Source of the DNA: an uncultured Flavobacteriales bacterium
Lineage (GTDB): Bacteria > Bacteroidota > Bacteroidia > Flavobacteriales_D > Crocinitomicaceae
Direction of reading: 5' to 3'
NCBI GenBank assembly: GCA_905478665.1
Contig: CAJQJL010000003.1
Location: 1 to 57,675, forward strand
DNA: 57,675 nt
The notes under the pieces were generated by a model. The model saw only the letters and a list, made by a program, of their open reading frames with translations. It did not search any database and was not told the DNA's origin. The position numbers and the translations under genes were made by a program. Positions 1 through 57,675 of this stretch are shown here, one piece after another; within the stretch, counting starts at the first letter, position 1; each line of letters begins with the position of its first letter.

Positions 1-305
1 ACTGTATTTTCAGGTTGCATAGTGTCGACCAATAGCACCTTCAAAATCAGATCCTTTTTAGGGTCATTTTGCAAATAGTTATTACTCCTATTTCGATTGT
101 TCTGTTGTGTTTCTTGAAACACTTCAATTACCCTTCGTAAACTGTTAGTCAAACAAATCTCTAAGGCATCAAATATTGTCGTCTTTCCAAAACCATTTGG
201 ACCTGCTAAGATGTTATAATTCTGTTCAAAGTTCTGAAAATCAATTATGGCTTCCCCTTCTATCCCTTTAAAATTTTCTAAGTGTATTTTATCAATTCTA
301 ATCAT
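1..305 (-). CDS. ABC-type ATPase of an ABC-three-component system (N-terminus only, cut by window edge)
   Basis: The first 101 residues are visible, running leftward off the window. The start MIRIDKIHLENF is typical of SMC/RecF/OLD-type ABC ATPases, and a Walker A loop GPNGFGKTT sits at about residues 35-43, followed by FDALE. The ATG overlaps the end of the upstream gene by 8 bases, which implies translational coupling. The protein probably powers or senses for the two partner proteins encoded upstream. In ABC-3C conflict systems the ATPase is accompanied by a middle component and a C-terminal-domain effector, and the operon order here fits. Which ABC-3C subtype this is cannot be told without the missing C-terminus (signature and Walker B motifs). 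Confidence 0.75.
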   Translation of the reverse strand, partial: MIRIDKIHLENFKGIEGEAIIDFQNFEQNYNILAGPNGFGKTTIFDALEICLTNSLRRVIEVFQETQQNNRNRSNNYLQNDPKKDLILKVLLVDTMQPENT

Positions 306-996
306 CACCAAGTATCTTTAGATATTCTCCTAAATCATTTTTTTCGTCAAGAAATTCAAAACGTTCAATATTTCCAGCTTCCTCCAAAAGAAAATCCATT
401 TGTCCTCGCTCTTTTTCGTTCAATTTTTCTTCAATGAACTCGGATAGTCCTTTAAATGCATCTATTTTTTCAGGAAGTGAAAGGAACGGGATTTTTAGAA
501 ATAGATGTACGATAAAGCTGTACTCAAAGGAATCATTATTCAAATTATAAAACTTCTCATATTCTTTAGTTTCGAGAACGTACTTCTGAAGGGTTTCAAT
601 TAATTCTCCCTTATATGACAGGGCATCTTTCACTAATTGATCTGTATAGAGAATTACATACTTTTTCATGTAGAATTCATCCTCTTCTAGCAACAAAACT
701 TGCTTTCGATATTTCGACCAATCAATTGTATCTGTACATTTTACAAAAACGAAAAGTGCTGAATTCTTGTCAACGGTGCTCCCTATATCCTTTTCGCTTC
801 GTAATATTTGAAACGAACGGATGCTTTCTTCATACTCATCAAGCTTTATTGGTAATGTCAAAGCCCCTAAGGCATCTTCATCTATATCAATGGTAAAATT
901 GAACGATTTATTATCATAATTATAAAAATCAATCTCCTTTCTTACCTCTTTGGTTATCAGTGATTCTTCACAAATTTTTTCAAATAGTTTATTCAT
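298..996 (-). CDS. Putative middle component of an ABC-three-component system
   Basis: 232 aa, soluble, acidic, no signal peptide and no motif I can name. It lies between a nuclease-like/CTD protein and an ABC ATPase and overlaps each by 8 bases (ATGAATAA upstream, ATGATTAG downstream). This tight coupling is the main reason to call it the middle component of an ABC-3C conflict system. Those components are roughly this length and poorly conserved in sequence. It is helix-rich in the C-terminal half (about residues 170-232). The role is inferred from position only. An unrelated hypothetical protein remains possible. Confidence 0.6.
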   Translation of the reverse strand: MNKLFEKICEESLITKEVRKEIDFYNYDNKSFNFTIDIDEDALGALTLPIKLDEYEESIRSFQILRSEKDIGSTVDKNSALFVFVKCTDTIDWSKYRKQVLLLEEDEFYMKKYVILYTDQLVKDALSYKGELIETLQKYVLETKEYEKFYNLNNDSFEYSFIVHLFLKIPFLSLPEKIDAFKGLSEFIEEKLNEKERGQMDFLLEEAGNIERFEFLDEKNDLGEYLKILGDD

Positions 997-2233
997 TATC
1001 TAATTCATCTTTAGCATCGTCAATTGTAATAAATGACGACTCATTGGTGGATCGCATAAACGCATCGTTTTTAACCTGCTCAGCCATACCAATTGTTCTA
1101 GGTTTTATATCTGGAGCTATTTCTATCAGCTTTCCCTTAATCTCCTTGTTAATAATGTAATGTGGCTCCCACTTTAGAACATTAAGTTTCCAGTTTCGTA
1201 AGTAATTTTCTGCAACTCTTCCTTCTCTGTTCTTGCTAGTATTGATAGAGGTTATAAGACGACTATACGAATCCTTTTCAAGAGTGTAGGAAACAGATTC
1301 ATTTTCTAATGTTGAATCTCTGTGTCCTGCGTGGGCATTAAATAGAGCCAAATAAAACACGTCAATCACTCCATTCCGATCTAATGAATGTAAATCGTAA
1401 TCATTTTGATCTTTACTCAAATCAAGGAGTTTCAAGAATTCACCGAAGGGATTATCCTCTAAGAAAAAGATATCCTCTAAAATTTTAGTAAATCCAAGGG
1501 GAAGATCATCTTCATCACAAAATTCGTCAGTTTGAAACACAATATCTCTTAAGAACTCATGATAGTACTTTATTAATTTACGACGTAGAGAACATAATAA
1601 TTCTTGATTGAAATCGGTTTTATCCAAAATTGATTGGTATAATTCCTCAAGGCATAAAACGACGTTCATTTCCTTTTTAACTCCATTTTTTTCTTTATGC
1701 TCTTTTCTGATCCGCTGATCTAATTCATTTGAAATTCGATTTAAGGCTATTTCAACTCCACCAGTTTCATTCTCTCCAAGAATTTTTTTCAACTCTAATA
1801 TTAAATAATCATCGATCTTTGATGTATCGCAATAAGTCACTCCATCTTCGTACTCATATCTGGAAACATTCTCTGGATTGATTTCTGTCGTAGATGACCA
1901 ATTATCAATCTCCAATGAAGTATGCAGGTATTTTTCAGAGCAAATCGTTGTACTAAACTCCTTTATGGCTTTTGCATATTTTGAAAGTTTTTTTGATCCC
2001 GAAGAATATTTCGCCTTAACTTGATGAATAGAAATGTACTCTTTTGTATCATTTTCAATCTTATAAACGGCAGCATCTTCTTCCTTTTCAAACTCAACAA
2101 AATAATTTGCTAAATCCAGTTCCAAAGAATTCAATTCAATCATCTTTTTAATTGCGACTAATAGTCCAACTTGACCTTGATGCGAATATCCACTCCAAGA
2201 AGCTGTTGCATTCTGATTTGTACTGTTGCTCAT
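989..2233 (-). CDS. ABC-three-component system effector/CTD protein with nuclease-like N-terminus
   Basis: 414 aa and first gene of the leftward operon. The N-terminus has a SWSGYSHQGQVGLL motif, then an acidic E-x-E-x-x-DAAVY segment near residues 48-56 and HQVKAK near residues 70-75. This E...D...(E/Q)xK order is what one expects from a restriction-endonuclease-fold module, as in DUF4297/Cap4-like and ABC-3C effectors. The remainder (about 100-414) is charged and mostly helical, with no transmembrane segment, and would be the ABC-3C C-terminal domain. The nuclease assignment rests on these short motifs and was not confirmed by a profile search. The 8-base overlap with the next gene points to a single transcript. 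AT-rich sequence and orphan neighbours suggest an acquired defence locus. Confidence 0.6.
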   Translation of the reverse strand: MSNSTNQNATASWSGYSHQGQVGLLVAIKKMIELNSLELDLANYFVEFEKEEDAAVYKIENDTKEYISIHQVKAKYSSGSKKLSKYAKAIKEFSTTICSEKYLHTSLEIDNWSSTTEINPENVSRYEYEDGVTYCDTSKIDDYLILELKKILGENETGGVEIALNRISNELDQRIRKEHKEKNGVKKEMNVVLCLEELYQSILDKTDFNQELLCSLRRKLIKYYHEFLRDIVFQTDEFCDEDDLPLGFTKILEDIFFLEDNPFGEFLKLLDLSKDQNDYDLHSLDRNGVIDVFYLALFNAHAGHRDSTLENESVSYTLEKDSYSRLITSINTSKNREGRVAENYLRNWKLNVLKWEPHYIINKEIKGKLIEIAPDIKPRTIGMAEQVKNDAFMRSTNESSFITIDDAKDELDNE

Positions 2234-2451
2234 AGACTAATAAAGAATTTCTTCAAATAGGACTGGTTACGAAAGTAATTCAGATAAACAGTAAAATCAA
2301 CAGGTATAAGTACCCTATTTTTATTTAATGATAGTACAACAAATACCTGATTTTCAATAAGCAATCTAATTAACCAATCACGTTGGGTATATTTAATTCT
2401 TTTCAACTCTATGATAGAAATGGACTAACCAATGATAATGAACGAAGTAAG

Positions 2452-2877
2452 ATGAATGAAAATATTAGGTCAAAGATTGAAAATTTTACAGCCTTAAAGG
2501 AGCAGGCTAGCGAAAAATACTATACATGGGTAAGAAATATTATCGCAATGGCTGTAGGCTTATTGGGCATTCTGGTTTCCTTAAAATCATCTGATCCGCA
2601 AACAACTATTCAACATAGTCTATTTTCGACTTCTATTGGACTAATTGCGTCGGGCATTCTATCTGGGTCAATCCTACTTTTCGCAGAGATTAAATTAATG
2701 AGAGAAGAAATTAAAATTCACGCTGTCTGGATTAATAAGGTATTGAAAAATTTGCCAGATAAATTTGATGTAAAAACAATTCCAAATCCTTGGTATTTCA
2801 AACTAGTTAAAGGACTCTGCTATTTCTCTTTCTCTCTGTCTTTAATTTCAATAACACTTTATACCATTTACTCCTAA
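2452..2877 (+). CDS. Small membrane protein, function unknown
   Basis: 141 aa from the ATG at 2452. An in-frame TTG at 2383 would add 23 polar residues, and I see no support for it. The N-terminal ~35 residues are charged (possible short coiled coil). Hydrophobic segments follow at about 30-48, 65-85 and 121-139, so it should be an inner-membrane protein with three passes or two plus a hairpin. It is encoded just upstream of another membrane protein, with a 38-base gap, and divergently from the ABC-3C operon. Not recognised as a family. Two- or three-TM proteins of this size next to defence genes can be accessory membrane effectors, but that is speculation here. Confidence 0.65.
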   Translation: MNENIRSKIENFTALKEQASEKYYTWVRNIIAMAVGLLGILVSLKSSDPQTTIQHSLFSTSIGLIASGILSGSILLFAEIKLMREEIKIHAVWINKVLKNLPDKFDVKTIPNPWYFKLVKGLCYFSFSLSLISITLYTIYS

Positions 2878-2915
2878 TCTTGATTAGCACTTTACCGAAT
2901 TAATGATGATAATAT

Positions 2916-5063
2916 ATGGCATCAATTGAATCAATAAACAAATCTTCCGCAATAAACAGGACAATTGGAATAACATTCACCTTATTTCTGTTTCTAATCT
3001 TTGCTCTTGTTGCTTCAACTACAGATTTGATGTTGTTTCTTCCTGATAGTACGATGAGCCTTCCAATAATTAATGTTGAATTTCCACTTATTGGATTCTA
3101 CTTTGTTGCTCCATTAATTCTAATCTTCTTTCACTATAACTTATTGGTTAATCTTCAAGTTCATTGTAAAAAACTCTTGCATTTTTCATCCGAAAAAGAC
3201 AATCTTTCAAAAACTTCCTTAGAGCTTCATCCATTCCTTCTGAATTATGCTTTCACAACCCAATCTAGACTCAATCATTCCCTACTAATATTTCTCTTGA
3301 AGTCTGCTGTTTTTTTATTCCCACTCATAACTCTTGTCTATATTCAATTTCGATTTTCAGACTATCATAACATTCCAATTACTCTCTGGCATTTTTCATT
3401 ACTGTTGATCGACTATTTGATGATTCGATTTTACGCAAAAGAGATAATTCAAGTACTGAATATTAGTAAAAAGAAATCTCGGTACAGTAAACTAACGAGA
3501 GGTTGGTTTCTATTACTCAAAATTATTCGCTTCCCTATAATGTTTATGCCTAGAAGAATTAGAATCCGATTTTTAAGAATCTGTGCTATTTCTTCGCAAT
3601 TTCGGTTACTACGAAAAGTAGTTTACTTTTCAATTTTTCACATTTCAATATTTACATTGATATGTGCAGGTTCCTTTAGCCCAAATTCAGGGATGTTTTA
3701 TATGTTAGACGATTTAGGGTTGATTCCAAGGATAACGATTAACTCAGCTACTCTTGCAAAACAACTACCAGAATCAGAAATGATAAAACTTTATATTTCT
3801 GAAAATCGTGAAAAAAGGAATGAAGTTCAAAGAGAATTCACGATTGGGTATGACGTAAGCAATAGAGACTTCAAATATGCCGAATTCGTCAATTGTGAAA
3901 TGATCAACCTCAATCTTTCTGAATCTGACTGTTCATTCTCATTCTTTTTCAAATCTAATTTGCTTGGAGCAAATTTAGACAATGGCATTTTCACAAAGTC
4001 TTCTTTTGCTGATATGAATTTACAATTCATATCAGCAAATACCGTTGATTTTAGTAAGTCTAACTTTTACAATATCATTAATGCGCAGAACAGTGATTTC
4101 TCCCGTACCAACTTTGACCTAGCTTTTATTCATGGCGACTTTTCGTTCTCCAATTTTGAGTACACTTCAGGAGATGGAACAGTTTTTAGTGGTTGCAACT
4201 TTTCCAATTCGAATCTGTCAAACGGTTTATTCCAAGGAGCATTGTTCCAATCCATATGGTTTGAAAATGCAAACCTCGAATCTTCCATATATTTAGGAGC
4301 TGAATTTTCTTCAACTACATTTAAAAATACAAACCTTTCAATCGCTGTTTTAGATGGATCATTCTTCAGTAAAGTAATTTTCGATTCTACAGATTTTTGG
4401 CAAGCTCAAGTCGAAGGATGCATTTTTTCGCAAATAAAAGCAGTTAATATTTTAGAGAAGGTTGATTCCATTCAAAAACCAAATAATAGTTACGTACTAT
4501 TAACTGACAATTATGATTACAGTTATTGGCCTCCTTCAAATGAAGAAATGTTTAAAGTGATTAGCGATTACTTATCGTACTCCATACAGCTAAATGGCCC
4601 TTGGAAAAATAATTACTGCGACCCTCAACTTGATGATTCACTATTCAAATCTAATTCAATTTTGTTTTCACGATTATATTCGAATGTCAATTTCGAGTAT
4701 AATGACCTTTTTTTGGAAAGACGTCTAAAGATCTATTCATATCCGCGTGAAATGGCTTCCCTTGACGCTTTGGGAGTTGAAGGTAGAAATAAAATGCGAG
4801 AACAAGGAATAGAGGTTGCTCCTCCTATGCTAATGATCAAATGTCCAAAAAACATTGAGGTTACAATTGTTGGTATGTTGTCACCTGAACTTCTTCATTC
4901 TTTTTATTATAAATATAAAACCCCTCCATTTGGCAACCCAGAAATTGACTGGCGACATACTAAAGATACTGTACTCCTCGACTACTTAAGGAAAAGTCGT
5001 CCTGATATTTATAATAAAATTGAAACTCTTCTTGAGAAAAGAATTCTTGAACTTACCCATTAA
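2916..5063 (+). CDS. Membrane protein with pentapeptide repeats
   Basis: 715 aa. The first ~250 residues hold four to five hydrophobic segments (about 15-37, 53-76, 117-142, 155-172 and 230-250) joined by basic loops. Residues ~320-510 contain pentapeptide repeats of the A(D/N)LXX / XXFXX type, such as LLGANLDN, SFADMNLQF, SNFYNIINAQNSDFSRTNF and CNFSNSNLSNGLF. These fold as a right-handed quadrilateral beta-helix. The C-terminal ~200 residues are unrelated and unrecognised. Membrane-anchored pentapeptide proteins occur near phage-defence loci, but their role is rarely known. A 13-base perfect inverted repeat lies inside the coding region at 4008-4036. Followed by a hairpin terminator. Confidence 0.8.
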   Translation: MASIESINKSSAINRTIGITFTLFLFLIFALVASTTDLMLFLPDSTMSLPIINVEFPLIGFYFVAPLILIFFHYNLLVNLQVHCKKLLHFSSEKDNLSKTSLELHPFLLNYAFTTQSRLNHSLLIFLLKSAVFLFPLITLVYIQFRFSDYHNIPITLWHFSLLLIDYLMIRFYAKEIIQVLNISKKKSRYSKLTRGWFLLLKIIRFPIMFMPRRIRIRFLRICAISSQFRLLRKVVYFSIFHISIFTLICAGSFSPNSGMFYMLDDLGLIPRITINSATLAKQLPESEMIKLYISENREKRNEVQREFTIGYDVSNRDFKYAEFVNCEMINLNLSESDCSFSFFFKSNLLGANLDNGIFTKSSFADMNLQFISANTVDFSKSNFYNIINAQNSDFSRTNFDLAFIHGDFSFSNFEYTSGDGTVFSGCNFSNSNLSNGLFQGALFQSIWFENANLESSIYLGAEFSSTTFKNTNLSIAVLDGSFFSKVIFDSTDFWQAQVEGCIFSQIKAVNILEKVDSIQKPNNSYVLLTDNYDYSYWPPSNEEMFKVISDYLSYSIQLNGPWKNNYCDPQLDDSLFKSNSILFSRLYSNVNFEYNDLFLERRLKIYSYPREMASLDALGVEGRNKMREQGIEVAPPMLMIKCPKNIEVTIVGMLSPELLHSFYYKYKTPPFGNPEIDWRHTKDTVLLDYLRKSRPDIYNKIETLLEKRILELTH
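4008..4036. repeat. Perfect 13-base inverted repeat inside the pentapeptide gene
   Basis: The arms GCTGATATGAATT (4008-4020) and its exact complement (4024-4036) are separated by 3 bases, in the middle of the pentapeptide-repeat coding region. An uninterrupted 13-base stem in coding DNA is unlikely by chance. It could be an mRNA hairpin or a palindrome formed by template switching. Confidence 0.85.
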
Positions 5064-5093
5064 TCATTCACATTAATACAGTTCGAAATTTGT

Positions 5094-5341
5094 TGCGGGC
5101 GGTTCACAAAGAAAGAGCCAGTCCGTTAAGGGTTGGCTCTTTTTCTTTCTATAACCTTCGCATTTCAAGTGATTGGCCAGTATTGGTTTTGGTTAGAACT
5201 TTTGCTGATAAAAGTTAGAATTGCGTGAAAAGATTGGCAGATATTGGGAAAAATAAAGAGGTATCTTTAGTCAAAATAAAACGCCATGGCGCTTAGCCCT
5301 TCGTTATACTCAGAAGGTATGGCTCGAAAAATGCCCATTGT
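5094..5341. repeat. Repeat A, copy 1 (intergenic direct repeat)
   Basis: Diverged copy of the block at 8375-8633. Shared parts in order: a GGG..TCAC motif, a hairpin of the AAAGAG(C/T)C type, an AAAAGTTAGAA palindrome half, a 45-base core (5223-5267) identical to 8500-8544 at 39 of 45 positions, a (G/C)TTAGCC segment, and GAAGGTAT-G-GC-C-CGA. Non-coding in all frames that I checked. It may be a cassette boundary, an attachment-site remnant or a structured RNA. Confidence 0.8.
5112..5146 (+). terminator. Rho-independent terminator after the pentapeptide gene
   Basis: Stem AAAGAGCCA (5112-5120) pairs exactly with 5134-5142 and is followed by a run of T. It lies 48 bases after the stop codon. 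Confidence 0.8.
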
Positions 5342-5530
5342 TTGATAACCACACCGAGTTAACCAGTGTGACTTTTTCATTAGAGTTAAGAATGTCATAC
5401 AATCTGTTTCGGATATTAAATAACATGATTTAACATGGAATTGTATACAGGACGTTACCTTCTAATAAAGTGATTTGTATCAAGAGTCTTTTTTTTTAAT
5501 TAACAACCATAAAATCAGTAACTTTAGTAT

Positions 5531-5761
5531 ATGAGTAAAGTTCACATATTGATCTTGTTTATATTATGTTCCTTTTTTAGTGTTGGGGCTGTAGCTGTTT
5601 CACGTGTGTTTCACTATGTAGCACCTAACGATTGGAGATGGTTAAGTCCTGACCAGTTAGACGATGTTGATGGAATGCTAAGTACAGGGGTAATTGGTGC
5701 CTTGATAGCTAAGTATGGGGGAACTATGACTCATCTTTTGAGTAAATCTAAACAACCATAA
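5531..5761 (+). CDS. Small membrane protein, function unknown
   Basis: 76 aa. A hydrophobic N-terminal segment (residues 5-26, VHILILFILCSFFSVGAVAV) reads as either a signal peptide or a single transmembrane helix. A second weakly hydrophobic stretch lies near 51-62. Between them is a short polar region with WRWLSPDQLDD. It is first of three closely spaced small genes (12- and 2-base gaps). I recognise no family. Together with the two downstream orphans it may be one functional unit. Confidence 0.55.
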   Translation: MSKVHILILFILCSFFSVGAVAVSRVFHYVAPNDWRWLSPDQLDDVDGMLSTGVIGALIAKYGGTMTHLLSKSKQP

Positions 5762-5772
5762 ACTATAGCGAC

Positions 5773-6045
5773 ATGCAAATCAGCTTAAATGGCTACGGAA
5801 TCTTCGACTTAGAAGAACAGAACTACAAACGATTCACTGAAATTGTATCGATAGACATTGATATGTTATTGAATTTGATAGATATGAGAAGGGATTTTGG
5901 GGTCATTCCTATTATATCCGTTAATGCCGAAATAATTGATAAAGAAGGCCCTATACCCTATTCACATCATCGAACTGAAATTGGTGTTAAAAGAATGAAT
6001 CAACTAGTAGAAGAGAAAATCATTACACAAATAAATACTGACTGA
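5773..6045 (+). CDS. Hypothetical protein (90 aa)
   Basis: 90 aa, acidic, soluble, no signal peptide or obvious motif. It starts 12 bases after the previous stop and ends 2 bases before the next start, so it is the middle gene of a three-gene orphan operon. It begins MQISLNGYGIFDLEEQNYKR and has a mixed alpha/beta character. No function can be given. The close packing argues that it is translated. Confidence 0.55.
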   Translation: MQISLNGYGIFDLEEQNYKRFTEIVSIDIDMLLNLIDMRRDFGVIPIISVNAEIIDKEGPIPYSHHRTEIGVKRMNQLVEEKIITQINTD

Positions 6046-6047
6046 GC

Positions 6048-6563
6048 ATGTACATATTCAAGGTAGGAGAACTCGTTAAGTATCAAGGAGACCAACAATC
6101 TGTACACCCATTGCGCAACCGTCCATTTTCCGCAATTGTACATGAAATTCATGAGGATAAGTTCCCGTGGGTCAATTTACAAGTAATACTCACCAACGAA
6201 CTCGTTAGCGTTCATGCAAGGTTCATAAGAAGTGTTCAGACCAAAATTGAACATTTAATCAAACTTGGCTTTAAACAAAAAGACATCAAAGATTCAACAT
6301 TCTTTGTTCACGGAGCTTTCATAATAGCTGATATCGTCCTATATCCAAGGCAGAACTATATGTACCATGCGGGGTTCAGAATCGTTCCCTCTATTCCATT
6401 TAAACTAGTCATTGAAGACTACATGGTTGATGAAGACATCGACAATGAAAAATTCCTATCAGATTTCCCACATGTGGACAACCTTAACTTTCTTCTTCAA
6501 GAGATGAAAAACAGAGGTTTATCCACCTATCCAATCGAGGAAATGATTGAACTAGAATCCTAA
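6048..6563 (+). CDS. Hypothetical protein (171 aa)
   Basis: 171 aa, soluble, no signal peptide. The N-terminal half (residues 1-60, FKVGELVKYQGDQQSVHP...) looks like a small beta-barrel with conserved-looking W and P positions. The C-terminal half ends with an acidic helical segment. The start is fixed by the 2-base gap to the gene before. Third gene of an orphan operon in an accessory stretch, family not recognised. Confidence 0.6.
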   Translation: MYIFKVGELVKYQGDQQSVHPLRNRPFSAIVHEIHEDKFPWVNLQVILTNELVSVHARFIRSVQTKIEHLIKLGFKQKDIKDSTFFVHGAFIIADIVLYPRQNYMYHAGFRIVPSIPFKLVIEDYMVDEDIDNEKFLSDFPHVDNLNFLLQEMKNRGLSTYPIEEMIELES

Positions 6564-6946
6564 TCACTTCACATGTGAGATATTCACAATTTTAGCAACT
6601 TTTCAACAATAGGTTAAAAATCAAAGCATTATACTTATCTTAGTCTAAGCTTAAAATTATCATAGCTAGTGGCGAGAAATTCGCATTAGTAACGGATATA
6701 AATTGGCTAGGTGCGAAGGAGACTTGTACCGATAAACAAATTTTAATGGAACATGGTGTTCTCCGTGTAGAAGCGGGAGTTGAAAAGCAAATCTTCTCAA
6801 GGGACATTTAAAGGTCACTTCATGGATAGTGTGCCCGATATCACGTAAGAATAACTCTTTTAGGAAGTGTTAAAATAAAAATTAGCGAAGCAGCGAATCA
6901 GCCATGGGATTCGGGTAGGGGCTTTGTTTAATTTATTTTAATAAGC
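6564..6946. other. 383-base intergenic region with a decayed reading frame
   Basis: It holds a 55-codon open frame without a usable start (6644-6811, listed separately), a hairpin with arms CGAATC/GATTCG around 6894-6913, and little else. There is no terminator-like hairpin with a T-run directly after the gene at 6048. Confidence 0.6.
6644..6811 (+). pseudogene. Possible decayed gene fragment
   Basis: A frame opens after a TAG at 6641 and runs 55 codons to a TAA at 6809. It has protein-like content (KIIIASGEKFALVTDINW near the start, VLRVEAGVEKQIFSRDI at the end) but only one internal ATG, at 6746. It may be the C-terminal remnant of a lost gene or chance. Family not recognised. Confidence 0.25.
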
Positions 6947-7129
6947 ATGGAGTTAGTTAAGTTAGTTATCCAAATTGGGATAGGGTCAGGTATCGGAACA
7001 GTTGCAATCATTCAAATCAGAAAAGGTCTTGATAAATATTGGGAATATCGAATTTCCAAACATAAAGATGAAACTGAGGTAAAGGTTACGAGAGCAAATA
7101 ATCGTGGAGTGAAGAATAAAGGCTCTTAA
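6947..7129 (+). CDS. Small single-pass membrane protein (paralogue of 7872)
   Basis: 60 aa. An N-terminal hydrophobic helix (about residues 4-24) is followed by a basic, charged cytoplasmic tail (RKGLDKYWEYRISKHKDETE). It resembles the product of 7872: both start MEL(V/I)K, have a Gly/Ile-rich helix, a Q(I/L)RK motif after the membrane segment, then N/DKY, an E(A)EVK segment and a (E/A)NNR motif. This paired conservation supports a real gene despite its size. Function unknown. Small membrane proteins of this design can be toxins, phage-like holin accessories or membrane sensors. Confidence 0.55.
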   Translation: MELVKLVIQIGIGSGIGTVAIIQIRKGLDKYWEYRISKHKDETEVKVTRANNRGVKNKGS

Positions 7130-7377
7130 TCTAGTTTAATTCAAATTAACATATGCACCATGTTTTATCCTTAAATAGTCTCCATAGTGTATATTTTTAG
7201 TTACAGCCACTTTTGCCTTTTGAGTAACCACATCAGCTAAGATTACTATATCTTTCCTATTGCTAACATTTTCATAAGTGTGAATATGACCACCTGTAAC
7301 CCATGTCAAAGTATCATTCAAAGAATCGTAATCAAGAGACCATCCAATATTAGTCCTTCGTCCAGCACTATTCTTCC

Positions 7378-7623
7378 ATGGATAAACGTCTTGAACGTAT
7401 GGAAGAGAAAATTAATTCTCAACATAGCATGATTCAAAATATTCAAATGACCATGGTAACAAATGAGCAATTACAATATTTTGCAACTAAAGAGGAAATG
7501 AAAAAAGGTTTCGATAAAGTTGACACCCGTTTCGATAAGATTGATAAGACCCTTGCAACTATTGAGAAATTTGTTGTTGACAACACCAATAGACTTAACA
7601 AAATGGATGGTGACGAAGAATAA
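7378..7623 (+). CDS. Small coiled-coil protein
   Basis: 81 aa, highly charged, with heptad-like spacing throughout (MDKRLERMEEKINSQ, then KKGFDKVDTRFDKIDKTL). No signal peptide or membrane helix. Predicted to form a long parallel coiled coil, as in many phage-derived or toxin-associated small proteins. It lies between two paralogous small membrane proteins with which it could interact. Function not known. A terminator-like T-run follows the stop. Confidence 0.55.
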   Translation: MDKRLERMEEKINSQHSMIQNIQMTMVTNEQLQYFATKEEMKKGFDKVDTRFDKIDKTLATIEKFVVDNTNRLNKMDGDEE

Positions 7624-7871
7624 GCCTCTTCATTTTTTTTAACGGAAAATAATTCTTAGTTTGAAGGTATGAATGTGCGAGTTCACAGAAATTCAAGGTA
7701 AAAGCGTAAGCCTAAAATTACGAAGTATAAATCCCAACATCTTATCTCGAAGATGTTGACCAAATGTTTGACATGTATGGCATGTGTGCCACTTATGGCA
7801 CAAACGTATTTAGAAAAATAAAGCCAGCCTATTGAGGGAACTTTATTTACGCGTTCTAACATTTGGAGATT
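7624..7871. other. Structured intergenic region with two perfect hairpins
   Basis: Hairpin 1 at 7736-7757 has 8-base perfect arms (AACATCTT) and a 6-base loop. Hairpin 2 at 7785-7802 has 7-base perfect arms (TGTGCCA) and a 4-base loop. Neither has a T-run, so they are not ordinary terminators. Together they suggest a structured leader RNA or protein-binding sites in front of the gene at 7872. Confidence 0.6.
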
Positions 7872-8114
7872 ATGGAGTTAATTAAAGTTATCAGTGGCTT
7901 AATTGCCACTTCTGGAGTATTAAGCCTAATAGGAGTTGGATTGGTTCAACTCAGAAAAATCATCAACAAGTATCAAGATTGTCGTAATGACAAACTTCAC
8001 ATTGAAGCTGAGGTTAAAATCAACCGTGAAAACAATAGAACTGCTCTTAAATTAGCAGAGAAAGGTCAAAAAATGGATAATGACCAATCCCCCTCAATGA
8101 CCAGAGCATCGTAG
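7872..8114 (+). CDS. Small single-pass membrane protein (paralogue of 6947)
   Basis: 80 aa from the ATG at 7872. An in-frame TTG at 7863 would add MEI, but the ATG start matches that of the paralogue. Hydrophobic helix at about residues 4-26, then QLRKIINKY, a charged tail with EAEVKINRENNR, and a C-terminal polar end. It shares its layout with the 60-aa product at 6947 and is longer by the C-terminal ~20 residues. Preceded by two perfect hairpins. Function unknown. Confidence 0.55.
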   Translation: MELIKVISGLIATSGVLSLIGVGLVQLRKIINKYQDCRNDKLHIEAEVKINRENNRTALKLAEKGQKMDNDQSPSMTRAS

Positions 8115-8182
8115 TAACTATGCATCTTGCGTTCATTCAAGAGTCAGATTTGGTTAATAATGAACAAGTTGATTACTGAATC

Positions 8183-8300
8183 TAAATCCTCCAAAAAGTT
8201 AGAACTATCAACCCTAGGGGTCACTCTGATTAAAGCGTTTACCAAAAGTGGACGCTTTTTTCATGCTTTCTAGTCAAGCTTGCTTGTTCTATAAATTATG
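8183..8300. repeat. Repeat B, copy 1
   Basis: The core at 8193-8224 matches 10648-10679 at 30 of 32 positions (AAAAAGTTAGAA, then TATCAAC, then CTAGGGGTCAC). It is followed by a terminator-like hairpin and a shared TCAAGCTTG. The core plus GTCAC resembles the T-arm and acceptor end of a tRNA gene, but no complete tRNA is present upstream. Confidence 0.75.
8232..8261 (+). terminator. Hairpin with T-run within repeat B copy 1
   Basis: Stem AAAGCGT (8232-8238) pairs with ACGCTTT (8252-8258) and is followed by T residues. Likely terminates transcription from the small genes upstream. Confidence 0.7.
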
Positions 8301-8374
8301 AAAAAGCGGGCTATGAGTGCAACGAATGACGCTTTAATACACTGATTTTCGGGCACAATAGGATCTAAAATCCT

Positions 8375-8633
8375 GACGGGCTCACAATGAAAGAGTCAAT
8401 CCGCTAAGGGTTGACTCTTTTCCATTCAAAACAGCTTGTTTTTCAAATACTTACACAGACACATCTCTGGTTCTAACTTTTGGTATAAAAGTTAGAACTG
8501 CGTGAAATGGTTGGCAGATCTTGGCAAAACTAAAGAGGTCTCTTGAGTTAAAAAAACGTAATAGCGTTTAGCCAATAGTTATGTGTAACGAAGGTATAGC
8601 CCGATAACCCACATTCGATGGATACTCAGTATT
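8375..8633. repeat. Repeat A, copy 2
   Basis: Partner of 5094-5341. This copy has a better inverted repeat: GTTCTAACTTTT (8470-8481) pairs perfectly with AAAAGTTAGAAC a few bases later. The 45-base core is at 8500-8544. It sits upstream of the T9SS beta-helix gene, as copy 1 sits upstream of the small-gene operon. Confidence 0.8.
8390..8421 (+). terminator. Hairpin at the start of repeat A copy 2
   Basis: Perfect 10-base stem: AAAGAGTCAA (8390-8399) with TTGACTCTTT (8411-8420), followed by T. Equivalent to the terminator at 5112. Confidence 0.7.
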
Positions 8634-8918
8634 CATGAGCCATGCTGTGTGAATAGTATCTTTTTTGTTTTCACAGGTTGTACTCTATTTTTAGACATTG
8701 CAATGCAAGGGTTTTTAGATAATAAACCGCATCTAATCTTTTTAATAACGTTTGTACGCATGGTAAAATCCTTTAATTGAATCCTTGCGCTCTCTTTTCA
8801 TCACTATTTTGCCCTATCTCGTCACATTTCATAAGTAAAATGTGGGAAAAGGATTAACACCTTTTATTTTCATTAACTCAAACCAATTGGTTAATGTTTA
8901 ATTCTTAAATTTTATATT

Positions 8919-10532
8919 ATGTTAAAACAACTTTTAATTATCACCGCTATGATGAGCGGAACAATCTCAGCAGCTAATGCGCTCGATATCACGACCAGTG
9001 TAACCTGGGGCACTACAACTATTAACGAAGACATCATCATAAAACCTGGAGGACATCTCACCGTTCAAAACGGTACTCTATATATGGGAGAAACCTACAG
9101 AATTCATATTGAAGACGGAGGGCAATTCACAGGTCTTTACGGCGAAGTAACTTCTGCATCTGGCTTGAACGGTCTATCAGGTATAGATGGGTGGCGAGGA
9201 TTCATAATTGACCGTACACCAATCACTGCTCCAACAATATTCTACGCCATCTATCTATGGGATTTCGATGTTAACAATTGTCATTCGGCTTTTGACATAA
9301 ATACGCTTTCAGGCGGTGGTCTACAATCCCACAATCGTGAGATTATTGCCTACAACAGTACAGTTGAAAATAACTATATACATCTTGAAATATCCAATAA
9401 CTCAGGATCGACACCACTGTCGACTTTCACCAATAGTATGATAAACTTTGATAATTGTGTTTTTGGCGAAGCCGGTTTCCTATCTAACATGTTAATGAAC
9501 AATGTCAGTGATATTCGTTTTCTGAATTGTTCATTTACAGGATCTGGTTCAGATCCAAAATCCACATATATTGATACATATAACAATCACAAAATACTTA
9601 TATCCAGATGTGAATTTATCGGTGAGATGACAAATCACGTAATTATAGGGTCTAATTGTGAAGAATTACGAGTTCTCAATAACACCTTCATTCTGGATGA
9701 CATGGGAATCCCGCGAATAGGAATCGGAAGTACTGATATAGAATTAGGAGCGATATATACCAATCCTCAGATTAGTGGAAATTCATTCAGATCAAGTTCT
9801 CCCGTTAACTATGACGCAGCTGGTATATATATGGGGGGATTGAGTGGCTCGAGTATGTCAGGAGGCACAATAAACAATAATTCATTCTCTTACCTCGGCT
9901 ACGGGGGATATTTTCAGGCATTGACTAATGATAATGTAATCGAAAAAAACAATTTCAGAGGTTGTTATAAGGCAACTTACTTCGTCAGTGAAAATAACGG
10001 CGTTGAAATTCGTTGTAATCAATTTACTGTGTGTACTACAGATATTGAGATTGGAGACGGAGCAATACTTCAAGACCAAAGCGGGAGCAATTCGGACAAT
10101 AGCAACACTTTTTCTAGCGTTGGAACAGGAGCTGCTAATATTATAAATAACGGCCCAGTAACGTTCAGGTATTACTACAACTCGAATCCGCCAGCTGTTA
10201 TTGTTGGAGGCAATGTAGCACGAATTTACACCACAGATGTCTATGAATGTGAAGGTGGAAGCTCTTCTAAGAGTATGATTTCCTTTGACGAAAAAACAGA
10301 CAAAGCGATTCGTATATACCCTAACCCTGCAACAACAACGATAAACTATGAAGTGATTGATGCAAGCATCGAAAACATTATACTAATGAATATGGAAGGG
10401 CGCATTGTAGCTGAAGCATCGGCAAGCAATAATACTTCGATGGATGTCTCTGAGCTTACACCTGGGATTTACTTTTTGGTAGGCATGTCAAATAAGCAAA
10501 TTATCTACAGAGAGAAAGTCAGTATTCAGTAA
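8919..10532 (+). CDS. T9SS-secreted beta-helix-like surface protein
   Basis: 537 aa. Signal peptide (about residues 1-21, ending SAANA), then ~430 residues rich in Asn, Gly, Ser and hydrophobic beta segments with repeated N-N-x-F/I turns (YNSTVENNYIH, LNNTFILDD, ISGNSFRSS, INNNSFSY, IEKNNFRGC). This suggests a right-handed parallel beta-helix as in polysaccharide-binding or lyase-like proteins. The last ~75 residues are a type A T9SS sorting domain: IRIYPNPA, then ILMNMEGRIV and LTPGIYFLVG. It should be exported and attached to, or released from, the cell surface. No catalytic residues recognised. Confidence 0.8.
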   Translation: MLKQLLIITAMMSGTISAANALDITTSVTWGTTTINEDIIIKPGGHLTVQNGTLYMGETYRIHIEDGGQFTGLYGEVTSASGLNGLSGIDGWRGFIIDRTPITAPTIFYAIYLWDFDVNNCHSAFDINTLSGGGLQSHNREIIAYNSTVENNYIHLEISNNSGSTPLSTFTNSMINFDNCVFGEAGFLSNMLMNNVSDIRFLNCSFTGSGSDPKSTYIDTYNNHKILISRCEFIGEMTNHVIIGSNCEELRVLNNTFILDDMGIPRIGIGSTDIELGAIYTNPQISGNSFRSSSPVNYDAAGIYMGGLSGSSMSGGTINNNSFSYLGYGGYFQALTNDNVIEKNNFRGCYKATYFVSENNGVEIRCNQFTVCTTDIEIGDGAILQDQSGSNSDNSNTFSSVGTGAANIINNGPVTFRYYYNSNPPAVIVGGNVARIYTTDVYECEGGSSSKSMISFDEKTDKAIRIYPNPATTTINYEVIDASIENIILMNMEGRIVAEASASNNTSMDVSELTPGIYFLVGMSNKQIIYREKVSIQ

Positions 10533-10547
10533 GAATTATTATGAGTG

Positions 10548-10579
10548 AATAGGTCGTCGCAAATACGACGACCTATTTT
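10548..10579 (+). terminator. Strong terminator after the beta-helix protein gene
   Basis: Perfect 12-base stem AATAGGTCGTCG (10548-10559) with its complement at 10566-10577 and a 6-base loop, followed by TT. 15 bases after the stop codon. Confidence 0.85.
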
Positions 10580-10633
10580 CATAATTGGAGTATTTTCCCT
10601 TCCTCTAATCAAGTAATACCTCCAGTACCTTCT

Positions 10634-10760
10634 CCAAATCCTCTTTCAAAAAGTTAGAAATATCAACGCTAGGGGTCACAATGATAAAAGCACTTCCCAA
10701 TTGGGTGGTGCTTTTTTTGTTGGGTTAAATCAAGCTTGTTAGAATTTGAAATCACGAAAA
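10634..10760. repeat. Repeat B, copy 2
   Basis: Partner of 8183-8300, with core at 10648-10679. The core is followed by GTCACAATGAT and a hairpin whose stem sequence differs from that of copy 1 (GCAC instead of GCGT) while the layout is kept. TCAAGCTTG is shared downstream. Confidence 0.75.
10687..10719 (+). terminator. Hairpin with T-run within repeat B copy 2
   Basis: AAAGCAC (10687-10693) pairs with GTGCTTT (10708-10714), enclosing the palindrome CCCAATTGGG and followed by seven T. Confidence 0.75.
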
Positions 10761-10951
10761 ATTACTGGGACATACATAATGAGTTAGTAGTACTCGCCAT
10801 TGTGCGATGATATAGGATAAAAGTCAAATAATAGTCACCTAGAACTAAATACTTTTTCAAGTATATTGAAAGATTATTTTTCGTTTATAAAAAAAACTTA
10901 ACTGAATCCAGAACAGTGGAAAATTATCAAATGAAGACAAGACTACACTAG

Positions 10952-11617
10952 TCATTCAATACTTGCCGAAAGTTTCTTCTTCTTCAATTTCAATTTATAA
11001 CTCAACATCACGCCTATAATATGCTGTCGTTCTGGCTTTTTAATGAAAATATCATCTTGCAATCGATAGAAGGTAGATACATTCATGTTTTTCATCACTC
11101 GCCAGTCTAGGCCTACGGTAAATCGTGAAACTCTAAATTCATTCTTTCCATTCAACCGAAAAAAGATTTCATAAGCAGTGTATGGGTCTACCAACTTACT
11201 AAGATTGTACTTGAATTGTACTTTGTTTCTTAAATACGTTTTTTTCTTTCCAATGACATCTTGAAAACGCAAGCGATAGGAAAACGAAAGGGGGAAGTCC
11301 TTCTTGTCCAAAGTAAAAACCCCATCAAAAGCTACTCTGTTAAGACCTTTCTTTCCAGGACGAACAATGTATCTGTGGTTCCCTCTAAGGCTAAAATAGT
11401 TGTTAATCTTAAACTTTAATTCGAGTTCTGTAAACGATTTCTTCAGTGAGGAGATCGTATCATTAAATCGAAATTGTTCAGTAAGATCTATGCCAATTCT
11501 TTTGCCTAATCGAAGCTGAAAAGTTGCTCCAGTCCACAATTCTAAATCTGCAGGTCGTTGCGCATTAACACCTTCGATCAAACAAAAAAACAACAAAAAA
11601 GAAATGATCTTCTTCAT
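10952..11617 (-). CDS. DUF2490 outer-membrane beta-barrel protein
   Basis: 221 aa. Signal peptide MKKIISFLLFFCLIEGVNAQ, then alternating beta strands with amphipathic pattern and motifs typical of DUF2490: DLELWTGATFQLRLGKRIGIDL, then FRLNGKNEFRVSRFTVGLDWR and LSYKL near the C-terminus. DUF2490 proteins are small outer-membrane barrels of unknown role, common in Bacteroidota. Encoded 11 bases downstream of the YCF48-type protein, so probably in the same transcript and driven from the ECF-type promoter in front of that gene. Substrate not predictable. Confidence 0.85.
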   Translation of the reverse strand: MKKIISFLLFFCLIEGVNAQRPADLELWTGATFQLRLGKRIGIDLTEQFRFNDTISSLKKSFTELELKFKINNYFSLRGNHRYIVRPGKKGLNRVAFDGVFTLDKKDFPLSFSYRLRFQDVIGKKKTYLRNKVQFKYNLSKLVDPYTAYEIFFRLNGKNEFRVSRFTVGLDWRVMKNMNVSTFYRLQDDIFIKKPERQHIIGVMLSYKLKLKKKKLSASIE

Positions 11618-11628
11618 TTGGTAGGTAA

Positions 11629-12861
11629 TTAATTAAAAATAATTTTCTCCTGAATTGATATACCGCTTTCAGCTATAACCCGAACTAGGTAGATTCCAGC
11701 GTCCCACTTTTTTCGGGAAATTAGAGTTGTCTTGCTGTTTACTATTTGCTCGCGATAAACACAGTTTCCAGTAAGGTCATACAATTGTACTTCCCAATTT
11801 TCTGCTGTTGACAGTTCCACTTTGATTTTATCAGTTGCTGGGTTTGGATATAGATTCATGGACACTGTTGCCGATAATTCGTCAAGTGCATTTGGTGGTG
11901 ATATTCCATACACGTATATAACCCCAGCATTTCCGCAAAACCAACCAAGTGTTTCATTTCTCATGGAAATGGACATAATATCTTCCTGTGTTCCACTCGT
12001 TTCGGGAATCCAATTTACGCCTGCGTCGGTAGTTTTTAAAACTGTTCCTGCAGTCCCAACAGCCCAACCTGTTGTGTCATTCACAAAGGTGACATCCGTT
12101 AAATCTTCAGCCGTTCCACTAGTTTGAGTGTTCCAATTTATTCCCCAATCGTTGGTAAACAATATTACGCCTGCTTTGCCTACAACCCATCCTGTTGAAT
12201 CATTGACAAAGGATACAGCATTGAGGTCTTCATTCGTTCCACTCGATAAATTTGTCCAATTGGTACCAGCGTCAACAGAACTAATAATGATTCCAGCCTT
12301 GCCGACCACGTACCCATTCGTTGTTGTGGTAAAGAAGACCCCATTAAGATGATCTCCTGTAGAAGCGCTGATATCTGTCCAGTTGGTCCCGCCATCAGAA
12401 GTTCTCAGCACAAAATCATTCCGACCTACGGTCCATCCTGTGTTTGCATCGGCAAAATATACGTCTACTAACCTTTCTGGTTGAGCTGGTCCTGCCGACC
12501 ATGTAGTTCCTCCATCTATTGTGGTTATTATGACACCATTGCCCGACAATTGGTTTCTTCCAACTCCAAATCCCTTTTGGTCATTGACAAAATAACTGCC
12601 AAGAATCTGATAAATTGGAGAACCCATATCTTGCTGAAACCAAAGCGCACCTTGATTTGTACTTTTTGTTAGATATCCAGAAGCAAATCCTCCGATTCCG
12701 TCTAGCGAATCTCCAAATGACCATCCTGTGCTATTTGTGGCATAAAATATTTCATTTAAATCCGATAATGTATGCGAATTTTGAGGCCACCAACTTTGGC
12801 TATTCGCCTTTGGAGTCCAAAAGAACAACGCGCTAATACATAAAATGTAATGTAGTTTCAT
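11629..12861 (-). CDS. T9SS-sorted YCF48/BNR-type beta-propeller protein
   Basis: 410 aa. Signal peptide residues 1-21 (ends KANSQ). Five or more YCF48-like propeller repeats follow, each with a GW.VG(K/T)AG(V/I)I...T.D.G.NW pattern (for example GWTVGRNDFVLRTSDGGTNW and GWAVGTAGTVLKTTDAGVNW). A type A T9SS sorting domain ends the protein (LYPNPATDKIKV, then GIYLVRVIAESG). It is likely a surface-exposed adhesin-like propeller. In plastids, YCF48 itself is a photosystem II assembly factor, which is irrelevant here beyond the fold. A shared ECF promoter motif lies at 12887-12915. Confidence 0.88.
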   Translation of the reverse strand: MKLHYILCISALFFWTPKANSQSWWPQNSHTLSDLNEIFYATNSTGWSFGDSLDGIGGFASGYLTKSTNQGALWFQQDMGSPIYQILGSYFVNDQKGFGVGRNQLSGNGVIITTIDGGTTWSAGPAQPERLVDVYFADANTGWTVGRNDFVLRTSDGGTNWTDISASTGDHLNGVFFTTTTNGYVVGKAGIIISSVDAGTNWTNLSSGTNEDLNAVSFVNDSTGWVVGKAGVILFTNDWGINWNTQTSGTAEDLTDVTFVNDTTGWAVGTAGTVLKTTDAGVNWIPETSGTQEDIMSISMRNETLGWFCGNAGVIYVYGISPPNALDELSATVSMNLYPNPATDKIKVELSTAENWEVQLYDLTGNCVYREQIVNSKTTLISRKKWDAGIYLVRVIAESGISIQEKIIFN

Positions 12862-12886
12862 AGGTATGATTTTAATGTTTGTAGAA

Positions 12887-12915
12887 ATAAGATACTTGAG
12901 TCCCTAAAAGGTTGG
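12887..12915 (-). promoter_or_regulatory. ECF-type promoter motif before the YCF48 gene
   Basis: On the minus strand, -35-like CCAACC (12915-12910), 17-base spacer, then -10-like TCTTAT (12892-12887). Expected start of transcription about 20 bases before the ATG. The same motif occurs at 15408-15436 (+) and 15303-15274 (-). The CTTCCCAACCTTTT context is shared with the 15408 copy. Confidence 0.6.
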
Positions 12916-12968
12916 GAAGGGGCAAAAAAAATTGTAGGACTGTGTTTCAATTAATTGAAATCTCTGAA

Positions 12969-14696
12969 TTAGAAGCGATACTTCAACCCTGTTGATAACC
13001 CCATAGAATATGGGTGTGAAAGCACAGGAGTATTTTTTCCTAAGGACATCAACGAAACTTTAAATGAAGGTTGAACCGTTAATGAAAATCCTTTGCTCAA
13101 GTCGAATTCTGTGCCAATTCCAAGCATCCCACTGAGGTTGACTGATCGAAACTTGTCCAACTCGCTTATCTTCAAATCTTCGTAAGTTTCAGCTCCCACA
13201 ACTCTATTATCTTGCTTCTGCGCGACTATAAAATCAGTGGAAATTCCAGCACTAATGGTAAACTTGGTTTTTCCTGTGCCAATCGTATATTCTGTTGAAA
13301 TTGGAATTCGAATAAAACTTAATTTCTGATTCGTTTCTACTAAAAAGAATGTGCTTTCTTCTTCCTCCTCTTCTTCTTCAACTTCCTTGAGTTCTTCACT
13401 GCTAAGGGTTATTGTTCCCAGTGACGTCTCAAAATCAAACTCTCCTGAAAGCGTGTCAACAGTTACCACATTTACAGGTGTATCACCATTGCTGTACGCT
13501 TGTTTATATGTACCATAACTAACCCCTGCCCTCACTGACCAATGGCTGTTGATATCAAATCCAGCAGTTACTCCGAAACGGTACGTATATCCGCCTTTTT
13601 CCGCTCGATTGAGATCATCCGTCATCACTGTAGAATTGTTTCTAATAAATCTATACGAGTACTCTGGTGAGAAATAAAGAGCGAGTGTGATGCGTGAAGA
13701 TTTTTTTGGTTCATTCGGTTTTGATACGGCAGAAGTCTGAGTTGCCAAAGCATCGCTATTCACATCCGAGGAATCCTTTTCTGAGAATTTTTCCTCTGAA
13801 ACTTCCTTAGCATTTTTCAATTGTTCAGATTTCGTTGGAGTAGTGCTTCGCTTGTCTTTGTTCGAATCTACATTTTCAACAACTTCTGATTCCGACGATG
13901 CTTTATCTGTCAATCCTGTTTCAATAATTTCTTCCTTTACAAGCGGCTGTCCTTGAGCTTCTGTTAAGATCCTTTTTTCCGGTGTACGGTCTGTTTCATC
14001 ATCGCCAATTTGCGTGACTAATTCAGCTTGAACTCCTTCTTCATCTAATTTCAGAGAAGAAGACTCGTCTTGTCCACCATTGTCACTCGCTATTTCTTCC
14101 TCCTGAACTTTATCAGGGCCTCCTTCAGTTTTTACACTGGTTCTTTCCTCTTTTTCTTTGTCATCTATTTGCGTGACTAATTTCACCTGTGCACTTTCCT
14201 CACTTGACGCATTTTGCTTATCTATTTCCAGCGCAAGAGACATTACTTCTTGCTCTTCATTTTTATTCGCGATCAATTTCTCTTGGTCTCCATCAACCTC
14301 TTTTTCTTCAGCCTTCTCCTTAATCTCGTTTTCGCTGCCTCTATCATCTATACTTACTTCTGTGGTCGTCGTGTTTTCAGAACCCTCACTTCCCCTCTGT
14401 TCCAATGATTCCACTGTTCCTTTAACTTCCATGGAACCAACCATTTTCTCTGCTCTCAATTCCCCATCTTGAGCATTCCTTTCATAAAAAAGGATAGTTC
14501 CTGACATCAATACAACCACGACAAGGGAAAACCATAACATAAACCCAAAACGTTTCTTGTATTTATTGGTAGCGTCTAACTCCTCTGCTCGAGCACTAAT
14601 ATTGCTCCAGAGTCCTTCAGGAGGGGTAATTTCATGCCCATCCAATCGCTCATTTACCCGTTTGTCAAACTCATTATGTTCTAATTGATCACTCAC
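12969..14696 (-). CDS. Anti-sigma-like protein fused to an outer-membrane beta-barrel domain
   Basis: 575 aa, GTG start, 4 bases after the ECF sigma gene stop. Residues 1-44 form a short polar N-terminus (PPEGLWSNISARAEELD) as in Bacteroidota anti-sigma/outer-membrane hybrid proteins. Residues 45-67 are one transmembrane helix (FMLWFSLVVVVLMSGTILF). Residues ~70-330 are a very long Glu/Asp/Ser/Lys-rich, apparently disordered linker with an imperfect repeat (AQVKLVTQIDD... and AELVTQIGDD...). Residues ~335-575 are a porin-like barrel (outer-membrane beta-barrel/PorT-like) ending in the classical aromatic residue (GLKYRF). The layout would place the N-terminus in the cytoplasm and the barrel in the outer membrane. 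Probably sequesters the sigma factor and senses envelope status. Confidence 0.75.
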   Translation of the reverse strand: MSDQLEHNEFDKRVNERLDGHEITPPEGLWSNISARAEELDATNKYKKRFGFMLWFSLVVVVLMSGTILFYERNAQDGELRAEKMVGSMEVKGTVESLEQRGSEGSENTTTTEVSIDDRGSENEIKEKAEEKEVDGDQEKLIANKNEEQEVMSLALEIDKQNASSEESAQVKLVTQIDDKEKEERTSVKTEGGPDKVQEEEIASDNGGQDESSSLKLDEEGVQAELVTQIGDDETDRTPEKRILTEAQGQPLVKEEIIETGLTDKASSESEVVENVDSNKDKRSTTPTKSEQLKNAKEVSEEKFSEKDSSDVNSDALATQTSAVSKPNEPKKSSRITLALYFSPEYSYRFIRNNSTVMTDDLNRAEKGGYTYRFGVTAGFDINSHWSVRAGVSYGTYKQAYSNGDTPVNVVTVDTLSGEFDFETSLGTITLSSEELKEVEEEEEEEESTFFLVETNQKLSFIRIPISTEYTIGTGKTKFTISAGISTDFIVAQKQDNRVVGAETYEDLKISELDKFRSVNLSGMLGIGTEFDLSKGFSLTVQPSFKVSLMSLGKNTPVLSHPYSMGLSTGLKYRF

Positions 14697-14700
14697 TCTA

Positions 14701-15330
14701 TTAGCTGATTTTTCTATTTAGTTTCACTTCATTCTTTTGTATAGCTCTCATTAATATTTTTCTCGCATCATGCAATTGCGACTTTGATGTACCTACAGCT
14801 ATCCCTAATTTCTCACTTATTTCCTTGTGGGAATAGCCCTCTACAACATACATATTGAAGACTTCTCGGCATCCATTGGGTAGTTTTTGGATTAATTCAA
14901 TGAGCTCCTTCGTCTCCAAAATACTTAAAGCATTGTTAACCTCACTATATTCTAGGCCTTCACTTTGCCAATTTTCCAGGACATATATTTTTTGCTTTTG
15001 CTTAATGTATTGTAATGCTGTATTCACAAAAATTTGTTTAACCCATCCGCTTAATGCTTGATAATTTTGAAGCTGTCCAATGTTTTTATAAATCAAATAG
15101 AAAGCCTGCTGAAAAATTTCTTCAGCATCTTCCTTGCTTCTAGCATACCGATAACACACACTAAGCATTTGTCCAGAATACTTGTCATACAAGGTTTTCC
15201 TTGCATCACGGTTCCCCTTTATGCAACCCTTTACGAGTGTATTTAATTCTGAATCCTTGATCGTTCTTTTCTTATAAGATGACCATCGTACTAAAAAGGT
15301 TGGGTTGGGGGTAAAATAATGTTTTCGCAT
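14701..15330 (-). CDS. ECF RNA polymerase sigma factor
   Basis: 209 aa as listed from the only in-frame ATG. Region 2 (about residues 40-110) holds LYDKYSGQMLSVCYRYARSK and DAEEIFQQAFYLIYKNI. Region 4 (about 140-200) holds LPNGCREVFNMYVVEGYSHKEISEKLGIAVGTSKSQLHDAR, a helix-turn-helix. The first ~23 residues are unusual: homologues begin near DSELNTLVKGC (about residue 27), and the DNA coding for this extension contains an ECF-type promoter motif (15303-15274). The true start may therefore be an atypical codon near 15262, with a very short leader. Autoregulated, and likely controls the YCF48 and PKD adhesin genes. Confidence 0.92.
   Translation of the reverse strand: MRKHYFTPNPTFLVRWSSYKKRTIKDSELNTLVKGCIKGNRDARKTLYDKYSGQMLSVCYRYARSKEDAEEIFQQAFYLIYKNIGQLQNYQALSGWVKQIFVNTALQYIKQKQKIYVLENWQSEGLEYSEVNNALSILETKELIELIQKLPNGCREVFNMYVVEGYSHKEISEKLGIAVGTSKSQLHDARKILMRAIQKNEVKLNRKIS
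15274..15303 (-). promoter_or_regulatory. ECF-type promoter motif in front of (or inside) the sigma gene
   Basis: Minus strand CCAACC (15303-15298; a second overlapping copy at 15308-15303), 18-base spacer, then TCTTAT (15279-15274). It lies within the annotated 5' end of the sigma gene, which suggests autoregulation and a later translation start. Confidence 0.55.
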
Positions 15331-15407
15331 TTACTGAACTAACCCCAATCTTTCGAATTCCAGCAAAATGTTATTCGTAAAAAAAGTGAAGAAATTTTCT
15401 TGTCTTC

Positions 15408-15436
15408 CCAACCTTTTTGGCACTTCCCAATCCTAC
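15408..15436 (+). promoter_or_regulatory. ECF-type promoter motif before the PKD adhesin operon
   Basis: CCAACC (15408-15413), 17-base spacer, TCCTAC (15431-15436). The ATG at 15466 lies 30 bases further on, a normal distance. Matches the motif in front of the YCF48 gene, including the upstream CTTCCCAACCTTTT. Confidence 0.6.
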
Positions 15437-15465
15437 TATTACTACTAATTAAAGTATAAGCTACT

Positions 15466-17823
15466 ATGGTTATGAAAAAACAACTCGCGCTTTTAGCGCT
15501 TATTTTGACCCCCACAGCGGCGACACTGGCTCAATGTCCAAGCGCAAGCTTTACAAGCACTGCTCCAGCATGTCAAAACACAAATGTAGACTTCACAAAC
15601 ACTTCGGGAAACACTGGAGGTGGGTGGTCTTATTTTTGGGATTTCGACTATCCGAATCAAGGTGGGGCAAACCCAAATACCTCAACAAACCAAAACCCAA
15701 ACGGCGTAGACTATTCCGGTGGAGGTAATGGCACCTACACTGTGGAATTTACAATCACCAATTCTGGACTTGGTTGTTCTTCTACCGTTTTAATGGATAT
15801 CGATATCCGAAGAGCGCGAGCAGATTTTATGACTTCTGCATCATCTGCTTGTATCGGAGACAGTCTCCTTTGTTATAATATGGGAACCCCTGGAAGTAGT
15901 CCAACAACCACAGTTACGCATTCATGGTCTTTTGGTGCTGGAGCAAATCCTTCTACATCAAATGCTGCGAACCCTCCTGCGGTAACATACACAACATCTG
16001 GCCCTAAAACAATCACGCACTACGTCTCAGTAGATTATGGTGGTTGCGGAGGTGTACGAGACGACGTGTTTACGCAAACCATTTCTGTTAATCCAACGCC
16101 CACACTTTCGTTTACATCAAATGCACCTGTTTGTATGAACCAGGCTGTGGATTTCAATTATACAGGCACGAACGCCGTGGGCTATTCATGGGACTTTGGA
16201 GCTGATGCAAGCCCTCAAACCTCCTTTGCACAGAACCCCTCAGGTATAATGTATTCGACATCCGGTTCCAAAGACATTACATTAGAAGCCGTTAATAATT
16301 ATGGTTGCTCATCTAATTATGTCGGCTCAATAACTATCGACCCTGTTCCTGTTGCCACTTTCACTTCGAATTCTTCCTACTGTACTGGAGATCTCGTAGA
16401 TTTTCAAAACACTGGAACAACTGGTGCAAGTTATTCATGGGACTTGGGAGCGGGATCCTCTCCCGGAGCATCAACAAACGAGAATCCAACAGGAATCTTA
16501 TATAGCACGCCGGGAATCAAATCTGTGGTTTTAACAACAACACTTGGTTCTTGTAGTGAGTCTCAGACACAAACGATCAATATTGCAGAAACTCCTGCAC
16601 CTTCTTTCACGACAAATTCTCCTCAGTGTGAGGGGGCAGATCTAAACATTACTTACACTGGGACATCCGATCCAAACTGGACTTACTTGTGGGATCTAGG
16701 AGTTGGTTCAACGCCTTCCTCTGCAACGCAACAAAACCCACAAAGTATTCTCTATTCAGGGGCAGGAAGTAAAACCATTTTCCTGACTGTAACCAATGGA
16801 TTGTGTTCTGAAAGTACTTCGGCTTCAATCTCAATTGATGCTTTACCTATCGCAAACGCTGGATTTGATACTACCATCTGCGCCGATATGAGCGTAATGA
16901 TTGGTAGTGCATCAGTTGCAGGAAACACATATTCTTGGGCTCCAGGAAGTACGCTAGACGATGTCGCGATTTCGGCTCCCACGGCCTCACCAGATGCAAA
17001 TAATACCGAATATATTGTGCTAGTTACAAATACTTCCACAGGCTGCTCAAACTCAGACAGCATAACTGTACTCATGCAAGATCCATTGATTGCAAACGCG
17101 AATATTGATGGTGAAATTTGCTACGGCGACAGTTTCCAAATTGGAACGGGACTAATAGAAGGACAAGACTACGTATGGACTCCTTCAGCTGGACTTAGCG
17201 ATCCAACATTGCCCAACCCTATCTCCACTCCTGATTCAACTACAGTGTATACACTTGCTGTTTCAGGTGGGGGTTGCGGTCCAGTTATGGACGAAGTAAC
17301 AATTATCGTTCATCCACTTCCGTTAGCGAATGCTGGAATTGACGACACCATTACGACGGGTTCCTCAACTCAGCTGATTGCTACAGGAGGAGTTCAATAC
17401 GAATGGAATCCTTTCTATGCACTCGATAATTCGGGCGTTTTCAATCCAATAGCATCTCCGAGTACAACTACTGAGTATAGCGTAATCGTAACAGATATTT
17501 ATGGTTGCGTCAATTCAGATACGGTCGTTGTTTTTGTAATCGAACCTTCATTCTGGTTGCCAAATGGATTCACGCCTGATGGAAATGGGAACAATGATAT
17601 CCTCTATGTCCGAGGAGAAGGAATCACGGATTTTCAATTCAGAATATTTAATAAATGGGGTGAACTTATTTTCTACACTAACAAACTGGAAGAAGGATGG
17701 AATGGTCACAGACTTCTCTCAGATGAGGCAATGCCCGTAGGTGCATATGTATATCACGTTAGTGGAGTTCTTTCCAATGGAGAACCAGTTATAACAGAAG
17801 GGATTGTAAATCTCATTCGCTAG
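15466..17823 (+). CDS. PKD-domain adhesin with type B T9SS sorting domain
   Basis: 785 aa (or from the second ATG at 15472, which gives a cleaner signal peptide MKKQLALLALILTPTAATLA). About six tandem PKD-like Ig domains follow, each with an (S/W)W(D/S)(F/L)GAG-type motif and paired cysteines (SYSWDLGAGSS, SYSWDFGADAS, TYLWDLGVGST). The last ~90 residues are the gliding-motility-associated C-terminal domain (T9SS type B): FWLPNGFTPDGNGNND, then FRIFNKWGELIF and AYVYHVSG. A cell-surface adhesin. The PorP/SprF gene 30 bases downstream is the usual partner of type B cargo. An ECF-type promoter lies upstream. Confidence 0.92.
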   Translation: MVMKKQLALLALILTPTAATLAQCPSASFTSTAPACQNTNVDFTNTSGNTGGGWSYFWDFDYPNQGGANPNTSTNQNPNGVDYSGGGNGTYTVEFTITNSGLGCSSTVLMDIDIRRARADFMTSASSACIGDSLLCYNMGTPGSSPTTTVTHSWSFGAGANPSTSNAANPPAVTYTTSGPKTITHYVSVDYGGCGGVRDDVFTQTISVNPTPTLSFTSNAPVCMNQAVDFNYTGTNAVGYSWDFGADASPQTSFAQNPSGIMYSTSGSKDITLEAVNNYGCSSNYVGSITIDPVPVATFTSNSSYCTGDLVDFQNTGTTGASYSWDLGAGSSPGASTNENPTGILYSTPGIKSVVLTTTLGSCSESQTQTINIAETPAPSFTTNSPQCEGADLNITYTGTSDPNWTYLWDLGVGSTPSSATQQNPQSILYSGAGSKTIFLTVTNGLCSESTSASISIDALPIANAGFDTTICADMSVMIGSASVAGNTYSWAPGSTLDDVAISAPTASPDANNTEYIVLVTNTSTGCSNSDSITVLMQDPLIANANIDGEICYGDSFQIGTGLIEGQDYVWTPSAGLSDPTLPNPISTPDSTTVYTLAVSGGGCGPVMDEVTIIVHPLPLANAGIDDTITTGSSTQLIATGGVQYEWNPFYALDNSGVFNPIASPSTTTEYSVIVTDIYGCVNSDTVVVFVIEPSFWLPNGFTPDGNGNNDILYVRGEGITDFQFRIFNKWGELIFYTNKLEEGWNGHRLLSDEAMPVGAYVYHVSGVLSNGEPVITEGIVNLIR

Positions 17824-17853
17824 TTCGATTAACAAAAATTAAAAAAACTAATT

Positions 17854-18888
17854 ATGAAAAATATTAAAGTTTTATTGATCGTGGCTCTCGCTTGTGGGCT
17901 CTATCATATTGATGTAGCCAGAGCACAGGACGCACGCAACACTCAGTCCTTGGGGAGTCCCCTCCGCATGAACCCAGCAATGATGGGTGCAAATACAGAC
18001 ATGCGCATTATTCTTGGATATCGCACTCAATGGAATTCTATTGAAAAGGGCTATTCAACGATGTCTTTTACAGCGATGCATCCCTTTTTTATTAATAGTG
18101 GAAAAAGTAAACTTGATTTAGGGGTCAGTGTCTATAATGAGCAGGTGGGTGCATTCCAAACATTGGATGCCTCTTTAGCTCTTGGATACAATCTTCAGAT
18201 TACTGACAACAATAATTTGAGCGTTTCGCTAATGGGCGGGTACATTCAACATACGCTTGATATTAATTCACTTTCATTTGACAGTCAATACATTCTGGGA
18301 TCATACGATGCGTCGAATCCTTCCAATGAACTATCGCTTAGAAATAAGTCAGGTGTTGCAGACGCAAGTTTTGGGGTCATGTGGTTTACAAACGCGCCGC
18401 GTGATAAATCAAAGCTAAATGCTTATGCGGGTGTATCAGGGTATCATATGAATCAACCAAATGAGAGTCTATTAGACGGCACAAGTCAAATGCCAATGAA
18501 GCTCTCGTTTCAGGGAGGTGTTAAGGTCTATGGGAAAAATAAAATCGATATTTCTCCAAATGCCAGGTTAACTGTTCAGAATGGAAACTCAGAAATAGCT
18601 GTAGGACTCTATGCGGATTACGTGTTTAGTGACAATGCGAAGATGGTAATTGGAGCATGGTACCGTAGAAACGATGCCATTGCATTTGTTGCCGGGTTTG
18701 ATCATAAAAGTTTCACCATCGGTTATAGTTACGACCTGGTGACTACTCCACTGATCCAATCCATCTCTGGTCTAATGGCTCATGAGATTACGCTTTCCTA
18801 CAAATTGAGTCAAATTAAACGGTCGAAGATTTCTTCATTTGACGCTGGGTCTTCTTCCGTTAGCATAACACCATTTGCTTCATTTTAA
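17854..18888 (+). CDS. PorP/SprF family T9SS outer-membrane protein
   Basis: 344 aa. Signal peptide residues 1-24 (ends ARAQD), then the family hallmarks: SPLRMNPAMMG near residue 35, YRTQWNSIEKGYSTMSFTA, and a C-terminal barrel with GYSYDLVT. PorP/SprF proteins bind T9SS cargo with type B sorting domains and help deliver it to the cell surface. SprF acts this way for the SprB adhesin in Flavobacterium. The preceding gene encodes exactly such cargo, 30 bases away, so the two are a cargo/anchor pair in one operon. Confidence 0.92.
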   Translation: MKNIKVLLIVALACGLYHIDVARAQDARNTQSLGSPLRMNPAMMGANTDMRIILGYRTQWNSIEKGYSTMSFTAMHPFFINSGKSKLDLGVSVYNEQVGAFQTLDASLALGYNLQITDNNNLSVSLMGGYIQHTLDINSLSFDSQYILGSYDASNPSNELSLRNKSGVADASFGVMWFTNAPRDKSKLNAYAGVSGYHMNQPNESLLDGTSQMPMKLSFQGGVKVYGKNKIDISPNARLTVQNGNSEIAVGLYADYVFSDNAKMVIGAWYRRNDAIAFVAGFDHKSFTIGYSYDLVTTPLIQSISGLMAHEITLSYKLSQIKRSKISSFDAGSSSVSITPFASF

Positions 18889-19219
18889 ACAAACTGCTAC
18901 TTCAATTTGGTTTGTCCGGTAGGCGTTTTTTTAACTCGGAGTTTTCATAGTTGAATTTTAAAATCGCTTACCGGATTTTTAGACCAATCATTTGATTGGA
19001 AACATTCTGGCTTCAATTCGTTTATGAAAATACACTTATTGGCCATAAGAAAACCCGCTAAACTGGCGGGCTACCGACCCTCGAGTCACGACTAAACCAA
19101 AAGGTTCCCAATTAATTTTGGGAACCTTTCTTATTTCTTCTGACAATGGACACGTTCGAAGAACTCACAACGAATAATTGCAACAGATCCGCTGGGAGAT
19201 GATTACGCCGCAGATTTCC
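18889..19219. other. 331-base convergent intergenic region with three hairpins
   Basis: Contains arms TCCGGTAGGCG (18915-18925) and CGCTTACCGGA (18965-18975), 10 of 11 complementary and each followed by T-runs; a CCCGC/GCGGG hairpin (19054-19070); and the terminator at 19100-19129. No gene seen. An 18-codon frame at 19147 is not convincing. Confidence 0.65.
19100..19129. terminator. Bidirectional terminator
   Basis: Perfect 10-base stem AAAGGTTCCC (19100-19109) with GGGAACCTTT (19120-19129) between two convergent genes. T-rich in both directions. Confidence 0.8.
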
Positions 19220-20086
19220 CTAAGGTCCAGCCACTGGAGGGAACTCTTCATGTCCTTCAACAAACACAAGCTTATACTTCTTTATGCTGCTCTCAACAAT
19301 TACACTTATCGGATGAAGCACGCTTATTGCATCAAGTTTATCCTTATCCACTTCTTTTTTTGTAACCGAATAGCGTTGATAAATTTCGATATAAGACTCA
19401 TTTAAGTACTCTTGTGCTCGTCTATCTCTCAAGGTATAAATAGCCAAGATAACACTGTCAACAATTTCTGGTCGTGGCGCCGTATTGCGAGTGTACTCTA
19501 TACGTATGTGTGCTTGAGCGTGAACTTCAGGAAGAGACTCAATTCCAAGCGTTTTAAAGACCTTCTTTTTTTTTCTCCATTCTTCAACTATCGTTCTTTT
19601 GAACTCTTTTACCTCAGTTGCAACAGAATCCTTGATTTCAAATTCTTCAGCATCTCTCGTTGCCTCCTGAAGGCCATGTTCAACATCCTTTAACCTATTA
19701 TGTGTATACATTGGAAAGATATTGGTGACATCATTCTTTTTCATGTTCGCAGAATAAAACTCGATGATTCGTTCCGTTATCGGCGCTCCTATTTCATCGT
19801 TAACCATTGTTTGATTTAGTGAATTCACCCTGATTAATATATTCGGTCTGCCACACCCTGTATATTCAACTAAATTTGTGTCTTGATCCACCGTAAGGTA
19901 TCGTGAGTAAATTTCGTCTTCCATTGCATCAAATAACTCACTGACCACCTTTAGACTGTCGGCTTCACTCATGTTTTCAAACCCACGATTATCCGTGGTT
20001 TTATTTGAAGATGAATTGCACCCAAAAAGCAGGCTAATTCCGAAGAAGAAAAAAACAGATTTTACCCTAGAAGTTTGTGGTTTCAT
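19220..20086 (-). CDS. Lipoprotein, function unknown
   Basis: 288 aa. N-terminal hydrophobic helix with a lipobox (SLLFGC, Cys about residue 23) followed by a Ser/Asn/Lys linker, so it should be a lipid-anchored periplasmic or outer-membrane protein. The mature part is charged, mixed alpha/beta, with no motif I recognise. Downstream of the di-heme peroxidase with a 116-base gap, which makes an operon link uncertain. Confidence 0.7.
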   Translation of the reverse strand: MKPQTSRVKSVFFFFGISLLFGCNSSSNKTTDNRGFENMSEADSLKVVSELFDAMEDEIYSRYLTVDQDTNLVEYTGCGRPNILIRVNSLNQTMVNDEIGAPITERIIEFYSANMKKNDVTNIFPMYTHNRLKDVEHGLQEATRDAEEFEIKDSVATEVKEFKRTIVEEWRKKKKVFKTLGIESLPEVHAQAHIRIEYTRNTAPRPEIVDSVILAIYTLRDRRAQEYLNESYIEIYQRYSVTKKEVDKDKLDAISVLHPISVIVESSIKKYKLVFVEGHEEFPPVAGP

Positions 20087-20202
20087 AAGATCACTAAGAT
20101 TCGTTTCCTTAGCGCCTCAAATATCAAACCAATTCCATTTCTGGATTTGGAAGCCTTTATCAAGGAATCTCTTTTATCCTTCCATTGAACTGAAAGAAAA
20201 AA

Positions 20203-21192
20203 TTACTCAAGTCGATACTTCACATTCGAAATAAATGTGTGATCAGTAAGGGATTTTAAAAAGTTGATGAGGTCTTCTTTTTTTCGGGCATTGAGCTCAA
20301 AGGGAACGATCTCTTTGCCTTTGTTCTTATGCGCATTGCCACCCTTCATGTAATGTTCAATGATCTCTTCCAAGCTGGTTAAGCTCCCATCGTGCATGTA
20401 AGGCGCGGTTACTTCTATATTTCTTAGGGTCGGAACTTTGAAAATAGCTCTGTCGGCTTCATTCTCCGTTAAGCGCATTCTGCCTGAGTCGGCATAGACC
20501 TCGTACAAACCATTGTTTGTAAGTGCGTCATTTGTAAAGTCATTTCCTGAATGGCACTTGGCGCAATACAGCTCATCGAAGAACAACTTTCTTCCGCGCA
20601 ATTGAGAAGCACTAAGCGCAGACTTGTCGCCGTTGAGGTAGCGATCATAAGGGGAATCGTTACTAATCAGCGTCCGTTCAAATGTCGCAATGGCCTTGGT
20701 GTAAACGTATTGGTTGATTTCAGAATTGAATCCTTTTTTGGCCAACTCCACGTATACTGGGTTTTTCTGGAGTCGCTGAACGACCAGGGATATGTGAAAA
20801 TCAAATTCTTTGTGTTCTTGAATGGGAACGAGTGTTTGTGTTTCGAGTGTAGGATTCACACCATCCAAGAGAAAATAGGGTCGGTTTCCAACATTGGTCA
20901 GTGTCGGCGCATTGCGCGTGCCCTCTTGATCAAAAATTCCAACGCTCTTGCTGAGTCCGTCAGTAAATGCCAATTCTGGTTTGTGACAGGTGGAACATGA
21001 AACCGTGGAGTCTCTGGACAATACAGGATCATAAAACAACTGTTTTCCAAGTTCTATTTGCGCCTCCGTATTTCCAATGAGTGTATCCGATCCAGAAAAA
21101 TGGGAGTAGCCAACATGATTTACATGACCGCTACTCCCCAAAATAACTGATACGAAGAAAAACAGAAACAATAATGTTCCGCTTATTCTCAC
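20203..21192 (-). CDS. Di-heme cytochrome c peroxidase, MbnH/MauG-like
   Basis: 329 aa, GTG start, signal peptide to about residue 22. Two c-type heme sites CSTCH (66-70) and CAKCH (210-214), plus the PYMHDG motif (Met266) typical of the BCCP/MauG superfamily. It follows the MbnP-like gene by 3 bases. In methanotrophs the MbnP/MbnH pair is known: MbnH oxidises a tryptophan of MbnP to kynurenine, creating a copper site. The pairing here makes the same job likely, on a T9SS-tagged partner. An ordinary H2O2-detoxifying cytochrome c peroxidase is the alternative. Confidence 0.88.
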   Translation of the reverse strand: MRISGTLLFLFFFVSVILGSSGHVNHVGYSHFSGSDTLIGNTEAQIELGKQLFYDPVLSRDSTVSCSTCHKPELAFTDGLSKSVGIFDQEGTRNAPTLTNVGNRPYFLLDGVNPTLETQTLVPIQEHKEFDFHISLVVQRLQKNPVYVELAKKGFNSEINQYVYTKAIATFERTLISNDSPYDRYLNGDKSALSASQLRGRKLFFDELYCAKCHSGNDFTNDALTNNGLYEVYADSGRMRLTENEADRAIFKVPTLRNIEVTAPYMHDGSLTSLEEIIEHYMKGGNAHKNKGKEIVPFELNARKKEDLINFLKSLTDHTFISNVKYRLE

Positions 21193-21195
21193 AGT

Positions 21196-22185
21196 CTATC
21201 GTTTGACAATGAAGCGGAAACTTTCTTCCAAGTCTTCATTTGAAAACACGATGAAGTATGCACCTGTCTCCAATTCTTTATTGATAAAATAGTTCCCTTC
21301 AAATGGCTGATCTTTGCTTTCAATTAGCAATTGACCGCTTGTATTAAACACCTTCACATCTACCTCCGTTTTCGTCGCCAAATTGTAGAAAATTGTTGGT
21401 GCGTAGGGCAACTCATAGTTTGCGTAAATCTTACTTTCTTGTGCATTCAAATGATCCAAATCGAGCAATGGACTCATTGTGAATACCGTCTCATCGTTTG
21501 TATTGTCTGATACTGCAATGTTGTTTGGTCCACCACTGTGATCTACACCTGCCGCAACTAAATCAATGTTCATAATCCAATCAGCAATGTTTACATTCAA
21601 TGCCAACTCAATCGATGAACCCGTTACACTCATTCCTGAAAAACTGTTTACATCTCTCAGTAATGCATCTCCCAAACCTCTAAGTTGGAAAAGCTTGTTT
21701 GGAGTTCCGTCTCCTGTGTCGTCAATCATTCCGTCGATTACAAAAAAGAAGTAACCCGTTGGCCAACTCCAATCCATTGCTGGTGACTGTGCAGACAAGG
21801 GGTGTCCAGCAGGCCAGCTAGTCGTTCCAAGATGATTGGCAGCGTAATCAACTCCAAAATCAAAACTCAAAGCTTCAACTGTCGTTACATCTTCGTTACC
21901 CAAGTTGTATGCAGAAATGTTTGAACTTGCCAATACATACGCGTCTGGCATGGCTAAGGTCTGTCCACCATCGTGTGTCAATTCAAATCCACTTAAATAA
22001 TACTGAACTCTATCAAATGAAACGGCTGTTCCACCACCTGTTGTATAGGTTGTTCCATAGGAAAATGCCGCGCCATTGTACTCGTGCATCAAGTTAAGAT
22101 TGATGTCCTTCTGTGCCCAACTCATAAGGGATGTGCAGGTCCCTACCATTAGTAAAAGTGTTTTCATTTTATTTGTTTTAGTCAT
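21196..22185 (-). CDS. MbnP-like copper-associated protein with T9SS-type C-terminus
   Basis: 329 aa. The start at 22185 overlaps the upstream stop (TAATG). The ATG at 22167 gives a cleaner signal peptide (MKTLLLMVGTCTSLMSWAQ). The MbnP-family core spans about residues 28-250, with FDRVQYYLSGFELT near 57-70 and the diagnostic MDWSWPTGYFFF (M137, W139, W141). MbnP proteins bind copper through a kynurenine made from tryptophan by the MbnH peroxidase, here the next gene. The last ~75 residues resemble a T9SS sorting domain (KVFNTSGQLLIES, then LETGAYFIVFS), so the protein would reach the cell surface rather than stay in the periplasm. Confidence 0.85.
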   Translation of the reverse strand: MTKTNKMKTLLLMVGTCTSLMSWAQKDINLNLMHEYNGAAFSYGTTYTTGGGTAVSFDRVQYYLSGFELTHDGGQTLAMPDAYVLASSNISAYNLGNEDVTTVEALSFDFGVDYAANHLGTTSWPAGHPLSAQSPAMDWSWPTGYFFFVIDGMIDDTGDGTPNKLFQLRGLGDALLRDVNSFSGMSVTGSSIELALNVNIADWIMNIDLVAAGVDHSGGPNNIAVSDNTNDETVFTMSPLLDLDHLNAQESKIYANYELPYAPTIFYNLATKTEVDVKVFNTSGQLLIESKDQPFEGNYFINKELETGAYFIVFSNEDLEESFRFIVKR

Positions 22186-23405
22186 TAGTTAATAATTAGT
22201 TGTTGTCTCCATTGTCGATTTTCACAAATCACTTGGACTGTATACATTCCACTTTTCAGTGTATTAATATTGAGTGCGACTTTACTGCCTGAAAACTTTT
22301 GTTCCAGTACATTTTGTCCCAGCATATTCGTCATTCTTACAAAACCACTTTCCTGTTCGTCATTTTCAAATTCGATATTCAGAACACTTGATGCAGGGTT
22401 CGGATACATCAACACCCTACTTTCAATATTGATTTCAGAAACGCCAACATAGCCATTAATATCAACATTGACATATTGGGTGTTCTCAACTTCTTGGGTA
22501 TTTAAAGAAAAGTAATCGACCTGAATGGAGTCTAGGAATTGGCTGTTCGCTTCAAAGAGAACCCCATAGCGTTCGCCGGGTAATACCTCCAACGTATCGG
22601 CCGAAAACGATGCGGGCAATGGCCTTCCGTCAGATGCGATAACGACCGCATTCAAACCCGCAGGGAATAGATAGGTGTTTCCATAATTGCCAATGTTCGC
22701 CAACCGCAAGTAAATTGTTTCTCCTTCACCTCCAACTATTTCAGCGCTGCTGTTGTCCAATTGATGTTCAGACATTCCATTTACCAGAAAATGTTGGGGG
22801 TTGTAATCCAAAATCAAATGGGTCGTTGCCGTTGTATCATGCGGATGGTTAATAATCGAATCTACATGCCAGTTCGTGTCTATTTCAGAAGTCATCCACG
22901 CGTATTCTCGGTGGAACGAATACCCATTTTCCCACGTTAAGGTATCAGCACTTTGTGGACGCACAATCACCAATCCGTACATACCAGCCTGAACATGTAA
23001 AACAGAGGTCTCATGGCAATGATAGATATACGTTCCTGGATGCGGAACTTTAAAAAAGTAACTTCCTGTATCGTCGTGTTCAACAGCAAAAGATAACGCT
23101 GGAACACCATCATTTTCTTGGTTGACATCAAGTCCGTGTAGGTGAATCGTATGCGGAGGTCCTTGGGAAAGGTTCCACATATCTATTCGCACAGAATCTC
23201 CTTCTTTGAAATTGAGCGTTGGAGATGGGGCCTTGATTGCACCGCCAATTGTGGTGGTGTACCCCATCATGTAAATCTGATTTCCATCATACAGCTCGAA
23301 CTGCGGAAACGCGTCAATTTTAGAAACAAGTGAGACAGTCGTGTCGATTTGCGCAAAGCTATTCATTGTGAAGAATAGCAAACAAAAAATGATTCCTAGT
23401 CTCAT
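22185..23405 (-). CDS. Two-domain cupredoxin/multicopper oxidase with T9SS sorting domain
   Basis: 406 aa, signal peptide 1-18. Domain 1 (about 35-150) holds HTIHLHG (His85, His88, His90) and YHCHETSVLHVQAGM (His129-Cys130-His131, His137, Met142): a complete set for a type 1 copper and part of a trinuclear centre. Domain 2 (about 165-315) is a second cupredoxin fold without recognisable copper ligands. The C-terminal ~75 residues are a type A T9SS sorting domain (LMYPNPASSVLNIEF, LKSGMYTVQV). Half of the ligands of a full multicopper oxidase are missing and may come from the adjacent 286-aa protein. Copper oxidase or copper-binding role. Confidence 0.85.
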   Translation of the reverse strand: MRLGIIFCLLFFTMNSFAQIDTTVSLVSKIDAFPQFELYDGNQIYMMGYTTTIGGAIKAPSPTLNFKEGDSVRIDMWNLSQGPPHTIHLHGLDVNQENDGVPALSFAVEHDDTGSYFFKVPHPGTYIYHCHETSVLHVQAGMYGLVIVRPQSADTLTWENGYSFHREYAWMTSEIDTNWHVDSIINHPHDTTATTHLILDYNPQHFLVNGMSEHQLDNSSAEIVGGEGETIYLRLANIGNYGNTYLFPAGLNAVVIASDGRPLPASFSADTLEVLPGERYGVLFEANSQFLDSIQVDYFSLNTQEVENTQYVNVDINGYVGVSEINIESRVLMYPNPASSVLNIEFENDEQESGFVRMTNMLGQNVLEQKFSGSKVALNINTLKSGMYTVQVICENRQWRQQLIIN

Positions 23406-23407
23406 AG

Positions 23408-24268
23408 CTATGGCGTTATTAGCATTGTTAAAAACATTCCCAAAGGATAAAGGTTTCCTCCTGTCGTAGCCACAAGGTTGTGATCATGTACGGGGTATTC
23501 ACCTTCCTTATCGGGTACCAATCTAAACACGACACTTTCAAAAGGATAAATACCTTGTGAATCCTTGCTTCTTCCTACATGCTGTGGGCTGCGACTCGAA
23601 TGTATAATGTCTACATGATAGCCATGAAAATGAAGCGGATGAATACTCTGCCCTGTATTCACAGCATAAATAATCAATGTGTCACCAACCGAACCAGTAA
23701 CTCTCGCAGCTGGATCCGCATTAATGTTTGGGCTTCCCTTTCCATTAATGGTGAAGTAATTTGGGTAGTACGACGCCCAATTCACGCTCCCACCTGCTGC
23801 AATTGTGTAATTCCAACTGTCGGAATGCTCTTTGATGTTCCAATAGAAACTGGAGTGCGCATGGTCCTTAACGACAATCATTCCTGCCAAACCCATATAC
23901 GCGTTCTGTGGAAAATTCATTGGGTCAAGATAAATGTACGCCCCTGCCGTTGTAAATGTTTGCACAACGTTGATGGAATCATTCACGGGAATTGAGAATA
24001 CACCTGTTTCACCTTGAATCTGAAACTCATGGACAACCGAATCAAAATTCACTACCCAGAGGTCTAGAACATCCCCTACTTGAAGTTCAATCCGCGCGTT
24101 CATTTCTGTGTAAAGAGGACTACTACTAAACGTAGTATATGGCATCTTATCACCCGTAGATAAGTCCAGTGAATCACTGAAAATATAAACGCTTTCGTTC
24201 ACCGTTGCGCCGTAGCTCTGGCAGGCAACTGAAATGCTAAAGAAGATGAGACCTATTACAGATTTCAC
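23408..24268 (-). CDS. Cupredoxin-domain protein, degenerate multicopper oxidase
   Basis: 286 aa, signal peptide about 1-20, no sorting domain. Two cupredoxin domains: the first (about 30-130) has no copper His motifs, the second (about 140-286) has HPLHFHG and the degenerate EGEYPVHDHN with Asp where the type 1 copper cysteine should be (HDH in place of HCH). It can therefore hold trinuclear-type His ligands but not a blue copper. 2 bases from the downstream gene encoding the complementary two-domain oxidase. The two may assemble into one enzyme. Starts within the stop of the gene before (ATGA overlap). Confidence 0.82.
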   Translation of the reverse strand: MKSVIGLIFFSISVACQSYGATVNESVYIFSDSLDLSTGDKMPYTTFSSSPLYTEMNARIELQVGDVLDLWVVNFDSVVHEFQIQGETGVFSIPVNDSINVVQTFTTAGAYIYLDPMNFPQNAYMGLAGMIVVKDHAHSSFYWNIKEHSDSWNYTIAAGGSVNWASYYPNYFTINGKGSPNINADPAARVTGSVGDTLIIYAVNTGQSIHPLHFHGYHVDIIHSSRSPQHVGRSKDSQGIYPFESVVFRLVPDKEGEYPVHDHNLVATTGGNLYPLGMFLTMLITP

Positions 24269-24951
24269 AGCTTTTGGAATTTATTGGAGACACTGTTTCC
24301 ACCTTCATCAGCAAATCGAATGATGTACATTCCGCTTTCTAGATTTGAAACATCCAATGAAGAATTCTGTAATTCTGCAACCGAAACTTCTTTTACCAAT
24401 GTCCCTGCAAAGTTGTAGATCCCAACCGTTGTTATGTTCTCAACTGTATTGAATTTCAAGTTTTCCTGAACTGGATTTGGGTAAATGACTGGCTGTTCTA
24501 GCATTGTCAATTCATTCGCAGAAAGCGTAGTATTCAACAACCAAGTCGCTGTATCACCGTCATTCGGAAAGTTTAGGTCATAGACGTAAATCTGTAGTTT
24601 CGCCACTTCAGTTCCTGTCAACGGGTTTACGGTAAGTCGCACATAACCGAATTCCGAACCGCTAATTGGTGACATTTCTGCTGTTGTTCCTACTGGAGGA
24701 ATGATTCCCAAACATTGTCCATGAATACATACCATACCATCCCAAGCAGCTGGTAGATCATTGTATGTAACCTCTATTCCCAAGGTAACGGTATCCGTTC
24801 CAACCGCAGATTGTTCCATCTTTAACAGAACTGTTGTGTTGAGGTCTAAGTTCGTTTCAATTGTGTTGGTTGTAACCCAATTAAACGTCTGCGCTTCCGA
24901 AGTAAAAACATTCGCTAAGCATACTAGCGCAATTGTGTATAGTGTTCTCAT
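24265..24951 (-). CDS. T9SS-sorted secreted protein, function unknown
   Basis: 228 aa. Signal peptide MRTLYTIALVCLANVFTSEAQ, an Ig-like all-beta mature part of about 125 residues with one CIHGQC pair (a CxxxxC possibly binding metal or forming a disulfide), then a type A T9SS sorting domain (VIYPNPVQENLKF, LESGMYIIRFADEGG). Overlaps the cupredoxin gene by 4 bases, so it belongs to the copper operon. Function not recognised. A copper-binding or scaffold role is an inference from context. Confidence 0.75.
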   Translation of the reverse strand: MRTLYTIALVCLANVFTSEAQTFNWVTTNTIETNLDLNTTVLLKMEQSAVGTDTVTLGIEVTYNDLPAAWDGMVCIHGQCLGIIPPVGTTAEMSPISGSEFGYVRLTVNPLTGTEVAKLQIYVYDLNFPNDGDTATWLLNTTLSANELTMLEQPVIYPNPVQENLKFNTVENITTVGIYNFAGTLVKEVSVAELQNSSLDVSNLESGMYIIRFADEGGNSVSNKFQKL

Positions 24952-24972
24952 AATTTATTGATTTAATTTTAA

Positions 24973-25320
24973 TTAAGGTCTTTCGTATTGGCAACACCCG
25001 TGCAAATTATTGTAAACTTCATCTTTAGCGCGATGCGAATCACTGTCATAGCCAACATCAGCGATGAGTTGTTTGATTTCATCTAAGGTGATTGTCGAAG
25101 GGTTGAATTGTACAGACATTTGATGCGATTCAATTTCCCAATCTGCGGAATTAACTCCTGCGACATCTTCAAGTGATGACTCAATGGTTTTCTTGCACAT
25201 TCCGCAGTTTCCATAAACCGTGAATGTTTCCTTTTGTTTTTCTCCTTGAGACCCCTCTTGTGAATTAGCACAAGATGCCAGAAGAATAATGGAGGTTAAT
25301 AATGTAAGTGTGAATTTCAT
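24973..25320 (-). CDS. Lipoprotein with HMA (copper-binding) domain
   Basis: 115 aa from the ATG at 25320 (the frame is open further upstream, but this start gives a clean lipoprotein signal). Lipobox LLASC (Cys17). Heavy-metal-associated domain at about 31-95 with metal site GNCGMC (Cys39, Cys42) and the usual beta-alpha-beta pattern; a C-terminal HGCCQYE adds a possible third cysteine pair. Membrane-anchored HMA proteins bind Cu(I) and hand it on or sequester it. Upstream of the oxidase and MbnP genes, in line with a copper-handling operon. Confidence 0.88.
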   Translation of the reverse strand: MKFTLTLLTSIILLASCANSQEGSQGEKQKETFTVYGNCGMCKKTIESSLEDVAGVNSADWEIESHQMSVQFNPSTITLDEIKQLIADVGYDSDSHRAKDEVYNNLHGCCQYERP

Positions 25321-25398
25321 TCTAAAATTATTTAAAAGTAACAACCTAGATCGAGCGCAACGCTGCGCCAACCGTATAAGCGATTCAAAAAATAATTA

Positions 25399-25875
25399 TC
25401 AGATTATTAGCACCTGGTAGAGTGCCTGGAAGTTCCTTTCAATGTCAGGAGGTGGTGGAAAGTATTCACCTAGACGTCTGTTTTGTACAGAAGAAACAAA
25501 CTCGCTCGTTAGCATCTCCGAAGGGAATATCACTAACGAAAAATATTCATTCTCTACCTGACTTGTTTGGTCTTCAATGTTTTGAATAGTCTTGCTTCCT
25601 ACGGAAGTGTTAGAGCAACACGGTGTTTTAGAAAAGTGTGTGAAGTCCTTGTTTATAGTCGCCAACCCCAGCTTTGCTTTACAGCATTCAAGCATCTCAG
25701 GTTCTTGACTAACTTCCATATTCTCACATGGCTGTGCTTGTCCAAACAAAGAAAACGATTGGACTTCACCTTGACAAATATGAACGTCAACTGCAAAGCA
25801 AGAAGTAGTTCCAAAAAGCATAAAAGCTAGGAACAACAACAATCCTCGTCTACAAAATTCTATTACCGTCTTCAT
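25399..25875 (-). CDS. HYC_CC_PP family protein
   Basis: 158 aa from the ATG at 25875 (the longer frame to 25986 lacks a plausible signal peptide). Signal peptide, then the three family marks: HIC near residue 32, cysteine pairs LECCKAK and PCCSN, and FPPPPD near the C-terminus. This small periplasmic family is typical of Bacteroidota metal-homeostasis loci, usually next to HMA proteins or metal-related TonB receptors. Biochemical role unknown, presumably copper binding. Probably first gene of the leftward copper operon, divergent from the multicopper oxidase at 26119. Confidence 0.8.
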   Translation of the reverse strand: MKTVIEFCRRGLLLFLAFMLFGTTSCFAVDVHICQGEVQSFSLFGQAQPCENMEVSQEPEMLECCKAKLGLATINKDFTHFSKTPCCSNTSVGSKTIQNIEDQTSQVENEYFSLVIFPSEMLTSEFVSSVQNRRLGEYFPPPPDIERNFQALYQVLII

Positions 25876-26051
25876 AATATCGTACGCAAAATACTTTGTT
25901 TCAGTGGCTTTACCAAACGGTTCTGCCAGATAACTTGAAGTCCTATTGGATGAAATTTCACAGAAAACACATCCTAAAGCGAACACGTCCCAAGTATAAA
26001 TCTCTGGCTTTCAGTGCATTTTAACCTTGAAGTGAGTTTTTTAAACCAAGT

Positions 26052-26065
26052 GTAACGTTAGTTAC
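26052..26065. promoter_or_regulatory. Inverted repeat in the divergent copper promoter region
   Basis: GTAAC (26052-26056) and GTTAC (26061-26065) form a short palindrome, about 22 bases upstream of the -7-like TAGCTTTG element at 26088-26095. Possible operator for a copper-responsive regulator. No regulator gene is in the window. Confidence 0.35.
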
Positions 26066-26087
26066 TTAGTGGGAAGGATTCATTGTT

Positions 26088-26095
26088 TAGCTTTG
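26088..26095 (+). promoter_or_regulatory. Bacteroidota -7 promoter element (TAnnTTTG)
   Basis: TAGCTTTG, 23 bases before the ATG of the multicopper oxidase. No clear -33 TTTG/TTG is visible at the usual distance. Confidence 0.45.
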
Positions 26096-26118
26096 CTACC
26101 TACTAATCAAACTCAACT

Positions 26119-27708
26119 ATGAAAACTTACTTATTTACCCTTTTATTAATTAGTGGTGCTTCCTTTGGTCAAAACCAATTAGCAATTCCACCGACCATTG
26201 AAACGTCAAACATTAACTTGACACTTCAAGAAGGAGTTACCCAATTCTACCCAGGAATTAACACCAATACGATGGGCGCAAATGGCGCGCTACTCGGACC
26301 TACCTTAATCATGACCCAAGGTGATAACGTTAACATCACTGTTGACAATCAGCTAAGTGATACGACAACGATTCACTGGCATGGAATGCACGTTGCACCA
26401 GAAGACGACGGCGGGCCTCACAGTATCATTCTTCCAGGAGCTACATGGAATCCACAGTTTACTGTTCTGGATAAGGCTGGCTTGAATTGGTATCATCCAC
26501 ATTTGCACATGCGAACGGATGAACACGTTTCGAAAGGAATCGCTGGTTTAATTATCGTAAGAGATTCAGAAGAAGCAGCATTGAACTTGCCAAGTACCTA
26601 TGGCGTAGATGAGTTTCCAATTGTCTTGCAGACAAAAGGATTTGATGCCGCAGGAGAAATTGTTGTTCATACAGAATTGGACACTTCAGTAATGGTTAAC
26701 GGTACAGTTGATGCATATACTGACCTTCCTGCACAAATAGTTCGATTAAGAGTGCTCAATGGCGCTAGCCAGCGTGTAATGGAGCTTGGTTTTTCAGACA
26801 ACCGTACCTTCAGTTTAATTGGAACAGATGGTGGATTATTCACCGCTCCACTTAGCGCCACTCGATATCGAATTGCTCCAGGTCAACGCGTTGATATCTT
26901 GGTTGATTTGACAACAAGTCTCGGACAGAATTTTCAGCTAATGAGTTATGGTTCGGAATTGCCCAATGCCATTTATGGTGCGGCGCAACCAGGAATGGGA
27001 GCAGGAGCAACAAGTTCACTGGTAGGCTATACAAGTAATCCTCTAAATGGAAATGATTATCAATTGTTGGACATTACTGTTGGCGCACAAACCGCAAGTC
27101 CTGTTTTGACCATTCCTGCTACATTGGCAAATTTTACACCTCTCCTCGAAGCTTCAGCGAATATCACAAGAGACTTAACGTTTACTTCTGCTGGCGCAAT
27201 GGGAGATCTAATGGGTCCTTTCCTTATTAACGGAAGCTCATTTGACATGAGCACGATTAATTACACCATTCCATTAAACAATGTCGAAATTTGGTCATTG
27301 ACGAATCAAACGCCTATTTCACACCCTTTTCACATTCACGATGTTCAGTTCTTTATTCTGGATATCAACGGAAATCCTCCTCCTCCAGAATTACAAGGTT
27401 TCAATGATGTCGTTCTTGTTCCTGCAGGCATGGGCAACGTTCGGTTCATTGCTCAGTTCAATGATCATGCAAACGACAGCATTCCATACATGTACCATTG
27501 CCACATGCTTACACACGAGGACATGGGAATGATGGGACAGTTTTTAGTTGTTGATCCTCAAGCGGGGATTGAAGAACTTCAGGGTGAGAACAAAGAACTG
27601 ATCAAAATCGTGGATTACATGGGTAGAGAGGTTCTTCCAGTGAACAACACGCCACTGATTTACATGTATTCCGACGGAACAACTGAACGAAAGTTCCATT
27701 TCGAATAA
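26119..27708 (+). CDS. Multicopper oxidase (CueO/CotA-like)
   Basis: 529 aa, signal peptide about 1-18. All four copper-ligand motifs are present: HWHGMH (residues 86-91), WYHPHLH (about 124-130), HPFHIHD and YHCHMLTHEDMGMMG near the C-terminal end, so type 1, 2 and 3 centres are complete. The final ~45 residues (KIVDYMGREV, then LIYMYSDGTTERKFHFE) match the short sorting-domain ending seen in other T9SS cargo. Likely oxidises Cu(I) or phenolic/metal substrates in the envelope or at the surface. Divergent from the copper operon with a shared intergenic region. Confidence 0.93.
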   Translation: MKTYLFTLLLISGASFGQNQLAIPPTIETSNINLTLQEGVTQFYPGINTNTMGANGALLGPTLIMTQGDNVNITVDNQLSDTTTIHWHGMHVAPEDDGGPHSIILPGATWNPQFTVLDKAGLNWYHPHLHMRTDEHVSKGIAGLIIVRDSEEAALNLPSTYGVDEFPIVLQTKGFDAAGEIVVHTELDTSVMVNGTVDAYTDLPAQIVRLRVLNGASQRVMELGFSDNRTFSLIGTDGGLFTAPLSATRYRIAPGQRVDILVDLTTSLGQNFQLMSYGSELPNAIYGAAQPGMGAGATSSLVGYTSNPLNGNDYQLLDITVGAQTASPVLTIPATLANFTPLLEASANITRDLTFTSAGAMGDLMGPFLINGSSFDMSTINYTIPLNNVEIWSLTNQTPISHPFHIHDVQFFILDINGNPPPPELQGFNDVVLVPAGMGNVRFIAQFNDHANDSIPYMYHCHMLTHEDMGMMGQFLVVDPQAGIEELQGENKELIKIVDYMGREVLPVNNTPLIYMYSDGTTERKFHFE

Positions 27709-27918
27709 GGGCTTGTTCACTAATCATGACCCACGGAGAGGCGCAGTACTTTCGTCTCTTCGCCGTTTGTACGATGCAATGTTGCGGAATCGGATTTTAG
27801 TCTTCCAATATACTGGAAGGTAATAAATGCTTGAAGCGTAGCGTAATTCTCCATTTCCCCTCAGATTTTTTGAATCGTTAAAAACGCTTATATTTACTTT
27901 GATCATTTGTCTGGCCCG

Positions 27919-28629
27919 ATGCTAAAAACGTTCAGCTCAAGTATTTTTATTTCAAGCATTATTATCTCCTTGATTATTGGCTTGAGCTACACTTTTATTG
28001 ATGAGGATCTTGAGCTCATGCGAACTGGGCAAAATGTTCCATTGGGTGTCGCCTTACTAATTCTGTCTATTCTCACAATGCCTTTTTCCTTGATTAAGGC
28101 GCGAGATCTGGCATTTAGAAGCAGGAATGGCATAAGCAAGGCGGAAACTTTTTTGATTGCAACGCTCTATTTTGCAGCACTTTTCACAACATTATTCATC
28201 GTGTTTATCGGGTGCTGTTTGCTAGAGGGAGACTCCAATTTGTCAATGTTTCTAATGTTTCTCTTCTTTGGCGTTGGGGGTGCCGCAGTGGTCTTCTTCT
28301 TAGCAGAAGCATGGACCTTGTTCTTGACAATCCCAAAAAAACAGCCCGCCAAAATTTGGACTCATATCAGCAACTACATCGTACCCCTTTATTCGGGATT
28401 GGCCATTGCCGTTTTATGGGAGGGCGCTTTCGATCAAGGCTGGGAAACAGATATCGTTGACACCCGAAAACTGCTCTTAAGTATTGTCATGGCCTTTGTT
28501 CTGATTCTTCCGTTTCAGCGCCTTTTCTGGTATGAATCGTTTATTGAATCACAAAGCCGCAAAGAGAATTTGAGTGCCTTGGCAAGTATCTTTCTTTCTG
28601 TTGCCGTTGCTGTTGCAGGTGTTTTGTAA
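27919..28629 (+). CDS. Integral membrane protein, function unknown
   Basis: 236 aa from the ATG at 27919 (TTG at 27907 also possible). Six or seven hydrophobic segments: about 6-22, 38-55, 70-95, 105-130, 150-170, 190-205 and 218-236, joined by short charged loops. No motif recognised. It stands alone between the copper oxidase and a YcxB-like gene. Confidence 0.7.
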   Translation: MLKTFSSSIFISSIIISLIIGLSYTFIDEDLELMRTGQNVPLGVALLILSILTMPFSLIKARDLAFRSRNGISKAETFLIATLYFAALFTTLFIVFIGCCLLEGDSNLSMFLMFLFFGVGGAAVVFFLAEAWTLFLTIPKKQPAKIWTHISNYIVPLYSGLAIAVLWEGAFDQGWETDIVDTRKLLLSIVMAFVLILPFQRLFWYESFIESQSRKENLSALASIFLSVAVAVAGVL

Positions 28630-28683
28630 ATGTTTAGCCCTCACACGCGCAAACTTTACATCAGACAGTTAACCGTTCGTTCA

Positions 28684-29226
28684 CTAACGCCACGACCAAT
28701 TCAAATCCTCTACAATGGGGATTTTTAAGCGAAGGAGGTCTTTTTTCAAGTCTTCAGGGTTGATCTGTGCTTTAGGAATAACCAATGAAGTACCAGCAGC
28801 CAATTGCAGAAAAAAGTAGTCGCCTGTTTCTGCAACGCCTTCAAATTCGGAACCTTTTACATCTCCTTCTCCAAGGTTGTCTTTCACATGGATTCGATCG
28901 GAAAATGTCTCCAGTGTTTCCTCCATACCGAAGCGACTGGAATAGTTAGCCTTAATGAATCTTCGGTAGTTCAATTTGTGTTTCCACAGGAAGTACTTGC
29001 CATAGAAAAAGAATGTAAGTACCACCATTATGGCGAAATATGTACCCAAAGCTATTTCGTTCTGTGTGAAGAAATAACCCGAAAAAGCGATTGATGCGAG
29101 CATAAGAATAAAACGACCATTTCTTCGCTTCTTCTCCACAACTTCCGATTTGGATGCCGTGTAGAGTTGAAAGGTCAACAAGTCTTCAAGGTCAATTTTA
29201 TAGGTGTACTTCATGGCTTTTTGCAT
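28684..29226 (-). CDS. YcxB-like membrane protein
   Basis: 180 aa (a second ATG at 29214 would remove four residues). N-terminal region with KYTYKIDLEDLLTFQLYTASKS, two transmembrane helices at about 42-80 and a C-terminal beta-rich cytoplasmic domain with IHVKDNLGEGDVKGSEF and YFFLQLAAGTSLVIPK. This matches YcxB-family proteins (small inner-membrane proteins of unknown function). Monocistronic. Confidence 0.75.
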   Translation of the reverse strand: MQKAMKYTYKIDLEDLLTFQLYTASKSEVVEKKRRNGRFILMLASIAFSGYFFTQNEIALGTYFAIMVVLTFFFYGKYFLWKHKLNYRRFIKANYSSRFGMEETLETFSDRIHVKDNLGEGDVKGSEFEGVAETGDYFFLQLAAGTSLVIPKAQINPEDLKKDLLRLKIPIVEDLNWSWR

Positions 29227-29317
29227 TCATTCGGTGCAAAGGTATTCTTCGCGAGGAGAATATGACAACTCTAGAGTGATTTCCTGCACAAGAATGACTC
29301 AACTAGCAACCACAAAA

Positions 29318-29345
29318 AAAGTCTCCCCATTGCTGAAGAGACTTT
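29318..29345 (-). terminator. Terminator of the lipoprotein gene at 29368
   Basis: AAAGTCTC (29318-29325) pairs with GAGACTTT (29338-29345); on the minus strand the stem is followed by a run of seven T. Confidence 0.85.
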
Positions 29346-29367
29346 CCTATCAATGATTACTAAACCC

Positions 29368-30054
29368 TCAATTCGTAATATTGATAAACAATTTCTGACT
29401 TAAATACTTGGAAGTGATTCTACCTCCAGACAGGTTTGATTGCTGCAAGCCACTCGAAGATTCTCGCTCTATTTGAATTTCCGCAGAACCTGCAATTAAG
29501 TCCATTAACTTATTTTGATCCAAAATGATGTGTGTACTCCCAACAGCGTGAATTGTCCACGATTTTGTCGTCGTTTGTGCACCTCCACTGATTGTGACTC
29601 TTATTGATTCACCCGCTTGAAGCGAACTTCCTGACCACGGCAAAAAGAAATTACCACTCTGACTAATATTCGTTATTCCAAAGGGAAGCTCAATGTAAGA
29701 AAGTGTAGAAACACTGTTTGTATATACGCTTTCCTCAAGGTCACGGTAAACAAATGCTCCACCTTGTGCGCTTCCTGATCGCTTTAGTTGATAGTTTCCA
29801 GACCCGTTTCTCCACGTCAGCCCTTCTCCATTAAATTCAACACGTGCTGGGTGCGTCAATTCAATCTTGGTTCCGCTACTGTTATCCAATCGGAATGTAG
29901 CCGACATTGTTGATTCATTCTTCTCTGAATTGTAAACGTATTCATAATTCGAATAAATTCTTTGTTGATCGATATTGATTGAGTCTTCTCTTTTACACGA
30001 CGCAAAGAAAAGTACGCCGATCAAAAGGATTCCTAGTGTACTTGTTCTTTTCAT
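29368..30054 (-). CDS. Lipoprotein, function unknown
   Basis: 228 aa. Lipobox LLIGVLFFASC (Cys20). The rest is an all-beta domain of about 200 residues with an N-terminal FRLDNSSGTKIELTHPARVEFNG segment, a pattern similar to uncharacterised Bacteroidota surface lipoproteins. No recognised motif. Own terminator downstream (29318), so probably a single-gene transcript. Confidence 0.72.
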   Translation of the reverse strand: MKRTSTLGILLIGVLFFASCKREDSINIDQQRIYSNYEYVYNSEKNESTMSATFRLDNSSGTKIELTHPARVEFNGEGLTWRNGSGNYQLKRSGSAQGGAFVYRDLEESVYTNSVSTLSYIELPFGITNISQSGNFFLPWSGSSLQAGESIRVTISGGAQTTTKSWTIHAVGSTHIILDQNKLMDLIAGSAEIQIERESSSGLQQSNLSGGRITSKYLSQKLFINITN

Positions 30055-30251
30055 AATTCAATGTATTAATAGGTTGAGGAGCCTAATTCCAAAGAACGTA
30101 CCAAAACGAGGGAATAATGAGATTTTAACGATAATTTAAGCTTTCCAACTCGTCACGAAGCAAACTTAATTCCCAAGCTTATCGAACTGAATGACTTTTG
30201 TCATGGTTTTACCTTCTCTCATTGTGTACTTTGGTGTTTCACTCGCTCACT

Positions 30252-30659
30252 ATGAAACGAAATGCTTTATTGATCACCCTGGGTACTGTTCAACTGATTG
30301 TTGCCATTTCTGCAATCCCCGCAGGAATTATGTTGATCCAGACACCGGATGGTTCTGACCTTGGGCTCTCTCTTGATGCGCTCACTGGATCGCCGTTTTC
30401 GGACTATCTTATTCCTGGGATCTTCCTGCTTCTTGTCAATGGTCTAGGGAGTTTAATTGCCACCTTTGTATCCTTTAAAAAGAAAAAGTCTGCCGTCCTA
30501 CTAGGGATTGGTTTGGGTCTGTTTCTTATTTTCTGGATTCTGATTCAGGTCTTTATTACAGGTTGGGTTTCCTTTTTACAACCGCTCTTTCTTGTAGTGG
30601 GAATCATAGAGTTGGTTTTAGCGCTATGGTTAAAGAAACTATCCGCTACCCAACTTTAA
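30252..30659 (+). CDS. Small four-helix membrane protein
   Basis: 135 aa from the ATG at 30252 (the reading frame is open from 30198, but these 18 residues include no good start). Four hydrophobic segments at about 5-28, 45-70, 77-98 and 104-122. Not recognised; the layout resembles small DoxX-like or uncharacterised four-helix proteins. Its stop codon directly abuts the remnant of an IS3 transposase (30663), so the insertion may have disturbed its 3' end. Confidence 0.6.
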   Translation: MKRNALLITLGTVQLIVAISAIPAGIMLIQTPDGSDLGLSLDALTGSPFSDYLIPGIFLLLVNGLGSLIATFVSFKKKKSAVLLGIGLGLFLIFWILIQVFITGWVSFLQPLFLVVGIIELVLALWLKKLSATQL

Positions 30660-30662
30660 TAA

Positions 30663-30943
30663 GCGTGCAAAGAGTTCGCTAATTATCTCGGCAGAAATGA
30701 GCTAGTGACACGAAGCATGAGTAGAAAAGGTGATTGTTGGGATAACGCTTAGCAGAAAGCTTCTTTAAAACGCTTAAAACAGAACTTGTATATCATCAAG
30801 ATTACGAGACTAGAGAACAAGCGGAATGAGCAGTATTTGATTACATAGAAACTTGGTACAACAGACAAAGAAGACATTTTGCATTGGATGGAATGACAAT
30901 ATTAGAATTTGAAAAATTGAACTACAAAAAACAAGTTGCTTGA
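30663..30943 (+). pseudogene. IS3-family transposase (OrfB) C-terminal remnant
   Basis: Translation gives ...ACKEFANYLGRNELVTRSMSRKGDCWDNA, then after a one-base frameshift (about 30753) AESFFKTLKTELVYHQDYE, an in-frame TGA at about 30827, and AVFDYIETWYNRQRRHFALDG up to a stop at 30941. This is the end of the IS3 rve/DDE transposase (the AESFF glutamate is the last catalytic residue). Upstream residues of the DDE triad and OrfA are missing. A decayed, inactive copy. Confidence 0.85.
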
Positions 30944-31076
30944 TATACCTTAACTAATTTTTCCAGTTTTTCGTAGGAATTCCATTGGAGGTTGATTAGC
31001 TACCCCCCCTTCTCTATTCCCAAAGACTATTTACCCTTATGTATCCCATGTCACATAAAGAACGAGGGCCTACGCA

Positions 31077-31084
31077 TACCTTTG
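31077..31084 (+). promoter_or_regulatory. Bacteroidota -7 element before the YgaP-like gene
   Basis: TACCTTTG matches TAnnTTTG exactly, 12 bases before the ATG at 31097. No clear -33 element. Confidence 0.4.
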
Positions 31085-31096
31085 TAATACTTACCA

Positions 31097-31318
31097 ATGA
31101 AAAATTCTATGACAATCAATGATTCAATAAAACTGATAGCGGGAAGTTTCGTTTTAACTTCCATTATTTTAGGATACTTCATTCATGAATACTTCTTTTT
31201 CTTTACAGCATTCGTAGCTGTTAATTTAATCCAATCTAGTTTTACGAAATGGTGTTTAATGGATCGAATATTGAAGAAAGTTGGGGTTAAAGAAGGCGGA
31301 GACAGTTGCTCTATTTAA
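31097..31318 (+). CDS. YgaP-like (DUF2892) small membrane protein
   Basis: 73 aa. Two transmembrane helices (about 12-25 and 28-45), then QSSFTKWCLMDRILKKVGVKEG. The end of the second helix followed by W-C-x-M-x-x-I-L-K-K-x-G-V is the DUF2892/YgaP transmembrane module that often accompanies rhodanese domains. Here it stands alone. Membrane-associated sulfur/persulfide handling is possible but unproven. Confidence 0.75.
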   Translation: MKNSMTINDSIKLIAGSFVLTSIILGYFIHEYFFFFTAFVAVNLIQSSFTKWCLMDRILKKVGVKEGGDSCSI

Positions 31319-31371
31319 TTTAACAATGTCATCACCTTCTTTACTAAAAGCACACGTCGTACTCTGTCTGG

Positions 31372-32571
31372 TTAAAAACTCCAGCGCAAGCGAAGAAAGA
31401 CGGCATTGCTCACATTTTCGAATTTAGAATCAACTTCCGAGAAAAGGACCTGACCTACAAAATCAATGTCCCAGTTCTCCTTAATTGAGTAATTCAACGT
31501 AGGAATCAAGAAAACACCATTGATCGACGGGAGATACATTACCGAGATTCCACCACCAGCGATTGGGTTAAAGCTTCCTGCCAGCTGAACAAATCCAGCG
31601 AATTGTGTAGGCATCAAATTTTTGGCTGATAAGGCCGAACCCGTAGCTTGAAGCTGTGTTAAGTCGGTATTGGTAGGCCCGAGGCTGTTGTACAAACCAG
31701 CAACATTGATGTACAGCCCTTTTTCAAAGGTATAATCAAATGAGATAGAGGAAGACAATGCGCCTGTTGTATCTTCAAATTGTTGTTTGGGGTGAAAGTA
31801 TGTCGCCTCACCCTTAAACCCAATTTTCTTCAGATTTCCTGCCCAACCAAATCCTGCAGACAGGTCTTGGAAGTAGTTGGCCGCGATAAATTGAAAGTCA
31901 TATCCCTTTTTATTGAACTTGTACAAGCCTGCAATAATGGAATGATCCAAGTCCTCACCAGGCTTGTAGGCCAATTCGATTTGAGACATGGGCTTATTGT
32001 AATATTGAACACGAACAGCATCCGACCCTGGGCGCTCTTGGTAATCGAAATCAATAAAATTATAGGCGTTAAACAAGTCGTTCGGGTTCCACGCCAAGTT
32101 CATTCCCCAATTGATTCGCTGACGACCGAGTCGTACATTCCATTTGCCTCGGTTGAATTCTACATTCGCACGATCAATGGTTGAATTGATCACTAAGGAA
32201 TTCGTCTCCAGTAAATTCCACGACATATCCACTTCTCCTGGATCATGATCAATTTGATCTGCAAAAAAGGGATTTAGCTTCTGTGTCTCCCCATAAAAAA
32301 TACGGTTCCGCATTCCAATGGAAAAGGTCCAATGCGAATTTGGATAATACTTGAAATTGAGTCGGTTATGAATAAGGTTATCCGTATAGATGTCCTTTAC
32401 CGTTATAAATTGATTGGTGTTCATGTACTTGACATAACCCCCAAAGTCAATTTTTTCTTTCCACTTTTTCTCCTTGGGTTCCTCTTCACTCACCTCATCA
32501 TCCTGCGCAAAGGCTGGAGCCGACAAAATCAGCAGAAGAAATAGGATTCCATATGCTGGTTTAAATCTCAT
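31372..32571 (-). CDS. Outer-membrane beta-barrel protein of the LolCDE-like operon
   Basis: 399 aa. Signal peptide residues 1-22 (ends AFAQ), then an acidic-to-basic linker (EEEPKEKKWKEK) and an antiparallel beta-barrel ending in RLRWSF, the C-terminal aromatic signature of outer-membrane barrels. Last gene of the operon, overlapping the ATPase gene by 4 bases. It is a candidate outer-membrane exit or receptor for material moved by the LolA-like protein and the ABC permeases. No further family named. Confidence 0.8.
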   Translation of the reverse strand: MRFKPAYGILFLLLILSAPAFAQDDEVSEEEPKEKKWKEKIDFGGYVKYMNTNQFITVKDIYTDNLIHNRLNFKYYPNSHWTFSIGMRNRIFYGETQKLNPFFADQIDHDPGEVDMSWNLLETNSLVINSTIDRANVEFNRGKWNVRLGRQRINWGMNLAWNPNDLFNAYNFIDFDYQERPGSDAVRVQYYNKPMSQIELAYKPGEDLDHSIIAGLYKFNKKGYDFQFIAANYFQDLSAGFGWAGNLKKIGFKGEATYFHPKQQFEDTTGALSSSISFDYTFEKGLYINVAGLYNSLGPTNTDLTQLQATGSALSAKNLMPTQFAGFVQLAGSFNPIAGGGISVMYLPSINGVFLIPTLNYSIKENWDIDFVGQVLFSEVDSKFENVSNAVFLRLRWSF

Positions 32572-33257
32572 TCTCCTCTTCGCTCGTCAGAGATTATTTT
32601 TCCATCTTCCATCGTGATTACACGTCGCGCTCTGTCAATTACGCGTTGATCGTGCGTAGAGAAGATGAATGTGATTCCTTCCTCTTTGTTCAATCGCGCC
32701 ATGATGTCCAATAAGTTCTCTGTGGATTTAGAATCGAGATTGGCCGTAGGTTCATCTGCCAATATATACGCTGGTTTTGGAGCCAACGCTCTCGCCACTG
32801 CAACACGCTGTTGTTGACCACCAGACATTTGATTGGGGCGCTTTTTCATGATGTCGCCCAGACCAACAGCTTCAAGCAATTCAGTTGTTCTTGCGTCGCG
32901 TTCAGCTTCTGGAGTTCCTTGCAAGAGCATTACGAACCCAACATTTTCTTTCGCTGTCAATACGGGAATCAAGTTATACGCCTGAAAAACAAAGCCAATG
33001 TGCTTCATTCTAAAATCAATGAGTTGATTGCCCTTCAGTTGAGTGATGTCCTCATTATTGACAAAAACACTCCCAGAAGTTGGTTCGTCCAACCCTCCAA
33101 TGGCATTTAGCAGTGTTGTCTTTCCTGAACCAGAAGGTCCAACAACTGCGGTAAACTCACCGTTTTCAATTTCAACAGACACTCCGTCGAGTGCGTGAAT
33201 CTCATAATCTCCTTGTTTGTAGACCTTCGTCAGGTCAATTGTTTTAATTACGCTCAT
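32568..33257 (-). CDS. ABC transporter ATPase, LolD/MacB type
   Basis: 229 aa. Walker A GPSGSGKTT (residues 40-48), Q-loop FVFQAYNLIPVLTAKEN, signature MSGGQQQRVAVARAL, Walker B YILADEPTANLD, H-loop STHDQ. The FQAYNLIP and LNAIGGLD features place it in the LolD/MacB/FtsE group that partners with FtsX-fold permeases. It is the only ATPase in this operon, which carries three permease genes. Downstream of all permeases (11-base gap to 33268). Confidence 0.95.
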   Translation of the reverse strand: MSVIKTIDLTKVYKQGDYEIHALDGVSVEIENGEFTAVVGPSGSGKTTLLNAIGGLDEPTSGSVFVNNEDITQLKGNQLIDFRMKHIGFVFQAYNLIPVLTAKENVGFVMLLQGTPEAERDARTTELLEAVGLGDIMKKRPNQMSGGQQQRVAVARALAPKPAYILADEPTANLDSKSTENLLDIMARLNKEEGITFIFSTHDQRVIDRARRVITMEDGKIISDERRGE

Positions 33258-33267
33258 ACGCTTATTA

Positions 33268-34494
33268 TTAAATGGCTCTTACTGCTTCCGCAGGGTTATA
33301 CTTTAGTGCTTTTCTTGCAGGATATATCGAAGATATTGAGGCTGCAATCATTATCATTAGGGTGATTATTCCATAAACGGATGCATCAAGCTTGGTGTAG
33401 ACCATCGGGTCGTATCCAAATTGATACATGGCATCTTCAACATTCATAAGGTTGATTCCATAGGCTCCGAAATAACTGATCGTTCCCCAAGAAAGGAGGA
33501 GTCCGATAGGTGCTGCCGCCAATGAAAGAAATACTGTTTCGAACATGATCATCGTGAACACCTTTCGTTTGTTCATTCCAACGCAGAGCAACATTCCCAA
33601 TTCACGTTTTCGTTCAAGGACAGCCATCAGCATCGTGTTGACAATCCCGAAAGTGAGGGCGAAAATGATAATCGACAAAATGATCATGATGGAAGTTCCC
33701 ATCATTTCATCCGTGTAGCCCAATTCTGGAGAGACTACATTCCATGGTCGTGCTTCAATGTCTGTGAATTCTGCATTGATCGCATCCACTACCGCGCCTG
33801 CATCTTCAATCGTATTGCACATGATAGCGATCTCGTGAACGGCGCTCTCTGTCATTAGCAAATCGTTCAAGTCGTCTTGCTTAACGAACACAATGCCTTT
33901 GTCAAACCCTCCATTTCCAGAAGAATAAACGCCCTCTGTTTTAAAGCCAATACTGACCGAAGTCGTATCCGCCGTAATGAAACTCAAGTTCACCGATTTT
34001 CCAGCATCCAACTTTAAATCATCCGCCAAGGACCGCCCAATAATTATTGGATTGTTCTTTACCTTATTGAGATATGTTCCTGTATCCAAACGATCGTAAA
34101 TCGTTGTTACGGTCTTTTCCACGAGTGGATCAACTCCTACAATTTTGACATTTTTGAAGCCATGTGCAGTCGTGACCGTTCCATCTACAATTGTTCGTTC
34201 AGTAGTCGATTTAATACGTTTCTCATCCGCCAAAAGTTTCCGCAGTTCTACAAGCGTCTCTGGGTTGATGTCGTTGACCAACTTCTCATCCTTTATATAG
34301 CTTTTGGCATGAATTTTAAGATGTGAAACCTGTGTTTCAATGGTAGACCTCTTGCTTTGATCCATCATTCCAATGGAAAGGGAGACCACAAACAAACCTG
34401 CCCAGATCCCCATCACGACAGATGCAAAAACAACACCGCTTCGCAATTTGTTTCTCCAGACATTTCTCCAAGCTATTTTTATGATTGTTTTCAT
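33268..34494 (-). CDS. ABC transporter permease, MacB/LolC-like (third copy)
   Basis: 408 aa. Architecture TM (about 16-40) - MacB-type periplasmic domain (40-265) - three TM (FtsX core) at about 275-405. Starts with IAWRNVWRNKLRSGVVFASVV. Conserved FtsX-core motif LERKRELGMLLCVGMNKRKV near residue 300. Diverged from the tandem pair upstream. Works with the ATPase at 32568 to extract or move lipidated or lipid substrates at the inner membrane. Confidence 0.92.
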   Translation of the reverse strand: MKTIIKIAWRNVWRNKLRSGVVFASVVMGIWAGLFVVSLSIGMMDQSKRSTIETQVSHLKIHAKSYIKDEKLVNDINPETLVELRKLLADEKRIKSTTERTIVDGTVTTAHGFKNVKIVGVDPLVEKTVTTIYDRLDTGTYLNKVKNNPIIIGRSLADDLKLDAGKSVNLSFITADTTSVSIGFKTEGVYSSGNGGFDKGIVFVKQDDLNDLLMTESAVHEIAIMCNTIEDAGAVVDAINAEFTDIEARPWNVVSPELGYTDEMMGTSIMIILSIIIFALTFGIVNTMLMAVLERKRELGMLLCVGMNKRKVFTMIMFETVFLSLAAAPIGLLLSWGTISYFGAYGINLMNVEDAMYQFGYDPMVYTKLDASVYGIITLMIMIAASISSIYPARKALKYNPAEAVRAI

Positions 34495-34497
34495 AAA

Positions 34498-35709
34498 TTA
34501 AAGTTTCATCGCCTCAATAGGCTTTAGTTTTCGTATTGATACAACTGGATAAAGAAGTAATATGACAGAAAGCACGAGAACGATGCTTGCGTGATTGACA
34601 GCAATCATGTAATCAGTGCTGAATGGTATTACCGCCTCAAAACCAAAGTTTTCGATCATCTCTGCCTGTTCTCCTTGAATAACAATTGGGTTCGCATGGA
34701 AATAATAAGCAATTGGTGTTACCGCAGCGATTCCAACAATGACTCCCATAAAATTAATGATGATGTTTTCGATGACTACCATCGCCATTGATTTCCCTTT
34801 TCTCATCCCGATTGCCAAAAGCACGCCGAGTTCATATTTTCGTTCCTGCGTCGCCATCAAAATGGTTCCGAACATAACGAAGGTGATAATCATGTACAAA
34901 ATGAAATTCATAATCCACCCTTTTGCTGCACTCGTGTCAAGTGTTTGCCTCAATTCAGGATCCATCTCAGGCCAGGTCATCACTTCATAATTTTCTCCAA
35001 CAATGGCTTGAATTTCCTTCTTCGTTTGATCCAATTTGTCTGGGTGTTTGACATCAATGAGCAAAGCAGTGAGTAACTCAGGAGCATCAATGTATTCCTG
35101 TAAATCTTCCATGGTCATGTAGACAATCACCCGGTTCAACTCAGGTACGTGCAAGTCGATTGTTCCAGCCAATGTGTATAAACCCGCCGCTGTCGCTCCT
35201 TGGTATCCCTGACCCAAAAAGACAATGGTATCGCCAATTTGTGCATTGATGAATTCGGCCAATTCCTCCCCCATCAAAATTTCCTGCTTTCCAACTTCAG
35301 GGAATTCTCCAGCGGTAATGTTCTTTGTGATTTTTTCAGGAAGACCCTTTGACTGATCATACCCCATAATAAAAGTCCCGCGTGAAACGGCTCCCGTGCT
35401 ACTCAAAGTTCCCGTTTCCAGTTTCTTGTCAACAGCAATAACTTCTTCTAAATTCTTGATCTTCTCGATTGGAACATCGCTTGCGTAAAAACCGTTGTCC
35501 AGTATTTGCTCGTCCCAAAAGCCCTTGTTATGTACTTGAATATAACCGAGGTTGTTATTCACAATGGACTCTAACATCTGCTCCTCCATTCCTTGCTGCA
35601 TGGAACGCATTCCGACAGCAAAAAGCACGGCAAAAGCAATCGCCGAGATCGTGATCACCGTTCTTCTGCGATTTCTCCAAATATTCTTCCAAGCCAATTT
35701 TACTATCAT
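34498..35709 (-). CDS. ABC transporter permease, MacB/LolC-like (tandem copy 2)
   Basis: 403 aa, same architecture: N-terminal AWKNIWRNRRRTVITISAIAFAV helix, periplasmic domain, three C-terminal helices; FtsX motif TQERKYELGVLLAIGMRKGKS. Very similar along its whole length to the next gene (35716-36927), so a tandem duplication. The two copies differ mainly in the periplasmic domain, which could give different substrate contacts in a heterodimer. 6 bases separate the two genes. Confidence 0.92.
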   Translation of the reverse strand: MIVKLAWKNIWRNRRRTVITISAIAFAVLFAVGMRSMQQGMEEQMLESIVNNNLGYIQVHNKGFWDEQILDNGFYASDVPIEKIKNLEEVIAVDKKLETGTLSSTGAVSRGTFIMGYDQSKGLPEKITKNITAGEFPEVGKQEILMGEELAEFINAQIGDTIVFLGQGYQGATAAGLYTLAGTIDLHVPELNRVIVYMTMEDLQEYIDAPELLTALLIDVKHPDKLDQTKKEIQAIVGENYEVMTWPEMDPELRQTLDTSAAKGWIMNFILYMIITFVMFGTILMATQERKYELGVLLAIGMRKGKSMAMVVIENIIINFMGVIVGIAAVTPIAYYFHANPIVIQGEQAEMIENFGFEAVIPFSTDYMIAVNHASIVLVLSVILLLYPVVSIRKLKPIEAMKL

Positions 35710-35715
35710 AGGTAC

Positions 35716-36927
35716 CTACAGTTTCATTGCGTCTACAGGTTTCAGTCTTCGAATAACGAGGAAAGGATACAGCATCAACACCATTGAAATTACTACGATG
35801 ACGGTTGCATGATCAATGGCTATTTCTGGGTTTATACTAAACGGTATCACGGGGTCAAACCCAAAGTTCTCATAAAGTTCTGCGGATTCTCCTTGAAGGA
35901 CAATGGGATTATAGTGAAAATAATAAGCAATCGGTGCAACCATCATTATTCCTACAAGCGCCCCAATAATACTAATGATTACATTTTCAATGGCTACCAT
36001 CACCATTGATTTTCTACGTTTCATTCCTATAGCCATTAGAACGCCCAATTCGTACTTCCGCTCCTGCGTAGCCATGAGGATAGTTCCAAACATAACGAAG
36101 GTCAAAATCATATAAAGAATAATATTCATAATAATTCCCTCGGCAGAACTAGAATCAATCAACTGCTTCAATTCAGGATTCATCTCACTCCATGTCATTA
36201 CACGGTAATCGTCTCCAACAATTTTTTGAATTTCCTTTTTCGTTTTGTCGACATCGTCGGGGTTCTTCACTTCCACCATTAAGGAAGTAATCAAATTCGG
36301 AGCACTGATATATTCCTGCAAATCCGACATTGGCATGTATGCCACCATCTTGTTCAGCTCTGGAATATGCATATCTATCGTTCCTGAAAGTAAGTACAAG
36401 CCAGCGGCCGTTGCTCCTTGAAACCCCTGACCCAAAAACACGACAGTATCTCCAATTTCTGCTTCCAAGTACGATGCCAGCTCCTCGCCCAACACGATCT
36501 CCTGCTTCCCAGTTTCTGGTAGGTTCCCAGCCGTGATATTGTTGACTATTTTTTCCGGTGCCGCTTCTGATTGATCATAGCTAAGGATAAACGTACCCCG
36601 CGAACTCATTCCAGTGCTGCTCAAAGTTCCCGATTCCAACTTCTTCTCAAGTCCCAGAATCTCCTTCAACTCAAGAAGCTTTTCTACGGGAACATCTTCA
36701 GGATAAAATCCATTCTCAAGAATCTGATCGTCCCAGAAGTCCTTTCCCTGAATTTGGATGTAGCCGATGTTGTCCTTGACGATAGATTCAAGCATTCGCT
36801 CTTCTAGACCAGCACGCATTGATCGCATCCCCGCAGCAAATAGCACTGCAAAGGCAATCGCTGAAATCGTTATAAACGTTCTTCTACGATTACGCCAGAC
36901 ATTTTTCCATGCAAGCTTAAGAATCAT
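35716..36927 (-). CDS. ABC transporter permease, MacB/LolC-like (tandem copy 1)
   Basis: 403 aa, paralogue of 34498-35709 (starts MILKLAWKNVWRNRRRTFITISAIAFAV). Four TM in total with a MacB-type periplasmic domain of about 230 residues; ATQERKYELGVLMAIGMKRRKS near the first core TM. LolC and LolE in Gram-negative bacteria are a similar paralogous pair, so a heterodimeric transporter with the ATPase at 32568 is likely. 6 bases downstream of the LolA-like gene. Confidence 0.92.
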   Translation of the reverse strand: MILKLAWKNVWRNRRRTFITISAIAFAVLFAAGMRSMRAGLEERMLESIVKDNIGYIQIQGKDFWDDQILENGFYPEDVPVEKLLELKEILGLEKKLESGTLSSTGMSSRGTFILSYDQSEAAPEKIVNNITAGNLPETGKQEIVLGEELASYLEAEIGDTVVFLGQGFQGATAAGLYLLSGTIDMHIPELNKMVAYMPMSDLQEYISAPNLITSLMVEVKNPDDVDKTKKEIQKIVGDDYRVMTWSEMNPELKQLIDSSSAEGIIMNIILYMILTFVMFGTILMATQERKYELGVLMAIGMKRRKSMVMVAIENVIISIIGALVGIMMVAPIAYYFHYNPIVLQGESAELYENFGFDPVIPFSINPEIAIDHATVIVVISMVLMLYPFLVIRRLKPVDAMKL

Positions 36928-36933
36928 TGATCG

Positions 36934-37674
36934 TTACTTTAGTCGTTTGATGTACTGCGTGGTGAACATCTCATCATTTACTTTAATGTTAAATTCTGCC
37001 TTTGTGTATGTCATCCTCGTTTTTTGTCCTTTCTTGTTCGCAGGGATCACCTCCATTACTGTTGGAATTATTTTACCACCAAGGGTTTTTACCTCCTTTC
37101 CTAAAATCGTGTTGACCAACTTGTTGTCCTCGTCATAGAACCTAGTCTTCAACTGCAGATAGTTCTTTTTGGAAATCCAGATGTAGATTTTCCCCCAAAT
37201 GGAATTGACATTGGCTTTTGGCGTGAGCAAAATTTTATAGCATTCCAAACCTTCTACTGTTTCCGTTCCCAGAATTTTTTTGGTGTAATCCTTTTTTAAT
37301 GACGATTCCTTCACCAAGTCGTCGTTTGTCATGTCCGTTCCCATCCATGATTGTGTCAACATAGAAGGTGGCATTTTAATCGTTCGTTCAATCGAGGGGA
37401 CATAATTCCAAATCTCCTTGTCTCGCTTCAAGAATACGGTGCCCTTATCTTTTGCGGGTGACACTACCATCGTGACAGAATAATCATCTCCTTTTGTCCA
37501 CGCCTTGATTTTCATTTCACGCTGCCATTTAGGACGAATGGTGGTTACGGTCATTTCCGCGTACGAAGACGTTCCACGCATGTGGTCTTCTGCTTTCTGT
37601 ATAATTTCATCTGCCGTCTGGCCGAAAGCCGCAGCTCCCATCAACAAAATCATAATTAGAAATCCCTTTTTCAT
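36934..37674 (-). CDS. LolA-like outer-membrane lipoprotein-sorting protein
   Basis: 246 aa. Signal peptide residues 1-18, then a half-barrel beta domain (about 20-246) with EMTVTTIRPKWQREMKIKAW, VFLKRDKEIWNYVPSIERTIKMPPSM and TPKANVNSIWGKIYIWISKKNYL. This is the LolA-like family annotated as outer-membrane lipoprotein-sorting protein, longer than classical LolA (about 200 aa). It should shuttle lipids or lipoproteins across the periplasm. Starts inside the stop of the TetR gene (ATGA). Confidence 0.88.
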   Translation of the reverse strand: MKKGFLIMILLMGAAAFGQTADEIIQKAEDHMRGTSSYAEMTVTTIRPKWQREMKIKAWTKGDDYSVTMVVSPAKDKGTVFLKRDKEIWNYVPSIERTIKMPPSMLTQSWMGTDMTNDDLVKESSLKKDYTKKILGTETVEGLECYKILLTPKANVNSIWGKIYIWISKKNYLQLKTRFYDEDNKLVNTILGKEVKTLGGKIIPTVMEVIPANKKGQKTRMTYTKAEFNIKVNDEMFTTQYIKRLK

Positions 37675-38249
37675 GCTATAAATTGTTTAATGATTAATTT
37701 CTTTACCTCTTCAATGGGATAGTTCTCAGGATCGAACAATGCGCGCATTTGAACGCCATCCAATGTTGATGTATAATATTGCACCATAACCATTGGGTCT
37801 TCATGCCCTTTTTTCTGAAAATACTCCATAAGAGACATCATGTACGGCTCTATTTTCGGAAGCATCTGCTCCATGGCCATTTCCATCACTATTGGTTGCA
37901 TGATCATCGACAAATAAAGTTTCCAATGTGCTTTATTCTCTACGAGTACATCGAATGATGTCTCGATATGCTGAATAAGCAGTTCGTCAGTAATCACTTC
38001 TCCTGCAACAATCCCCATGGAGTCCATAATGGTTTGAAAAACATCGTCCAGAAGTTCCTTTAATAGCTCTTCCTTGCTATCAAAATAGTTGTACATCAAG
38101 CCTTTGGAAACACCTGCTTTCTTACTGATTTTGCTGATTGAAGCACTGTGATAGCCCTCCTCTCCAAAGACGTGCAATGCGGCGTCAAGGATTGAAGCTT
38201 TTCGTCCTCCCCTTATTTCTTCGTATTGTTCTTCTGTTCTCGGTGCCAT
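37671..38249 (-). CDS. TetR family transcriptional regulator
   Basis: 192 aa from the ATG at 38249. The frame continues to 38417, but that extension covers the operator palindrome and has no TetR character, so I chose MAPRTEEQYEEIR. Helix-turn-helix at about 21-66 (ILDAALHVFGEEGYHSASISKISKKAGVSKGLMYNYFDSKEELL). C-terminal ligand-binding domain helical. First gene of the leftward export operon, which it most likely represses along with itself through the palindrome 7 bases before its start codon. Confidence 0.93.
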   Translation of the reverse strand: MAPRTEEQYEEIRGGRKASILDAALHVFGEEGYHSASISKISKKAGVSKGLMYNYFDSKEELLKELLDDVFQTIMDSMGIVAGEVITDELLIQHIETSFDVLVENKAHWKLYLSMIMQPIVMEMAMEQMLPKIEPYMMSLMEYFQKKGHEDPMVMVQYYTSTLDGVQMRALFDPENYPIEEVKKLIIKQFIA

Positions 38250-38618
38250 AATTTTTTTGACTGAACGTTCGGTCAAAGTTAAGAAACTTTCTTCAATTCG
38301 CGCATTTAGCAACGCTTTATTTAACCGACCCTCTACGAATCGGTTCATCTGACCAATAATCTCAAATCGAAGAACCAATTGCTTCTCCCCGTTTTTATGC
38401 ACTATGAACGAGAACATCCTGTCGTTCTTATTGCTTCGAGGTTATTTTAATTTATTCTTAGTCTTTAAGTCGACTTATTACAGATCTCTTATAGAGTACC
38501 CTTTTTCAATAATAAATGGTCGTCACTACATGGTCTTTCCTGAAAGGTGAGAATTTCGCTCTACAAGGAGCTAATAAATTTGACAGAACATTCTATCTTC
38601 GATGGCAAAGATTAATCC
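38250..38618. other. 369-base divergent intergenic region
   Basis: Holds the TetR operator (38256-38277) and the divergent promoter region for the export operon and the sensor kinase. Apart from the operator I see no hairpin, repeat or gene. Short open frames here are shadows. Confidence 0.65.
38256..38277. promoter_or_regulatory. TetR operator palindrome
   Basis: 22-base inverted repeat, 20 of 22 positions symmetric: half-site TTTGAC, then T/C-GAACGTTC, then GTCAAA, centred at 38266/38267. It lies 7 bases upstream of the TetR start codon, in a region that would be coding only if the longer start were used. The perfect core GAACGTTC flanked by TGAC/GTCA is a classic TetR-family operator layout. 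Confidence 0.75.
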
Positions 38619-41501
38619 TTGGAAAAACGATCCAAACTAATTCAATTTCTAACGCTGGTAATTTTCACCTGCTTTCATCTTTTTCATTCCTATGGTCAAG
38701 AAGTGAGTTTCAATACTTCTTTCCATGTAATCAATTCAGATAACGGATTGAATAGTTCAGAGGTTTACAAAGCAGGACAAGACTCTAAAGGCTACATGTG
38801 GTTCTGTACAGATGCTGGAGTTACCCGTTTCGATGGTTATTACTTTGAATCCTTCACGGTTGCAGATGGTTTAGTTGATAATGTTGTGTTCGATTTCTAT
38901 GAAGATGCTAGAGGAAGAATATGGTTTCTTTCCTACAATTCTCTGCTGTGCTATTTCGAAAAGGGCGTTATATACCCATATAAATACAACGATGTCATTC
39001 ATACCATTACGCAGAACAATGTGGCCAGTGAAAAGCGATTAATCGTCACTGAAGACGAAACGCTTTACTATTCATTGAGGGCGAGTGGAATGTTAAAAAT
39101 CTCAGACAGTGGTATACTTTCCAACGTACATAAGAAATTAAACGCTGTTGAAATTCATGAAGTAGACGGACAATTAATGAATTCTTTTCAAACAGGCCAA
39201 TTTGACATAAAGAACATTGAGTATCCAGTCCATAACCTTGAAAAACACAAAATCGCTCAATACAATCCGCTGAATAGAATTTGGTACGAACCAACTATTT
39301 CACACTGGGGAGATCAAGGGTGTATATTGATTCAAGACAAAATTATTAGTGCAAACACTGGCGAACTCATTTATGAAGGAAATGGTCTCACTAAATTTGG
39401 AATACTGGATGAGGGCCGCATTTGGATTTCTGGACTGAACAGCTTATTAGTAGGTGAGATAGAGAACAGAAAGTTGACCATCACTGATCAATACTTAGTA
39501 AACGAGCCTATTTCTAATTTATTCGTCGATCATGAAGGAGGAATTTGGGTTACCTCACTCAACAACGGTGTTTATTACTCAAACGGCTTCTTCGTGAAAT
39601 ACACGAATCAATCATTGGGTTTAATGAATGATAATATTGTTGGATTAATCAACCATGACAACGAGGTTTGGACCACTCATTTTGCTGGAGCACAAAACCT
39701 CAGCTCTGGCAAAAAAATTATTTCAAAGAGTAGCGCGGGTTACTCTAGAGGAGTTAGTGCGGCTAATCAATTGGCGATATCTACAATTGATAATACTGAT
39801 ATTACGCAAGAAGAAAGGATTACGAAATTTCCTTTTAGAACAGATTTCTGGGCGAATGACAAATACATTTATTCCATTTCTGCTCGTGTCTATAGATACA
39901 ATCTTGAAACAAGAAACGTTGATACTCTTTATAGCGGAACAGAAGATCATACAGGAAATAGCCAGAACAGGTTTACGTCGATCGCTGACAATAATGGACA
40001 GGTTTTCCTTGGCAGCGTGAATGGTCTATACACCTTAAAGCGCAAAAATGAACTCGCAAAATTCCCAGACACTATTAACCATCTCGACTACAGTATTTCA
40101 GACATCTTTTATCATCCGAACTGGGGAGTAGTAGCCTCAACCTCTAATAACGGCATTCTAATTTATAAGGGTGGTGAACTGATAGAAACATGGAATAGTA
40201 AAAATGGCTTGATAAGTGACAATATCAGTTGTGTCTATGTGGGTTCTAACGGACAACTATTTATCGGAACGAACAAAGGCTTACAAATACTAGATCAGAA
40301 TGGCGCCATTCGTCTATTAGCTTCAAATCAAGGGATTCAACGTCAAGAAGTGAATTGCATTCTGCCATCTACAAATGAAGTTTGGATTGGAACAACAAAG
40401 GGTTTATATGTTGCTGATTATGGCATTTTTGATCTCGCCAAGAAAAAGCGAGAAACAGTAGAGTTGACGCAAGTACTTGTGGACGCCTCCGAATTTTCAA
40501 CCGCAGAGAATAACCTTCAAATCCCACACAGCACTAATCTCATTCGTCTTCGATTCAGAACCAAGAGTTTTACAAATTGGCATTCGAGGCAATATCAATA
40601 TCGCCTCACTGAAAATGATGGTTGGATTGATATTGAGAGCCCAGAAATAGTGATTGCTCGTCCAAAAGGGAACTACTCCTTGCAAGTGCGTTATTTAACA
40701 GCCAATCAAGTATGGAGCGAAGCTCATTCTTTGTTGAAGATGCACGTGCAAATACCTTTTTGGAAACATTGGTCTTTCTGGTCTATATTCTCCTTAGTAT
40801 TTACCGTTAGCATGATCTTTTTAATACGCAGAAGACAGCGCAAAGTGGAACAACTCTTACGACTTAAAAACGAAATGCTCTCACTTGAACAACGCGTTCA
40901 AGCAGCACGAATGAATCCTCATTTTATCTTCAATGTATTGAATTCAATACACAGTTGTTTGATATTCAATGAAAATGAACTCGCCGCCGAATACCTTCTT
41001 AAATTCTCAGGTTTAATGAGGGATTTACTCAAAACGGCTGGAGAAAGTACAATTGAATTGAATGATGAAGTTCGAATTCTCACCAAATATTTAGAAATAG
41101 AACAATTACGCCAAAAGGGAGCTTTTGATTTCGTTATTGAAGCTGGAAACCTCAATGGCGATACCAACATTCCATCTATGATTGTGCAGCCCTTCGTTGA
41201 AAATGCTGTTATACATGGCGTGAGCAGTAACCAAAATAAAGGGGAAATCGCTGTCACCTTTTCACAACTAGATCATCAGACCATCCTAATTGAAGTCGAG
41301 GACAATGGAGAAAAAACAATAGACGCTATTGAAACTGTATTGAACAGTGGAAATAACCATGCCGCAGGTATCACAAAACAACGACTGTCGAATTATTCAT
41401 CTCAAAATGGATCATCTCATTACAGCGTAAATTTCAAACGAACAAATGATCCCGATCCATGCACGCGTATTTCCATTAAAGTTCCTATTATTGAATCATG
41501 A
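38619..41501 (+). CDS. Two-component regulator propeller sensor histidine kinase (LytS-type core)
   Basis: 960 aa, TTG start (38619-38621; a stop codon lies directly upstream in frame, no ATG option before the signal peptide). Signal peptide about 1-26, then 12-14 two-component-regulator-propeller repeats (about 30-630; e.g. DSKGYMWFCTDAGVTRFDGY, EDARGRIWFL, DHEGGIWV), a Y_Y_Y domain (about 640-710), one TM helix (about 716-737) and a His_kinase domain with NPHFIFNVLNS (His ~767) and an ATPase part with FVENAVIHGVSS. Senses a periplasmic/extracellular ligand and signals to the LytTR regulator that overlaps it by 4 bases. Confidence 0.93.
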   Translation: MEKRSKLIQFLTLVIFTCFHLFHSYGQEVSFNTSFHVINSDNGLNSSEVYKAGQDSKGYMWFCTDAGVTRFDGYYFESFTVADGLVDNVVFDFYEDARGRIWFLSYNSLLCYFEKGVIYPYKYNDVIHTITQNNVASEKRLIVTEDETLYYSLRASGMLKISDSGILSNVHKKLNAVEIHEVDGQLMNSFQTGQFDIKNIEYPVHNLEKHKIAQYNPLNRIWYEPTISHWGDQGCILIQDKIISANTGELIYEGNGLTKFGILDEGRIWISGLNSLLVGEIENRKLTITDQYLVNEPISNLFVDHEGGIWVTSLNNGVYYSNGFFVKYTNQSLGLMNDNIVGLINHDNEVWTTHFAGAQNLSSGKKIISKSSAGYSRGVSAANQLAISTIDNTDITQEERITKFPFRTDFWANDKYIYSISARVYRYNLETRNVDTLYSGTEDHTGNSQNRFTSIADNNGQVFLGSVNGLYTLKRKNELAKFPDTINHLDYSISDIFYHPNWGVVASTSNNGILIYKGGELIETWNSKNGLISDNISCVYVGSNGQLFIGTNKGLQILDQNGAIRLLASNQGIQRQEVNCILPSTNEVWIGTTKGLYVADYGIFDLAKKKRETVELTQVLVDASEFSTAENNLQIPHSTNLIRLRFRTKSFTNWHSRQYQYRLTENDGWIDIESPEIVIARPKGNYSLQVRYLTANQVWSEAHSLLKMHVQIPFWKHWSFWSIFSLVFTVSMIFLIRRRQRKVEQLLRLKNEMLSLEQRVQAARMNPHFIFNVLNSIHSCLIFNENELAAEYLLKFSGLMRDLLKTAGESTIELNDEVRILTKYLEIEQLRQKGAFDFVIEAGNLNGDTNIPSMIVQPFVENAVIHGVSSNQNKGEIAVTFSQLDHQTILIEVEDNGEKTIDAIETVLNSGNNHAAGITKQRLSNYSSQNGSSHYSVNFKRTNDPDPCTRISIKVPIIES

Positions 41502-42229
41502 AAGTCCTGATTGTTGACGATGAATTCGATTCAAGAAGAATGATCCGAAAGTTTATTGGTGATCATTTTGAGGATTTGGTGTTCTTAAATGATGCTTCCA
41601 GTGTGGACGAGGCAGTAACGATTATCAAAGAAGATAAACCAGACATTCTACTGCTAGACATCCAACTAAAAGGCAGCCTGAGTTTTGATATTCTGGATCA
41701 CGTTAAATTGAAGGAAGAGCAGATCATATTTATCACTGCCTACGACCAATACGCTTTGAAAGCTTTTGAATTAGGTGCCTCAGGCTATATCCTCAAACCA
41801 ATTGAGAAAGAGAAACTTCTGAAAGCCGTGGAAAAAGCCAAGCACTATGCTTCAAGCCTGAATTTCGAGACCAGAGTTCTTGCGCCTTCCGAGAAACCCT
41901 TCGACAAACTTATCATTCCAGGAGCTGGTAGTTCTGAAGCGATTAAAGTATCTGAACTAATTTTCATTGAGGCGGACAGTGTATACTGTAAACTCCACAT
42001 GAAAGACGGAGCCAAATTGATTACAAAACCACTCAATTTCATTGAAAAAAAACTGGAGAATCATCCTCACTTTTTTCGCCCGCACAAATCGTACTTGGTC
42101 AACTTAAACTATGTGAAAAGCGTAGGAAATGACGGCACTACGCTTACGCTTGACAACCAACAAGTACTTCCCGTTTCAAGAGGAAAAAAAGCCGTGTTGA
42201 AAGAAAGGTTAGAGTTCGCCTTTTACTAA
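41498..42229 (+). CDS. LytTR-family response regulator
   Basis: 243 aa. Receiver domain 1-120 with acidic pocket (Asp7, Asp8), phosphoacceptor Asp54 (LLLDIQLKGS), and KPIEKEKLL carrying the conserved Lys. LytTR DNA-binding domain about 140-240 (FIEADSVYCKLHMKDGA, RPHKSYLVNLNYVKSV). Overlaps the kinase gene (ATGA), typical cognate pair. Targets unknown; the downstream surface protein and GH16 gene are the nearest candidates. Confidence 0.95.
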   Translation: MKVLIVDDEFDSRRMIRKFIGDHFEDLVFLNDASSVDEAVTIIKEDKPDILLLDIQLKGSLSFDILDHVKLKEEQIIFITAYDQYALKAFELGASGYILKPIEKEKLLKAVEKAKHYASSLNFETRVLAPSEKPFDKLIIPGAGSSEAIKVSELIFIEADSVYCKLHMKDGAKLITKPLNFIEKKLENHPHFFRPHKSYLVNLNYVKSVGNDGTTLTLDNQQVLPVSRGKKAVLKERLEFAFY

Positions 42230-42358
42230 GGCTCAGACTAAACCCGTTTAGCACGAACTTCTTGCATTTCAGAAGATCAATTGAACTGTTCAGAAAAGTT
42301 TATCTGTATTTGAGTGCGCTCTCAAGTACATTCGCTTCATAACTCATAAAAACCAGAT

Positions 42359-43246
42359 ATGAAACCACAAAAATTACTATTAATCATCTTTTCTTTCGGT
42401 TTAACCGTTTCAAGTTTCGCGCAAACATGGAATACCTTTAACACAAATTATGGATATATTCAGTTAGGACCTGCCAATTCTCAATGGGCTCATATTTACA
42501 CTGATATGGATAAGTTCATCTTCAATAAAACCATTTACACATTTGATGGGTTCAGTGCCTACTCTTCAAACGACCTTAAACTTCAAACTGCTGGAGTCAC
42601 TCGTCTTTCGATTAAAAGGTCAAGCGGTAATGTAGGTATTGGCACAACGAACCCGTCAGAAAAACTAGAAGTCAACGGTAACATTTTAGTTCCAAGTGGA
42701 CATCGACTGAAAATTGGTACTGACAATCCTAATTCAGGCCATATTCAAATCCTCTCCTCTACTACTCAATACTATAACAACTACTGGGATATTAAAGGTA
42801 ACTTATACTTTAGACGGAATAACAACGGATCAAATCAAGGCGCCATCATGGCATTGCAGCAAGATGGAACGGTTACCATCAACGTATGGGAAAAATATGA
42901 CAATAGCATTGCGAATACGTCTGGCCACAAATTGATGGTTAATGGTGGAATTCTAGCTGAAAGAATTGAGATTATTGGAGACGTCCCAAATTCAGATTAC
43001 GTTTTTGAAGCAGACTATGATTTACCAACAATTGAAGACGTCAAAGATTACGTTCATAAAAACAAACATCTTCCTGGAATTCCTTCCGCAAATGAGTTCA
43101 ATATGAACGGTTACTGCATAGGAGAAATGGACGACATGCTTCTTCGTAAGGTTGAGGAATTGACTTTGTATGTAATAGAACTAAATGAAAAAGTTAACTC
43201 TCTTCAGAGAGAAAATGACTCTTTAAAGTCGGCCTCATCAAAATAA
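42359..43246 (+). CDS. Secreted tail-fiber-like surface protein
   Basis: 295 aa. Signal peptide 1-21 (ends SFAQ), a central GNVGIGTTNPSEKLEVNGNI motif (about 98-117) seen in Bacteroidota tail-fibre-like/peptidase S74-associated proteins, and a C-terminal ~80-residue region (YDLPTIEDVKDYVHKNKHLPGIPSANEF, then a coiled coil of MDDMLLRKVEELTLYVIELNEKVNSLQREN) which acts as an intramolecular-chaperone-like or trimerisation end. Function unknown. No T9SS sorting domain seen. Confidence 0.75.
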   Translation: MKPQKLLLIIFSFGLTVSSFAQTWNTFNTNYGYIQLGPANSQWAHIYTDMDKFIFNKTIYTFDGFSAYSSNDLKLQTAGVTRLSIKRSSGNVGIGTTNPSEKLEVNGNILVPSGHRLKIGTDNPNSGHIQILSSTTQYYNNYWDIKGNLYFRRNNNGSNQGAIMALQQDGTVTINVWEKYDNSIANTSGHKLMVNGGILAERIEIIGDVPNSDYVFEADYDLPTIEDVKDYVHKNKHLPGIPSANEFNMNGYCIGEMDDMLLRKVEELTLYVIELNEKVNSLQRENDSLKSASSK

Positions 43247-43275
43247 TCTGTATTCACAACATTAATCATAAAACT

Positions 43276-44904
43276 ATGAAGCGCAAATTGCTAATAATGT
43301 GCACCGCATTATTTTACAGTACACTGTATTCACAGCAGGTTACTATCTGTGCATCAGGAACTGGACAACCAGGGGGAAGTAACTTAACAAACCCAATCTA
43401 TATAACTGGCTGGAATCACACGTGCAATTGGGATCCATATTATCTAGTCTTTGAAGATCTGTTTGATGGCAATGAAGTTAATAAGTCTGTATGGGACCAT
43501 CACTATAAATGGGCAAACACCCTTTGTTGTGAAAACGAAAGCCAACTCTACGTTGAAGGCAATCGCAGTGTTGATAATGGAACGCTCCATTTATACGCTG
43601 ATGACCAACAGGTTTGGGGTAAAATGAAGGAATGGCTTGCTGACAATGTGATTGTCGAAGATGGATTACCAAACGGAAGGTTCTTCGATTATTCATCAGG
43701 CATGGTAGCAACAGACAAAAAATTTGGATACGGAAAGTATGAAATCATTTGTAAAATTCCAAAAGGTAAAGGGTTTTGGCCAGCCTTTTGGACTTTTGGC
43801 GCAGAAAAGGGCAATCAAAATTGGAATGAAATTGACGGGTTCGAATTCTGGAATGAGGAATCATATGTAGTCGGTCAAGGATGGCAATATGATGCATCAA
43901 AATTGGCAAAAATACCAAATCTAAATTCCCATTTCAATATCAATGGTGATAATTGGGCCTTCAACTGCGGAACCAAACATGAAACAGGAGTTGATTACTC
44001 AACCTCAATGCACAAATTCACCTTTATATATGACCCCTATAAGATTCAGTATTTCATCGATGATGTACTTGTGAGAATTACCTATCAATTATTTCGAGAC
44101 GTGGGAACCAGCTTTGATCCCGTTGAATGTTATGAACTAAACCTAAATAATCAAGGCACAGGCTATAGGGTAAACAGAGCGTTTCCTCAACATCCTGGTT
44201 CTCATATTATAGCAAACTTAGCAATTCAAGCGTGGAGTGATTTGCCAGACGCATCAACCAACTTTTCCAGTGAATATGAAATTGAATCAATTCGATACTA
44301 CAAACAACTTTCTTGTGTCCCAAATATTGTTTGCAATAACAATTCGGAGGCTGGTATCACGCTTGATCAATTTGATGTCCTTGTAGGAAACAACGTTACA
44401 CTGCAAAATAATGTTTATTTACAGGAACAATGGAGTGGTTCAAAACCATATAGAGGGCAGCTAGATGTTGTCGCGAAAAACTCAATTCAATTACTACCTG
44501 GTTTTTTTGTTGATCAAGGGAGTTCCTTTAAAGCAACTATCAACACAGGCCTCTGGGCATGTAAATCAAATGAAAATGTCACAGGTACAAATAGGGATTC
44601 AGAGGCACCTTTTGAATACATTAATATCGACGAAGAAAACAACTTACCAAGTTCTAATAGCTTTGAATTCACTATTTATCCCAACCCAACATCTAATGAG
44701 GTAACAATAAGGTCACTTGAAGAGGAATCTAACTTAGATGTACAAATCACCGATATAACTGGAAAAGTAGTTTACAGCGGAGAAATGAGAAACTCGCGTC
44801 AAATTGTGTGGGACTCAAATCAAGTAAGAAGTGGAACTTATTTAGTGACATTGTATGATCCGCAGACATCTCAAAAGAAAACAAAACTGCTAATTGTAAA
44901 TTAG
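43276..44904 (+). CDS. GH16 family endoglucanase/glycosidase with T9SS sorting domain
   Basis: 542 aa. Signal peptide 1-19. The GH16 catalytic domain spans about 50-330, with FEDLFDGNEVNKSVWDHHY near the start and the active-site motif NEIDGFEF (Glu185 nucleophile, Asp187, Glu190 acid/base), fitting ExDxxE. The beta-jellyroll would cut beta-1,3/1,4-glucans, laminarin or agar/carrageenan. A linker domain (about 340-430) precedes a type A T9SS sorting domain (IYPNPTSNEVTI, QVRSGTYLVTLYDPQ). Polymer-degrading surface or secreted enzyme. Own terminator at 44952. Confidence 0.9.
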   Translation: MKRKLLIMCTALFYSTLYSQQVTICASGTGQPGGSNLTNPIYITGWNHTCNWDPYYLVFEDLFDGNEVNKSVWDHHYKWANTLCCENESQLYVEGNRSVDNGTLHLYADDQQVWGKMKEWLADNVIVEDGLPNGRFFDYSSGMVATDKKFGYGKYEIICKIPKGKGFWPAFWTFGAEKGNQNWNEIDGFEFWNEESYVVGQGWQYDASKLAKIPNLNSHFNINGDNWAFNCGTKHETGVDYSTSMHKFTFIYDPYKIQYFIDDVLVRITYQLFRDVGTSFDPVECYELNLNNQGTGYRVNRAFPQHPGSHIIANLAIQAWSDLPDASTNFSSEYEIESIRYYKQLSCVPNIVCNNNSEAGITLDQFDVLVGNNVTLQNNVYLQEQWSGSKPYRGQLDVVAKNSIQLLPGFFVDQGSSFKATINTGLWACKSNENVTGTNRDSEAPFEYINIDEENNLPSSNSFEFTIYPNPTSNEVTIRSLEEESNLDVQITDITGKVVYSGEMRNSRQIVWDSNQVRSGTYLVTLYDPQTSQKKTKLLIVN

Positions 44905-44951
44905 TCAATTCGCATCTAATAATTATCACAAACATAACCACTATTCAATCT

Positions 44952-44990
44952 AACAAGAAAGCCGCTTGATGTTCAGGCGACTTTCTTGTT
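44952..44990 (+). terminator. Terminator after the GH16 gene
   Basis: AACAAGAAAG (44952-44961) pairs with CTTTCTTGTT (44981-44990), extended by CGC/GCG; T-rich tail follows. Confidence 0.85.
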
Positions 44991-45142
44991 TTCTATATTC
45001 TGAGCTCGAAAAAACACTTTAGATAAGGCAAGCTCACAAAGTTCATTTCACATTTGAAAAAATCCAAGATACTTTATTCGAAGAACATCGCTCAAATCAA
45101 GCACACAACTCCTATTCAAGAATTTTCATATTTTTACATCCC

Positions 45143-45607
45143 GTGCGTACGAACAGAAACATACTGTCATTTTTTTTACTGAGCATTTATTGTTTTGTCG
45201 TTTTACATGCTGTTATCCCTCATTTTCACCTCTCAACAGAGGCGCATACCGAAGAGGCACATGCACATCATACTCACACTGGAACGCACGGACATTCACA
45301 TCAGCACAGCGCCCTAGAATCTTCAAACGCTAATTGGCTGGAAGCGATTATCGGGATTTTCGCTGACTTTGATCACATCGATATTTGCGATGATGATCAT
45401 GCTGATTGCATTATTCAAACCGCAACAGAATCCTTTAATGGGATAACAAAAACGCCTGCGAAGTCAATTGACCTTGCGTTTGTTAGCAACCCCTTTTCGG
45501 TCATTCAACCGCGTGAAGCGATCAGAAACTACGATCCTCCAGCACTCATTTATACGTGTCTTGAGCAGCACGCCGACCCCTTAAGAGGTCCGCCATCCCT
45601 TTCATAA
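45143..45607 (+). CDS. His-rich metal-associated protein with RGPP-type C-terminus
   Basis: 154 aa, GTG start. N-terminal hydrophobic segment (about 7-24), a His-rich run (HLSTEAHTEEAHAHHTHTGT, then HGHSHQHS) at about 30-58, a middle region with DFDHIDICDDDHADC and a C-terminal RGPPSLS, a motif common to small Bacteroidota proteins placed in front of heavy-metal RND clusters. Analogous in position and layout to HYC_CC_PP proteins. Likely binds Zn/Cu/Co-type ions in the periplasm. First gene of the efflux cluster. Confidence 0.75.
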   Translation: MRTNRNILSFFLLSIYCFVVLHAVIPHFHLSTEAHTEEAHAHHTHTGTHGHSHQHSALESSNANWLEAIIGIFADFDHIDICDDDHADCIIQTATESFNGITKTPAKSIDLAFVSNPFSVIQPREAIRNYDPPALIYTCLEQHADPLRGPPSLS

Positions 45608-45709
45608 TTCAAGACTATGTCTTAAGTCGCATTTGCTGAATTAGCACGGGCTGACCTTTCACCTATTTTTTTTCAAGTCTCTGCAAAGAGCACATTAATT
45701 TATTGCGTC

Positions 45710-46888
45710 ATGCATACATATTTCGCTACGTTTCTAATCCTAGTTACGACGGTTTCCGTTTCAGCACAAAACAACTTGGATCGGACACTTTCATCTGTTC
45801 GGGAAAAGAACAAAACCATCATTGCCGCCAAACAAAATGTGGCTACGGCACAACTCGGTAATCACGCTGGGTTGACTCCTGAAAACCCATCTGTTTCGGC
45901 AGATTACCTAATTGGAAGACCCGTTGAAGGAGGAGACCAATTTGATTTCACCATCACCCAGGGGTTTGATTTCCCCACAGTTTATTCACACAAGAAAAAC
46001 ATGGCAAATCAGCAGGATGAGTTATCTACAATCGGATTGCGTGGAGTGGAACAAGAGGTGTTGTTAGAGGCAAAGATCACCTACCTCGAATTGATTCATC
46101 TCAACCGTCAAAAACAAACACTGGAAAAGCGGACCGCCAATTCTACTGAGCTTGTTGCCAACTATCAAAAGAAGTACGATGCTGAGCAAATCAGTGGGCT
46201 TGAACTCAACAAAGCCAAACTGCAATTGTTGAATTTCCAATCAGAACTCCGAACGATTGAGAGCCAGGTTGAAGTAAAAACCCAACACCTTACTGAGTTA
46301 AATGGAGGACTTGAACTAAGTATCAATGATTTGGTATACCCCGTAGAGCCAGTTGTTCCAGACTTTAATACCCTGGAAGCTTTAATTGAGGAGGTTGATC
46401 CGCAGCTGTTATGGTTGAATCAACAGGCTGTAATGAACCAAACGCAAGTTAAAATCCGTAAAGCGATGGCACTGCCCAAACTTGAAACAGGTTATCACTA
46501 TCAATCGGTACTTGGACAGGTGTTTAATGGGATTCATTTTGGTTTAACCATTCCGATTTGGGAACATAAAAATACCGTGAAGCATGCAGGTGCCAATGTT
46601 CAACTCACCAACTTAAGACTGGAAGAACATAAAGTTGAACACTATTTTGAGATCAAAGAACTTTACCACAACTATGAAACAATGAAAAAAATGCTGACTG
46701 ACTATTCTGAATTATTGGACGGTTTGAACAGCGAAGAAATCTTAAATAAATCATTGGAACTTGGCGAAATTGACTTTATCACCTATGTCATGGAGCTTCA
46801 ATACTATTATACCTTTCACGACCAATTACGGGCAGTCGAAAAAGACTACCAAGTAGCCTTGGCAAAATTATTTAGACATGAATTATAA
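45710..46888 (+). CDS. TolC-family outer-membrane efflux protein (CzcC/CusC-like)
   Basis: 392 aa. Signal peptide 1-18 (ends SAQN), then two outer-membrane efflux (OEP) repeats made of long helices with heptad pattern; features such as RTANSTELVANYQKKYDAEQISGLELNKAKLQLLNFQSELRT and GLTIPIWEHKN. Forms the channel with the adaptor and RND pump encoded next. Ends 10 bases before the start of the His-rich lipoprotein. Confidence 0.93.
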   Translation: MHTYFATFLILVTTVSVSAQNNLDRTLSSVREKNKTIIAAKQNVATAQLGNHAGLTPENPSVSADYLIGRPVEGGDQFDFTITQGFDFPTVYSHKKNMANQQDELSTIGLRGVEQEVLLEAKITYLELIHLNRQKQTLEKRTANSTELVANYQKKYDAEQISGLELNKAKLQLLNFQSELRTIESQVEVKTQHLTELNGGLELSINDLVYPVEPVVPDFNTLEALIEEVDPQLLWLNQQAVMNQTQVKIRKAMALPKLETGYHYQSVLGQVFNGIHFGLTIPIWEHKNTVKHAGANVQLTNLRLEEHKVEHYFEIKELYHNYETMKKMLTDYSELLDGLNSEEILNKSLELGEIDFITYVMELQYYYTFHDQLRAVEKDYQVALAKLFRHEL

Positions 46889-46898
46889 AAATCCACTT

Positions 46899-47138
46899 AT
46901 GAAAAATCTAGCAATCATCATCTGCGCAGCAACGTTTAGTTTCACAGCTTGCACGGGCTCAGACCACGGACACGATCACGATCATGATGGTCACGCACAC
47001 GGCGAGGATGGAACGCACAACCATGATCACGAAGGAGATGATGCACACCACCAAGAGGAATTTACCGTTGGCGAAGACAGCACAACAATGCATGATCACG
47101 ATCACGATGGTTCGGAACACCATTCACATGAACATTAA
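46899..47138 (+). CDS. His/Asp-rich small lipoprotein
   Basis: 79 aa from the ATG at 46899 (an ATG at 46878 overlaps the TolC gene end). Lipobox SFTAC, then an extreme His/Asp/Glu-rich tail (GHDHDHDGHAHGEDG, HDHEGDDAHHQ, HDHDHDGSEHHSHEH). No folded domain. Predicted periplasmic metal sponge that feeds or buffers the efflux pump. The GATCAC/GATGGT-type repeats make a second frame open across it, which is a shadow. Confidence 0.75.
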   Translation: MKNLAIIICAATFSFTACTGSDHGHDHDHDGHAHGEDGTHNHDHEGDDAHHQEEFTVGEDSTTMHDHDHDGSEHHSHEH

Positions 47139-47148
47139 GCAGAACATT

Positions 47149-48636
47149 ATGCGAACCACAACCTTATTTACATTCGGACTTCTTGCCCTGTTCCTATTTG
47201 CATGTCAGGAAGCAGAAGAACACGACCACGCCGAAGAAGAAATTACGGTCTCTCACACCGTCTGGACTGAGAAATCGGAGCTCTTCGTTGAATTTGAACC
47301 ACTGATAGTTGGAGAACTCACGCTGTTTTTAGCACACTTCTCTGATATGGAAACCTTCCACGCGGTTGAGAAAGGAGAGCTAACGGTAAGTCTGACTAAA
47401 GGAACCAATGGCATTCGGAACACCGTTTCTGAGCCATCCTCTCCTGGCATCTTCACACCAACATTGCAACCCAAAGAAGCGGGCGTTTATACACTCACTT
47501 TTGAACTCACCACTCCGACCTTCTCAGATAAAATTATCATCGAGGATGTTACCGTATATGCGACGCATGCCGCAGCAGAAAAGGCAATTGGTCATGAAGA
47601 AGAAAACCCAAATGAGATAGGATTCCTGAAAGAACAAGCTTGGAAAATTGAATTTGCCAACGCACCCGTTACACGCGATACTGTGCATGAAATCATTAAT
47701 ACAGGTGGACAAATTCTCCCAGCTCAAGGCGACGAAAAAGTGATCACAGCAACCACAAGCGGCATCGTTGTTTACAACTCAACGCGCACAATGATTGGAT
47801 CAGAAGTTTCTTCAGGACAACTCCTCTTTAGCGTTATTGGTGGAAATATGACGGACCACAACGTAAAAACACACTTTTTACAGGCAAAATCCAACTACAC
47901 GCAAGCGAAGTCTAATTACGACAGGAAGCAAAAGCTCTATAATTCAAAGGCAATTTCAAAAGCAGACTATGAAGAAGCACAACTGGCCTTCCAGCTAGCC
48001 GAAAGTGAATACCAGAACCTTGCTTCTAACTACGGAAACGGAGGAAAATCAATCAAGTCCCCTTCCATGGGCTACATTAAACATTTGTACAAGACAGAAG
48101 GTGAGTTTGTGGAAGCTGGTGAACCTTTGGCGGTGATAACGCAAAACAAGCGCCTCACCATTCAAGCCAATGTTGGTCAGAAAGATTACACCAAACTCAA
48201 CAGCGCGATTTCCGCAAATTTCCTATTCAATGGAAAACCTTACGCTATTGAAGATTTCAACGGAAAACTAATCTCTTATGGCAAAAGCGTCAGCAGTGAG
48301 CACCCTAAAATTCCCGTTTATTTTGAATTGGACAATCAAGGAGAACTCCTTCCTGGCAGCTATATCGAAGTTTGGATTCACGGAACACAGCGTGGCACGG
48401 CTTTAAGAATTCCCACCTCGGCATTGCTGGAAAACTATGGTGCATACAGCGTCATCGTGCAGGCCGCTGGAGAGAGTTTTGAGAAAAGAGATATTAAAAT
48501 TGGTGTTTCGGACGGTAAATATGTTGAAGTCATTTCAGGATTAGAAGAAGGTGAACGCGTTGTAACGAAAGGCGCCTATCAAGTCAAAATGGCCTCGATG
48601 AGTGGAGAGATTCCAGCACACAGTCACGCACATTAA
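47149..48636 (+). CDS. RND efflux periplasmic adaptor subunit (CzcB/CusB-like)
   Basis: 495 aa from the ATG at 47149. The same frame is open back to 46984, but that part overlies the His-rich gene. Lipobox ALFLFAC (Cys18). An extra N-terminal beta domain (about 25-150, HTVWTEKSELFVEFEP) of the kind found on heavy-metal adaptors precedes the barrel-sandwich/hairpin region (SGIVVYNSTRTMIGSEV; coiled-coil ~230-300) and the C-terminal membrane-proximal domain (ALLENYGAYSVIVQ, then EVISGLEEGERVVTKGAYQVK). It ends in HSHAH. Links the pump at 48649 to the TolC protein. Confidence 0.92.
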   Translation: MRTTTLFTFGLLALFLFACQEAEEHDHAEEEITVSHTVWTEKSELFVEFEPLIVGELTLFLAHFSDMETFHAVEKGELTVSLTKGTNGIRNTVSEPSSPGIFTPTLQPKEAGVYTLTFELTTPTFSDKIIIEDVTVYATHAAAEKAIGHEEENPNEIGFLKEQAWKIEFANAPVTRDTVHEIINTGGQILPAQGDEKVITATTSGIVVYNSTRTMIGSEVSSGQLLFSVIGGNMTDHNVKTHFLQAKSNYTQAKSNYDRKQKLYNSKAISKADYEEAQLAFQLAESEYQNLASNYGNGGKSIKSPSMGYIKHLYKTEGEFVEAGEPLAVITQNKRLTIQANVGQKDYTKLNSAISANFLFNGKPYAIEDFNGKLISYGKSVSSEHPKIPVYFELDNQGELLPGSYIEVWIHGTQRGTALRIPTSALLENYGAYSVIVQAAGESFEKRDIKIGVSDGKYVEVISGLEEGERVVTKGAYQVKMASMSGEIPAHSHAH

Positions 48637-48648
48637 TTCTCGTAAAAG

Positions 48649-51600
48649 ATGCTGAATAAAATATTAGAAGCCTCCCTGAAGAACCGTTTTCTTGTCCTGC
48701 TCATTGCGGTGGGGTTAACGCTTACGGGAATCAGTGTAATTCGAAATATGGATCTGGATTTATTTCCAGATTTAACGGCGCCAACCGTTGCAATACTCAC
48801 TGAGTCGCACGGAATGGAAGCTGAAGAGGTCGAGAAACTCGTCACCTTTCAAATTGAAACAGGGCTGAATGGCTCCACGGATGTCCGTAGAATTCGCTCT
48901 TCGTCCGCAGCTGGAATTTCTATTGTTTGGGTTGAGTTTGATTGGGGAACCGATATCTACAAGGCTCGACAAATCGTTAGTGAAAAAATTCCGTCTATTC
49001 GGGAAAAACTTCCGCAAGGAGTGGGAGAGCCAACCTTGGCACCCGTCTCGTCCATTATGGGAGAGATTATGCTGCTTTCGGTAACTTCCGACACGATTCC
49101 ACCCATGGAATTGAGAACCATTGCCGATTGGGAAATTCGACCGCGCATAAAAGCGATCAGCGGAATTGCCAACGTCGTCGTTATTGGTGGAGAGTACAAG
49201 CAATATCAAATTCTTGCTTCCCCTTCCAAACTGGATTATTACAACGTTTCCCTCCATGAATTGGAAGTGGCAGGACAGAAATCCAACGCTAGTGCCACAG
49301 GAGGGTTCTATACCGAGTTCGGAAATCGCTACGTCATCAAAGGAGATGGTAGAATCCAATCTACAGAAGAAATTGCGCGTGCATTCGTCAAAATGAAAGG
49401 CGATCAACCCATAACCATAGGTGACGTTGCCGAAGTGAGAATTGGCAGCGCAGATAAAATTGGAGACGGTTCAAAAAATTGCAGTCCAGCGGTGATCATG
49501 ACCATTACAAAACAGCCGCAAACCAATACGCTGGAATTGACCGAAAGCCTTGACTCCGCAATTGATGAACTACAGGCCTCTCTACCCAAGGGCGTTGAAA
49601 TCAACCGCAACATTTTCAGACAAGCAGATTTCATTGAAGCTTCGGTCAGCAATCTGCAACAAACCTTAATGGAAGGTGCCTTTTTCGTGGTGATTGTCTT
49701 GTTTTTATTTCTGATGAACTGGCGGACCACCATCATCTCTTTGCTGGCCATTCCGCTTTCATTAATTGTTTCCTTCATTGTCTTAAAAGCAATGGGCTAC
49801 ACCATCAACACGATGAGTTTAGGGGGAATGGCGATTGCCATCGGCGCGCTGGTAGATGATGCCATTATTGATGTAGAAAACGTGTTCAAAAGGCTGCGCG
49901 AGAACATTCGAAAGTCACTTGATGAACGCCAATCGGTGCTAAAAATCGTGCTTGAAGCGTCCAAAGAAATCAGAAGCTCGATCATTATTGCAACGCTTAT
50001 TATCATCGTATCCTTTATTCCCCTCTTCTTCCTCGGAGGAATGGAAGGACGCTTGCTAAAACCACTTGGAATTGCTTTCGTCGTTTCCGTTTTGACTTCC
50101 TTATTGGTTGCCGTTACGGTAACGCCTGTTCTTTGCAGCTACCTGTTGAAAAACGAAAAACTCCTCTTAAAACAATCGGATGGAACACGCGCCGAGCGCT
50201 TTCTACGGCGAATTTACGAGGCAACATTACTACGCTTTCTGAAAATCCCAAAACTGACCATCTTCTCAACGATCCTAGTCTTTGGATTTAGTTTATGGAT
50301 CGCCTCAGGCTTGGGAAGAAGTTTCCTTCCTGAGTTCAACGAAGGCTCTTTGGTCATTAGCATCGACGGCCCACCTTCAATGTCGCTGGAAGAAAGCAAT
50401 AAAGTTGGACGGATGGCGGAGAACATTCTCCTATCGGCTGATGAAATTGACATTGTTACCCGACGAACGGGACGCGCAGAATTAGATGAACATGCCTTGG
50501 GCGTTAACACTTCAGAAATTGAAGCTCCATTTGTTTTAGGGGAACGATCCCAAGATGCTTTTCTGGCAGACCTGCGTGAGAAATTGACCGCTGTTCCAGG
50601 TGTCAGCATTACCATCGGAATGCCCATTGCTCACCGTATCGACCATATGCTATCAGGCACGCGCGCCAACATTGCCATTAAAGTCTTCGGACCAGATTTG
50701 AACAAGTTGTTTACACTGTGCAACGACATCAAGAGCAACATTTCAGCAATTGACGGGGTGGTAGATGTCGCCGTTGAGCAACAGGTAGAGGTTCCACAGA
50801 TTCGCATTGTCCCTAACACAGAACTACTCACTAGACATCAATTGACCGTCGCGGACTTTACGCATTTTGTAGATGTCGCGTTTGCTGGAGAAATGGTTTC
50901 TGATGTTTACGAAGGAAACAGAAGCTTTGACATGGTGGTTCGTTTTGATACAACCGCTCGCGGAAGCATAGAGAACATAGAATCCGCATTGATCGACTTG
51001 CCGCAGGGCGGTAAAATTCAACTGCAACAACTCGCAGAAGTGAAATCGGTGAGCACGCCGAATACCATCAACCGCGAAAACGTACAGCGAAAAGTAATTG
51101 TCTCTGCCAACGTAAGCGAGCGAGATCTCCGTGGTGCAGTTACCGAAATTCAGAACACGATCGGAGAGAATATGACGATCCCGAACGGATATCGCATTGA
51201 GTACGGCGGTCAGTTTGAAAGTGAAGAAAAGGCTTCAAAACTCCTTTTGGTTACTTCTCTTTTAGCAGTGCTTGTCATCTTCTTGTTACTTTACTTCGAA
51301 TTCAAAAACTTCAAGCTATCAGCGATTGTCCTCCTTAATTTACCTTTGGCATTAATCGGTGGAATTTTTATTGTCTACTTCACCTCAGGGATTGTTTCCA
51401 TTGCCTCAACCATTGGTTTTATCAGTCTCTTTGGAATTGCGACACGCAACGGAATCCTCCTGATCTCACGCTACCAAAAACTGCAGGGAACGGGGTTGAA
51501 AACGCATGAACTAATCGTAAAAGGGTCTATCGATCGCTTAAATCCTATATTGATGACTGCACTTACAACAGCGTTGGCATTGATTCCACTAGCCCTTAAA

Positions 51601-51729
51601 GGTTCCGAAGCTGGAAATGAAATCCAAAGTCCAATGGCAATTGTTATCTTAGGTGGTCTATTGACAGCTACGTTCTTAAACGTCTTCGTTGTTCCGTGTG
51701 TGTACCTGTTGATGAAAAACAAAAATTGA
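48649..51729 (+). CDS. Heavy-metal efflux RND pump (CzcA/CusA family, HME5-like)
   Basis: 1026 aa, about the family length. 12 TM in the RND arrangement: TM1 near 12-30, porter loops ~35-330 and ~560-855. The TM4 signature AIGALVDDAIIDVENVFKRL (about 398-417) carries the proton-relay aspartates. This signature resembles the HME5 subgroup rather than CusA (AIGAMVDAAIVMIEN) or CzcA-Zn (DFGIIVDGAVVIVEN), so the metal is uncertain: Cu/Ag, Zn or Co. Works with the TolC and adaptor proteins in a tripartite pump. Confidence 0.94.
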   Translation: MLNKILEASLKNRFLVLLIAVGLTLTGISVIRNMDLDLFPDLTAPTVAILTESHGMEAEEVEKLVTFQIETGLNGSTDVRRIRSSSAAGISIVWVEFDWGTDIYKARQIVSEKIPSIREKLPQGVGEPTLAPVSSIMGEIMLLSVTSDTIPPMELRTIADWEIRPRIKAISGIANVVVIGGEYKQYQILASPSKLDYYNVSLHELEVAGQKSNASATGGFYTEFGNRYVIKGDGRIQSTEEIARAFVKMKGDQPITIGDVAEVRIGSADKIGDGSKNCSPAVIMTITKQPQTNTLELTESLDSAIDELQASLPKGVEINRNIFRQADFIEASVSNLQQTLMEGAFFVVIVLFLFLMNWRTTIISLLAIPLSLIVSFIVLKAMGYTINTMSLGGMAIAIGALVDDAIIDVENVFKRLRENIRKSLDERQSVLKIVLEASKEIRSSIIIATLIIIVSFIPLFFLGGMEGRLLKPLGIAFVVSVLTSLLVAVTVTPVLCSYLLKNEKLLLKQSDGTRAERFLRRIYEATLLRFLKIPKLTIFSTILVFGFSLWIASGLGRSFLPEFNEGSLVISIDGPPSMSLEESNKVGRMAENILLSADEIDIVTRRTGRAELDEHALGVNTSEIEAPFVLGERSQDAFLADLREKLTAVPGVSITIGMPIAHRIDHMLSGTRANIAIKVFGPDLNKLFTLCNDIKSNISAIDGVVDVAVEQQVEVPQIRIVPNTELLTRHQLTVADFTHFVDVAFAGEMVSDVYEGNRSFDMVVRFDTTARGSIENIESALIDLPQGGKIQLQQLAEVKSVSTPNTINRENVQRKVIVSANVSERDLRGAVTEIQNTIGENMTIPNGYRIEYGGQFESEEKASKLLLVTSLLAVLVIFLLLYFEFKNFKLSAIVLLNLPLALIGGIFIVYFTSGIVSIASTIGFISLFGIATRNGILLISRYQKLQGTGLKTHELIVKGSIDRLNPILMTALTTALALIPLALKGSEAGNEIQSPMAIVILGGLLTATFLNVFVVPCVYLLMKNKN

Positions 51730-51741
51730 AACTGAAGAAGA

Positions 51742-52266
51742 ATGAGTACACCTGTGAATTATTCAAAAATCATCGACGAACTAGCGAAGAATAGAAGCAC
51801 TTATGAAACCTTGTTGCGTGACGTTTCGGATGAAGAAGCGCTTTGGAAACAGCAATCGGACAAATGGAGTCTTCTGGAAATTGTTTGCCATCTCTACGAT
51901 GAGGAGCGGGAAGATTTTCGCGCACGAACGCAACATGTTCTTGAAATTCCCAATGAGATAATGCCTTCCATCAATCCAACGGCATGGGCACAAGAACGCG
52001 CGTACATGAAGCAAAACTATACTGATACGCTGGAAAAATTTCTGAAGGAACGTGAGCAATCCATTGAGTGGTTAGAATCACTTCTCACACCAAAATGGGA
52101 CAACACCTATCATCACCCAACATTGGGCGAGATGTCCGCCAAACTGTTTTTATCCAATTGGCTGGCACATGATTATCTTCATACACGGCAAATATTGCGG
52201 CTCAAGTTTGATTATCTGAAGCATCTTTCGGATGAGAACTTGAAGTATGCTGGTGGGGAATTGTAG
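51742..52266 (+). CDS. DinB family protein
   Basis: 174 aa four-helix-bundle protein. The likely metal-binding His triad is His50 (KWSLLEIVCHLYDEE), His143 and His147 (NWLAHDYLHTRQ). DinB/YfiT-fold proteins are metal-dependent transferases or detoxification enzymes using bacillithiol or similar thiols, with unknown substrate here. 12 bases after the RND pump gene, so perhaps co-transcribed. Confidence 0.9.
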   Translation: MSTPVNYSKIIDELAKNRSTYETLLRDVSDEEALWKQQSDKWSLLEIVCHLYDEEREDFRARTQHVLEIPNEIMPSINPTAWAQERAYMKQNYTDTLEKFLKEREQSIEWLESLLTPKWDNTYHHPTLGEMSAKLFLSNWLAHDYLHTRQILRLKFDYLKHLSDENLKYAGGEL

Positions 52267-52403
52267 GGTGCTGTAGGAAAGAGATAGGTTATTTTTTAAT
52301 TGGTGAAGGCGATAATTGATACATTAGTGGTGTAAAGAGAGTGTTTATTGTCAATTACCCAAAACCTTGGTAAAAAAGCATAAATAAAAAGGCCAAATCA
52401 ACT

Positions 52404-52685
52404 ATGAAAATCCAACTCATTGCTTATTCTATTATTCTCTCTTCATGCGGATTGAGCGATAGTGAAATTAAACGAGATTGGTGGTTATACGGATCTGGAT
52501 ATCACATAGGAGATCAGCTAAGAAACTTAGAAGGACAATTTAAAAATGATACACTATTCCAATCTGGTGAGCCAGTTGCGACGATCTTCTCTACAGAAAG
52601 AGGTTTTCTAGGTTATGATGATGAGATCGTAATTAAGGCGATTGATTCAGACGAGCTTGGCTATTATCACTACAAAGGTGATTGA
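52404..52685 (+). CDS. Small lipoprotein, function unknown
   Basis: 93 aa. Lipobox SIILSSC (Cys15), then a polar domain with DWWLYGSGYHIGDQL and GFLGYDDEIVIKAI. Looks like a small beta domain. Unrecognised. 119 bases after the DinB coding region with a weakly AT-rich interval. Confidence 0.6.
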   Translation: MKIQLIAYSIILSSCGLSDSEIKRDWWLYGSGYHIGDQLRNLEGQFKNDTLFQSGEPVATIFSTERGFLGYDDEIVIKAIDSDELGYYHYKGD

Positions 52686-52744
52686 TAAAACAATGCTTTA
52701 GAAGTATTATTATACTTACGTGAACATTGAACAACTGCCAAACT

Positions 52745-53374
52745 ATGTCCCAATACCAAATTAAAGTACGAGTTGACTCCCAAGACAGGGAAGGTGATGC
52801 GTGGGGAGCATTGATAGAATTTATTGATACATGTGCGAAAAACTCTGAGGAAATTTTTCGTCCATCGCAACAATTCGATAAGAATCATTGGGTTCATATT
52901 AGAAGCTTGCCTAAAGAAATAGGTCGACTAAAAAAACTTAAACATTTAATGCTTTATGGAAGTAATTTAACTCGTCTACCTCAAGAAATTGGAAAACTAG
53001 AAGCACTAGAGATATTCACTCCATATACATCTTACGGTTTGCGTTGGTTCCCATACGAAATAACACGGTGTCATAATTTAAGAGATAGTACAGTTAGCAC
53101 GAGAGCATTATTTGGCAACACAAAAAACAAGAAAGGATTCCCAGATCTAAAAAATAACCCTGTCGACTATCACGGAGGTAATGTGTGCAGTATCTGCGAT
53201 AAAGTTGAAATTGATGTACGATTCGAGCAATATTGGATTTCCTGTCGGGTAGCGACTGATGTCCTTCCTTTACTTGTAATTGTATGCTCTGATGATTGTT
53301 TTCATCAAATAAAGGAATCCGCACCTGGTTATCATTCTAATCCTCATAAAGGTGGAGATGCGATTAACAGATAA
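52745..53374 (+). CDS. Leucine-rich-repeat-containing protein, function unknown
   Basis: 209 aa from the ATG at 52745 (TTG at 52727 would add six residues). Contains at least two LRR units: SLPKEIGRLKKLKHLMLYG and LTRLPQEIGKLEALEIF, of the P-x-x-I-G-x-L type common in Bacteroidota. The C-terminal part has two CxxC-like motifs (CSICDK) and a hydrophobic segment (DVLPLLVIVC), possibly a small zinc-binding domain. No signal peptide. Followed by a long palindrome. Confidence 0.65.
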   Translation: MSQYQIKVRVDSQDREGDAWGALIEFIDTCAKNSEEIFRPSQQFDKNHWVHIRSLPKEIGRLKKLKHLMLYGSNLTRLPQEIGKLEALEIFTPYTSYGLRWFPYEITRCHNLRDSTVSTRALFGNTKNKKGFPDLKNNPVDYHGGNVCSICDKVEIDVRFEQYWISCRVATDVLPLLVIVCSDDCFHQIKESAPGYHSNPHKGGDAINR

Positions 53375-53386
53375 GGATACTAGCAT

Positions 53387-53423
53387 CCTTGCTCCGCTGG
53401 ATTTAAAATCCAGCGGAGCAAGG
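53387..53423. repeat. 18-base-arm perfect palindrome (dispersed repeat)
   Basis: Arm 1 at 53387-53404 begins CCTTGCTCCGCTGGA; arm 2 (53406-53423) is its exact complement, with a single A between. No T-run follows, so it is not a simple terminator. 14 bases of arm 2 (AAATCCAGCGGAGC) recur at 54451-54464. Likely a REP-like or MITE-like unit. Confidence 0.85.
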
Positions 53424-53494
53424 TCTTACTTGATTAGACTTTCAATGATTTTAGCTATTTAATTTACTTTTTCAGAACTTTGAAAAATTTAAAA

Positions 53495-54373
53495 ATGAAA
53501 CTTCTCGTCATTCTTCTCATATCCTTTTCAGGAATTGCCCAAAATGAAGTCGCATATGAATTTGCCTCTTATCAGAATAAAGACATAACCAAAAGCAATG
53601 TGCCCATTGTGAAGGTCCACCATTATATGAAAATATATACAACTGGTAAAGTTGAAGCAATTAACAAAGATGGTAAGTGTTCTACACATTATTTAGATTC
53701 AAGACTCACTAATCAACTTAATACCGCAACGGCTAAAGGACTAGAGGAATTCAGAAATAAAATGACGCTCCCTGAGAATCACTTTTATGCAGGATTTTAC
53801 TCCTACTTGAAAATGGGGGAGGAAACCGTATGCTTTAACCCTTATAATGTTGAGGGCCAACTTAAAAAAGCCCTAAAAGATATTGAAAATTCAATTGAAG
53901 AAGAAAAAACCAACGTACGCTCTAATTGTTCCTTTCCTACGAACTTGGCTCAATCAATTCGGGACACACATTCAAAATCTAACTTGCTACCAAACTCCTC
54001 TCCTCCAACCATGGTTGAAATAATCTTCGACGGAAAAGACTCAATGATAATGGAAATTGTAAAAGTTAGCCGGTATGAATTAATCTACGATTATTGCAAA
54101 GATTCAATCGTCGGCCATTTTGCAAAGACCTACACATGGTCAGAAGGTAAAATTGAGAAGGTTAAAAGTAGTTTAGTATACGAAACAGAGCGTCAATATA
54201 TGTATAACACCGTCTATCAAAAGGAAAAAAAGGGCGATCTCGAAATAATATATGACTACTTCTCAACACTAAGTGACCAAGAAATGATTCAGTTCAAATT
54301 AGATAGTCGAGAAAATATCGTTAACGGAATTATTTGGCGTATTACCCAAAAATGTGAGCAATCTATAAATTGA
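53495..54373 (+). CDS. Secreted protein, function unknown
   Basis: 292 aa from the ATG at 53495 (TTG at 53480 possible). Signal peptide about 1-15 (KLLVILLISFSGIAQ), mature part mixed alpha/beta, no recognised motif. Lies between two copies of the palindromic repeat. Confidence 0.65.
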   Translation: MKLLVILLISFSGIAQNEVAYEFASYQNKDITKSNVPIVKVHHYMKIYTTGKVEAINKDGKCSTHYLDSRLTNQLNTATAKGLEEFRNKMTLPENHFYAGFYSYLKMGEETVCFNPYNVEGQLKKALKDIENSIEEEKTNVRSNCSFPTNLAQSIRDTHSKSNLLPNSSPPTMVEIIFDGKDSMIMEIVKVSRYELIYDYCKDSIVGHFAKTYTWSEGKIEKVKSSLVYETERQYMYNTVYQKEKKGDLEIIYDYFSTLSDQEMIQFKLDSRENIVNGIIWRITQKCEQSIN

Positions 54374-54437
54374 GTAGCATTAACCACATCCTTGCTTCAT
54401 CTTATTTGAGTTAACTATTCTTTTCTCTAAATGCTAT

Positions 54438-54464
54438 TCCGCAGGACTGCAAATCCAGCGGAGC
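54438..54464. repeat. Second copy of the palindromic repeat
   Basis: Hairpin arms TCCGCAGGA (54438-54446) and TCCAGCGGA (54454-54462), 8 of 9 paired, in the same CCGC...GCGG arrangement as at 53387, and the same AAATCCAGCGGAGC sequence (54451-54464). Confidence 0.7.
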
Positions 54465-54553
54465 GTGGCAATACAGGTATACCACTCTCGTATTAATAAA
54501 TCTATTCTTACCTTTAATGCTTTCGCTATAGCTAAAACACTAAAAAAGACAGA

Positions 54554-55621
54554 ATGCCACTATACATGGACATCCATACCGTTGATTCCGATGATTTCTC
54601 AGCAGAAGATGTTGTGAAAGCACACATGGAAGACCTCGCCATACAAGATAAATTTGGTGTAAAGCAGCTGAAATATTGGGTGAACGAACAGGCAAAAACA
54701 ATCTTTTGCCTTATGGAAGGGCCAGACAAAGATGCTTGCAATCAGGTTCACCTACAATCACACGGGAATACCGCTTGCAATATCATTGAGGTGGCAGACA
54801 ATGAATACAATTTATTCATGGGGCAAGGCACCAACATCAATGATTTAGCGACAACTGATTCAGGCGACCTTGACCCAGGCTATCGAACGGTGCTATTGAC
54901 GAACATCATCAATTTTTCTCAACAAAACAACGACTCCCTTAAAATGATGAAGCAGCTCGTCAACGATCACAACGGAGTGATAGTGCGCGAACCGAACTAT
55001 CAAACCATGGCGACATTTATGTATGCGAATGACGCTATTTCGTGTGCTACATCCATAAAGACGGTACTCGACGCTGAATCGGACAAGCTCGAATATAACT
55101 TAGCCGTTGTTAGCGGCAAACCTGTAGATGAAGAAGGCAAATCCTTTTTTGAAGAAACGAAACTGAAAGTCAATGGTCTTTGTGCCTTGGGACTGAATAA
55201 AAAATTATACCTCGATAAAGAAACAATTGCCCTTTCTGAAAAGGAACTCTCTGACCAAAAAGAAAAACAAAGCAACTTCACAATTCTGGGGAGCGATGAT
55301 TTTGTGTTTACCACGAACCTTTCCAAAATTGTCAACGAAAACTTCACCCGTTCCGATTTTACGACGGAGGATCTTTTCACCACTTTGGGCTTTAGTAAAT
55401 CACAAGCAAGTAGAAAAATAAAGGCTCTCACTGGAATGGCTCCGAACCAATTAATTCAAGAAGCACGTCTGTTGGGAGCACTGAGCTCGATGCTTCAATC
55501 CAACAAGACAATTGCTGAAATTGGGTATGAATCCGGTTTTAATAGTCCGACCTACTTCACACGTGTTTTCAAGAAACGGTTTGGAATTTCTCCAACAGAA
55601 TTCTCAAAACAACTGGCATAA
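54554..55621 (+). CDS. AraC-type regulator fused to DUF4242 and a degenerate cyclase-like domain
   Basis: 355 aa. Domain order: DUF4242 (nickel-binding SCO4226-like) at about 1-95 (YMDIHTVDSDDFSAEDV, IFCLMEGPDKDACNQVH), then a ~120-residue class III cyclase-like region (about 110-225; MATFMYANDAISCATSIK, YNLAVVSGKPVDEEGKSF) without the metal-binding aspartates, then an AraC HTH (about 265-355; TEDLFTTLGFSKSQASRKIKALTGMAPNQLIQ, then IAEIGYESGFNSPTYFTRVFKKRFG). A one-protein sensor-regulator that may control the nitrilase and methyltransferase genes that follow on the same strand. Confidence 0.8.
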   Translation: MPLYMDIHTVDSDDFSAEDVVKAHMEDLAIQDKFGVKQLKYWVNEQAKTIFCLMEGPDKDACNQVHLQSHGNTACNIIEVADNEYNLFMGQGTNINDLATTDSGDLDPGYRTVLLTNIINFSQQNNDSLKMMKQLVNDHNGVIVREPNYQTMATFMYANDAISCATSIKTVLDAESDKLEYNLAVVSGKPVDEEGKSFFEETKLKVNGLCALGLNKKLYLDKETIALSEKELSDQKEKQSNFTILGSDDFVFTTNLSKIVNENFTRSDFTTEDLFTTLGFSKSQASRKIKALTGMAPNQLIQEARLLGALSSMLQSNKTIAEIGYESGFNSPTYFTRVFKKRFGISPTEFSKQLA

Positions 55622-55741
55622 GGCCCACAAAATAGAATTTGAGTCAATTGTTTCAGTTTTTGAATCAATCGTGAAATAGTTCTGCCCCTGTGTGTTGCAA
55701 CTTTGCATCATAGCGTTTCTAATCAATTAAACAGAAGCAAC

Positions 55742-56665
55742 ATGATGAACAAAACAAAAATCGCAGCCGCACAATTGACCCCTGTATTTCTTGACAAAGA
55801 AAAAACAGTTGAAAAGGCTTGTGAAGCAATACGAGAAGCAGGTAAGAACGGAGCCAAAGTAATTGTCTTCCCAGAAGCATTCATTTCTGGGTATCCAGAT
55901 TGGGTTTGGTTAATTCCAAACAGCAAAGGAGCAGAATTGAACAAACTATATTTGAAATTGGTTCAAAACGCCGTTTCCATTCCCGATAACTCTACGAACA
56001 AACTGTGTGAGGCAGCCAAGAAAGCCAAAATCAGCGTGGTCATGGGAATGCACGAACGAAACGCAGAAACGAGCGGATCGAGCTTATTCAATAGTCTACT
56101 CTTTATCAATGATCAAGGTGAAATAACGGGTAAGCATCGAAAGTTGATTCCGACAGGAGGTGAACGTCTCATTTGGGCACAAGGCGATGGTTCTACATTC
56201 AAAGCATACGACACTGCCGCTGGGAAAATCGCAGGTTTGATCTGCTGGGAAAACTTCATGCCCCTCGCACGAAATGCCATCTATGAAACAGGTGCGCAGA
56301 TCCTTGCCGCGCCAACGTGGGACAAGAGTCCGAATTGGCAACAGTCCATGCAGCACATCGCTAGAGAAGGCGGAATGTTCGTTGTTAGCACATGCATGGC
56401 CTTGAAAAAAGAGGACATTCCAGATAGCTACGACTTCAAAAAATTATATCCAGAAGACAGAGAATGGATCAATACTGGAAACAGCTGTATTATCAGTCCC
56501 AAAGGACAAATTCTTGCGGGACCATTAGAAGCTGAGGAAGGAATTCTATATGCAGACATTGACCTCAACGAGATCATCGAAGCCAAACGTATGTTCGATG
56601 TCGTTGGCCACTATTCCAGACCCGATGTCTTCAATTTTTCAGTTAACACAAAAAACAACCACTAA
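55742..56665 (+). CDS. Carbon-nitrogen hydrolase, nitrilase family
   Basis: 307 aa from the ATG at 55742. Catalytic triad in place: Glu45 (FPEAF), Lys134 (KHRKLIPT) and Cys168 (LICWENF). Aliphatic/aryl nitrilase or related C-N hydrolase converting nitriles to acids (or amidase activity). The ERLIW motif at about 141-145 is typical of the true nitrilase branch. 12 bases before the methyltransferase start, so one operon. Confidence 0.92.
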   Translation: MMNKTKIAAAQLTPVFLDKEKTVEKACEAIREAGKNGAKVIVFPEAFISGYPDWVWLIPNSKGAELNKLYLKLVQNAVSIPDNSTNKLCEAAKKAKISVVMGMHERNAETSGSSLFNSLLFINDQGEITGKHRKLIPTGGERLIWAQGDGSTFKAYDTAAGKIAGLICWENFMPLARNAIYETGAQILAAPTWDKSPNWQQSMQHIAREGGMFVVSTCMALKKEDIPDSYDFKKLYPEDREWINTGNSCIISPKGQILAGPLEAEEGILYADIDLNEIIEAKRMFDVVGHYSRPDVFNFSVNTKNNH

Positions 56666-56677
56666 AATCTTTCAATT

Positions 56678-57541
56678 ATGGAAAAAGTATTCGACCCACA
56701 GCATTACAAGGTAACCACTAGAGAACAATGGCAAACAGCCGCAGAAGCATGGCACCGTTGGCACCCAACCTTAAAAAGTTGGCTAGGCCCTGCAACCGAT
56801 CTCATGTTGGATATGGCTAAGGTGAAAGAGGGTTACCGCGTTTTAGACGTCGCGGCAGGTGCAGGAGAACAATCAATTACAGCGGCAGAGAAGGTTGGAC
56901 CAAGTGGATATGTATTGGCGACAGATTTGGCCCCAAAAATTCTTGATTTTGCCCTCGAGCTCGCCAACGAGAAAGGAATTAACACGATTGAAACGAAGGA
57001 AATGGACGGAGAGAACCTGACTGTTCCCGACAATTCTTTTGACACCGTAATTTCAAGGGTTGGACTAATCTTCTTTCCCGACCAACAAAAAGCATTGAAA
57101 GAGATGATGCGAGTGTTGAAGCCCGGAGGCTATGTCGCGGCCATTGTTTATTCAACTGTAGATAAAAATCAGTTCTTCTCAACACCTGTTTCTGTGATCA
57201 GAAGACGTGCGCAATTACCTCCTCCGCTTGCTGGACAGCCCGGTCCTTTTAGTTTGGGAGCAAATGGTGTTCTAGACGATGCCTTTACAAAAGCTGGATT
57301 TGTGAATGTCGAATCAAAAGTGGTAAGTGCACCCGTAATCATGAATTCGGCGAAGGAGTGTGTACGGTTTGAATATGAATCATTCGCGGCACTACATCAA
57401 ATGCTTGGTGGACTCTCTGATGCAGAAAAAGCAGCAGCGTGGGAAGAAATTCAAACTGAATTGGCAAAGTTTGAACACGCAAATGGATTTTCAGGTCCCT
57501 GTGAACTTGTTGTAGGCGTTGGTCAAAAGCCTTTGGGTTAA
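56678..57541 (+). CDS. SAM-dependent methyltransferase (UbiE/type 11)
   Basis: 287 aa. Motif I VLDVAAGAGEQS (residues 55-66), acidic end of strand 2 (ATDLAPKIL), motif at SFDTVISRVGLIFFPDQQKAL, and LKPGGYVAAIVYS (motif III). Class I methyltransferase with a C-terminal extension (about 180-287) as in small-molecule methylases of the type 11 group. Substrate unknown; pairing with a nitrilase suggests metabolism or detoxification of a nitrogenous secondary compound. Confidence 0.92.
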   Translation: MEKVFDPQHYKVTTREQWQTAAEAWHRWHPTLKSWLGPATDLMLDMAKVKEGYRVLDVAAGAGEQSITAAEKVGPSGYVLATDLAPKILDFALELANEKGINTIETKEMDGENLTVPDNSFDTVISRVGLIFFPDQQKALKEMMRVLKPGGYVAAIVYSTVDKNQFFSTPVSVIRRRAQLPPPLAGQPGPFSLGANGVLDDAFTKAGFVNVESKVVSAPVIMNSAKECVRFEYESFAALHQMLGGLSDAEKAAAWEEIQTELAKFEHANGFSGPCELVVGVGQKPLG

Positions 57542-57593
57542 AGGGGGGGTGAAACCTTATCTTTAGGGTCTACTTAAACACGAGAGCATGTAA

Positions 57594-57674
57594 ATGTTGA
57601 TCGAATTACCATTTGGGTTAACAATTAGTATTGTTCTATTTTTAGTATTCCACGCGTCAATTCATGATAGCTAA
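57594..57674 (+). CDS. Possible 26-residue membrane peptide
   Basis: ATG at 57594 to TAA at 57672: MLIELPFGLTIS then a hydrophobic helix and HASIHDS. The stop falls just inside the window end. It is long enough for one membrane helix, as in KdpF-like small proteins, but nothing else supports it. Confidence 0.2.
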   Translation: MLIELPFGLTISIVLFLVFHASIHDS

Positions 57675-57675
57675 C

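Follow-up and report, generated by a model that had tools for sequence, protein, structure and literature searches.

T9SS-tailed MbnP-like proteins of Bacteroidota and their MbnH-like partners without an inter-heme tryptophan

Introduction

Does a gene pair in an uncultured member of the Crocinitomicaceae encode a copper site that is made by a heme enzyme and displayed on the cell surface, as a first-pass annotation of its DNA proposed? To our knowledge, copper sites formed by converting tryptophan to kynurenine have been characterised only in a few methanotroph proteins. In the MbnP of Methylosinus trichosporium OB3b, a 2021 study by Manesis reportedly found Cu(I) to be held by His, Met and solvent, and the kynurenine, made from the first Trp of a WxW motif, is said to be needed for the Cu(I), yet to lie about 2.9 Å away from it. 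The DNA analysed here (the window) is a stretch of 57,675 nucleotides (contig CAJQJL010000003.1, assembly GCA_905478665.1), and related loci carry numbers with the prefix L.

The available portion of PMC3621798 describes the MbnP-MbnH pair as conserved far beyond methanobactin producers, and MbnP as being without marked sequence similarity to MopE and CorA. According to the accessible text of PMC3912023, these two are surface kynurenine-copper proteins encoded beside diheme peroxidase genes (MopE-SACCP and CorA-CorB), which is an arrangement like that in the window, and SACCP is reported there to be on the cell surface, and no T9SS is mentioned in that text. MopE and CorA hold copper via two His and kynurenine. 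Given the published non-methanobactin pairs and MopE/CorA, neither a pair outside methanobactin nor a surface kynurenine copper site is a new idea, and what is of interest here is how the pair in the window differs from those that have been characterised.

Results

The gene pair and its cluster

The minus strand between positions 20203 and 22185 carries two open reading frames, an MbnP-like gene and then an MbnH-like gene, which form the downstream end of a seven-gene same-strand cluster (Table 1). In order, this cluster encodes an HYC_CC_PP protein, an HMA/CopZ-like protein, a T9SS-tailed protein, MCO2, MCO1, MbnP and MbnH, with successive intergenic gaps of 27, 21, -4, 2, -1 and 3 nt. Among the matches listed, two loci of the same genus (L046 and L047) repeat this cluster order, with two MbnP genes.

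Table 1. Positions in the window of the pair, its candidate functional residues and the neighbouring genes
Feature	Position	Strand	Basis
MbnH-like diheme enzyme, 329 aa, GTG start	20203..21192	-	profiles, model
Tyr281; axial Met in bCCP 1iqc and Tyr in MbnH 6e1c align here	20350..20352	-	
CxxCH 2 (C210-H214)	20551..20565	-	sequence
Leu109, inter-heme tryptophan position	20866..20868	-	alignment
CxxCH 1 (C66-H70)	20983..20997	-	sequence
MbnP-like protein, 329 aa: signal peptide, MbnP domain, T9SS tail	21196..22185	-	profiles, model
T9SS type A sorting tail, residues 265-328	21202..21393	-	TIGR04183 32.1 bits, cut-off 23
His216; 85/85 T9SS-type MbnPs, no untailed MbnP sampled	21538..21540	-	alignment
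MbnP domain PF20243	21556..22110	-	86.1-87.4 bits, E 3.7e-24 to 2.2e-24; cut-off 27
Arg169 (AGA), where all untailed MbnPs sampled have His	21679..21681	-	alignment
MDWSWPTGY motif, residues 137-145	21751..21777	-	sequence
His128; 84/85 T9SS-type MbnPs, no untailed MbnP sampled	21802..21804	-	alignment
Multicopper-oxidase-like MCO1 with T9SS tail; 1-nt overlap with MbnP	22185..23405	-	profiles
Multicopper-oxidase-like MCO2	23408..24268	-	profile
T9SS-tailed protein with W...C...C core; homologues near MbnP-MbnH in related loci	24265..24951	-	profiles
HMA / CopZ-like protein	24973..25371	-	profiles
HYC_CC_PP family protein; upstream end of cluster	25399..25986	-	NCBIfam
Divergent multicopper oxidase; top NCBIfam model CueO, 357.5 bits, below cut-off 525	26119..27708	+	

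The MbnP-like protein

The pairing of an MbnP-like protein with a two-CxxCH MbnH-like protein, as first annotated, was borne out both by profiles (PF20243 and PF03150) and by folds (7l6g and 6e1c). An AlphaFold2 model of the window MbnP (mean pLDDT 91.5) matched six chains of MbnP 7l6g at Foldseek ranks 1-6 (probability 1.00, TM 0.41-0.45) and, at rank 10, the C-terminal T9SS domain of RgpB (7pq4). PDB searches by sequence, with phmmer and with a five-sequence MbnP profile, retrieved no MbnP, and the route to 7l6g was by Deinococcus and Methylocystis MbnPs from a plasmid collection. On the strict MbnP model TIGR04052 the protein scores 28.9 bits, below the cut-off of 140. The annotated MDWSWPTGY motif is present, and so is the sorting-like C-terminus, on which TIGR04183 lies above its cut-off and 7pq4 matches, while PF18962 (19.5 bits) falls below its cut-off of 27. 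With the tail and a signal peptide judged by eye at about residues 1-24, the window MbnP is probably located at the cell surface.

Within the motif, the Met two before WxW is kept (M137-D-W139-S-W141), and we take W139, the first Trp of WxW, to be the counterpart of the Trp converted to kynurenine in OB3b MbnP. The system of OB3b (7l6g, 6e1c) resembles that of the window in its gene pair, both folds, MxWxW and two CxxCH motifs; in contrast to OB3b MbnP, the window MbnP has a T9SS tail, Arg for the kept His, Asp after the Met and two extra fixed His. It also has one Cys, inside the signal peptide, whereas the name of 7l6g refers to a "four-Cys motif".

Relatives and pairing

A scan of GTDB contigs with the pattern M[HD]W[GS]W[PTA]xGY gave 374 stretches, 356 of them relatives, of which the best 80, being the loci most similar to the window, were kept. 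A whole MbnP gene was obtained from 77 of these (L088, L089 and L144, without a complete MbnP, were dropped), and 73 of the 77 had at least 1,100 nt downstream. As the scan pattern fixes Met137, Asp/His138, W139, W141, G144 and Y145 in L067-L146, only His128, His169, His216 and the residues of the enzyme are informative there. WxW was likewise invariant in 26 T9SS-type proteins collected without the scan pattern; these had been selected with an M.W.W..GY filter, which every MbnP locus fetched passed.

Pairing was measured from the end of MbnP to the start of MbnH, on either side, using the last MbnP copy at each locus. A same-strand MbnH lies within 2.6 kb of the end of MbnP at 70 of the 73 T9SS-type loci, the others being L110 and L114, which have no MbnH nearby, and L133, where MbnH is split into two frames; all 17 of the fetched MDW-clade loci have an MbnH. 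Because MbnP-MbnH recurs in relatives, the pair in the window is not a product of chance. The TIGR04183 tail was found on 73 of 81 aligned T9SS-type MbnPs (this alignment excludes both L099 proteins and the second L126 copy) and on none of 53 MbnPs that represent the two remaining types and come from relatives of the window. Together the pairing and the tail counts show that a T9SS-tailed MbnP with an MbnH is widespread in Bacteroidota and is not a freak of the window.

Two-CxxCH genes adjoining MbnP at L065, L066 and L149-L151 are annotated as "methanobactin export MATE transporter MbnM", which looks like a misnaming of MbnH.

Candidate metal-site residues

Residues of untailed MbnPs were counted at 53 of 60 fetched loci, with L176-L182 excluded; of these, L176 and L179 have no motif, L180 is T9SS-like, and L177, L181 and L182 have Trp-less enzymes despite short MbnPs. 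The sole His common to every untailed MbnP is that of an H(L/V/I)G strand, present in 61 of 61 distinct sequences (23/23 of C107 type, 30/30 of C96 type and 10/10 classical, two classical members being also in the C107/C96 sets), and its conservation makes it the likeliest of the candidate copper ligands. Arg169 of the window MbnP aligns to this His in a profile alignment (99.7% probability, E 7.8e-26). His118, which is present in the window MbnP, was rejected as an obligatory ligand of the family because none of the 23 C107-type MbnPs has it and all 23 have the 169-type His.

Among T9SS-type MbnPs, His169 is kept in 63 of 64 with MHW (one MQW) and in 9 of the 21 in the MDW clade, which includes the window (support 100/94). 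The difference between MHW/MQW and MDW sequences gives a Fisher p of 2.6e-8 when relatedness is ignored, and the well-supported branches require at least five changes of His169. Among MDW-clade loci with a doubled MbnP, L069 and L072 have one His and one Arg copy and L071 has two His copies. The counts for His128 and His216 (Table 1) come from 85 rows, which exclude the second, untailed L099 protein and add two copies from the host's own genome.

The absence of His169 in 12 of 21 MDW-clade MbnPs, and of both His118 and His169 in 6 of 21, together with Arg169 at a His common to 61 of 61 distinct untailed MbnPs and a TIGR04052 score far below cut-off, tells against a canonical site, in which W139 would become kynurenine and Cu(I) would be held by Met137, a His and solvent as in OB3b, displayed at the surface, with His118, His128 or His216 replacing His169. 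Such a site would account for the retention of W139, W141 and Met137, and His118, the fold match to 7l6g and the copper-gene neighbours are in its favour; on balance we think it unlikely. Taking the canonical site for granted in this protein was rejected on account of Arg169, and a canonical Cu(I) site in the window copy is not supported by these alignments.

The MbnH-like enzyme

The window MbnH matches PF03150 (E 4.2e-52), and its top NCBIfam model is TIGR04039, at 250.2 bits and so below the cut-off of 362.85, followed by MauG at 233 bits. The top fold match of its model (mean pLDDT 88.7) is MbnH 6e1c (TM 0.81), which is also the top PDB match of a 38-member MbnH profile (250 bits); in a single-sequence phmmer search a Nitrosomonas europaea peroxidase (1iqc) is best at 160 bits, and 6e1c ranks 11th at 133.5 bits. 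By eye the protein has a hydrophobic N-terminus, either signal or anchor, and no C-terminal T9SS tail was seen on it. Among 69 Trp-less MbnHs, 66 have at most 23 residues past the last L(T/S/N)D landmark and three have no landmark, and 44 are lipoprotein-like by a crude pattern, that of the window not being among them. The catalytic residues are nearly constant in 108 MbnHs selected for having two CxxCH motifs (Gln119 in 107, Glu129 in 108 and Tyr281 in 107), and OB3b MbnH shares with that of the window the Tyr at the axial position and the distal Gln and Glu positions.

Residue numbers of Pseudomonas CCP give the rule that the inter-heme Trp lies 39 residues after the first heme His, which was verified on 1iqc. 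At this position the window enzyme has Leu109, and in this it differs from OB3b MbnH (6e1c) and the bCCPs compared, which have Trp, as do 10 of 10 MbnHs from classical pairs and from untailed pairs of the host's own genome. A tree of 155 MbnHs, made by a quick method with no bootstrap, contains one clade of 73, of which 72 have no inter-heme Trp (41 have Arg there) and one has it (L082), and in the rest of the tree the Trp is present in 82 of 82. The split has an SH-aLRT of 97 and takes two label changes, compared to 51.6 in shuffles. Around the 73 T9SS-type loci, MbnHs are Trp-less only at 42, of both kinds at 23, Trp-bearing only at five and absent at three; the five include L082, whose enzyme groups in the Trp-less clade, and L126, which was counted at its second MbnP copy and has both kinds after the first. 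The usual MbnHs of T9SS-type MbnPs are thus a clade without the inter-heme Trp, which is new here. Trp-less MbnHs also accompany three short MbnPs that do not belong to the T9SS set, so a tail does not always go with loss of the Trp.

At the 23 loci with both kinds (L094, L096, L100 and 20 others), a single T9SS-type MbnP is accompanied by two MbnH genes.

How an enzyme without this Trp might act can be judged from two relatives. MauG is, like the window MbnH, a diheme enzyme with a Tyr-ligated heme, and it oxidises Trp; it differs in its substrate, methylamine dehydrogenase, and in having an inter-heme Trp93, which, according to the available part of PMC6405878, MauG requires to stabilise bis-Fe(IV) and to make TTQ. 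BthA of Burkholderia is, according to the same partial source, also a diheme enzyme with Tyr ligation; it has no inter-heme Trp, Ser standing where the window MbnH has Leu, and it still forms bis-Fe(IV) and acts as a catalytic peroxidase, not in the manner of MauG. No MbnP partner of BthA is mentioned there. The window enzyme could similarly be a peroxidase that clears H2O2 arising from copper chemistry or from the multicopper oxidases, with MbnP not its substrate. BthA converts H2O2 to water (PMC6405878, as available), and the shared lack of the inter-heme Trp, the kept distal Gln and Glu and a true peroxidase as nearest single-sequence match would all suit this, but the tight gene pairing with a WxW-bearing MbnP and the fact that the top fold and profile match is MbnH make it, in our judgement, improbable. 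The axial-position Tyr sets the window MbnH apart from bCCPs; because BthA also has an axial Tyr, this residue does not separate the MbnH reading from the BthA one.

Neighbouring genes and the host genome

MCO1-MCO2 genes are present at 16 of the 77 loci with a whole T9SS-type MbnP gene; in the MDW clade they adjoin MbnP-MbnH both in the window and at 5 of 17 fetched loci, and no MCO1-MCO2 pair was found in the other 12 of the 17 fetched stretches, some of which end early at contig ends. This patchy presence, like the retention of Trp and enzyme where the usual His is lost, would suit a Trp-derived centre with a redox or structural use and not one for copper, the copper genes being incidental to MbnP. 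We regard that as very unlikely, as the window pair is packed in a copper cluster with few-base gaps or overlaps, and other MbnP-MbnH genes also adjoin copper genes, both at related loci and, in the part of PMC9426467 available, where MbnPH-like genes occur in copper operons.

MCO1 and MCO2 (22185-24268) resemble, by eye and from motifs only, two halves of a single multicopper oxidase, with HLHG and YHCHE in MCO1, LHFHGYH and HDHNL in MCO2, and no Cys of HCH in MCO2. A possible third partner of the pair is the T9SS-tailed protein with a W...C...C core (24265-24951); untailed homologues of about 184 aa lie near MbnP-MbnH at nine MDW loci (L074, L075, L078, L080, L081 and L083-L086), and one small form has no Pfam match. 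At L074 (8151-10412) a fasciclin-domain protein with a T9SS tail follows an MDW-type pair.

The host genome (89% complete) has five MbnP and four MbnH genes, which make up four pairs and leave one T9SS-type MbnP unpaired, and it encodes the T9SS component SprA (2402.5 bits). MbnB (PF05114) had no match in it at E 0.001, which sets the window system apart from that of OB3b. A methanobactin context was rejected on this ground, and with no MbnB match in the 89% complete genome the first-pass annotation is supported in placing the pair outside any methanobactin context; as a novelty the placement does not stand, such pairs having been described in PMC3621798, so far as that source is available.

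The unpaired MbnP (C75; L011, 5744-6730) has an MQW motif and no MbnH match on its contig, and its neighbours are an HMA protein and, by eye, CopA ATPase-like and CusB-like genes. A YHYH protein (PF14240) with a T9SS tail (L010, 6985-8385) directly follows the C107 MbnP-MbnH pair.

Discussion

The surface copper site was not upheld in the form in which it was first put forward, as the window MbnP has Arg169 at the usual His (61/61 untailed) and its enzyme has Leu109 at the inter-heme Trp. Both differ from the characterised proteins, and both also count against the explanation that we prefer. This is that a T9SS-exported branch of MbnP has its own MbnH, that its Trp is oxidised before export and that its metal site has been remodelled, a proposal that we see as evenly balanced between right and wrong. 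Also weighing against it are the published findings on MauG and BthA, the closer single-sequence match to 1iqc, the PF18962 score, the T9SS-type MbnPs lacking an intact MbnH nearby and the 12 MDW-clade stretches in which no MCO1-MCO2 pair was found.

Both proteins would enter the periplasm via their N-terminal signals, and there MbnP would fold. Going by OB3b MbnP and the kept catalytic residues, MbnH with H2O2 at its five-coordinate heme would oxidise the first Trp of MDWSW, acting without the inter-heme Trp, and the T9SS would then export the modified, folded MbnP, which would be retained on the cell surface next to the T9SS-tailed MCO, as the tails of both suggest. In the remodelled site Met137 and the Trp would stay, His would have given way to Arg169, residue 138 would be Asp and His128 and His216 would be fixed; if copper is bound, the residues of the changed site, including His128 and His216, would be likely new ligands. 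Oxidation of the Trp before export is plausible from the sequences. Because the MDW clade keeps the enzyme and WxW and not the usual His, the most economical account of its pairs would be that they still oxidise Trp in the periplasm but have an altered metal site.

A more specific form of this, which we hold only tentatively and find less probable, is that exported MbnPs keep the Trp and the heme enzyme and drop the Cu(I) His, that the Trp is oxidised without a relay and that the kynurenine serves some other metal or redox site at the surface, with tandem His and Arg copies dividing the work. In that case the multicopper oxidase exported alongside might receive electrons or copper from the kynurenine site.

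Literature searches met neither the T9SS-tailed branch with its Trp-less enzyme clade (for T9SS-tailed MbnP, no paper was found by title or abstract, with subscription journals thinly covered) nor, in any paper found, the loss of His in the MDW clade. The T9SS-type MbnP-MbnH pairing, the Trp-less enzyme clade and this His loss are apparently new. They belong to a large MbnP branch in Bacteroidota that is predicted to be exported, with 356 relatives found in GTDB contigs by one pattern and the tail present on 73 of 81 sequences examined. At L069 and L072, His and Arg copies occur naturally side by side and offer a ready-made test of kynurenine against histidine in the making of a copper site, and the Trp-less MbnHs bear on whether a Trp relay is required for the oxidation of tryptophan.
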